From: Myxococcales bacterium
Lineage (GTDB): Bacteria; Lernaellota; Lernaellaia; Lernaellales; Lernaellaceae
DNA: 38,699 nucleotides
Direction: 5' to 3'
NCBI GenBank assembly: GCA_012517325.1
Contig: JAAYVF010000001.1
Location: 1 to 38,699, forward strand
In this document: one piece after another, positions 1 through 38,699 of the stretch
Layout of the letters: the number at the start of each line of letters is the position of its first letter
How positions within the stretch are numbered: position 1 is the stretch's first letter
Notes under the pieces: model-generated
The model's database searches: none
Told to the model about the DNA's origin: nothing
The model's input: the letters and a program-made list of their open reading frames with translations, nothing else
Translations under genes and position numbers: made by a program

Positions 1-322
1 ATCGACCATCCCACCTGACGCGCCTTCATCGCGCTGCCCTCCCAAAGCGGCCCGCGCCGCGAGCCGCCGTCCGATCGGTTCCGCCGCTCCGCGCCCTTTT
101 CCCATCCTTACGTTGACAGTAAATATCCATACTACCGCCCGGGCCGGATAAGCAAGCGATTTTTTGTATCCAAAATAAAAATCTTTGCCGGCATTTTAGC
201 CTTTTTACAAGGCTTTTCACTCATTTCACCCTGTGCTACAAATTGCGGTACTTTGCCTGTATCGGCGAAGGGGCCACGCGCGGCGCGTGGCGCGGATCAA
301 CCGAATGGAACGAGGCGGCGCC
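1..322. other. Left-edge noncoding stretch
   Basis: No gene is supported here. A 64-codon frame on the minus strand (26-220) has no family resemblance and lies partly in AT-rich sequence, so it is left out. The stretch from about 110 to 245 is AT-rich compared with the rest and probably contains the promoter of the acylation operon. One candidate is an extended -10 (TG at 234-235, TACAAA at 237-242), but it is weak. Confidence 0.4.
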
Positions 323-1483
323 TTGAGCGAAAAAATGAAATTGTTCTGGACCAATCCCCGCTATCGCTACTACCGGATCGCGTTGTTCTTTCTGCTGCTG
401 GTGGTGGTGACGGACGTGGCGGTGCGCGTCTATTTCCTGCGGCGCGGCATCGTCGACCGCAATCCCGGCAACACGACCGCGGCGATGGATTACCTGTTCG
501 GGCAGATGAAACGGGCCAAGCATCCGAAGGTCGTGTTCATCGGCAGCTCGGTCACCCAGGGTTACGGCAACTGCCCGCCCGGGAAACATTTCCCCTGCCT
601 GGTCGGCAAGGAATTGCGCAAGTATCCGCAATACAAAAACGCCCGGACGTTCAACCTGTCCAGCGCCGGCAATCGCTTCGGCGACCACTTCGGCAACATG
701 GTTGAATCCAACCGTTACCAGCCGGACCTCTTCGTCATCGCGATTCACCTCAAGATGTTCTCGGTGCATTCGAGCCTGATCGACCCGATCACGCACGACG
801 AGGTTCTGTACTATTTCCGCGACGAACCCGACTATCAGCGGGGCGGGCCGAAAGACCTGTTCAAGCGATTCCGCGTCAAGGACGAGCGCTACCGACAGAT
901 CTGGCTCGACTTCCAGATGAAGCAGATCTCGGGCCTCTACAAGTACCGGCGCCTGATCGGCTACCTGATCAGCGGCCAGCACCAGTTGCCCGCCGCCGCG
1001 ATGTCCGACCGCCTTCGCGCCTGGCTGGGCATTCTCGACGAGATCATGGTCGAGTCCTACGACACCACCCACGAGGAACGCAACGCCGATTACCTCTGGA
1101 AAGTCATTCCCAGTCACGTGGTGCAGCTCAACTACCACCAATGCGAGGCGTTCGACTTTTCCGACGAAAACATCGGCTGGCTGACTTTCAAAGACCTGTG
1201 CGAATACGGCCAGAAGAACAACCTCAACATCCTGTTCTTCATCAACCCGATCAACCACGATTTCGTCGACCAGAAGCAATTTTTCGATTGGGGCGAGGTG
1301 ATGCCGCTGTTCAAGCAACGGATTCTGAGCGTCACCCGGCAATACGGCTATCAGGTGGTCGACTGCACCGACCGCATCGATCCGCGGTACTTCTCGGACC
1401 TGGATCACCTCAACATGAACGGCCACAAGCAGATGACCCAAATTTTGATGCCCCACATTCTCACGGCGTTGCGGAGGAAGTAA
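323..1483 (+). CDS. Membrane-anchored SGNH-hydrolase-like protein, partner of MBOAT acyltransferase
   Basis: About 386 residues. One N-terminal membrane segment (about residues 19-37) is followed by an extracytoplasmic domain. The motif VVFIGSSVTQG (residues 70-80) fits block I of SGNH/GDSL esterases with Ser76 as nucleophile, and DLDHLNMNGH near the C-terminus supplies the Asp-x-x-His pair. DltD- and AlgX/AlgJ-type proteins of this fold work with MBOAT proteins to put acetyl or acyl groups on exported polysaccharides; the MBOAT gene follows after 6 bases, so that role is inferred here. The polymer modified is unknown. Start: TTG at 323 has GAGG at 312-315 with a 7-base gap. ATG at 305 or 335 are alternatives, and the in-frame GTG at 233 only adds unlikely residues. 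Confidence 0.72.
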   Translation: MSEKMKLFWTNPRYRYYRIALFFLLLVVVTDVAVRVYFLRRGIVDRNPGNTTAAMDYLFGQMKRAKHPKVVFIGSSVTQGYGNCPPGKHFPCLVGKELRKYPQYKNARTFNLSSAGNRFGDHFGNMVESNRYQPDLFVIAIHLKMFSVHSSLIDPITHDEVLYYFRDEPDYQRGGPKDLFKRFRVKDERYRQIWLDFQMKQISGLYKYRRLIGYLISGQHQLPAAAMSDRLRAWLGILDEIMVESYDTTHEERNADYLWKVIPSHVVQLNYHQCEAFDFSDENIGWLTFKDLCEYGQKNNLNILFFINPINHDFVDQKQFFDWGEVMPLFKQRILSVTRQYGYQVVDCTDRIDPRYFSDLDHLNMNGHKQMTQILMPHILTALRRK

Positions 1484-1489
1484 CCGGCC

Positions 1490-2794
1490 ATGACGACCCC
1501 GATGCAAAGCTGGACCTTTGTCGTTTTCGTCGCGCTCAGCGTGCTGGTTTACTGGCTGTTGCCGCGCAAATGGCGGCCATATTTCCTGCTCGCCGAAAGC
1601 CTGGGCTATTACCTGGCCTGTTCGCTCGACGTCTACGGCCTGACCTTCATTTTTCTGCTGTTCTATCTCTACGGGATGTTCGTTATCGGCATCATGATCG
1701 ACCTGGCCAAGACCAAACGCGGCCGCCTGGCCTGGCTGTTGACCGGCGTGCTCATCGCGACGGGCATCCTGTTCATGTTCAAGACCAGCACGACGATGAT
1801 CAAGATCATCTTCCTGCTCTTCGGCCTCGGCGGCGGGCAGGCCGTGGCGATGGCCTTCGCCAAGTTCGGCATTCCGGTCGGCATCAGCTACTTCTCGTTC
1901 CGCGTCATCCACTATCTGGTCGAGGTCTACCGCGGCAAGGAGCAGCGGGCCTCGGCGCTCGAATTCTTCCTCTACGTGACCTTCTTCCCGACGATGGTCA
2001 GCGGCCCGATCCACCGTTTTTACACGCTCGGACGCGAGAACCCCGCCGAATCGTTCGGCCCGCAATTGCGCCAGGAGGGCGGCGGCCCGCGCTTCAACAT
2101 GGAGGACCTGAGCATCGGCTTCTGGCGCCTGCTGCAGGGCATCGTCAAGAAGTTTGTCATCGCCGATTTCTTCCTGCGCCTCGCCGCGCCGATGATGAAG
2201 GCCGGCATGGTGGTCACCTCGACGACCGGCCAACTCTGGCTGGCCGCCCACGCCTACTTCATCTACCTCTACATCGACTTCTCGGGCTATTCCGACATGG
2301 CCATCGGCATCTCGCGGATGCTCGGCTTCCGCATCACCGAGAACTTCAACTGGGCGCTCTTTTCGCCCAACGTGCGCGAATTCTGGCGGCGCTGGCACAT
2401 CAGCCTGACCAACTGGCTGATGAACTACATCTATTTCCCGCTCGGCGGCGGCCGCAAAGGCAATTTCCGCACCAACGTGAACTTGATGATCACCATCATC
2501 GCCGTGGCGTTGTGGCACAAGGTTTCGGTCAGCCTGTTCATCTGGGGCGTCTGCGAAGGCACCTGCCTGATGATCTTCCGCTCCTGGGACAAACTGAAAA
2601 AACGACTCTTCCCCGACCGCAAACCGACCTGGTGGGGCAAGGCGATCGGCATCGTCATGGTCTGGCACGTGCACGGCATCCTCTGGCCGCTGTTTTTGCA
2701 TGACGTGAAAATCGCCATGGCCTATTACATGAAAATGTTGCCCTTCATTCCGCTGCTGCTGCGCGGCTTGCGCACCCTGTTGACCGGAGCGTGA
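1490..2794 (+). CDS. MBOAT family membrane O-acyltransferase (AlgI/DltB-like)
   Basis: A 434-residue polytopic membrane protein with many hydrophobic helices. Family signatures are clear: YFSFRVIHYLVEVYRG, FFPTMVSGPIHRF, DFSGYSDMAIGISRMLGF, FWRRWHISLTNWL (starting at residue 298) and YFPLGGGR. The invariant histidine is His343 in VALWHK, where most relatives read GLWHG, so the residue after the histidine is unusual. AlgI/DltB proteins move an acyl group across the inner membrane and hand it to an SGNH partner, which matches the gene just upstream. It is slightly shorter than typical AlgI. The substrate cannot be read from sequence. Confidence 0.9.
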   Translation: MTTPMQSWTFVVFVALSVLVYWLLPRKWRPYFLLAESLGYYLACSLDVYGLTFIFLLFYLYGMFVIGIMIDLAKTKRGRLAWLLTGVLIATGILFMFKTSTTMIKIIFLLFGLGGGQAVAMAFAKFGIPVGISYFSFRVIHYLVEVYRGKEQRASALEFFLYVTFFPTMVSGPIHRFYTLGRENPAESFGPQLRQEGGGPRFNMEDLSIGFWRLLQGIVKKFVIADFFLRLAAPMMKAGMVVTSTTGQLWLAAHAYFIYLYIDFSGYSDMAIGISRMLGFRITENFNWALFSPNVREFWRRWHISLTNWLMNYIYFPLGGGRKGNFRTNVNLMITIIAVALWHKVSVSLFIWGVCEGTCLMIFRSWDKLKKRLFPDRKPTWWGKAIGIVMVWHVHGILWPLFLHDVKIAMAYYMKMLPFIPLLLRGLRTLLTGA

Positions 2795-2796
2795 TC

Positions 2797-2922
2797 ATGG
2801 ACAAACAACAGAAAAAAGAAATCTACAAGGAAATCGGCATCGCCTTTCTGGTCTGGGGCCTGTTCGTCGTGGCCGTCCTGTTCGCCTCGGCGACCGAGGA
2901 ATTCACCTACGCGATGTTTTGA
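2797..2922 (+). CDS. 41-residue single-pass membrane peptide in the acylation operon
   Basis: ATG at 2797 follows the MBOAT stop by 2 bases, and TGA ends at 2922. The peptide has a charged N-terminus (MDKQQKKEIYKE), one hydrophobic helix from about residue 13 to 31, and a short acidic tail ending EEFTYAMF. The spacing implies translational coupling to the acyltransferase. Very small membrane proteins accompany some MBOAT operons (DltX in dlt operons is the known case), so an accessory subunit is a reasonable inference. I see no sequence identity to DltX that I could vouch for. Confidence 0.62.
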   Translation: MDKQQKKEIYKEIGIAFLVWGLFVVAVLFASATEEFTYAMF

Positions 2923-2950
2923 TCCGCCGCCGCCGAAAGCGGCGCGGCCC

Positions 2951-2978
2951 TTGACATATGTAGAAATATAGTTATATC
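2951..2978 (+). promoter_or_regulatory. Sigma-70-type promoter for thioredoxin
   Basis: A perfect -35 TTGACA (2951-2956) and a 16-base spacer lead to TATATC (2973-2978), in a sharply AT-rich patch of otherwise GC-rich DNA. Transcription would begin near 2985, giving a leader of about 145 bases before the thioredoxin start. Confidence 0.6.
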
Positions 2979-3130
2979 TATACCTGTCAGGCGCAGCCGG
3001 TATTTTCCGGTTTCGTTCTTGACCCGTAACGGGCAAAGGACGATGTTGAAGGGGACAGGCCGACACAGCGACAAAGTCGCTCTCCGCGTCCGGGGAGCTT
3101 GGAAAAGAACGGTTCATCGAGGAGGTTGTG

Positions 3131-3445
3131 ATGTTGGAAGTGACTGACGGCACGTTCGAGGCGGAAATCCTGCAAAGCGAAATTCCGGCGCTGGTCGATT
3201 TCTGGGCGCCGTGGTGTTCACCCTGCAAAATGGTCGGTCCGATCATCGAACAGCTTTCCACCGAATTCGCGGGTCAGGTGAAAATCGCGAAGATGAACGT
3301 GGATCAGGCGCCGATGACTCCCACCCGTTACGGCATTCGAGGCATTCCGACGGTGATTCTGTTCAAGGGCGGCCAGGAAGTCGACAAGATCGTCGGCGCC
3401 GTGCCCAAGAACAAATTTGTCGACCTGATTAAAAAGCACCTGTAG
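3131..3445 (+). CDS. trxA: Thioredoxin
   Basis: A 104-residue cytoplasmic thioredoxin of standard length. The active site is WCSPCK with Cys29 and Cys32, a Gly-to-Ser change from the usual WCGPCK. The cis-proline is in GIPTV (Pro73), and the strand-helix order is complete. It reduces protein disulfides, normally recharged by thioredoxin reductase, which is not in this window. Start: ATG 3131 lies 5 bases after GGAGG (3121-3125); GTG at 3128 is too close. The gene has its own promoter and is followed by unrelated envelope genes. Confidence 0.93.
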   Translation: MLEVTDGTFEAEILQSEIPALVDFWAPWCSPCKMVGPIIEQLSTEFAGQVKIAKMNVDQAPMTPTRYGIRGIPTVILFKGGQEVDKIVGAVPKNKFVDLIKKHL

Positions 3446-3501
3446 GCCGAACCGGCCCGGCCACGCCGGCCGCTCGCTCCCCTGGACAAAGGGGACGATC
3501 T

Positions 3502-5094
3502 TTGCCAACCTTTTACCTCTGGCTGGCCAGACATCAACGGCGAAAGGCGGGACGGGTGTATCGACCGGCAACGGCAAGGAGATTCCGGCGCGCGCGAGTT
3601 CTCGTGCTGCTGCTCACGGGTTTGCTGGGGCTGACGCTCGGCGCGGCGCCGGCGCGCGCGGCTTCGCAGATCGCCGACCATTTGCAGTCGATCGCCGAGG
3701 CGGCCTTCGTCGCCGGCGACTACGAACGGGCCTACCGCTATTTCGAGCTGGCCTTCGTCGAGGATTCGTCCCGTACCGACAACCTGCACCGGCAGGCGCT
3801 GTGCGCCGAACAGCTCGGCCAATATCCCAAGGCCGAGGCCCTGCTGCGGCAGGTGCTGTTGCGCCCCGACGCGCGGCCGGACGCGCATTTCGACCTGGCG
3901 GTCGCGCTGTACATGCAGCGGCAGTATCGCGAGGCGCTGGAACAGCTCGAGGCCGCGCGGCAGCTCGGCGTGCAAACCGCGACCCTCGATTACTACCAGG
4001 GCGCCTGCCAATTCCGGTTGGGCCAATACGAGGAAGCCTACGCGCCGTTGTCGCGGGCGTACGGCACGTTGCCGCAACAGCCCGGCTGGTTGGGCTATTA
4101 CCTGGGCGGCACCGAACTGGCGCTGGACAAATACCAGGAAGCGATTTCCTATCTCGAACCGGCTTATCAAAGCACGCCGCCAGGCGAGTTTCGCGATCAC
4201 ATCGGCCGCCTGCTGGCCCAGGCCCGCGACAAGCAGGCCCACTCGCGCTGGTGGAGCCTCGCCCTCCGGCTGGGCGGCGCCCACGATTCCAACATCTTCT
4301 ACGAACCCGACGATTACGGCACGCCCTCCGACCGCAACGGCTGGTACGGCTACGCCGACGCCGACGCGGCGCTGTATCCGCTGCGCCGCGAGGCCGGAAG
4401 CATCGGCATCGGCTATCACTTTTATCAAAGCGTGTACTTCGAAAAGTCGTCCGACGAACAATTTTCCAATTACAACCTGACGACCCACGCGCCGCGGGTG
4501 GAAACCTCGTTGCGGCTGGCGTCGGGCAAGGTACCCGTCTACCTGAGCGCCGACTACGAATACACGCGGGCCATCCTCGGCGGCGAGCACTACCAGGACG
4601 CCCACATCGTGACGCCGGGGCTGTCGATTGCCGAGCGGCACTGGACGGCCACCCGCCTCGGGACGCGGTTGGAAAGCAACCGCTTCCCCGATTTCAACCA
4701 GCGCGACGCCTTCTACGCCGCGCCGTCGCTGGCCCAGTTGTTCACCTTCTTCGCCAAGGGCGACGGCCGGCTCTACGTCGAGGCCAGCTACGAACACAAC
4801 GACGCCGAGGCCGACACCTTCAGCTATCGCGGCGTCGGCGGCTACGTGGCGACCAACCTGCCGCTTTACGGGCCGCTGAGCCTGCTGGCCGGTACGCGGT
4901 ATCGCTACCTCGATTACCTGAGCGAGGTCGAACAACGCATCGACCGGAAGATCGTCGTCGACGCGGCGCTGCGCGTCCAAGCCACGAAGTGGTTCGATAC
5001 GACGCTCGGCTACCGCTTTCAGAACAACACCAGCCTGGAAAACTACTCCTACGAAAAGCATCTCTTTTACGGCGAGGTGGGCGTGAGTTTCTAG
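3502..5094 (+). CDS. Outer-membrane TPR plus beta-barrel protein
   Basis: 530 residues. A basic N-terminus leads to a hydrophobic stretch and a signal-peptidase site near PARA-AS (after residue 53). Residues about 65-235 form tetratricopeptide repeats (GDYERAYRYFELAF, GQYPKAEALLRQ, RQYREALEQLEAA, GQYEEAYAPLSRAY, KYQEAISYLEPAY). Residues about 250-530 alternate aromatic and polar residues in short strands and end in GEVGVSF, with the C-terminal Phe typical of outer-membrane barrels. This periplasmic-TPR-plus-barrel layout resembles Slam-type (DUF560) surface lipoprotein assembly modulators and other export porins; the resemblance is architectural only. TTG 3502 has AAAGGGG upstream. GTG 3556, also with a good AAAGG, would give a more normal signal peptide. 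A lipoprotein gene follows. Confidence 0.72.
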   Translation: MPTFYLWLARHQRRKAGRVYRPATARRFRRARVLVLLLTGLLGLTLGAAPARAASQIADHLQSIAEAAFVAGDYERAYRYFELAFVEDSSRTDNLHRQALCAEQLGQYPKAEALLRQVLLRPDARPDAHFDLAVALYMQRQYREALEQLEAARQLGVQTATLDYYQGACQFRLGQYEEAYAPLSRAYGTLPQQPGWLGYYLGGTELALDKYQEAISYLEPAYQSTPPGEFRDHIGRLLAQARDKQAHSRWWSLALRLGGAHDSNIFYEPDDYGTPSDRNGWYGYADADAALYPLRREAGSIGIGYHFYQSVYFEKSSDEQFSNYNLTTHAPRVETSLRLASGKVPVYLSADYEYTRAILGGEHYQDAHIVTPGLSIAERHWTATRLGTRLESNRFPDFNQRDAFYAAPSLAQLFTFFAKGDGRLYVEASYEHNDAEADTFSYRGVGGYVATNLPLYGPLSLLAGTRYRYLDYLSEVEQRIDRKIVVDAALRVQATKWFDTTLGYRFQNNTSLENYSYEKHLFYGEVGVSF

Positions 5095-5117
5095 TTTGCC
5101 CTTTCCTTGGAGGGAAT

Positions 5118-5843
5118 ATGAATTGGAAAAACATGTTCCTGGCGGCCGTTATTCTCTTTGCGCTGCTGATCGCTTTCTTCGCCGCTTCCTGCGAACAAAA
5201 TGATCACGACGATGACAATTCGTCGCCCGCATGTCAGCCGACTTGTTGGCAAAACAGCCCAGAACAGGCGACGGGCTCGTTGCCGCAGGTGGAAGAGTGG
5301 GCCGCGGCCTGCGAACAGGCGGACTCGGGGTGCGCGGACACCCCGTGCGTGACGACGTACCTCGAATTTTTCGAGGCCCCGGAGAATTTGCGTTACGCGG
5401 TGCAATGCGAATCGGGCGTTTCGCCGGCTCTCGAAACGCTTTACGACGGCTGCTACGGCGACGAGGGAACGGTGATCTATCTCTGGCTCGGCGCCGCCTA
5501 CGGATTCCTCGTCGACACCAATTGCCGCTCGTGCGGCCAGCCGGAAAATCGCGCGCCGACGGGCTGGGCGAACGCGCCGGGCGATCCGCAGGAATGGGCC
5601 GGCCAGTTTACCTGGGACGAGGAAAAAATCGCCGCTGTGCTGGCGCACGAAATCAGCGACCTGCCGTGCGAACAAATCACCGATTATCAACAATGCGTTC
5701 GCGCCTTCATTCCGCCTTACACGCATTGCGTGCCCGATCCGTTCTCGCTCGCTAACGGCAAGGTGCAATGCGGCGCCGCCGACGAACCCTTCGATCGCGA
5801 AAGCGGATGGCGCGAATTCGTCGCCGGCGAGTGTCAGGAATAA
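5118..5843 (+). CDS. Cysteine-rich lipoprotein, unknown function
   Basis: 241 residues. Residues 1-25 form a lipoprotein signal ending in the lipobox FAASC (Cys25), followed by an acidic tract (DHDDDN). The mature part has 14 further cysteines, an even number consistent with disulfides in the periplasm or on the cell surface. I recognise no domain. ATG 5118 has TTGGAGGG just upstream. It lies 23 bases after the TPR/barrel gene, probably in the same transcript; being cargo of that protein is a guess from position. Confidence 0.7.
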   Translation: MNWKNMFLAAVILFALLIAFFAASCEQNDHDDDNSSPACQPTCWQNSPEQATGSLPQVEEWAAACEQADSGCADTPCVTTYLEFFEAPENLRYAVQCESGVSPALETLYDGCYGDEGTVIYLWLGAAYGFLVDTNCRSCGQPENRAPTGWANAPGDPQEWAGQFTWDEEKIAAVLAHEISDLPCEQITDYQQCVRAFIPPYTHCVPDPFSLANGKVQCGAADEPFDRESGWREFVAGECQE

Positions 5844-5890
5844 CGCCGAACCGAGTTGACCCGCCGCGCCGAAAGCCCAATGATTTCCTC

Positions 5891-6376
5891 ATGGGGAAGG
5901 GCCTTTGCGGATTGCTGCTCGTTTTGTTGGCGGCCTGGCCGGCCTTCGCGGCGGAGGAATCCGCGTCGCCGGCGGCCGTTCCGGAAGCCTTTCCCTACGT
6001 GCCGCCGTCCGACCGCCTGCCGCCGGGCATCGACGCCGAGCCGGAAGCGGTCGCGGTTACCGATGAACCGCCGGTCTGGTACCGGTGGCGGCCGCCGGCC
6101 GATTTCGGGCCGGGCAGTTACCGGCGCGGCGGTGTCCGCTTGCTGAGCGTCAAGACGCCTCGTTTCCGCATCGAATTGCAGGCGGGCATGCAGGAGTTCA
6201 CGCGCAATCCCGACAAGCTGATCGCGGAAGCCCAAGGGTCGTTCAATTACCCGATCGTGCCGCTGGGCGCCGAATTGCTCCTGCGCGAAAAAGACGACGG
6301 CCTCGGTGTTCTGCTCTGGGCCAGTTCCCTGCTGCAATGGTATCGGATCGTTTACGTGACGGTGTTCTTCGACTGA
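5891..6376 (+). CDS. Small secreted protein, unknown function
   Basis: 161 residues with a short signal peptide (GLLLVLLAAWPAFAAEE, cut after AFA). A Pro-rich segment (about 25-75) follows, then a likely beta-rich domain (RRGGVRLLSVKTPRFRIELQ) and a hydrophobic C-terminal end (LLWASSLLQWYRIVYVTVFFD). The ribosome-binding site before ATG 5891 is poor, so translation may depend on coupling to the lipoprotein gene 48 bases upstream. No family recognised. Confidence 0.6.
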   Translation: MGKGLCGLLLVLLAAWPAFAAEESASPAAVPEAFPYVPPSDRLPPGIDAEPEAVAVTDEPPVWYRWRPPADFGPGSYRRGGVRLLSVKTPRFRIELQAGMQEFTRNPDKLIAEAQGSFNYPIVPLGAELLLREKDDGLGVLLWASSLLQWYRIVYVTVFFD

Positions 6377-6426
6377 CCGGAAAAATCATTGATCACCAGT
6401 TTCAATTGCCGGGCCGGCGAATGGGT

Positions 6427-6456
6427 TTTACTTTACCGGGCCGATCCGAATAAAAT
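6427..6456 (+). promoter_or_regulatory. Candidate promoter of the hybrid kinase gene
   Basis: TTTACT (6427-6432) and TAAAAT (6451-6456) are 18 bases apart in an AT-richer patch of the 139-base gap before the kinase. The match is moderate. Confidence 0.4.
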
Positions 6457-6515
6457 CAGGCTCCCACGACGGCGCACCGATAAAAGTTGTTTTCAATTGG
6501 GAGGTTGGTTGAATC

Positions 6516-9500
6516 ATGGATGGGATCGACTGGACGAGGGTGTTTGACGCTTTCGGCGATTGCGTCATCACCACCGATGAAAAATATTGCATCACTTCCT
6601 GGAACCAGGCGGCGGCGACGCTGTACGGCATTCCGGCGGCCGAGGCGATCGGCCGGCCGATCGAAACCCTAGTCGAAATCGAAAACGCTCCACTCCCGCG
6701 CGCGGCAATCCGCGACCGGGTCGAAACCCAGGGTTTCTGGCGCGGTGAGGCGATCCATCGAACCGGCAACGGCCGCCGGGTCTGGGTGGATTGGACCATC
6801 AGCCGTCTGGGCGCCCCGAAGCAGCCGTTTCGGGGCTCCGTGGCGGTGGCCCGTGACATCACCGAAAAAAAACAGGTGGAGGAAAGAAACCGCTTTTTAT
6901 CGATGGTGCTGGATCAGATTCAGGACCGGGTGGCCGTCACCGATCTGACGGGCCGCGTCACTTACGTCAACGACGCCGAATGCCGGATGCTCAAGCGGTC
7001 GCGCGAGGAATTGATCGGCCAAAGCGTGCAATCGTTCGGCGAGGATCCGGCGCAAGGCGCCACCCAGCGGGAAATCATCGACGGCACGCTCACGCAAGGC
7101 GAATGGCGCGGGGAGGTCGTGAATATCGCGGCGGACGGCGAGGAAATCATTATGGATTGCCGGACGCGACTGGTTAACGACGAAGCCGGCCGGCCGATCG
7201 CCATGTGCGGGATTTCGACGGATGTCACCGAACGGAGAAGGGCGGAGCGGCGGCTGCGCGAAAACGAGGAGCTTTTCCGGCTGATTTTCGATCAATCGCC
7301 CGTCGGTGTGGTCATTGTCGGATTGAACTTTCGTTTTATTAATTGCAATCAAGCTTTTTGCCGTTTTACCGACTACAGCGAAGCCGAATTGTTGGAAAGA
7401 AGTTTCGGCGATATCACTCATCCGGAACACCGCGAAGCCGACATCGCGCAGATCAGGCGGATTCTGGCCGGTGAATCGGATCATTACGAAACGGACAAAC
7501 GCTACATCCGCAAGGACGGCGGCGTCACCTGGGGCCATCTGTCGGTTTCGTTGATTCGCACCGCGGACGGCCGGCCGCTACACTTTGTTTCGCTGATTCA
7601 GGACATCAACAAACGCCGCAAGGACGAGGAGGAATTGCGGCAGCGGGCCGAAGAACTGCGCGAAAGCGAGGAACGTTACCGCCTGCTGTTCGAGGGCATG
7701 CTCGACGGCTTCGCCCTCCACGAAATCATTCTCGACGAAGCCGGCCGGCCGTGCGATTACCGGTTCCTCGAGGTGAACCCGGCGTTCGAACGGCTGACCG
7801 GGCTGAAGCGCGAGCAGTTGATCGACAAGCGGGTCCGCGAGGTGCTGCCCGGCACCGAAGAGTATTGGATCCAGACCTACGGCGAGGTCGCGCTGACCGG
7901 CGTCCCGCGCCAATTCGAGAACTATTCAGGCGATCTCGACCGCTACTACGAGGTCCTCGCCTACCGGCCGAGCCCGCATCGTTTCGCCGTCATTTTTTCC
8001 GATATCACCGCGCGTAAAAAAGCCGAAAAAGCCTTGCGCGAAAGCGAGGAGCGTTTCCGCATCGCCTCCGAAAACGCCGGCGACGTCATCTACGAACGCA
8101 ACCTGGCCACCGGCGTGGCGGAATTCTTCGGCGATGTCGACGGCCGCCAAGGCTACGAGCCCGGCGGTTATCCGCGCACCTTCGACGGCTGGTTCGAGTT
8201 GGTGCATCCCGACGATCGGTCCAACCTCGGCGAGCCGGTCCGGCAGGCGATGGTCGAACGCAAACCGTTCGCCATCGATTACCGGTTGCGCCGCCGGGAC
8301 GGCTCGTACACGGAATGGATCGATCGCGGCCGCTTCGTGTACGACGAAAACGGCACGGCGATCAAAATCATCGGCGCCGCCACCGACGTTTCGGAAAAAC
8401 GGAAGGTCGAACGCGAAAACCTGAAGCTGGAGGAGCAACTGCGGCAGGCGATGAAAATGGAATCGGTCGGCCGCCTTGCCGGCGGGGTGGCGCACGATTT
8501 CAACAACCTGCTCACCGGCATCAAATGCTACTCCGAAATGATCCTGACCTCCGTCGCGGAATCCGATCCGCTTTACGAGGACGTGAACGAAATCCACGAG
8601 GCGGCCGAGCGGGCCGCCTATCTGACCGCGCAACTGTTGGCGTTCAGCCGGAAACAGATCATCGAACCGAAAATCCTCGATCTGAACGAGCTGCTGGCCG
8701 GCACCGTCAAGATGCTGCAGCGCCTGATCGGCGAGGACATCGACCTGCTTTTCCGGCCGGCCGACGATCTGGGGCGCATCCTGGCGGACCCGCACAAAAT
8801 CGAACAGGTGTTGATCAATCTGGCGGTCAACGCGCGGGACGCCATGCGGGGCGGCGGCAAGCTGACGATCGAAACCGCGAATGTCGAAATCGACGAGGAC
8901 TATTGCCGGGTTCACCTGGACGCCGGTCTCGGTCAATACGTCATGTTCGCGATCAGCGACAACGGCTGCGGCATGACGGCCGAAGTCCAGCAACACTTGT
9001 TCGAGCCGTTCTATACCACCAAGGAAAAGGGGGAGGGCACCGGGCTGGGTTTGTCGATGGTCTACGGCATCATCCGCCAGAGCGGCGGCTTCATCAATGT
9101 CTATTCCGAACCGAACGTCGGGACGACCTTTAAAATATTCCTGCCCCTGGCGGAAGGCGAGTTGGCGCCGCGGAAAAAACGGACCCTGGAGGAACAACCG
9201 CCGGGCACCGGCACCATTTTGCTGGTCGAGGACGAACCGATCGTGCGCAACCTGGCCAAACGGATTTTGGAAAGCCAGGGATACCGGGTGTTGGCGGCGG
9301 GCGGCGGCGGCGAAGCCTATCTGCTGGCGAAAGACGCCGGCCTGGCTATCGACCTGCTCTTGACCGACGTCATCATGCCCAACATCAACGGGCGGCAGTT
9401 GTACGAAAGCATCAAAGTCTTGCGCCCGAACCTCAAAGTATTGTACATGTCGGGCTACACCGAAAACGTCGTGGCCCACCACGGCGTGCTCGACCCCGGC

Positions 9501-9575
9501 GTGCAGTTCATCAACAAGCCGTTTTCGGTCGAATCCCTCGCCCGCAAGGTCCGGGAAGTGCTGAGCGAACAATGA
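6516..9575 (+). CDS. Hybrid sensor histidine kinase with five PAS domains and a receiver
   Basis: 1019 residues without evident transmembrane segments, so probably a soluble cytoplasmic sensor. Five PAS/PAC units lie at roughly 5-115, 125-245, 255-365, 385-505 and 520-630, each ending in a DIT/DVT-E/KRK-type linker helix. The kinase core has the H-box GGVAHDFNNLLTGI (His660), N-box NLAVNARDAM, G1 ISDNGCGM and G2 GEGTGLGLSMVYGI. A C-terminal receiver (LLVEDEP, acceptor Asp951 in LLTDVIMP, MSGYT, KPF) follows. Phosphate would pass from His660 to Asp951. No DNA-binding response regulator or Hpt gene is nearby, so the output is unknown. GGGAGG precedes ATG 6516. Confidence 0.93.
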   Translation: MDGIDWTRVFDAFGDCVITTDEKYCITSWNQAAATLYGIPAAEAIGRPIETLVEIENAPLPRAAIRDRVETQGFWRGEAIHRTGNGRRVWVDWTISRLGAPKQPFRGSVAVARDITEKKQVEERNRFLSMVLDQIQDRVAVTDLTGRVTYVNDAECRMLKRSREELIGQSVQSFGEDPAQGATQREIIDGTLTQGEWRGEVVNIAADGEEIIMDCRTRLVNDEAGRPIAMCGISTDVTERRRAERRLRENEELFRLIFDQSPVGVVIVGLNFRFINCNQAFCRFTDYSEAELLERSFGDITHPEHREADIAQIRRILAGESDHYETDKRYIRKDGGVTWGHLSVSLIRTADGRPLHFVSLIQDINKRRKDEEELRQRAEELRESEERYRLLFEGMLDGFALHEIILDEAGRPCDYRFLEVNPAFERLTGLKREQLIDKRVREVLPGTEEYWIQTYGEVALTGVPRQFENYSGDLDRYYEVLAYRPSPHRFAVIFSDITARKKAEKALRESEERFRIASENAGDVIYERNLATGVAEFFGDVDGRQGYEPGGYPRTFDGWFELVHPDDRSNLGEPVRQAMVERKPFAIDYRLRRRDGSYTEWIDRGRFVYDENGTAIKIIGAATDVSEKRKVERENLKLEEQLRQAMKMESVGRLAGGVAHDFNNLLTGIKCYSEMILTSVAESDPLYEDVNEIHEAAERAAYLTAQLLAFSRKQIIEPKILDLNELLAGTVKMLQRLIGEDIDLLFRPADDLGRILADPHKIEQVLINLAVNARDAMRGGGKLTIETANVEIDEDYCRVHLDAGLGQYVMFAISDNGCGMTAEVQQHLFEPFYTTKEKGEGTGLGLSMVYGIIRQSGGFINVYSEPNVGTTFKIFLPLAEGELAPRKKRTLEEQPPGTGTILLVEDEPIVRNLAKRILESQGYRVLAAGGGGEAYLLAKDAGLAIDLLLTDVIMPNINGRQLYESIKVLRPNLKVLYMSGYTENVVAHHGVLDPGVQFINKPFSVESLARKVREVLSEQ

Positions 9576-9613
9576 TCGAAGGCCGCGCCGCCGGCGCGGT
9601 GGAGGATAAGTCG

Positions 9614-9655
9614 ATGAAAACGTGGATCGAGTGGCTCGTTAATTCACTTCAATGA
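9614..9655 (+). CDS. Possible 13-residue leader peptide
   Basis: GGAGG (9601-9605), an 8-base gap, then ATG 9614 and a frame of 13 codons ending in TGA 9653-9655 (MKTWIEWLVNSLQ). It has two Trp codons and an ideal ribosome-binding site, and lies just before two perfect hairpins and the reductase gene. That is the arrangement of a translated leader, but nothing in the sequence proves expression. Confidence 0.35.
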   Translation: MKTWIEWLVNSLQ

Positions 9656-9666
9656 AGCGCGCGTCG

Positions 9667-9685
9667 GGAGGCCGGTCCGGCCTCC
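9667..9685 (+). promoter_or_regulatory. Perfect hairpin 1 in the reductase leader
   Basis: GGAGGCCGG and CCGGCCTCC flank a single T, giving an 8-bp stem with a 3-base loop in RNA. It starts 12 bases after the leader-peptide stop. Its 3' arm holds CCTCC (9681-9685), complementary to the GGAGG Shine-Dalgarno of the downstream gene (9762-9766). There is no T-run, so it is not an ordinary terminator. Confidence 0.5.
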
Positions 9686-9735
9686 GATGCCGCTTCCTCA
9701 CTCGGGATTCGCCGCGCCTGACCCCGTCACTCCGG

Positions 9736-9757
9736 GTCCGGCGGCGAACCGCCGGAC
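9736..9757 (+). promoter_or_regulatory. Perfect hairpin 2 (CGAA tetraloop) beside the reductase ribosome-binding site
   Basis: GTCCGGCGG (9736-9744) and CCGCCGGAC (9749-9757) pair perfectly over 9 bp around a CGAA tetraloop. The stem ends 3 bases before AGGAGGT (9761-9767), the Shine-Dalgarno of the next gene. Confidence 0.5.
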
Positions 9758-9772
9758 AGCAGGAGGTACGGG

Positions 9773-11056
9773 ATGACGGAAAACAAGTATTACCCCATGT
9801 GGAAACGGTTGGGGCTGGATCTGCCGGCCCATGACGCCTTGCTCGCAATGTTGGGCGAAGGGTATCAGGCGACGTTTCTCACCCAGCAAAACCGGCCGAA
9901 GGGAATGGAATACTTCGACTTTGTGATGAGCGAGGTGCACGGCCTGCGCATCCAGGAACTCATGGAGGCGAAAGACCAGGGTCGCAAGGTGATCGGCAGC
10001 TATTGCGTCTTCGTGCCCGAGGAGCTGGTGCTGGCGGTGGACGGCGTGCTGGTCGGCCTGTGCGCCGGCGCGGAATACGGTTTCGACCAGGCCGAGCGAC
10101 TGTTGCCGCGCAACACCTGCTCGCTGATCAAGGGCGCGTTCGGTTTCGCCCTCGGCCGCGTCTGCCCGTACCTGGCTGCCGCCGATACGGTGGTCGGCGA
10201 GAACACCTGCGACGGAAAGAAAAAGGGCTATGAAATTCTGCGCGACTACGTCAACGACTTGTACGTCATGGACATGCCGCAACAGAAAACCGCCGCCGGC
10301 CGGGCGGTGCTCAAAGCCGAATACGAAAGATTCGCCCGGCGGCTGGAGGAACTGAGCGGCAAGATCATCACCGTCGAAAACCTGCGCCGCGCCATCGGCA
10401 TCGTCAACGACAAGCGCCGCGCCGTGCACCGACTGGCGCGGTTGCGCGCCGCCGACCCGGCCCCCATCTCCGGGCTCGACGCCCTGCTCGTCAACCAGGT
10501 CTTTTTCTACGACGATCCCGTTCGCTTTACTGGCGCGGTGAACAAAATCTGCGACGAACTCGAGGCCCGCATCGCGGCCGGCGCCGGCGTCGCGCCAAAA
10601 GGAACGCCGCGGCTGGTCGTTTCCGGCTGCCCGATGGCGGTGCCGAATTGGAAAATCCTGACGATCGTCGAGGGCGGCGGCGCGGTGATCGTCGGCGAGG
10701 AATCGTGCGTCGGCGAACGGGGGACGCAGTTTCTCACCGCGGAGACGGGCGGCTCGATCGCCGAACAGATGGAAGCGATCGTCGACCGCTACTTCCAGAT
10801 CGATTGTGCGGTCTTCACGCCCAATCCGACGCGGCTGGAGCACGTGGAACGCATAGCGAAGGATTACGGCGCGCACGGCGTGATTCAGTACAACCTGCAA
10901 TTTTGTGGGCCTTACCAGATCGAGGCGGGTCCGGCCGGGCGGGCGCTGCAAGAACGCGGCGTCCCGACCCTGCGCCTCGACACCGAATACAGCATGGGCG
11001 ATGCGGAACAGATCCGCACCCGCGTCGAGGCGTTCGTCGAACAGATTAAAAGTTGA
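9773..11056 (+). CDS. Double-cubane-cluster-type anaerobic reductase (2-hydroxyacyl-CoA dehydratase family)
   Basis: 427 residues, cytoplasmic. Conserved cysteines occur in GSYCVFVPEE (Cys78), RNTCSLIKG (Cys116), GRVCPYL (Cys131) and GENTCDGKKK (Cys146), with further Cys motifs in SGCPMAVPNW, EESCVGERG and LQFCGPYQIEAG. This pattern fits the HgdB/BcrB-C/FldB-C superfamily and best the YjiM/DCCP branch, known to carry an [8Fe-9S] double-cubane and to reduce small molecules at low potential when driven by an ATPase activator. No activator gene (YjiL/HgdC type, with Walker/ASKHA motifs) lies next to it. ATG 9773 has an ideal AGGAGGT at 9761-9767. Substrate unknown. The oxygen-sensitive cofactor implies anaerobic or microaerobic life. 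Confidence 0.82.
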   Translation: MTENKYYPMWKRLGLDLPAHDALLAMLGEGYQATFLTQQNRPKGMEYFDFVMSEVHGLRIQELMEAKDQGRKVIGSYCVFVPEELVLAVDGVLVGLCAGAEYGFDQAERLLPRNTCSLIKGAFGFALGRVCPYLAAADTVVGENTCDGKKKGYEILRDYVNDLYVMDMPQQKTAAGRAVLKAEYERFARRLEELSGKIITVENLRRAIGIVNDKRRAVHRLARLRAADPAPISGLDALLVNQVFFYDDPVRFTGAVNKICDELEARIAAGAGVAPKGTPRLVVSGCPMAVPNWKILTIVEGGGAVIVGEESCVGERGTQFLTAETGGSIAEQMEAIVDRYFQIDCAVFTPNPTRLEHVERIAKDYGAHGVIQYNLQFCGPYQIEAGPAGRALQERGVPTLRLDTEYSMGDAEQIRTRVEAFVEQIKS

Positions 11057-11064
11057 TCCGCCTG

Positions 11065-11097
11065 AAAAAACGCGGCCGGGCTGCGCGCCCGGCCGCG
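11065..11097 (-). terminator. Intrinsic terminator (minus strand, possibly bidirectional)
   Basis: An 11-bp perfect stem (11071-11081 with 11087-11097, loop TGCGC) is followed on the minus strand by six T residues (complement of 11065-11070). It would stop transcripts from the zinc-ribbon gene. On the plus strand the same strong stem sits 14 bases after the reductase stop but has no T-run. Confidence 0.7.
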
Positions 11098-11264
11098 TAG
11101 CCGACCGCTAGTCCACTGTAGGAGCGGCGCCCACCGGAATCCACACCGGGAGCGCAAGCGACCTGACTATTGTAAGAGCGACTTCCCAGTCGCGATTAAA
11201 ACCCTCGCCGTCATTCCGTGCGTAAGCCGGAAACCACACCGCCACCCACCAATCCGTCATGCCG

Positions 11265-11305
11265 AACTTGTTTCGGCATCTGGGCTTTAAACCCTGAAAC
11301 AAGTT
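11265..11305. repeat. Inverted repeat AACTTGTTTC / GAAACAAGTT
   Basis: Ten-base perfect arms (11265-11274 and 11296-11305) enclose a 21-base centre containing GGGCTTTAAACCC, itself nearly palindromic. It is noncoding and resembles a mobile intergenic repeat or a hairpin-forming RNA element. Confidence 0.5.
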
Positions 11306-11334
11306 GAGACAGGTGATGATTGGTGTCCGCTCGG

Positions 11335-11368
11335 CATGGCCATCGATCCGGACGGATCGAAGACCATG
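11335..11368. repeat. Imperfect palindrome, 34 bases
   Basis: CATGG (11335-11339) pairs with CCATG (11364-11368), and TCGATCCG (11343-11350) pairs with CGGATCGA (11353-11360), with a symmetric 3-base internal loop between them. Noncoding. Confidence 0.4.
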
Positions 11369-11435
11369 GCACCCTGCTGAGCCGGGATTAAGCGAGCCGC
11401 GGGGGTTAGGCGGGAAAAGCCTGATCTCTAGCCGG

Positions 11436-11945
11436 CTACGCGCCCGGCTTGATTTTTTTCCACTCTTGGGACGGCGCCGGTTTTTTCTTGCCGACGCTCA
11501 GCGAGCGCGACAGGGACAGGCCGACGAAGAGGTAGGCGAGGTTGGTGGCGTCGGCCAAGGGCGTGAATTTGTCCACGGCGAAATCGAGGTGGTAGAGCAT
11601 CAGCAGCACGCCGCCGCCGATGCCGACGACGCCGCAGAAAAAGCCGATCAGGCCTTTGACCGGCGAATCGGGGCCGCCGGTGAGCCGGACGGCCAGGCCC
11701 ACCACCAGGCCGATCGGCACCGCCGGCCAGAACTGCGGCGCGCCGCTCCAGCGAAACCACAGATCCCAACCGAACGCGCCCAGCACGGCGACGATCAAGC
11801 CGACCGCCAACGCCGGCAGTTTCCCGCTGACCGCCGTTTCCGGCCCGATCGGTCGCGGCTGATCCAGCAGCGCGCGGTTCGCCGTGCAGACCGGGCATTC
11901 GATTTGATTTTCGGGCAACTTGCGGTTGCAGTTCGGACAGCGCAT
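11436..11945 (-). CDS. Zinc-ribbon membrane protein, unknown function
   Basis: 169 residues. The N-terminus is a zinc ribbon (MRCPNCNRKLPENQIECPVC, two CxxC knuckles at Cys3/6 and Cys17/20). Three or four hydrophobic segments follow (about 44-60, 72-88, 97-118 and 134-150), then a basic tail. The gene is closed by the terminator at 11065-11097. GAGG lies 6 bases before ATG 11945. Zinc-ribbon plus membrane helices is a common but functionally uninformative arrangement. Confidence 0.65.
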   Translation of the reverse strand: MRCPNCNRKLPENQIECPVCTANRALLDQPRPIGPETAVSGKLPALAVGLIVAVLGAFGWDLWFRWSGAPQFWPAVPIGLVVGLAVRLTGGPDSPVKGLIGFFCGVVGIGGGVLLMLYHLDFAVDKFTPLADATNLAYLFVGLSLSRSLSVGKKKPAPSQEWKKIKPGA

Positions 11946-12005
11946 GAAAACCTCGTTTCCGGCCCGTTCGCCTTGGTCGCCAGCATACCAAAAAAGACCG
12001 CGCTT

Positions 12006-12035
12006 AAAAAACCGGGGCCCCCGCGGGGGCCCCGG
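12006..12035 (-). terminator. Intrinsic terminator of the large lipoprotein gene
   Basis: A perfect 24-base GC palindrome (12012-12022 with 12025-12035) is followed on the minus strand by six T residues (complement of 12006-12011). It lies 20 bases beyond the stop of the large lipoprotein gene and separates it from the zinc-ribbon gene. Confidence 0.8.
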
Positions 12036-12055
12036 CGTTACGGCGGTGGCGGCGT

Positions 12056-15000
12056 TTAGCGGGCGATTTCGTCCGGCGGCAGCAGCGAGCGCCAGTTGGT
12101 GATATCCAGGTCGTCGACCGTCAGCGCGCGCGAGCCCTTCACTTCGACGAGGCTGCCGAACAGGCCGATCCAATCCATCGCCGCGCCGACCTTCTTGAAG
12201 GCTTCCACGTTCAGGGTGAAGCCTTCGAACGAGGGGATGGGGAACTCCTCGAGGATGCTGCCCAGCAGCATGGGCACGAGGGTTTCGACCAGGGTCGGCA
12301 GGAAGGTTTCGAACAGGTCCTCGTTGGCGCGAATGCCTTCCTTCACCTCGTACAAGTCGCTGTACATCTCGATTTCGCCGAAGGTCACCGAAATGTACTG
12401 CTGGCCGTCGGCGCCGTCGGCGATGTTGATGTCCGTCGGCAGGTAGATGGCCATGGAAATCTTCGCCCAGGTTTCGTCCTGCGAGGAGAATTCGAGGGTG
12501 AAGTCGCCGAGCTGGATTTCGGTGGCCAGGCCCTTGGCCGGATTGATGATGAACGCCGGCGGCAACGGCGGCCGCATCTTGAGGATGACCGGTTCATTCA
12601 TCCCGTATTCGGCCCAGAGGCCCGGGAAGAAGACGCCCAGGGCGCCGGTGGTCAGCTCGAAGCCGCTGATGCCGAACTGTTCGAGGGTTTCCTCGTCCAG
12701 ATCGAGGCTGAGCAAGCCGCTGCGGTAGATGACGTAGAGCAGGCGGTTGATGACGTCGTCGCTGAGCAGGACGCCGAAGTCGTAGGGCGTCGTGGTGCCG
12801 GGAACGTTCGGGCCCAGGGTCGGCGCCGGATTGTTGGTGTACAGCGAACCCGGCAGGTTGACCACGTGCGGTCCGGGCGCCCAGCCGCCGTCGCCGTAGG
12901 AGATATCGGTGCGCAGCCACAGATCGGCGCCGTAGGTCGGATTGAAGGACACCGAGCTGAAATTGGCGGCCATCAGGTAATTGAAACCGCCGAAGGCGAA
13001 GTCGAACGAAAGGTCGAGCTGTTGCAACGCCAATTGGATGAACGGCGGCACCAGCGTCATGATCGTGTCTTCGATGAAGCCCTGGAGCAGGCTCGTGGCG
13101 AAGCTGTTGATGAGGTTTTCGAGCAGCCAGCTCAGCACGTCGCCGAAGAGTCCTTCGTCGATGCTCACCTGGATGGTGTCCCAGGTGGAGGCGACGTTGG
13201 CCAGGGTCACCTGCAGATCGCCGTTGACGTCGGCCGAGACGAGCAGGTCGGCGTCCAGATGGAACCACGGCACCGTGATGGCGAAATTCGTCGTCGATTT
13301 TTGCGGCCGGCCGGATTTATCGAAGAATTCGTAAACCAGGTGCCCGTTGGCCACCAGGTTGGTGGTGCTGCCCAGCAAGTGGATCCCGCCGTTGATGACG
13401 GACAACTCGGTGTTGATCGGCGCGAAGCTGACGCTGTCGATCCAGGCCTCGCCGTGGAAGATCTGCACGCCCCACAGTTCGTAGGTTTCATTGAAAATCG
13501 ACAGCGGGAACAAGCCGCCGATCGCTTCGCCGATGGTGCTGGCGATGAGTTCCTCGATGATCGGCTCGAGCGAATCGAGCCCGGTTTGGTTGAGGTGGGC
13601 GCTGATGGCCTGATCCAGTGTCGCGCCGTTCGCCAGGTAGGTCGGCGCGAACATGGCCGATGCGGTGGCGTAGGATTCGTTGCCGAAATTGTCGACCGCC
13701 CGCACCACGAAGGTGTTCAGGCCGTAATACAACGTAAAATTCTTTTGAAAGCGGCCCAGGTAGTCGAACGAAACCGACTGGTCGTTGATGTACAGTTCCT
13801 CGACTTCCCCGTATTCGTCGGTCACCGTGCCCTGGACGTTGAGCGCGCTGGTACTGGTGATGAACTGGCCGCGTTCCGGGCTGGTGAGGTTGATGATCGG
13901 CGGGTACGGATCGGTGACCGAAAGAATTTCCTGATCCTGCCGGACGTGTCCCTGGTACGTCGCGGTGGCCGTGACGATGATGTCGCCGGCGATGGCCGGC
14001 GTGATCGTGTTGTCGAGAATGGTGACGCCTTCGCTCGGCTGCGTGGTCAGTTCCATCTGCTCCAATTCGCTGATCGGGTTGCCGTATTCGTCTACCACGT
14101 TGACGGTCGCCGTCGACGATTCCAGCACCACCACCGGGTTCGGATCCAGCGTCAGCGCGATGCCGTCCACCGCCCCCGGCTCCACCGTGACGTGATCGCT
14201 GCCGCTCTTCTGTGTGCCCACCGCTGTGCCGATGATTTCGATGTTGCCGGCGTGCGTCAGGGTGATTTCGGAACCTTCGATCGTCGCGCCGTCGGGCGGA
14301 TTGACCGAATAGGTGACCGGCCAATCGATGACCTGGTTGTTCGAATCATAGACCGTCGCCGAGCAGGTGACCGTTTCGCCGGCGGTGATCGTCGACGGAT
14401 TGCATTCGACCGTGACGCGTTTGATGGTCGGGTTGATGCCGACCACCACGAAATCCGAACCGGTGACCGTGAAGCCGTCCACCTCGCCGGTGGCGATGAC
14501 CTCGAACTGGCCGGCCTGGGCGAAGGTGAGAACGTTACCGTTGATCGTCACGCCGGTGGTCGGATCGGTCGACAGGGTGACCGAGGTTTGTGAGGTTACG
14601 TCCTGGCCGTCGGCGTCGTAAACGACCCAACTGGCGGTGACCTGACCGCCCGCGTTGATGCTGCGGCTCGACAGGGTCACCTGAATATAGCCGTGATAAT
14701 TCTCCATCGTGTTGCCGAAATTGACGGATTTCTTTTCTAGGTTGCCGCTGTAGTAGCCCGAGGCGGTCAGCTTGTGCGGCCCTTCGGCCATGTTCAGGAC
14801 GTTGCCGTAAAAAATGCCGCCCGTATAAACGAGTTGATCGAGCACCGAGGTGCCGTCGATCGCGATATCGGGATTTTCGGGCGTGCCCAGGTACTGCACG
14901 TGCACGAAAACGACCGGGCCGACGATGATCTGCCCTTCGGTGGGCGCTTCGATGACGATGTTGTTGGACGGAACGGTGTCGTCGTCGTCGGTCTGGTCGT

Positions 15001-15175
15001 CGTCGGACTGGTCGTCGTCGCCGCCGCCGCCGTTGTCATCGTCGAGCAAACCCGAGTTGTCGTCGTCGTCGATTCCGGTGCGGGCCTGGCTTTCGCCGCT
15101 GTTGCTGCACCCGGTAATCAGCAGGAGGAGAAGCAAAGCAAAAGGAAGCAAGCGATAGATATCTTTACGCGGCAT
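12056..15175 (-). CDS. Large lipoprotein: Ig-like domains plus putative BPI/LBP-like (TULIP) lipid-binding module
   Basis: 1039 residues. The lipobox LITGC gives Cys23, followed by an Asp-rich linker (36-66). Residues about 70-500 hold beta-sandwich, Big/Ig-like repeats (for example INAGGQVTASWVVYDADGQ, ITAGETVTCSATVYDSNNQ, VVLESSTATVNVVDEYGNP) and a last domain with YYGLNTFVVRAVDNFGN. From about 514 on the sequence changes. An amphipathic helix (LNQTGLDSLEPIIEEL), long strands, a helix after VSIDEGLFGDVLSWLLENL and LVPPFIQLALQQLDL, and near the end EEFPIPSFEGFTL (about 975), follow the order of both barrels of BPI/LBP/CETP proteins, which bind lipid or lipopolysaccharide. That assignment is my reading of motif order and spacing, not a search result. 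ATG 15175 has AAGGAGT upstream; the frame extends 19 codons further but only the inner ATG gives a signal peptide. Confidence 0.75.
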   Translation of the reverse strand: MPRKDIYRLLPFALLLLLLITGCSNSGESQARTGIDDDDNSGLLDDDNGGGGDDDQSDDDQTDDDDTVPSNNIVIEAPTEGQIIVGPVVFVHVQYLGTPENPDIAIDGTSVLDQLVYTGGIFYGNVLNMAEGPHKLTASGYYSGNLEKKSVNFGNTMENYHGYIQVTLSSRSINAGGQVTASWVVYDADGQDVTSQTSVTLSTDPTTGVTINGNVLTFAQAGQFEVIATGEVDGFTVTGSDFVVVGINPTIKRVTVECNPSTITAGETVTCSATVYDSNNQVIDWPVTYSVNPPDGATIEGSEITLTHAGNIEIIGTAVGTQKSGSDHVTVEPGAVDGIALTLDPNPVVVLESSTATVNVVDEYGNPISELEQMELTTQPSEGVTILDNTITPAIAGDIIVTATATYQGHVRQDQEILSVTDPYPPIINLTSPERGQFITSTSALNVQGTVTDEYGEVEELYINDQSVSFDYLGRFQKNFTLYYGLNTFVVRAVDNFGNESYATASAMFAPTYLANGATLDQAISAHLNQTGLDSLEPIIEELIASTIGEAIGGLFPLSIFNETYELWGVQIFHGEAWIDSVSFAPINTELSVINGGIHLLGSTTNLVANGHLVYEFFDKSGRPQKSTTNFAITVPWFHLDADLLVSADVNGDLQVTLANVASTWDTIQVSIDEGLFGDVLSWLLENLINSFATSLLQGFIEDTIMTLVPPFIQLALQQLDLSFDFAFGGFNYLMAANFSSVSFNPTYGADLWLRTDISYGDGGWAPGPHVVNLPGSLYTNNPAPTLGPNVPGTTTPYDFGVLLSDDVINRLLYVIYRSGLLSLDLDEETLEQFGISGFELTTGALGVFFPGLWAEYGMNEPVILKMRPPLPPAFIINPAKGLATEIQLGDFTLEFSSQDETWAKISMAIYLPTDINIADGADGQQYISVTFGEIEMYSDLYEVKEGIRANEDLFETFLPTLVETLVPMLLGSILEEFPIPSFEGFTLNVEAFKKVGAAMDWIGLFGSLVEVKGSRALTVDDLDITNWRSLLPPDEIAR

Positions 15176-15222
15176 GGTTCCGACTCCTTCCGTCCCCCGG
15201 AGAATGCACAATCTCCCAAGCC

Positions 15223-15252
15223 ATTTTATCATTGAATTAATTTCGGGCGCAA
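15223..15252 (-). promoter_or_regulatory. Candidate promoter of the large lipoprotein gene
   Basis: On the minus strand, TTGCGC (complement of 15247-15252) and TAAAAT (complement of 15223-15228) are 18 bases apart in the only AT-rich patch upstream. It leaves a leader of about 40 bases. The -35 is weak and the -10 good. Confidence 0.42.
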
Positions 15253-15292
15253 GTTTGCTCGCGGATACAATTCAGGCAATGGATAACGGCAA

Positions 15293-15835
15293 TTATTCGG
15301 CGGGCGGCTCTTCTTCCGCCTCGGGAGAGCCCTCTGCTTCCGGCGGCGGCGTTTCGCCGGGTTCCGGCACGGGATTGATCAGCCAACCGGCATCGGCGTC
15401 GAAGTGCAAGTCCTGTTTATCGACGCGCAACGTCAGATCGTGCAGGAAACCCTTGCGGATGGTGATGTCGCCTTCCAAGCAGGCGCCGGACGGCAGCTTG
15501 CCGAACAGCGCCTCGCCCTTTTCCTGCGGGCTGGGCAACGGCGGCAGAACGACCCGTTTTTTCTCGGCGTTTTCAATCACGAGCTTGTAGCGGTCGGAAA
15601 ACAAAACCTTGTGCGTTTGAACGAGTATGCCGTTGAAATGATAGGTGCCGTCCACGTTCAATTCGGTGCTGTAGTTGCTCATGCTGTAGAAATGGCCGAT
15701 GAGCAAACCGACCAGGACCAAGGCCACCAGAAAGGCGCCGAGACAACCCAACGAACCGGGAATGGTCCGCCGGGGCGGTTTTACCTCCGGCGCATCCATC
15801 CGCGGAAAGCCTTCGGGCCGCTCGCTCGTTTCCAT
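15293..15835 (-). CDS. Single-pass membrane protein, unknown function
   Basis: About 180 residues. A Pro/basic cytoplasmic N-terminus (APEVKPPRRTIPGS) precedes one transmembrane helix (LGAFLVALVLVGLLIG, about residues 33-48). A small extracytoplasmic domain (NVDGTYHFNGILVQTHKVLF to DKQDLHFDADAGWLI) and a Pro/Glu-rich tail follow. ATG 15835 has AAGGAA at suitable distance; a TTG 13 codons upstream is less likely. It lies between the BPI-like lipoprotein and the metallo-hydrolase, same strand. No family recognised. Confidence 0.6.
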   Translation of the reverse strand: METSERPEGFPRMDAPEVKPPRRTIPGSLGCLGAFLVALVLVGLLIGHFYSMSNYSTELNVDGTYHFNGILVQTHKVLFSDRYKLVIENAEKKRVVLPPLPSPQEKGEALFGKLPSGACLEGDITIRKGFLHDLTLRVDKQDLHFDADAGWLINPVPEPGETPPPEAEGSPEAEEEPPAE

Positions 15836-15944
15836 CGCGGGTTCCTTGTCTGAACGTCTTGTTTTTGGTTTCAACCGAACATAACACAGTCGATTTCGAA
15901 AACAAGCAGGGACATTTTTCAGGAGGCCGGCTCGATGACGTGGT

Positions 15945-17030
15945 TCAGAAAGCCGCGGGTGGAACGTCGCGACCTTCGCCCGGGGCCAGGGTGAAAAAGC
16001 GTTCGGGCGGAACGCCGTACTGTTCCCGCGCTTTTCGCAGGTCGGCCACGGGCTGATCCTGCGCGTCGTCCGCCAGCCGGAACGTGCCGAAATGAATGCC
16101 CAGGCTCGCGGCCGCGCCCAATTCCCGCGAGGCTTTGACCGCTTCCCCCGGATTGATGTGCATCTGCCGCATGAACCAGCGCGGCTCGTAGGCGCCGATC
16201 GGCAACAGGGCCAGCCGCGGCGCGCCGAGACGTTCGCGGATTTGCCGGAAGTGCGAGGCGTACCCGGTATCGCCGGCGAAATAGATGCCGCCGGCGGCGC
16301 TTTGCAGGAAAAATCCGCCCCACAGGGTTTGGAAATGATCGGTCATGCTGCGGCCGGTGAAATGCTGGGCGGGAACGAAGGTGATCGCCAGGCCGCCCGG
16401 CCCGGCGGTCCGTTGCCACCAATCAAGGGCCGTGACCTTCGCCAAACCTTTTTTCGCCAGGTAACGGTCGTTTCCCAGGCCGGTGAAAATCGGCGGATTC
16501 CAGCGGTCGCGCAGTTGCCGCAGGGTCGGCAGGTCCAGGTGATCGTAATGGTTGTGGCTGAGCAGAATCGCGTCGATCGGCGGCAGATCGGCCAACCGGA
16601 TGCCGGGCGAATGGGCGCGTTTCGGCCCGGCCCACGAGACCGGCCCCGCGCGTTCGGACCAGATCGGATCGGTCAGAATGTTCAAGCCGTCGAACTGCAA
16701 CAAAACCGTGGAGTGATTGACGAACGTGACACGCAGTTCTCCGGCGGCGACCCGCGCCGGCGGCGGCGGTCCGGGCGGCAACTCGACGTAACCGCGCCAG
16801 GCGCCGGGCTCGCGGGTGAATTGCCACTTCACCATGTCGGTGAAGCCGTGGAGGTGATCGTCGATTTCCGGGTTGAAGAATTTCTTGCCGTCGAAATGAT
16901 CGGTGTTCATGGCGGATTCCGCTCGGATGAATTCAACAATGGCGGTAAAAGCGAAGGCAACGGCGAGACCGATCAGCGTCAGTCGGAAAATCGCCCGGCG
17001 GCGTCGTCGCGGTTGTCGGTTGTTTTCCAT
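15945..17030 (-). CDS. Membrane-anchored MBL-fold hydrolase, NAPE-PLD-like
   Basis: 361 residues. A basic N-terminus and one transmembrane helix (about 15-35) anchor a metallo-beta-lactamase-fold domain. Metal ligands are His159, His161, Asp163 and His164 in SHNHYDHLD, His223 in PAQHFTGR, Asp254 in FAGDTGY and His313 in GIHFGTF. The phrases VTFVNHSTVLLQ, LTDPIW, GPKRAHSPGI and LPPIDAILLSHNHYDH are characteristic of the NAPE-hydrolysing phospholipase D / UlaG-like branch. Family members cleave N-acyl-phosphatidylethanolamines (NAPE-PLD) or other phosphoesters; a phospholipid substrate is inferred from that and from the neighbouring lipase. ATG 17030 follows a GAGGA that is somewhat distant, so the start is less sure than the function. 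Confidence 0.8.
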   Translation of the reverse strand: MENNRQPRRRRRAIFRLTLIGLAVAFAFTAIVEFIRAESAMNTDHFDGKKFFNPEIDDHLHGFTDMVKWQFTREPGAWRGYVELPPGPPPPARVAAGELRVTFVNHSTVLLQFDGLNILTDPIWSERAGPVSWAGPKRAHSPGIRLADLPPIDAILLSHNHYDHLDLPTLRQLRDRWNPPIFTGLGNDRYLAKKGLAKVTALDWWQRTAGPGGLAITFVPAQHFTGRSMTDHFQTLWGGFFLQSAAGGIYFAGDTGYASHFRQIRERLGAPRLALLPIGAYEPRWFMRQMHINPGEAVKASRELGAAASLGIHFGTFRLADDAQDQPVADLRKAREQYGVPPERFFTLAPGEGRDVPPAAF

Positions 17031-17163
17031 GGCCGTTCATCGTTTCCTCGGCAACTTCGCCGGCGGATCACCGTCGATCCCCCGGCGTTGTCGCCCTCTA
17101 TTGTAACCATGTTTTTACCGAGGTCGATCGTGCAAGCTTGCGGAATTGAATACCACGGTCGAG

Positions 17164-18117
<954 letters not shown>

Positions 18118-18180
18118 GGATGTACTCCTCGATGATTCCCGGTCGCGATTATCGCAGAATCCCTTTTTCGTGTAAAAGCC

Positions 18181-19875
18181 TCACCGGAGGCGAATCAACA
18201 CCTCGTGGCGGAACGGCGGCGCGAGGTCCGCGCGCGCCAGTTCCTCGGCCAGCGCCGCCGTGTAGCGGTCCAGAATCTCCTGGACGCCCGCGACGGCTTC
18301 CGGCTCCACCTGGGCCGCCACCCAGGCGGCGAATTGCCGTTGCGCCTTCGCGGAAAAAGCCGGCCGGACACGGCGGTTGACTACCAGGCGGGCCAGGGCC
18401 GCCAGATCCGGCGGCGTCAGCGGCGTCAGCGACGGCGTCCGGCCCAGCAGATCGTGGCAGCGGAACGTATTGAACAAAACCCGGAAGCTGAGATCCGCCG
18501 CCATTGGCAGATTGGTGCCGTCGAGGTCGAGAGTTTTTACGGTTTCAGGCGTAATGCCCAGCCGCGTCGCCAAAAGATCGACCAGCCGCTCGAGGCGCGC
18601 CAGCCGGGCCAGCGTTTCATCGACCTGCCGCCGTTCCGTCCAGAGCAGCGCCTCGTTGTCCGCGAACCGGACCGGTTCGGGCTGGAGCAAACCCGCCAGC
18701 AGTTCGCCCTCGGGGCCGTCGAGCAGCAAGGCCGCCGCGTTCCGGCGATCGAGCGCCACGCGCGGCAGGAGTTGCCGCGCCTGTTTGACCGTCTGCAACA
18801 CCAGGGTGCGGCCGATCTTGTGCAAGTCGATGATCCGGCGGTGCAGCAGCAAGTCGCGCGCCTGCTCGAGATTGTCTCCGGTCAGGTATTCCAGGCTGAT
18901 GCTGATATACCCGTCGGTGCGGCTGACGAGCCGGCGCACTTTTTCCAGCTCGAAAAACGGCGTCCGATCGGCGATGACCGCCATGTTGGCCAGCCCCATG
19001 ATTTCAACCGAAACTTCCTCGCGACCGTCGAACGGCCGGGCCAACACCCGGCGCAGCAGGGTTTCGGGATGTTCGTAGCGGATCAGGTATTGCGAACTGG
19101 CAAACACCGCCTCCGGATTTTCGGCGGTGGCCGGCGGCGCGATTTTCTCGGCCGGCCGGAAGCGTTCGAGATCCACCGTGGCGAGAATCTCGATCGCGGC
19201 GTGGTATTCGGGAAAGCCGCGGCTTTCCAGGCGGCCGACGCGTTCCTGGTAGGCGCTTTCCTCCACCTCGGGGCCGGCTTCCCAGTAGATCGCTTCCAGC
19301 AGTTCGAGAAACAGATCGAGATCCAGGCGGCTGAGCCGGAGGAGCAGGGCGTTGATCAGCCGGCTGATTTCCCGGTTGCAGGTGAATTGGATCAGGTGCC
19401 GGCCGTCGGGGGTCAGCAGGGTCAGGCCGTCCTGGACGATCTCGTCGTCGGGGTTGTCGAGTTTCAGTACCCGCAGATGCCGATAGAAAAAGGCGACCAG
19501 CAGCGACAGGTCCATGCGGCGGAAGTTGCGCACGAACGCGTCGTCCTCCAGTTCGTTGACCAGGAGAAACCAGGTGCGGGCCTTGTGGACATTGAGCCGG
19601 TCGCGATCCCAGCAATCGAGGTCGATGAAGCTCTGCACCTGTTCGGGCGAGGCCAGTTCCAACAAGATCAACGCGTCCTCGGGCCCGAGTTCCATCATCA
19701 TCAGGTACAGGCTTTCCGCCGGCAGATGAATGACGACTCGGCCCGGTTGCGGGTGTTCCAGCAGCAGGTTGAAGGCGTCGGTCGCGTTCAGGCCGGCGAG
19801 AAGCCTGGCGCCTTCCTCCGGCCGGCTGGCGGCCATGCGGGCGTTGAGATCGTGGACGGCGGGTTTTTTGGTCAT
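18181..19875 (-). CDS. DUF6178-like protein, function unknown
   Basis: 564 residues, helical and cytoplasmic in appearance, with no signal peptide or membrane helix. The early phrases LLAGLNATDAFNLLLEHPQP and LPAESLYLMMMELGPEDAL, the segment YWEAGPEVEESAYQERV and the centre SSQYLIRYEHPETLLRRV match my memory of the DUF6178 family, found mostly in deltaproteobacteria; that recall could be wrong. Start ATG 19875 is chosen over an extension of 21 codons that has no ribosome-binding site. It sits between the lipase (63 bases downstream) and the MlaF-like ATPase (72 bases upstream), all on the same strand. Confidence 0.6.
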   Translation of the reverse strand: MTKKPAVHDLNARMAASRPEEGARLLAGLNATDAFNLLLEHPQPGRVVIHLPAESLYLMMMELGPEDALILLELASPEQVQSFIDLDCWDRDRLNVHKARTWFLLVNELEDDAFVRNFRRMDLSLLVAFFYRHLRVLKLDNPDDEIVQDGLTLLTPDGRHLIQFTCNREISRLINALLLRLSRLDLDLFLELLEAIYWEAGPEVEESAYQERVGRLESRGFPEYHAAIEILATVDLERFRPAEKIAPPATAENPEAVFASSQYLIRYEHPETLLRRVLARPFDGREEVSVEIMGLANMAVIADRTPFFELEKVRRLVSRTDGYISISLEYLTGDNLEQARDLLLHRRIIDLHKIGRTLVLQTVKQARQLLPRVALDRRNAAALLLDGPEGELLAGLLQPEPVRFADNEALLWTERRQVDETLARLARLERLVDLLATRLGITPETVKTLDLDGTNLPMAADLSFRVLFNTFRCHDLLGRTPSLTPLTPPDLAALARLVVNRRVRPAFSAKAQRQFAAWVAAQVEPEAVAGVQEILDRYTAALAEELARADLAPPFRHEVLIRLR

Positions 19876-19947
19876 CGGCTCGTTCGCGGCCTCCGCGGTT
19901 GAGGATTCATTGTATAACCGGCGCGGCCGGCTGGCCACGCCGCGCGG

Positions 19948-20691
19948 TCAACTCTCGTCGAATTCTCCCTGCTTGCCCTCGATGAACGCGCGGATGAACG
20001 GATGGGGGGACCGGCGGATTTCGTCGGGCGTGCCTTCCAACAGGATTTTACCGTGGAACAGCACGGCGATTTTGTGGGCGATGCGCAGCGCCGCTTCGAC
20101 GTCGTGACTGATGATGAAGTTGGTCAGGTTGAATTTTTGCTGCGTCGCGACGATCAGGCGGTTGATGCTGTCGGTCATCAGCGGATCCAGGCCGCTGGTC
20201 GGTTCGTCGTACAGCACGACGTCCGGTTTGCGCACGATGGCGCGCGCCAGGCCGACGCGCTTGCGCATGCCGCCCGACAGCTCCGAGGGCATTTTGTGCT
20301 CGATGCCCGACAACCCGACCGCTTCCAGCGCTTCGGCGACGCGGGCGCGGATTTCGTCCGGCTTGAATTTGGTATGTTCGACCAGCGGAAAGGCGATGTT
20401 CTCCCAGACGCTCATCGAATCGAAGAGGGCGCCGTCCTGAAACAGCACTCCGAACCGGGCGCGTACGCGGTTGATGGCCTGGTCGTCCAGCGTCGTGATG
20501 TCCTCGCCGTCGATCAGCACCTGGCCGGAATCCGGCTTGAGCAGGCCGATGATGTGTTTGAGCGTCACCGACTTGCCGCTGCCGCTGCGGCCGAGCAGCA
20601 CGGTGATCCGGCCCGCCTCGATTTCCAGGTCGAGCCCGTCAAGGATCGGCTGGCCCCGGAAGGCCTTGTGAACGTCGACCAGCCGGATCAT
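19948..20691 (-). CDS. ABC transporter ATPase, MlaF-like
   Basis: 247 residues. Walker A GRSGSGKS (34-41), Q-loop Gln85, signature LSGGM (138-142), Walker B DEPTSGLDP (162-170) and H-loop His195 are all present. The segment FQDGALFDSMSVWENIAFPL is the usual signature of MlaF/Mkl ATPases, which power phospholipid transport between the two membranes with an MlaE permease and an MlaD MCE protein. Neither partner is in the window, so the ATPase must work with subunits encoded elsewhere. It begins 7 bases after the iron-sulfur protein stop and is probably the last gene of that operon. Confidence 0.88.
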   Translation of the reverse strand: MIRLVDVHKAFRGQPILDGLDLEIEAGRITVLLGRSGSGKSVTLKHIIGLLKPDSGQVLIDGEDITTLDDQAINRVRARFGVLFQDGALFDSMSVWENIAFPLVEHTKFKPDEIRARVAEALEAVGLSGIEHKMPSELSGGMRKRVGLARAIVRKPDVVLYDEPTSGLDPLMTDSINRLIVATQQKFNLTNFIISHDVEAALRIAHKIAVLFHGKILLEGTPDEIRRSPHPFIRAFIEGKQGEFDES

Positions 20692-20698
20692 GCGGGGC

Positions 20699-21805
20699 TC
20701 ACAGGCAGCGCGCCAGCACGTCGACGAGGTCCATCACGTCGACCCGCTCGTCGGCCTTCTGGAACGACCGCATGCAGGTCGGACACGCCGTCACCAGCGT
20801 CTTCTTCTCGCCGTCGTTGACCTCGTGCAGGCGCTCGCGGGCGATCTCGCGCGTCATCACCGGGTTGGTGGTCGGAATGGCGCCGCCGCCGCCGCAGCAG
20901 TAGGAATGTTTTTCCTTCCAACTGAATTCGATCAGCGGTTCGCGGCAGACCTCGTTGAGCAGTTTACGCGGCTGTTCGAAGACGCCGAGATAGCGGCCGA
21001 GGTAGCACGGATCGTGATAGATGACCCGCCGCGCGAACGGCCGCCGCACCGGCAGCTTGCCTTCCTCGACCAGCGGCGCGAGAAATTCGGTCAGGTGGTA
21101 GATCCGCTCGGTGAGCTGCACGCCGACCTCGGGCAGCCGCGCCTTCAGCGCCCAGGCGCAGCTCGGGCAGCCGGTGATGATCACCTTGGCGCGGCCGAGC
21201 TTTTTGCCCAGCACTTCGGCGTTTTTTTTGAAATCGTCCAGATACCCGGTGTCGTACAACGGAATGCCGCAGCACGGCGTTTCCGCGTCGTAGCAGGCGA
21301 CGTAGTTGACGTCCATCGCCTCGAGCACCTTGAAGGTGTTCTTGATCGTCTGCGGGTAGTTGTAGATCAGCGAGCAGCCGGGGAAATAGACCACCTGGGC
21401 GTCGGCGTTGAACAGCGAAGCGGGCAGCGTCGAGCGCAGCCGGGCCGCGAGATCGTCGCCGAACGGGTTTTGCTGTTCGCGGAAAAAGTGATGGAACTCG
21501 ACGACTTCCTGCGGCTGGATCTTCTGCCGGACGGCTTCGTTGCGGGCCGCGTGCATCACCGGCGGCACCTCGATCTCGTGATCGCAGAATTCCCGGCAGA
21601 GCATGCAGGTGGTGCATTTGTACACGGTGTTGGCGGTGGCGCGATCCCAGCCGACGGCGCCCTGGCCGATCAGGTGCAACAAGGTTTGCCGGCCCCAGGG
21701 CGTGAAGGTTTCGTTGCTGCTGGCGTTGCCGACCGGGCAGGAAAAGCGGCACAGTTTCGGACAATAGGTGCAATAGTCGATCTCTTTGTGAAAACGCTTC
21801 AGCAT
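20699..21805 (-). CDS. GlcF/HdrD-like iron-sulfur protein with CCG domains
   Basis: 368 residues. Two [4Fe-4S] motifs lie at the N-terminus (Cys12/15/19/23 and Cys64/67/70/74). Two cysteine-rich CCG domains follow: FPGCSL with CCGIPL and GCPSC, then DPCYLGR with YCCGGGGA and ACPTC. Such proteins accept electrons from a flavoprotein partner (GlcD-GlcF glycolate oxidase, LldE/LutA, GlpC) and pass them to quinone or another carrier. The partners here are the two flavoproteins immediately upstream; its ATG overlaps the stop of the second one (ATGCTGA). Confidence 0.88.
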   Translation of the reverse strand: MLKRFHKEIDYCTYCPKLCRFSCPVGNASSNETFTPWGRQTLLHLIGQGAVGWDRATANTVYKCTTCMLCREFCDHEIEVPPVMHAARNEAVRQKIQPQEVVEFHHFFREQQNPFGDDLAARLRSTLPASLFNADAQVVYFPGCSLIYNYPQTIKNTFKVLEAMDVNYVACYDAETPCCGIPLYDTGYLDDFKKNAEVLGKKLGRAKVIITGCPSCAWALKARLPEVGVQLTERIYHLTEFLAPLVEEGKLPVRRPFARRVIYHDPCYLGRYLGVFEQPRKLLNEVCREPLIEFSWKEKHSYCCGGGGAIPTTNPVMTREIARERLHEVNDGEKKTLVTACPTCMRSFQKADERVDVMDLVDVLARCL

Positions 21806-23238
21806 GCGTCCTCCGGTTCGCCGTCGAATTTGCCGGGATTGAGAATGTCGTACGGATCCAGTTGCCGCTTGAGGGCGCGCAACAGCGTTTCGGCCACCGG
21901 CTGTTGCCGGGCGCGCCACTTGTCTTTCTGCAGGCCGATGCCGTGGTGGTGGCTCAGCACGCCGCCGTTTTTCCCCAGCGCGTCGAGCACCAGCGACCAG
22001 GCGCGATCGTAAAGTTCCAGATCCTTTTTCGCCTTGGCGCGGCCGGTCATCGTGAATTCCAGCGAGCAGCCCTCGGGATAGGCGTGCGGCACGTGCGCGG
22101 CCAGGCGGATTTCCTTGGGCACGGCGCCGCGCACCGCCCGATAGACGCCCTCGATGTCCCGCCAGGTGGCGGCGACTTCGATGGTGTCGAAAATCGTCTC
22201 GGGCTCGGCGAGGATTTCGCTCTGGCGATAATGTTCGGCGTAACGGTGTTCGTACCAGACGCGCGCCGGCTCCTCGCCGTGATCGCGACCGTCGAGGCCG
22301 CGGCAGATTTCCACCGCCTTGCGCCCGCTCAGTTCGACCATTCCGGCGCCGCCGCCGAAAATCAGCACCAACAGGCAGCCGCGCACGGCGATGCCCAGTT
22401 CGTTCATCGTCGTGGCGGTATCGTCCTCGTCGCAGAGCCGCACGAACAGCGGCCGCATGCCGCAACGGAGTATCAGGCGCAGGCTTTCCAGCCCGGCGGC
22501 CAGGTTTTTAAACGCCAGCCCGCGGAAGAAATAGGCTTCCGGCAGCAAATGGATGCGCAGGTGGGTACGGGTGATCACGCCCAACGCGCCTTCGGACCCG
22601 AGAAACAAATGATTGAAATCGGGGCCGGTGGCGCGGCGCGGCGCGGTGCGGGTGGTGACGACCGTGCCGTCGGGCAGCACCACTTGCAGGCTGATGACCA
22701 TGTCTTCGATTTTGCCGTAATAGGTGGCGGCCAGGCCGGCGCTGCGCGTCGCGAGGTACCCGCCGACGGTGGAAGTGCCGAGCGAACCCGGCAGATGGCC
22801 CAGCGTGTAACCGTGCCGGTTGAGTTCGCGCTCGAGGTGCGCGCCCAGAATGCCCGGCTGGCAGACCACCAGGTTGCTCTGGTCGCTGATGCGCTCCACC
22901 TGCTTCATCCGCTTCAGGTCCAGGATGATGCCGCCGCGCCGCGGCACGGCCGCGCCGCACATCCCGCTGCCCGCGCCGAACGGCACGACGGGCACGCGCA
23001 TCTCGTTGCAGATGCGCAGGATGCGGCTGACCTCCTCGGTCGTCTCCGGCCAGGCGATCAGTTCCGGGCGGTTTTCGATCCGGCCCCGGCGGACGTCCAG
23101 GGTGCCGCGCGGCCACAGGTCGCGGCTGTAGCTGATGCCGTCGAGCGTGCCGTGGCTGACTCGCGTCCCTCCCAGCACGTCCCGGAGGCGGTTGAGCAAT
23201 TCGACGTTGACGTGACGGCGCGCGGTTGGCGTGGTCAT
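21799..23238 (-). CDS. FAD-binding oxidase, alkyl-DHAP-synthase/GlcD-like (second copy)
   Basis: 479 residues. The N-terminal FAD-binding PCMH fold shows PVVPFGAGSGMCG, GHLPGSLGTSTVGGYLATRS and FLGSEGALGVITR. The C-terminal cap ends in GGVLSHHHGIG with three histidines (430-432) and NPGKF. The triple histidine is the catalytic motif of alkyl-dihydroxyacetonephosphate synthase, the ether-lipid enzyme; GlcD and D-2-hydroxyacid dehydrogenases share the rest of the fold. Its start codon and the upstream stop share one base (TGATG), so the two flavoproteins are translationally coupled. With an iron-sulfur partner, oxidation of a 2-hydroxyacid is equally possible. Confidence 0.85.
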   Translation of the reverse strand: MTTPTARRHVNVELLNRLRDVLGGTRVSHGTLDGISYSRDLWPRGTLDVRRGRIENRPELIAWPETTEEVSRILRICNEMRVPVVPFGAGSGMCGAAVPRRGGIILDLKRMKQVERISDQSNLVVCQPGILGAHLERELNRHGYTLGHLPGSLGTSTVGGYLATRSAGLAATYYGKIEDMVISLQVVLPDGTVVTTRTAPRRATGPDFNHLFLGSEGALGVITRTHLRIHLLPEAYFFRGLAFKNLAAGLESLRLILRCGMRPLFVRLCDEDDTATTMNELGIAVRGCLLVLIFGGGAGMVELSGRKAVEICRGLDGRDHGEEPARVWYEHRYAEHYRQSEILAEPETIFDTIEVAATWRDIEGVYRAVRGAVPKEIRLAAHVPHAYPEGCSLEFTMTGRAKAKKDLELYDRAWSLVLDALGKNGGVLSHHHGIGLQKDKWRARQQPVAETLLRALKRQLDPYDILNPGKFDGEPEDAC

Positions 23239-24794
23239 CAGAGCCCCATTTTCGCCGGGTTGAGAATGCCGTTGGGATCCATCTCCCGCTTCAAGGCCTC
23301 GAAGAGCTGCATCGCGGCGCCGTGCTCCTCGCTCATGAACCGGGCCTTGCTTAAACCGATGCCGTGGTGGTGGCTCAGCGTGCCTCCCACCCGATGGCAG
23401 GCGGCCACCGCCGCGTCCCAGACGGCGCGATAGGCGGCCTCGGCCTTGTCCACCGACTGCGCCGCCGTGACGAAGGTGAAATACACCGAACAGCCGTCGA
23501 GATAGGCGTGCGAAAAGTGCGCCATGATGAACGCCTGGTCCTTCACCGCCCGCCGCACCTCGTGGTAGAGCGTCGGCACGCGCCGCCAGGAGGTCGCCAT
23601 CTCGATCGTATCCACGAACGCGCCGTGGAAGAAAATCTTCGATTGCTGATAGGAAACGTGGTAGCGGTTTTTCCACCAGCGCTGCGCCGGTTCGGGACCG
23701 CGGTTCTTGCCGCCGAGCTTTTCGCAGATCAGCGTCGCCAGATTCTTGTCCTCGCGCGACAACTCCTCGTCGCCCTCGAAGGTCAGCACCATCAGGCAGC
23801 CCTTCGCGAATCGTTCGAGGGTGTTGATCAGGTCGGCGCGTTGGCCGAAAAACCGCTTGGCCCGTTTGATCGCCCCGGGCACCAGTCCCTGCACCACGTT
23901 GCCGAACTGCGACAGCGGCAAGAGGTCGAGGTAGCTTTCGTTGCTCTCGCCTTCCTTGGATTTGTTGCCGACCAGCGCGGTGTCCAGTTCGTCGTAGAGG
24001 CGCATCGCGGCCGGCTGCAGATCGTGGCGCATCAACATGCGCATCGCCTCGACGCCCGCCTCGATGCTGTCGAAATGAAACGAGAGAAAATGCCGCGCCG
24101 CCGGCAGCGGCCGGATGCGCACGGTGGCCTCGGTGATGATGCCCAGCGTGCCTTCGGAACCGATCAGCATTTGGTTCCAATCCGGTCCCTGCGCGGCGCG
24201 CGGCGCCGCCTGGGTCCGCAGGATTTCGCCCGTGCCCAGCACCGCTTCCAGCGCCAGCACCATGTCCTCGATCTTGCCGTATTTCGCCGAGAGCTGACCG
24301 GCGCTGCGCGCCGCCAGGTAGCCGCCGAGGGTCGAGCTGTAGATCGAGCTCGGAAAGTGGCCCATGGTATAGCCGCGGCGGTTCAGTTCCAGTTCCAGCA
24401 ATTGGCCGAGAATGCCCGTCTCGGCCCGGACGGTCAGCGATTTCTCGTCGATTTCAAGAATCCGCTTCATCTTCTTGAGGTCGAGAATGATGCCGCCGTG
24501 CAGCGCCACGATGCCGCCGCAAACGCCGCTGCCCGCGCCGTAGGGGATGATCGGCGTGCGCGTTTCGTTGGCCAGGCGCACGATCTGTACCACCTGCGCG
24601 GTATCGGCCGGCCAGACGATCACATCCGGCAAGGGTCCGATGCGTCCTTCGTTCGTCGCCAGATTGAACATCGGGTTGTTGTCGTGGCAATAGGAAAGAC
24701 GATCGATGTCGGTGAGCGAGATATTGGCGTCGCCGACAATGGCCCGCAATCGTTCCTTAATTCCGCTGGTTAGCTGACTCGGTGCCAGGTTCAT
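23238..24794 (-). CDS. FAD-binding oxidase, alkyl-DHAP-synthase/GlcD-like (first copy)
   Basis: 518 residues, first gene of the operon. It has the same fold as its neighbour: PIIPYGAGSGVCGG, GHFPSSIYSSTLGGYLAARS, LIGSEGTLGIITEATVRI, and a C-terminus with GGTLSHHHGIG (His475-477) and NPAKMGL. It is clearly a paralogue of the next gene but carries an extra segment (SKEGESNESYLDLLPL and GAIKRAKRFFGQRADLINTL, mid-protein). Such tandem pairs may form heteromeric complexes, as GlcD and GlcE do, but here both copies keep the FAD and triple-His motifs. The promoter should lie in the 163-base divergent gap shared with the Fur-family gene. Confidence 0.85.
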   Translation of the reverse strand: MNLAPSQLTSGIKERLRAIVGDANISLTDIDRLSYCHDNNPMFNLATNEGRIGPLPDVIVWPADTAQVVQIVRLANETRTPIIPYGAGSGVCGGIVALHGGIILDLKKMKRILEIDEKSLTVRAETGILGQLLELELNRRGYTMGHFPSSIYSSTLGGYLAARSAGQLSAKYGKIEDMVLALEAVLGTGEILRTQAAPRAAQGPDWNQMLIGSEGTLGIITEATVRIRPLPAARHFLSFHFDSIEAGVEAMRMLMRHDLQPAAMRLYDELDTALVGNKSKEGESNESYLDLLPLSQFGNVVQGLVPGAIKRAKRFFGQRADLINTLERFAKGCLMVLTFEGDEELSREDKNLATLICEKLGGKNRGPEPAQRWWKNRYHVSYQQSKIFFHGAFVDTIEMATSWRRVPTLYHEVRRAVKDQAFIMAHFSHAYLDGCSVYFTFVTAAQSVDKAEAAYRAVWDAAVAACHRVGGTLSHHHGIGLSKARFMSEEHGAAMQLFEALKREMDPNGILNPAKMGL

Positions 24795-24899
24795 AAGCTT
24801 GTTCCGCGCCTTTCGTTTGGTAACGAAACCAGCGCACAGGTTATTGCCGCAGTGCGTCGATCGTCAAGCGATAAAAGTTTGGATTATGTCTCAATAGAC

Positions 24900-24928
24900 T
24901 TGACGAATGTCACTATCAGCCTTTTAAT
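24900..24928 (+). promoter_or_regulatory. Sigma-70-type promoter of the Fur-family gene
   Basis: TTGACG (24900-24905), a 17-base spacer and TTTAAT (24923-24928), each one mismatch from consensus, with the start codon 30 bases further on. It lies in an AT-rich divergent region. No clear 19-bp Fur box was seen, but a degenerate one cannot be excluded. Confidence 0.65.
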
Positions 24929-24957
24929 TGATTTGTGAACGACCATGGGAGTCAAAC

Positions 24958-25446
24958 ATGAAGGACGCAGTAGAAGTTTTTCGCGAGCATCTTAGGATTC
25001 GTGAGATGCGTTGCACCAACGAACGCGACGAAATCGTCCGCGCGCTGGCGACCACCAAAAAGCATTTCAAGATCGAGGATCTGGTCAAGGATCTGGCGGC
25101 GCGGGGGATGATCGCCAGCCGGGCGACCGTTTATCGGACCATCCCGCTCCTGGTGGAGGCCGGGTTGGTTCGGGTGGCGGAAACCTCGCCGGGCGCGGAA
25201 TACACCTACGAATACATCTACGGCCAGGAACACCACGATCACCTGTTCTGCGTGCGTTGCGGGCAGCACATCGAGTTCGAGGAATCGAGCATCGAACGGC
25301 TGCAGGAAGAGGTTGCCGAACGCTACAACTTCAAGTTGATCGGACACCGCCTGGATCTGTACGGCCTGTGCTCCGCCTGTGCGTCGAAACTGGCCGCCGA
25401 GGACGCCCCGGCCGCTTCGTTGGCAGCCGCGCCGGGCAATCTGTAG
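24958..25446 (+). CDS. Fur-family metal-responsive repressor
   Basis: 162 residues. The winged helix (about 15-85) includes IASRATVYRTIPLLVEAGLV, the recognition region of the family. Metal sites are visible in EHHDHLFC (His92, His93, His95), Cys98/Cys101 (CVRC), His130 and Cys138/Cys141 (CSAC), the structural zinc pair. It could be Fur, Zur or PerR; the intact structural Cys4 site does not decide. GGGAG lies 7 bases before ATG 24958. It is divergent from the flavoprotein operon and may control it or itself. Confidence 0.88.
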   Translation: MKDAVEVFREHLRIREMRCTNERDEIVRALATTKKHFKIEDLVKDLAARGMIASRATVYRTIPLLVEAGLVRVAETSPGAEYTYEYIYGQEHHDHLFCVRCGQHIEFEESSIERLQEEVAERYNFKLIGHRLDLYGLCSACASKLAAEDAPAASLAAAPGNL

Positions 25447-25474
25447 TCCGGTTGGTCGGTTCGCGGGGGGCTCG

Positions 25475-25984
25475 ATGATTCCGATCGTCGCGGTGGTCGG
25501 CACCTCGGGGTGCGGCAAGACCACACTGGTGTGTTGCCTGGTGGAAGAGTTGACGGCCCGCGGCTATTGCTTGGCCACGCTCAAGCATCACCCCGGCGAC
25601 TTCGACATCGACCACGAAGGCAAGGACAGCTTTCGCCACCGCGAGGCCGGTTCGCGGCAGGCGATGATCGCTTCCGAAAACCGCCTGGCGATCGTGCGGC
25701 GGCTCGATCGGGAAATGACCATCGAGGAAATCGCCGCGACCCTGCCTCAGGATATCGACCTGCTGCTCGTCGAAGGATACAAAAGGGCGGCGGTGCCCAA
25801 GATCGAGGTTTGGCGGCAAGCGCAAGCCGATCCCACCCTGGTTTGCTCCGGCGATCCGCACTGGATCGCCCTGGTCACCGATTTTCCCCACGACGTGGAA
25901 GTGCCGGTCTTCGATTTGAACCAGCCGGAACAGGTCGCGGATTTTTTGGAGCGGCGGTTTCTGACCAACCGGATTTGTTCATAG
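25475..25984 (+). CDS. mobB: Molybdopterin-guanine dinucleotide biosynthesis protein B
   Basis: 169 residues, the usual MobB size. P-loop GTSGCGKTT (9-17), LKHHPGDFDID and LLLVEGYKRAAVPKIEV are family signatures. MobB is a GTP-binding helper of MobA in attaching GMP to molybdopterin. No other molybdenum-cofactor gene is in the window. ATG 25475 follows a G-run 28 bases after the Fur-family gene, so the two are probably co-transcribed. Confidence 0.88.
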   Translation: MIPIVAVVGTSGCGKTTLVCCLVEELTARGYCLATLKHHPGDFDIDHEGKDSFRHREAGSRQAMIASENRLAIVRRLDREMTIEEIAATLPQDIDLLLVEGYKRAAVPKIEVWRQAQADPTLVCSGDPHWIALVTDFPHDVEVPVFDLNQPEQVADFLERRFLTNRICS

Positions 25985-26057
25985 AACGCGATCTGAAGAC
26001 TGGCAATATGATCTAAGTACACATAATAAAAGAACAATACGGCTTTATACGATCATG

Positions 26058-27383
26058 CTAGATGCCGCAACCGCTAGACTCGCTCTGGTCGTCTTCTTCC
26101 GATTTCTTGTTTTGTTGATCGTCGGGCGAATCGTCATCGGCCGGGATGGAATCCAGCAACTCGTCCCAGGTCAACACGGCCGGCTCTTTCTCGGGCGAAT
26201 AGGCCGCGCTGTCGGAAAAGGCGACCCCGATTTCGCGGCGGTCGGGGAGGAAATAAATGGTTTGCGAGGTGGTGCTCAGGAAATAGTCCTGAATGACGGC
26301 CGATTCGATTTTCCACATGTCGTCGAGCGTCAGGCGGCCGCCGGCGAGTTTGATCAGGTCTTTCATGGTGCCGTACCGCTTGCAGCCGTGGTTCAGGCGC
26401 ATCTTGAGCAGCGTGTTGGTGGCCAGGACGATATCCGGCGGCATCCACGGATCGTCGCTCGCGAGGCGCCGCATCACGCCGCGGTTGTCGACCTCGAGCA
26501 CCAGTGCCGGGTCGCCGGCGGCCTGGTCGCGGGGCACGGCCAGGGTGATGGCGGAAGCGCCGCTGCGCCGGCTTTCGTCGATCGCTTCGATCACCGGGGT
26601 CAGCGGATCGCCGTCGGTGGAATTCGCTCGCCGGTGCATCGTTTCGCGCAGCGTGATGCCGATCGGGATGTAATTTTCGACCAGGATTTGCCAGAGCGGC
26701 GTGCCGTTGTGCGCGATGTTGACCACCGCCGTCAGGCCTTCTTCGTTGAGGCAGGACAGACAACTGAAGTAACCGGGAAAAGCCACCGACACCACCGGCT
26801 GCAAATCCGGATCGCTCGGCGAAAAAACGAACACCAGGGTGCGCACGGGCAGGAAAAACCGGTCCTCGCCCCGCAGGATCCAATCGAGGTTGCGCACGAC
26901 GGCGGTCTCGCCGCCGAGGCGTGGATCGCCGGCGGTGGCCTTGTCCCACGCCGCTTGCGAACTGCATGCCATGGCGCCGATATCCGCCACGGCGTTGCAT
27001 AAAATCAGATCGTCGACGTCGAGGTCGCGGCCCAGTTCGGCGATGTACGGATCGACTCCGGCGGCGATGAGGCCGTCGATGACGCCTTGCGCCTCGTCGA
27101 GGTAATCGGGCGGCAGGCCGAACAGCGCGGCGGCCAGCGGATAGGTCAGTTCGTACAGCGCGGGCGGCAGCAGGCGCAGAATGTACTCGTGCATGGCGTC
27201 GACGATTTCATCGCCAACCAGATAACCGTGGGCGAATCCCATTTCGTAGGAATCGCCCCAGAGCTGCAGCACGCGCTGGCCGTCGATTTCGGTCAGCCGG
27301 CCGTTGACGGACGTCTCGGCGGCTGGCGCCGCCCCGCCAAACGCCAACAGCAAAACGATAGTCCACCCGAGGACATAACGCAT
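26058..27383 (-). CDS. Secreted C45-type Ntn hydrolase/acyltransferase-like protein
   Basis: 441 residues with a signal peptide (about 1-22, APAA-ET). The motif MACSSQAAW (Cys140) followed by VVRNLDW (164-168) is the signature of the C45/AAT and phospholipase-B-like Ntn hydrolases, in which the Cys becomes N-terminal after self-cleavage and attacks an amide. Early GDSYEMGFAHGYLVGDEI is also typical. Substrates of relatives include penicillins, N-acyl amides and lysosomal lipids, so no substrate is assigned. The C-terminus is a strongly acidic tail (ADDDSPDD to SEEDDQSES) ending in GCGI, which is unusual. AGGGAG precedes ATG 27383. Confidence 0.75.
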   Translation of the reverse strand: MRYVLGWTIVLLLAFGGAAPAAETSVNGRLTEIDGQRVLQLWGDSYEMGFAHGYLVGDEIVDAMHEYILRLLPPALYELTYPLAAALFGLPPDYLDEAQGVIDGLIAAGVDPYIAELGRDLDVDDLILCNAVADIGAMACSSQAAWDKATAGDPRLGGETAVVRNLDWILRGEDRFFLPVRTLVFVFSPSDPDLQPVVSVAFPGYFSCLSCLNEEGLTAVVNIAHNGTPLWQILVENYIPIGITLRETMHRRANSTDGDPLTPVIEAIDESRRSGASAITLAVPRDQAAGDPALVLEVDNRGVMRRLASDDPWMPPDIVLATNTLLKMRLNHGCKRYGTMKDLIKLAGGRLTLDDMWKIESAVIQDYFLSTTSQTIYFLPDRREIGVAFSDSAAYSPEKEPAVLTWDELLDSIPADDDSPDDQQNKKSEEDDQSESSGCGI

Positions 27384-27438
27384 CTATATTTCTCCCTGTC
27401 GGTGTCGCGGTTGCCGGAGATGAAAATAATCTTGCCGG

Positions 27439-27468
27439 ACTATAAACGTTCAGCGGGGATCGACGCAA
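27439..27468 (-). promoter_or_regulatory. Candidate promoter of the C45 hydrolase gene
   Basis: On the minus strand, TTGCGT (complement of 27463-27468) and TATAGT (complement of 27439-27444) are separated by 18 bases in the 133-base gap after the TPR gene. The -10 matches five of six positions. Confidence 0.42.
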
Positions 27469-27516
27469 GCGCGAACGGTTTGAACCAACAAATTTTGCGG
27501 TTCGGCGGGCTTGCCT

Positions 27517-28644
27517 TCAGGACAGTTCGGCCAGCGCCTTTTCGATCTGTCGGCCGTTGTCGGGCAGGTGCGAGCGGAAATCGTACGCTTCCTGAAACAA
27601 CTGCCGTGCCGCGTCCTTCTGCCCCATCATCGCCAGGGCGCGCCCCTGGCCGAAAAGGATGCGCGCGTATTGCAGCGGGTAATGGTCTTGCGGGAAAAAC
27701 GGTAGCGCTTCGCCGAAGTGCGACATGGCGCTTTGCAACAAATCGTAGCGCGAGCGCAGGTGCGTGCCGGTGAACGCCAGCATCAGTTCGCCCAGGTTGC
27801 TGTGGAGCATGGCGTACAGATGCGGTTGGCGGCCTTTTTCCACCGCCTGCAGCGCGTCGTGGAAATGTTGCTCGGCATCGTTCAGCGTCGCTTCGTCGGC
27901 GGCCTGCCCGGCGATCAACATGCCGACCATGCCCAGGTTGTTTTGCGTCACCGCGTAGAGTTCCGGCGCTTGCGAGCGCGGGCAGTAGGTCAGCGCGCGG
28001 GAAAAGTACTCATGGGCCTTGGTCAGGTGGGCGAAGGATTCCACCGGATTGCCGGTGGCCAGATTGCGCCGCAGGCTGCCCAGTTTGTTGAAGAGGTCGG
28101 TGAGGTACAGTTCACGCGACGGCCGGTTGGGCTGATTGTCGTCGCGCCACCGGTTGGCGAGGGTTTCGTTTTCGGCCACCGCCAGCGCGGCTTCCAGGTT
28201 TTCCCGGGCGCCGCTCAGCGCCGCCCGCCGCGCCTCGGGGTCTTTCGTTTCCAGCGCCCGCCGCAGCAGCAGGTCGCCCAGCACGGCGTGGGCGTCGGCC
28301 AGGGAAAAACTGATTTCCCCCGTTTGCAGGGTGGCGATCGATTCCAGCAGCCATTTTTCGGCCGCTGTCAGCCGGTCGAAGTCGCGCCGCGCCGGCAGCA
28401 ACAGCAAAAACTTGGCGGCCTGGGCCTTGATTTGCGCCTCGTCGCGCGGCCGGCCTTCCAGCAGGTACAAATGGCCGACCTCGTGAAACAGCGAAATGAT
28501 CCAGTCCAGCTTGGCCAGATGAATTTCCGGATTCGAATCGGGTTTGATGTTCGCCTTGAGTTCCTCGACCTGCTCGACCAGCCGCCGCTGCAGATAGGCG
28601 ATGACGATCTCGTTTTCGTTGCGCCGCTTGCGCTTCCAGAACAT
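27517..28644 (-). CDS. TPR-repeat protein, unknown function
   Basis: 375 residues, cytoplasmic in appearance (no signal peptide; basic start MFWKRKRRNENE). The body is helix pairs of tetratricopeptide type, clearest in the C-terminal half (AVTQNNLGMVGMLI, AEQHFHDALQAVEKG, YAMLHSNLGELMLA, ARILFGQGRALAMMGQKDAARQLFQEAY). Such proteins act as scaffolds. AAGGAG lies 8 bases before ATG 28644. It is 79 bases downstream of the barrel gene on the same strand. Confidence 0.75.
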   Translation of the reverse strand: MFWKRKRRNENEIVIAYLQRRLVEQVEELKANIKPDSNPEIHLAKLDWIISLFHEVGHLYLLEGRPRDEAQIKAQAAKFLLLLPARRDFDRLTAAEKWLLESIATLQTGEISFSLADAHAVLGDLLLRRALETKDPEARRAALSGARENLEAALAVAENETLANRWRDDNQPNRPSRELYLTDLFNKLGSLRRNLATGNPVESFAHLTKAHEYFSRALTYCPRSQAPELYAVTQNNLGMVGMLIAGQAADEATLNDAEQHFHDALQAVEKGRQPHLYAMLHSNLGELMLAFTGTHLRSRYDLLQSAMSHFGEALPFFPQDHYPLQYARILFGQGRALAMMGQKDAARQLFQEAYDFRSHLPDNGRQIEKALAELS

Positions 28645-28723
28645 CCGACTGCTCCTTCCGGCGAAACCGACTCGCCGCAGATTCCGTCCCGATCCAGAGA
28701 CCGTACGCGACCGGGCGCGGCGC

Positions 28724-29377
28724 TCAGAACATCACGCCGCCGCCGAAGCCGAAGCTGAATACGCCGTTTTCAGTGGAGAATTCGGTGACGTCGGGGATCG
28801 TGTAGGTCGCGCCGACCGACATGACCAGCGGCCCGCCCATGTAAATGCTCACGCCGCCGGTAATGAAGGTCGAATAAAGCGTTTCGTCGTAATCGACCTC
28901 GCGCGTGTCCCCGGCGTTGTTCGGATCGTCTTCCTTCTGGGTCCACCAGTAATAGGTCATGCCGACGCCCGGGCCGAAATAAACGCCGTAGTTGCCGAAG
29001 CGGAACGGCGTAAAAATCACCGACAGATCGGTCGGGATGTACTTGATGTAAACCGTCTCGGTCTTGTCGTCGGGACCGTCGTATTCGATCGGATAGGTGC
29101 CGAATCCCGGCGACAGGGTGACGTTCACCCAGTGATTGAAGTAGTAGGTCAGGCCCAGGCGGCCCTCGAAACCGAACCCGGCGGACGAACTGATGCCGCC
29201 GCCGCTGATCGACAAGCCGATGCGGCCGGCCATGGGGTCGGATTTTTCGGTTTTATCGGTCTGGTCGTCCTTGCCCTGGCCCTTTTTCTTGCCTTTTTTC
29301 GCGGCCGACGCCGGCAGCGACAGGCAAAGCACCAGGGCCAGCGCCAACAGCGCGATTAACACTCGTTTTTTACTCAT
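28724..29377 (-). CDS. Small outer-membrane beta-barrel protein
   Basis: 217 residues. A signal peptide (cut near ASA-AK) is followed by a very Lys-rich segment (KKGKKKGQGKDDQTDKTEK) and then alternating strands rich in Gly, Tyr and Phe (LGLTYYFNHWVNVTLSPGFG, YGVYFGPGVGMTYYW), ending GFGGGVMF with terminal Phe. The size suits an 8-strand OmpW/OmpA-like barrel. GGGAGG precedes ATG 29377. It follows gatB by 28 bases. Confidence 0.75.
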   Translation of the reverse strand: MSKKRVLIALLALALVLCLSLPASAAKKGKKKGQGKDDQTDKTEKSDPMAGRIGLSISGGGISSSAGFGFEGRLGLTYYFNHWVNVTLSPGFGTYPIEYDGPDDKTETVYIKYIPTDLSVIFTPFRFGNYGVYFGPGVGMTYYWWTQKEDDPNNAGDTREVDYDETLYSTFITGGVSIYMGGPLVMSVGATYTIPDVTEFSTENGVFSFGFGGGVMF

Positions 29378-29405
29378 TCCGGTCCTCCCACGGCGCCACG
29401 GATTT

Positions 29406-30838
29406 TCAGCCGTCCAGCTTCTTTTTCAACAAATCGTTGACCAGTTGCGGATTGGCCTGGCCCTTCGTCTGTTTCATGATCTGACCGACGAAGAAGCCGA
29501 ACAAACCCGTCTTGCCGCTCTTGTATTGATCGAGTTGTTTGGGGTTGTTCTTGAGCACTTCTTCGATCATCGGCTCCAGCGACGACGAATCGCTGATCTG
29601 CGTCAGGCCGCGTTTGGCGACGATTTCGCCCGGCGAGCCTTCGCCCGCCGCCATCGCCGCGAGCACGTCCTTGGCGATTTTGCCGCTGATGCTGCCGCCG
29701 GCGATCAGGCGGATCAGTTCGGCGAGCGCCGCGGGCGTCACGGGGCTGGCGGCGGCGCCGATTTCCCGCTCTTTCCACAGCGCGGTCAGGTCGCCCATCA
29801 CCCAGTTGGCGGCCAGTTTCGGATCGGCGAGCGCGGCGACCTGCTCGTAAAACGCGGCGGTATCCGGGTCTTCGGTCAGCACGCCCACGTCGTACGGCGT
29901 CAGGCCGTACTGTTTTTCGAACCGTTCGTTCATTTCCCAGGGCAGTTCGGGCAGCTCGCTTTTGGCGCGCTGGACCGCCGCGGCCTCGACGATCAGCGGG
30001 GGCATGTCGGGCTCGGGGAAATAGCGGTAATCGTGGGCTTCTTCCTTGGAGCGCATCGAAAACGTTTCGCCCCGGGCCGAATCGAACAGCAGGGTTTCCT
30101 GCCGAATCCGGCCGCCGCTTTCGTAGACGGCGATGTGCCGTTGCGCCTCGAATTCGAGCGCCTGTTTGACGAATTTGAAGGAATTGACGTTTTTGATCTC
30201 GGTGCGCGTCCGGAGCGCGGTTTCGCCGATCGGCCGCACCGACACGTTGGCGTCGCAGCGCAGCGATCCCTGTTCCATGTTGCCGTCGCAAACGCCGAGG
30301 CGCACGACCAGTTGGCGCAAGGTTTTCAGGTAGGCGGCCGCTTCTTCCGGCGAACGCAGGTCGGGCTCGGAGACGATTTCGACCAGCGGCACGCCGCAGC
30401 GGTTGAAGTCGATCAGGCTGTAGGCGGCGTCGGCGCCCTCGCCGTGGCTGCTCTTGCCGGCGTCTTCCTCCAGGTGCAGCCGCGTGATGCCCACGCGCTT
30501 GATCGTGCCGTCGGCCAGGCGGACGGGCAGAAAACCGCCGGTGGCCAGCGGCCGGTCGAACTGGCTGATCTGGTAGCCTTTGGTCAGGTCGGGATAGAAG
30601 TAGTTTTTCCGCGCCCAGATCGATTTTTCGTGCACGGTCGCGCCGACGGCGAGCGACAGCCGGACGGCCTGTTCGACGACCGCGCGGTTGGGCACCGGCA
30701 GCGCGCCGGGCAGACCCAGGCAGGTCGGGCAAATGTTCGTGTTGGGTTCGTCGCCGTAGCGGTTGGGGCAGCGGCAGAACGCCTTGGTCTTCGTTAAAAG
30801 CTGCACGTGCACTTCGAGGCCGATGATGGTTTCCCAGT

Positions 30839-30842
<4 letters not shown>
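29406..30842 (-). CDS. gatB: Asp-tRNA(Asn)/Glu-tRNA(Gln) amidotransferase subunit B
   Basis: 478 residues, the normal GatB length. It opens with WETIIGLEVHVQL, has a zinc site (FCRCPNRYGDEPNTNICPTC), GLPGALPVPN, ARKNYFYPDLTKGYQISQ and the C-terminal YqeY-like helical domain (GQANPQLVNDLLKKKLDG). GatB binds the mischarged tRNA and phosphorylates it for amidation. Its start overlaps the gatA stop by 4 bases. Confidence 0.97.
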
Positions 30843-32301
<1,459 letters not shown>

Positions 32302-32305
<4 letters not shown>

Positions 32306-32604
32306 GCGCTGCCCCCTCCCTCGATGACCTTGGGGACGCGCACGTACGGCGGCACCGCGTCGGGGGCGTTGCGGAACAGTTCGCGCGGCGCCAGACCGGC
32401 CCGCACGGCGTCTTCCTGCAGCGCGCCGAGCAACTCGACGGCGTGGCTGGTCGGCTCGACGCCTTCCAGGTCCAGTTCGGCGAGCTTGTTCACATAGTCG
32501 AGAATCCGCCCCATCTGTTCGGTCAGGCGGTCGAGATCGCGTTCCTCGACGCGCAGCCGGGCCAGGGCGGCCACGTGCAAAACCTGTTCACGATCGATGG
32601 CCAT
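32302..32604 (-). CDS. gatC: Asp-tRNA(Asn)/Glu-tRNA(Gln) amidotransferase subunit C
   Basis: 100 residues, typical of GatC, with VLHVAALARLRVEERDLDRL and the C-terminal NAPDAVPPYVRVPKV. It clamps GatA to GatB. The first gene of the gatCAB block, it starts 16 bases after the stop of the zinc-ribbon/TPR gene, so the block is probably transcribed from further upstream. Confidence 0.95.
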
Positions 32605-32620
32605 GATTTGGATCGGGCTC

Positions 32621-35038
32621 CTATTTCGTCCCGAGGATCGAGCGAACCTCGGCCGCGTAACGGCCGTCGGGACGGGCGTTGAGGTAGGCCTGGTAATTTT
32701 GTTTTTTCAGCATCTCGTTGCCGCTGGCTTCGTACGCGGCGCCCAGGAAGTAATAGGCGTCCGGGCTGTAATTGCGCGCCGTCGTGCAGGCGTCGATCGC
32801 GGCCTCGTAATGGCCGCCGTTGAGCATGAGCTGGCATTTGCGCAAATAAATCTCGCCCGTGTAGACGCCCAGCTTCATCAGTTCGTTGGTCAGGCCGAGG
32901 GCCTCGTTCTGCGACCCGCGGCGCACGGCGTCGTCCAGCTTTTTCAACAGCTCCTTCGCCTGGGCCTTCTTGTCGGTGTCCGAAGCGGTTTCGGCCGGCA
33001 GTCCGGGCACCGGACCGGTTTGGGCGAGGTCGCCGTTGAGCAGGCTCTGGTATTGCTCGATGCGCCGCTTGGCCTCGAGGTGGTCGGGAATCAGGGCGAG
33101 CGCCTTTTCCTCGGTCTCCAACGCTTTTTTCAAATCCTTTTCCGAGGCGTACAGGTCGGCGAGCAGGTGCAGGGCGCGGAAGTGCAGCCGGTTCATCGCC
33201 ACCGCGCTGTTGAGCGAAAAGATCGCCTTGTCCTGATCCTTCTGTTGGATGTAGAGCAGGGCCAGCAGGTAGTTGGATTCCGCGTCCTCCGTGGCGTCGT
33301 CCTCCTTGACGGTCAACGCCTCGTGAAGGCTCTTGTCCGCCTCTTCCAATTTGCCGGAGGCCAGTTCGCAGGCCGCCTTGGCGCGCAGCGCGGACGCTTC
33401 CTGCGGCGCCAACTCGAAGGCTTTTTGCGCGGCCTGGCAGGCGGGTTCGACGCGATCGTCCTTTTGCCGCTCGATCGCCAGATACGCCAGATATAGCGCC
33501 TTGGTCGCCAACGCGGGTACAAAATCCGGCTTCACTTGCAGCGCCTCGTCGAGCGAACCGACCGCTTTTTCGAGCGCCTCGGCCGTGCCGGGTTCCGCCA
33601 GACGCAGGGCCGCCTGGTATTTGTTGTCGTAGCTCAGGCGTTCCTTGTTCTGGTCTTGCGCGATTTGCGAAGCCTCGTTGCGCTTGGCCATGTTGCCTTC
33701 GATCTGCTTGATTTCCTTTTTCGCGGAGAAGGCAAAAACGATCAGCCCGATCACCAGCAAAACGACGCCGATCAGGCCGCCGATCTTGGCCAGTTTCCGC
33801 CAGTCGCCGAAGCGCCGCAGGTTCGCCAGATCGGAGGCCAGGTCCAGGTCGAGCGGCCGGCGCGGTTTCGCCTTCTTCTTGCGCGCCAGCGGATTGAACG
33901 CCCGTTCGTAGCGGTTCGGCGGCTCCTCCTCGATCACGTGATCGAATTCGGCGTCCAACCGTTCGGCCTCGGCGGTCGTTTGCATCTCGGATACCGGTTC
34001 CGCGATGACGGCTTCGGCCTCCACCTCGAGAAGCGATTCCTCCTCGGCGACCGGTTCCACTTCCGGCAACGGCTCGGGTTCGGGCGTCGCTTCGGGTTCG
34101 ATCGGCGGAGCGGGTTTGACTTCGAACGACAGCGAAGGCATCGCGGGTGCCGCTGCTTGAGACGGCGGAACGGATTTGACGTCGAACGACAGCGAAGGCA
34201 TGACGGGCGCCGCCGGTTCGGCCGGCGCGGATTTTTCCTTGAAGGTCAGCGGCAGGTTCAACAGATCGCCGAGTTCGGGCATTTTGGGACGCTCGACCGC
34301 CGGCGGGGGCGTTTCGATGGGAGTCGCCATGACTTCAGGAATCGTTTCCGGTTCGGGAATCGGTTCGGCGACGGCTTCGATCACCGGTTCGGGAATCGGT
34401 TCGGCAATCACTTCGATTTCCGGTTCGGGGATTGGTTCGGCTGCGGCTTCGATTTCCGGTTCGGGAATCGGTTCGGCGACGGCTTCGATCACCGGTTCGG
34501 GAATCGGTTCGGCAATCACTTCGATTTCCGATTCGGGGATTGGTTCGGCGACGGCTTCGATGTCCGGCTCGGAAGTCGGTTCGGTATCGGTTTCGGTTCT
34601 CGTTTCCGACAGCGGTTCGGCTTCCGCTTCGGGTAGGTCGTCCGTCGGTTCGGTTTCGACGGACGATTCGGTCGCGCTCATTCGCGGCAAGGGTTGATCG
34701 ATGAAGGTCGATCGCACGACTCCCTTGCGCATACCGGTTTCGCGGGCGGCTGGTTCCAACCCGGCAAGCGAAGGCATGGGAATCGCCTGCGTGGCCGGAA
34801 TCGACTGACTCGGCGAAGGCGCCGCCGGTTCAGCCGGCGCGGGTGCGGCAGCCGGCGCGGGCGTTTCGGCCGGCGCGGATTCCGGTTTTACGGCCGCTTC
34901 GGAGGGCCGGCCATCGGCAAAGGCGCGGAAAACCGTCGCGCATTTGCGGCATTTCACCAACAGTCCTTTGGCTTTTCCCTGAATTTTTTCATCGGGAATC
35001 GGGTACTCCGCCGCACAAACCGGGCAAGCTGCCTTCAT
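32621..35038 (-). CDS. Zinc-ribbon, Pro/Glu-repeat, single-pass membrane protein with TPR domain
   Basis: 805 residues. An MJ0042-type zinc ribbon at the N-terminus (Cys5, Cys8, Cys30, Cys33) precedes a long disordered Ala/Pro/Glu region. That region contains six 12-residue repeats of the type EPIPEPEIEVIA (about 158-230) and a duplicated MPSLSF(D/E)VK motif. A single transmembrane helix lies at about 413-437 (IGGLIGVVLLVIGLIVFAF). The C-terminal part (about 450-805) has TPR repeats (NYLLALLYIQQKDQDKAIFSLNSA, ALHLLADLYASEKDLKKALETEEKAL). The layout, zinc ribbon inside and TPR outside, recalls deltaproteobacterial gliding or envelope scaffolds. GGGAG precedes ATG 35038. Confidence 0.78.
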   Translation of the reverse strand: MKAACPVCAAEYPIPDEKIQGKAKGLLVKCRKCATVFRAFADGRPSEAAVKPESAPAETPAPAAAPAPAEPAAPSPSQSIPATQAIPMPSLAGLEPAARETGMRKGVVRSTFIDQPLPRMSATESSVETEPTDDLPEAEAEPLSETRTETDTEPTSEPDIEAVAEPIPESEIEVIAEPIPEPVIEAVAEPIPEPEIEAAAEPIPEPEIEVIAEPIPEPVIEAVAEPIPEPETIPEVMATPIETPPPAVERPKMPELGDLLNLPLTFKEKSAPAEPAAPVMPSLSFDVKSVPPSQAAAPAMPSLSFEVKPAPPIEPEATPEPEPLPEVEPVAEEESLLEVEAEAVIAEPVSEMQTTAEAERLDAEFDHVIEEEPPNRYERAFNPLARKKKAKPRRPLDLDLASDLANLRRFGDWRKLAKIGGLIGVVLLVIGLIVFAFSAKKEIKQIEGNMAKRNEASQIAQDQNKERLSYDNKYQAALRLAEPGTAEALEKAVGSLDEALQVKPDFVPALATKALYLAYLAIERQKDDRVEPACQAAQKAFELAPQEASALRAKAACELASGKLEEADKSLHEALTVKEDDATEDAESNYLLALLYIQQKDQDKAIFSLNSAVAMNRLHFRALHLLADLYASEKDLKKALETEEKALALIPDHLEAKRRIEQYQSLLNGDLAQTGPVPGLPAETASDTDKKAQAKELLKKLDDAVRRGSQNEALGLTNELMKLGVYTGEIYLRKCQLMLNGGHYEAAIDACTTARNYSPDAYYFLGAAYEASGNEMLKKQNYQAYLNARPDGRYAAEVRSILGTK
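34350..34565. repeat. Six 36-bp tandem repeats arranged as a 108-bp duplication
   Basis: Units start at 34350, 34386, 34422, 34458, 34494 and 34530. Units 1 and 4 are identical, units 2 and 5 are identical, and units 3 and 6 differ at four bases. So 34350-34457 was duplicated as 34458-34565. All unit lengths keep the reading frame of the zinc-ribbon/TPR gene. Confidence 0.9.
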
Positions 35039-35140
35039 CAAATCACTCCCAAAATTTACAAGCCGACCACCGGATACACTAAGATAAGCAAGATCATCCA
35101 ACTTTTCAGGTCCAATCGTCAACCTTCGAAGCAAAGGAAT

Positions 35141-35169
35141 TTGCGGGCCGTGAAAAAAACGGGTATAGC
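35141..35169 (+). promoter_or_regulatory. Candidate promoter of trmD
   Basis: TTGCGG (35141-35146), a 17-base spacer and TATAGC (35164-35169) lie 31 bases before the trmD start in an AT-rich divergent region of about 160 bases. The match is moderate. Confidence 0.42.
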
Positions 35170-35200
35170 TGACTGGGCTCGTCAGAAACCTGGAAGCACG

Positions 35201-36295
35201 ATGAACATCCGCGTTTTGACCATTTTCCCCACTTTCTTTTCTTCCTGCCTGGGCGAAGGCCTGCTCGGCAAGGCGGCCGACAAGGGCCTGGTGAACGTCG
35301 CGGCCGTCAACCTGCGCGATTATGCGACCGGTCGGCATCGGCCGGTGGACGACGTGCCGTACGGCGGCGGGGCCGGCATGGTGATGAAGGTCGACGTCTG
35401 GGCGAAGGCGATCGAGGCGGCGCGGCGCGAACTGCCGGGCGCCCGCGTGGTGCTGTTGACGCCGCAGGGCCCGAAACTCGACGAACAAACGGCGCTCCGG
35501 CTGGCGCGGGAAACGTCGCTGGTGTTTTGTTGCGGCCGCTACGAAGGCGTGGACGAACGGGTCGCCGAACACCTCGTGGACGAATGGCTGTCGATCGGCG
35601 ACTTCGTGCTGACCGGCGGCGAACCGGCCGCGCTGGCGGCGATCGACGCCATCGCGCGCAAACTGCCGGGCGTGATCGGCAAGGCCGAATCGGTGGAAAC
35701 CGACACCTTCACGGCGGGGCTCAAACATCCGGCCTACACCCGGCCGCCTGAGTTTCGCGGCTGGCGGGTTCCCGAGGTGCTGCTCGGCGGCAACCATGCC
35801 GCCATCGAGGATTGGCGCCGCCGGGAATCGTTGGCGCGCACGGCGCGGCTGCGGCCCGACCTGGCGGCCGGCGCGGCGGCTTCGCGGGTGCGCCTCGCGG
35901 TGCGCGATCCCGAGCCGTGGCTGCTCGAGCCGCTGGCGGCGGCCGGGCGCGCCTACGGCTTGCGCGAGGTCGTCTGCGCGGTCGTCGATCCGGACCGGCG
36001 CCGCGCGCTGCGCGAAACGGCCGGCGACCTGGTCAAGGTGACCGGACCGCTCGACGCGGCGCTACGCAAACGGCCGAAGGAGCGGTTGTTCCACCTGGCC
36101 GACCGGCCGGGCCCGGGGCAGGCGCCGCTCGCGGAAATCGCGGCCCGGTTGGCGGCGGCCACCGACGGCGCAACGATCGTCTGGGGCGGCGAACCGCCGC
36201 GGAAAGCCGTTTCGGCCGCGCCGGCGCTGCCCGGCGAAGCCGCCTCGCCCCTCGCGTTGTTTGTCTGGCTCGAACGCCTCTTCAGCGGTCGTTGA
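35201..36295 (+). CDS. trmD: tRNA (guanine37-N1)-methyltransferase with C-terminal extension
   Basis: 364 residues. Residues 1-240 are a complete TrmD with RVLTIFPTFF, DDVPYGGGAGMVMK, CCGRYEGVDERV, SIGDFVLTGGEPAAL, HPAYTRPPEFRGWRVPEVLL and GNHAAIEDWRR. It methylates G37 of tRNAs to prevent frameshifting. TrmD normally ends near 250 residues; here about 120 more follow (RVRLAVRDPEPWLLEPLA to SPLALFVWLERLFSGR). Some deltaproteobacterial TrmD proteins carry a second SPOUT-type (RNA_Me_trans) domain at this place, and the extension may be a worn relative. The usual rpsP, rimM and rplS neighbours are missing. ATG 35201 fits the family start. Confidence 0.93.
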   Translation: MNIRVLTIFPTFFSSCLGEGLLGKAADKGLVNVAAVNLRDYATGRHRPVDDVPYGGGAGMVMKVDVWAKAIEAARRELPGARVVLLTPQGPKLDEQTALRLARETSLVFCCGRYEGVDERVAEHLVDEWLSIGDFVLTGGEPAALAAIDAIARKLPGVIGKAESVETDTFTAGLKHPAYTRPPEFRGWRVPEVLLGGNHAAIEDWRRRESLARTARLRPDLAAGAAASRVRLAVRDPEPWLLEPLAAAGRAYGLREVVCAVVDPDRRRALRETAGDLVKVTGPLDAALRKRPKERLFHLADRPGPGQAPLAEIAARLAAATDGATIVWGGEPPRKAVSAAPALPGEAASPLALFVWLERLFSGR

Positions 36296-36324
36296 GCAAG
36301 CGGCGCCACAAAGCCCCGCGCCGG

Positions 36325-36333
36325 TGCTATAAT
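36325..36333 (+). promoter_or_regulatory. Extended -10 promoter of the radical SAM gene
   Basis: TGCTATAAT (36325-36333) is a perfect extended -10 element (TGn plus TATAAT), 30 bases before the start codon. No convincing -35 exists, which extended -10 promoters tolerate. Confidence 0.6.
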
Positions 36334-36363
36334 CGCCCGAACTTTTGACCCCGAGTCGACCCG

Positions 36364-37803
36364 ATGCGCGTCCTGCTGCTCAATCCGCCCGAGAGGCACA
36401 CCGTGCAGGCCAACCTGCCCGCGGCGGTGGAAGGCTTGCGCGGCGCGACGCCGCCCATCGGCCTGCTGTACGTCGCGGCGGCGGCCCGCGAGGACGGCCG
36501 GCACGAGGTGTCCTTTCTCGATGCCCACGCCGAACGCCTGGACGACGCGAAACTCGAGCGGGCCGTCGGCCTCTTGCGGCCCGACGTCGTCGGCCTGCCG
36601 GTCAACACCTTCACGCTGCCCGACGCCGTCGAGGTGGTGAAGATCGTGCGGCGCGCCGCGCCCGAAAGCGTGGTCGTCGCCGGCGGCCTTCAGCCGTTTC
36701 TGTATCCGCGCGAGACCGCCGCACTCTCGCTGTTCGATTACGCCCTGCAAGGCGAGGCCGAACGCTCGTTTCCGGCGCTCTTGGCGGCGATCGACGAGTG
36801 GGAGGGCTTCGAGCGCGTGCCGGGCATCCTCTTTCAGCGCGGCGGGCGGATCGTCACCAACCCGCCGCCCGCGCCGCTCGAGAATCTCGACGAACTGCCG
36901 TTTCCGGCGCACGATTTGACGCCCATCCGCCGCTACCGGTCCATCGTCACGTCGCGGCACCCGATCGGCATCGTGATTTCCAGCCGCGGCTGCCCGTTCC
37001 ACTGCGCCTTCTGTTCGCATTCGGTGACGGGCAAACGTTTTCGGACGCGGTCGGCGGAAAACGTCATCGAGGAAATGGCTTTCTGCAAATCGCTCGGCAT
37101 TCGGTACATTTTGTTTTACGACGAAGTGATGACCGTCAACAAAGAGCGGATGTTGGCGCTGTGCGAGGGAATCAAGGGCCGCGATTTGCGCCTGCCGTGG
37201 ATGGCGCGGGCCCGCGTCGGGTCGGTCGACGCGGAAACGTTCGCGGCCATGAAGCGCGCCGGCTGCGACCTGGTGACGATGGGCATCGAATCGGGCAGCC
37301 CGCGGGTGTTGGCGCGACTCAACCGGCCCGTCGACACCGCCGCGATGGTCGAAACCTTCCGCCAGGCGCGGCGCGCCGGCTTGCGGACGATCGCCTACTT
37401 CATGATCGGCAACCCGGACGAGAAAATGGCGGATGTGCGGGCGAGCCTCCGGGTCGCCAAAAAGGCCGGGCCCGACCTGGTGCACGCCTCGGTCTTCACG
37501 CCCTATCCGGCCACCGACCTCTACGAGGAAGGACGGCGCACCGGCCGCTTCCGTACCGACTTCTGGCGCGAGTTCGCCGCCGAGCCGGTCGCGAATTTCC
37601 GCCCGCCGCTCTGGACCGAACCGGACGTCGATGAAGCGGAAATCGGCCGCCGCCTGCGCTGGTTCTACCGCCGCTTTCACCTGCGCCCCGCTTACATCCT
37701 GCGCCGCCTGTTTTCACTGCGCGGCCCGGGCGATCTGGCGCGCCATCTGCGCGGCTTGCGCGCACTGCTTTCGCCGCGCCGGTGGAACGCCGCGCGCGAG
37801 TAA
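36364..37803 (+). CDS. B12-binding-domain radical SAM protein
   Basis: 479 residues. The N-terminal part (1-140) has a cobalamin-binding-like fold (VLLLNPPERH, PPIGLLYVAAAARE, RPDVVGLPVNTFT, VVVAGGLQP, ALQGEAERSFP). The radical SAM core has the CxxxCxxC cluster motif CPFHCAFC (Cys210, Cys214, Cys217), FYDEVMTVNKERM, MGIESGSPRVL and FMIGNPDE. The B12 loop lacks an obvious DxHxxG, as in many class B relatives. Family members methylate unactivated carbons or rearrange lipids and cofactors (BchE, HpnP/HpnR, PhpK); the substrate is unknown. The ribosome-binding site is weak (CCCCGAG). Confidence 0.88.
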   Translation: MRVLLLNPPERHTVQANLPAAVEGLRGATPPIGLLYVAAAAREDGRHEVSFLDAHAERLDDAKLERAVGLLRPDVVGLPVNTFTLPDAVEVVKIVRRAAPESVVVAGGLQPFLYPRETAALSLFDYALQGEAERSFPALLAAIDEWEGFERVPGILFQRGGRIVTNPPPAPLENLDELPFPAHDLTPIRRYRSIVTSRHPIGIVISSRGCPFHCAFCSHSVTGKRFRTRSAENVIEEMAFCKSLGIRYILFYDEVMTVNKERMLALCEGIKGRDLRLPWMARARVGSVDAETFAAMKRAGCDLVTMGIESGSPRVLARLNRPVDTAAMVETFRQARRAGLRTIAYFMIGNPDEKMADVRASLRVAKKAGPDLVHASVFTPYPATDLYEEGRRTGRFRTDFWREFAAEPVANFRPPLWTEPDVDEAEIGRRLRWFYRRFHLRPAYILRRLFSLRGPGDLARHLRGLRALLSPRRWNAARE

Positions 37804-38095
37804 CACTGAAAGCCGCCGCCGATTCGTAAATGATTATTTTATTGACAAAGAGTTAGAAAAAAATTACCCTAATGATGGTTATTGTCTTTTACAATTACCG
37901 ATAGGAAATGGCAGTGAGTGCCAATTTTTTACCGACAAAAGAAATTATTGGCCATTCCGCCTTCAGCTTATCCATCATGGTTGGGGTGTTTTCTCTGCCA
38001 CCTAGCGGCTTTTTCGTTCAGACGATCCAGTCCCTTCAGGATTTGTTGATAGCAACCGAGTCTTGGCGATATTTTTCAAGATGGAGAGTACGGCG
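37804..38095. other. AT-rich intergenic region with possible gene remnant
   Basis: Base composition changes abruptly here. TTGACA (37842-37847) could serve as a -35 for the lipoprotein gene downstream, but no good -10 is placed. From 37825 to 38005 one plus-strand frame stays open without a start codon. Its translation (FVNDYFIDKELEKNYPNDGY, then LQLPIGNGSECQFFTDKRNY) is protein-like and uses AT-ending codons, so it may be a decayed gene fragment. Confidence 0.4.
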
Positions 38096-38699
38096 ATGAA
38101 ATGTCGTTGGAATTGGGAATTTCTTCTTGGTCTTATTTGTCTTGCTTCCACTATTTTGATGTTTTCTTGTGGAAAGACAAATCAGGCGATGCCGGGCGCG
38201 AAAAATGAAAAATATCCTGGCTTGGTTACCCGATTTAGCACGGACGGCGGCCCTGAAATTCCCGCGCCCTTGGGGGCTTCCGCCAAATGGCTTCAAAGCG
38301 GCAGTGGAATAATTGACGCCAACGGGACAAACCCGGCGGCGACGATCGTGATCACCGGCCCCGACGAGTTTTCCTGTTATGCCAAAGTGAAGGTTTTGGC
38401 CCGCTTCGGGTCGTTACGGGAAACGCTGATCGACGAGGAAATCGCCATCGGCGCGCGACAACAATTGACATTACCGCTCGCTCTCAAGCCTGTTCTTTCG
38501 CTGCACGAAAAACAAGCGCTGTATGTTACCCGAATCAAGGCCGCGGTATCTTTCATTTACTTTGACGAGAAAGCCGTTTATCGGCAGAAACTGGAGGAAC
38601 GTTACCTCGCGCTGGACGAGACAACCGGAAAGTCCCTGGTCATGGACGGCGCAACGATGTTGGCCGCCTATCCCAACGGCATCACGAACGCCGCGGAAT
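38096..38699 (+). CDS. Lipoprotein, 3' end beyond window
   Basis: The frame is open from ATG 38096 to the window edge (at least 201 residues). The signal peptide has a lipobox ILMFSC (Cys25). The mature part seems beta-rich at first (ATIVITGPDEFSCYAKVKVL, then ETLIDEEIAIGARQQLTLPL). The next part is ALYVTRIKAAVSFIYFDEKA and RQKLEERYLALDETTGKSLV. No family recognised. GGAG (38083-38086) lies 9 bases upstream. The first 150 bases are AT-rich, the rest returns to GC-rich codon use. Confidence 0.7.
   Translation, partial: MKCRWNWEFLLGLICLASTILMFSCGKTNQAMPGAKNEKYPGLVTRFSTDGGPEIPAPLGASAKWLQSGSGIIDANGTNPAATIVITGPDEFSCYAKVKVLARFGSLRETLIDEEIAIGARQQLTLPLALKPVLSLHEKQALYVTRIKAAVSFIYFDEKAVYRQKLEERYLALDETTGKSLVMDGATMLAAYPNGITNAAE

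Follow-up and report, generated by a model that had tools for sequence, protein, structure and literature searches.

The C-terminal module of a lipoprotein encoded in the window (the whole 38,699-nucleotide stretch analyzed) adds a new bacterial form to the CETP/BPI double TULIPs and does not belong to DUF4403. Within the limits of sequence and prediction, both its fold and its homology to BPI and LBP are established, and the combination of a lipid anchor, an Ig-like stalk and a BPI-like tip is a new architecture. Literature searches within a limited library turned up no publication describing such bacterial LBP_BPI_CETP proteins. The protein is proposed to act, while tethered, as a carrier or receptor of hydrophobic ligands such as lipids; its probable site is the surface of the outer membrane, and this reading is given a probability of roughly 0.6.

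Gene and domain layout of the lipoprotein

The longest open frame (12056-15232, minus strand; 1058 aa) was uninterrupted. Given an AAGGAG just 5′ of the ATG at 15175 and a signal peptide directly after that ATG, the lipoprotein is 1039 aa long, the length assigned to it in an earlier sequence-only reading. From this start the N terminus reads MPRKDIYRLLPFALLLLLLITGC and combines a signal peptide and a lipobox, which satisfies the requirement for a lipoprotein; the lipidated Cys is ORF residue 42 and is followed by Ser at +2. These assignments were read from the sequence without a predictor. The signal peptide is followed by an Asp-rich linker, five Ig-like domains and the C-terminal double TULIP module, which occupies about residues 530 to 1030 of the 1058-aa ORF, beginning near ORF residue 530 (nt 13645) (Table 1). 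The equal 1058-aa length of the ORF at 32621-35797 (minus strand) is a coincidence, as the real gene there encodes a zinc-ribbon/TPR protein starting inside an over-extended ORF.

Table 1. Positions of the lipoprotein gene, its predicted domains and selected neighboring genes
Feature	Coordinates	Strand	Evidence or remark
Whole lipoprotein gene	12056..15175	(-)	1039 aa from ATG at 15175
Signal peptide and lipobox (L-I-T-G|C)	15107..15175	(-)	Read from sequence
Asp/Gly-rich flexible linker	14969..15106	(-)	Sequence; sits after lipidated Cys
Ig-like domain 1	14708..14962	(-)	AF2 strand pattern
Ig-like domain 2	14438..14698	(-)	AF2; stalk profile vs FdeC 4e9l, E 3.9e-8
Ig-like domain 3	14180..14428	(-)	AF2; FdeC match
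Ig-like domain 4	13913..14170	(-)	AF2
Ig-like domain 5 (Pfam Glucodextran_B)	13643..13900	(-)	PF09136 E 2e-7, above cut-off; AF2
TULIP barrel 1 (LBP_BPI_CETP N-like): long helix, beta strands, 41-residue helix	12992..13618	(-)	AF2; BPI 5-429/LBP alignment; PF01273 in 5/26 relatives
Inter-barrel strands, at place of BPI central sheet	12839..12985	(-)	AF2 secondary structure
TULIP barrel 2 (LBP_BPI_CETP_C-like), FPIPSFEGF motif at end	12143..12778	(-)	PF02886, AF2, Foldseek
Core motif LSDDVINRLLYVIYRSGLL, barrel 2 start	12710..12769	(-)	D296, N300, G310 (A2 alignment)
Small zinc-ribbon membrane protein, downstream gene	11436..11945	(-)	Comparison of L074 and L046
Metallo-beta-lactamase-fold hydrolase, upstream, co-directional	15945-17030	(-)	
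Lipase-like alpha/beta hydrolase lipoprotein, Asp-rich tether, upstream	17164-18117	(-)	Palmitoyl-thioesterase and lipase models
MlaF-like ABC ATPase, upstream	19948-20691	(-)	NCBIfam MlaF model 195.7 bits, below cut-off

An AlphaFold2 (AF2) model of residues 86-1058 (pLDDT 82, pTM 0.56) consisted of five Ig domains followed by the TULIP module, and Foldseek with this full-length model again ranked BPI at the top. A profile of the stalk matched the E. coli adhesin FdeC in the PDB (4e9l; E, 3.9e-8), and as a control no TULIP protein, including BPI and LBP, was matched by the Ig stalk profile in the same database. Together with the lipobox, these results confirm the Ig-like domains and lipid anchor described earlier. 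The Ig stalk is thus shared with FdeC/invasin-like proteins, from which the window protein differs in that its stalk bears a tip of lipid-binding type and a lipid anchor replaces the beta-barrel.

Sequence and structural evidence for the double barrel

A single-sequence phmmer search of the PDB with the module identified no match, and the BPI/LBP signal therefore needs a profile. Paralogues from the window genome were aligned with relatives belonging to the genome's own family and class, 26 modules in all (A2), and the alignment was searched as a profile against 177,635 PDB sequences. LBP was matched with an E value of 4.4e-19 (model 65-473) and BPI with 8.4e-18 (model 13-446; BPI residues 5-429, covering both barrels); SPLUNC1 and CETP were matched as well, and there were zero non-TULIP matches up to E 10. 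The similarity to BPI and LBP is far beyond chance and, being significant across both barrels, satisfies the criterion for the CETP/BPI family. A profile built from only six paralogues of the window genome still matched LBP in the PDB (E, 3.5e-11), its sole other match being an unrelated chain at E 1.2. Within the core motif, D296, N300 and G310 were invariant or nearly so in A2 and are common to LBP and BPI.

Individual sequences gave weaker signals. The Pfam family LBP_BPI_CETP_C (PF02886) matched the window protein with an E value of 7.7e-4 and one paralogue with 5.2e-4; the window protein scored 19.4-21.8 bits against a curated cut-off of 23, or 24 bits with neighbors in frame, and relatives in three other genomes (G004, G006 and G194) exceeded the cut-off. 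Scanned one by one, 9/26 modules matched LBP_BPI_CETP_C (best, 3.3e-9) and 5/26 the N-terminal family (best, 2.4e-5), and the next Pfam matches were the juvenile-hormone-binding and group 7 allergen families, both TULIP. At E 0.001, PF02886 was reached in only 4/290 genomes, indicating that existing models largely miss the family, and no NCBIfam family covering the lipoprotein was identified.

AlphaFold2 run on A2 (pLDDT 83, pTM 0.75) predicted a long helix, strands, a 41-residue helix, inter-barrel strands and a second barrel, in that order. Several elements had been picked out by eye as BPI-like, and the model placed them as claimed. Numbered so that module residue 1 is ORF residue 530, LNQTGLDSLEPIIEEL falls within helix 20-44, the stretch from VSIDEGLFGDVLSWLLENL to IEDTIMTLVPPFIQLAL runs into and across helix 168-208, LDLSFDF forms strand 213-218, and ILEEFPIPSFEGFTL connects helix 442-461 with the closing strands of barrel two. 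Foldseek searches of the PDB ranked BPI (1.3e-23), LBP (5.8e-23) and CETP (3.1e-19) highest, followed by OrfX3/P47, SPLUNC1, Der f 7, juvenile hormone binding protein and Takeout. The structural alignment with BPI extended over about 519 columns and both barrels, with a TM score of 0.67 on the target, and the AF2 and Foldseek results satisfy the pseudodimer criterion of two joined TULIP barrels. Overall rmsd was high (6-9 Å over some 500 columns), which may reflect a differing inter-barrel angle. A BPI-type double TULIP fold is therefore near certain for the module. The sequence-only reading of a BPI/LBP-like double barrel was accordingly borne out by profile, model and structure search, and neither outcome named beforehand as refuting it was encountered: the model does not lack two TULIP barrels but aligns with BPI, LBP and CETP over both, and no unrelated beta-rich family scored better, the profile searches matching TULIP proteins only.

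Related families, distribution and origin

With eukaryotic BPI, LBP and CETP (PF01273 plus PF02886), the window family shares two colinear full-length barrels, the same order of helices and strands, the D/N/G motif opening barrel 2 and the FP-x-P ending. It differs in being bacterial, lipid anchored, Ig stalked and acidic, in its many paralogues, and in an identity of only ~14% between the window module and these proteins by structure alignment. A disulfide in the N-terminal barrel is common to BPI and LBP; there is no cysteine in the window module, so this criterion is unmet and the BPI disulfide is impossible there.

DUF4403 (PF14356) is likewise bacterial, often a lipoprotein, and predicted to form two TULIP barrels (Levine 2019, PMC6791001), although no Ig stalk is reported for it. 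That 2019 study, in which DUF4403 was proposed, linked it to BPI by remote profile methods only, with a best probability of 63% (PMC6791001). Comparison of DUF4403 with A2 using hhalign gave a probability of 0.7% and no profile relation, PF14356 matched 0/26 members at E 0.1, and no DUF4403 member occurred in the window genome or elsewhere in its class; membership in DUF4403 was therefore rejected. In a control search of the PDB, a profile of ten DUF4403 proteins matched no TULIP protein, including BPI and LBP, up to E 10. This profile was shallower than A2 (10 sequences against 26), but the six-paralogue profile still finds LBP, and depth alone is thus not the cause of the difference. As judged by these sequence profiles, the window family is closer to BPI and LBP than is DUF4403, the sole bacterial relative compared.

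YceB/DUF1439, DUF2140 and DUF2993/LmeA are also exported bacterial TULIP domains, but have a single barrel, and none was matched by the 26 modules except LmeA for one relative (E, 0.092). The P47/OrfX proteins of clostridial neurotoxin clusters have a TULIP-like fold and appeared in Foldseek behind BPI, LBP and CETP; they differ in a far weaker structural match (TM 0.2-0.3), the lack of a sequence match to the A2 profile, and their setting, and they are not lipoproteins. In view of DUF4403, DUF2140, DUF2993, YceB and P47/OrfX (PMC6791001), the earlier remark that bacterial TULIP proteins are few is partly outdated, but the window family is not accounted for by DUF4403.

The window comes from an environmental bacterium in a poorly known phylum, candidate phylum FEN-1099, for which the name Ca. 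Lernaellota has been proposed (PMC13248872). The family was found in 7/7 genomes of the class to which the window genome belongs, with 2-7 copies each and seven in the window genome itself. Overall, its profile was matched in 26 of the 386 genomes sampled. In two other small phyla, every genome searched had a match. In one of these (2/2 genomes) the proteins were full-length modules of ~510-520 aa with a signal peptide only, and in the other (5/5) they were larger. Homology of the matches in other phyla rests on profile scores, and only some match PF02886 too. Five distant relatives from other phyla (L078, L060, L062, L059 and L079) end in a C-terminal GC, a hydrophobic helix and an Arg/Lys tail, and these tags resemble MYXO-CTERM, whose proteins reach the cell surface by sorting in Myxococcus (PMC11980579).

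Two unusual family members were also identified. In a 1516-aa paralogue (L011:8115-12665, minus strand), Cys-rich repeats separate the Asp-rich linker from the Ig domains. In genome G096, the family profile matched a 1603-aa frame (L077:3837-8648, minus strand) twice, at sites separated by a tag-like segment and Ig-like domains; the frame looks like either a tandem gene pair run together without a stop or a genuine double protein.

A 2017 review raised the possibility that two TULIP domains were first joined in prokaryotes, but stated that evidence for this was still lacking (PMC5507252). As a plain HMM search reaches from the window family to LBP (E 4e-19), the origin of BPI, LBP and CETP is now open to phylogenetic test. 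That the family is an old bacterial branch of CETP/BPI, with the two-barrel duplication having occurred before or outside eukaryotes, is a tentative idea to which somewhat less than even odds are given, no tree with eukaryotic sequences being available. If true, such envelope lipoproteins would be extant relatives of the protein from which animal LPS-binding and plasma lipid-transfer proteins descended. A bacterial BPI-type double barrel also becomes accessible to genetics and biochemistry.

Charge, gene neighborhood and proposed role

The fold, the BPI/LBP homology, the stalk, the lipobox and the family spread were demonstrated computationally; lipid binding or transfer by the module is inferred from the fold, there being no ligand or transfer data for any family member. 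In the proposed mechanism, an outer-membrane lipoprotein would hold the double TULIP barrel off the membrane via the Asp-rich linker and five Ig-like domains. Each barrel would be expected from its fold to enclose a lipid or comparable molecule in a hydrophobic pocket (cavity size is unmeasured), and the hydrophobic ligand, once taken up, could be exchanged in either direction with the outer membrane or with a partner. The ligand, the membrane side and the direction of transfer are all inferred. The absence of ligand data, and the existence of OrfX/P47 and similar TULIP-like proteins with roles not clearly tied to lipid carriage, leave room for a double barrel that no longer binds lipid and serves merely in structure or in contacts with other proteins, but its full-length colinear similarity to BPI and LBP has been kept, making such a loss very improbable.

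The charge of the module bears on what could be bound. BPI and LBP bind LPS, and the BPI tip for this is cationic. The window module has 18 K+R and 68 D+E, with a pI of 4.05 and a strongly negative net charge, and a pI of about 4 was found for 26/26 modules. The cationic N-terminal tip characteristic of the LPS subgroup is thus unmet, as judged from overall composition without a surface map. For an acidic module without cysteine, cationic BPI-style LPS binding is unsupported; LPS binding in the BPI manner is disfavored, which weakens one of the ligand options raised by the sequence-only reading, and from the very acidic composition it is inferred that the protein acts as a carrier and not in killing. 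The same composition, opposite to that of the BPI tip, counts against a surface adhesin or recognition protein whose BPI-like tip binds lipid A or envelope lipids of neighboring bacteria in attachment, predation or kin recognition. Such a role could be drawn from the resemblance of the stalk to FdeC, the LPS binding of BPI and LBP, and the several diverged copies per genome, but nothing is known of predation in the lineage of the window genome, and it is considered quite unlikely.

By the E. coli Lol rule, Ser at +2 leads to the inference that the protein resides in the outer membrane. Its display on the outer surface is a further inference, from the Ig stalk, the acidic tether, the surface-type tags of distant relatives and the many diverged paralogues, and it would mean that bacteria themselves present BPI-like modules. 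However, the tags belong to distant relatives, and the window protein, with its N-terminal lipid anchor, could equally face the periplasm. The main rival to a surface carrier or receptor is accordingly a periplasmic shuttle, anchored in the outer membrane's inner leaflet, whose Ig stalk reaches across so that lipids are exchanged with the inner membrane. A lipoprotein with Ser at +2 is compatible with this, five Ig domains plus a double barrel could be long enough to span the periplasm, and the prediction for YceB and DUF4403 is likewise an outer-membrane lipoprotein that faces the periplasm (PMC6791001).

The genes upstream on the same strand, encoding an MlaF-like ATPase and two hydrolases, would also suit such a shuttle. 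No permease or MCE gene adjoins the ATPase gene, which is closely packed with genes for DUF6178 and an FeS/FAD oxidase pair. The lipase-like lipoprotein, metallo-hydrolase and MlaF-like ATPase were all absent beside the orthologue in genome G002, and the G001 contig starts too near the lipoprotein gene to judge all upstream neighbors; a functional link with the lipid-related upstream genes is therefore no more than a hint. This lack of conservation, the surface-type tags, and the 2-7 strongly diverged paralogues per genome, which better suit varied ligands than one housekeeping lipid route, make the periplasmic shuttle unlikely, and a carrier or receptor at the outer surface remains preferred. 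Among neighbors, only the zinc-ribbon membrane protein gene was kept in all three family genomes, being linked to the orthologous lipoprotein gene in 3/3, with one gene between them in G002.

Asp-rich tethers were not confined to the lipoprotein. In the paralogues and the lipase examined, the lipobox is closely followed by an Asp run, and 525 exact matches of an eight-codon D/N pattern were identified in the window genome, many of them overlapping inside single runs, against 0 for the reversed control. Such tethers look like a genome-wide feature of lipoproteins.
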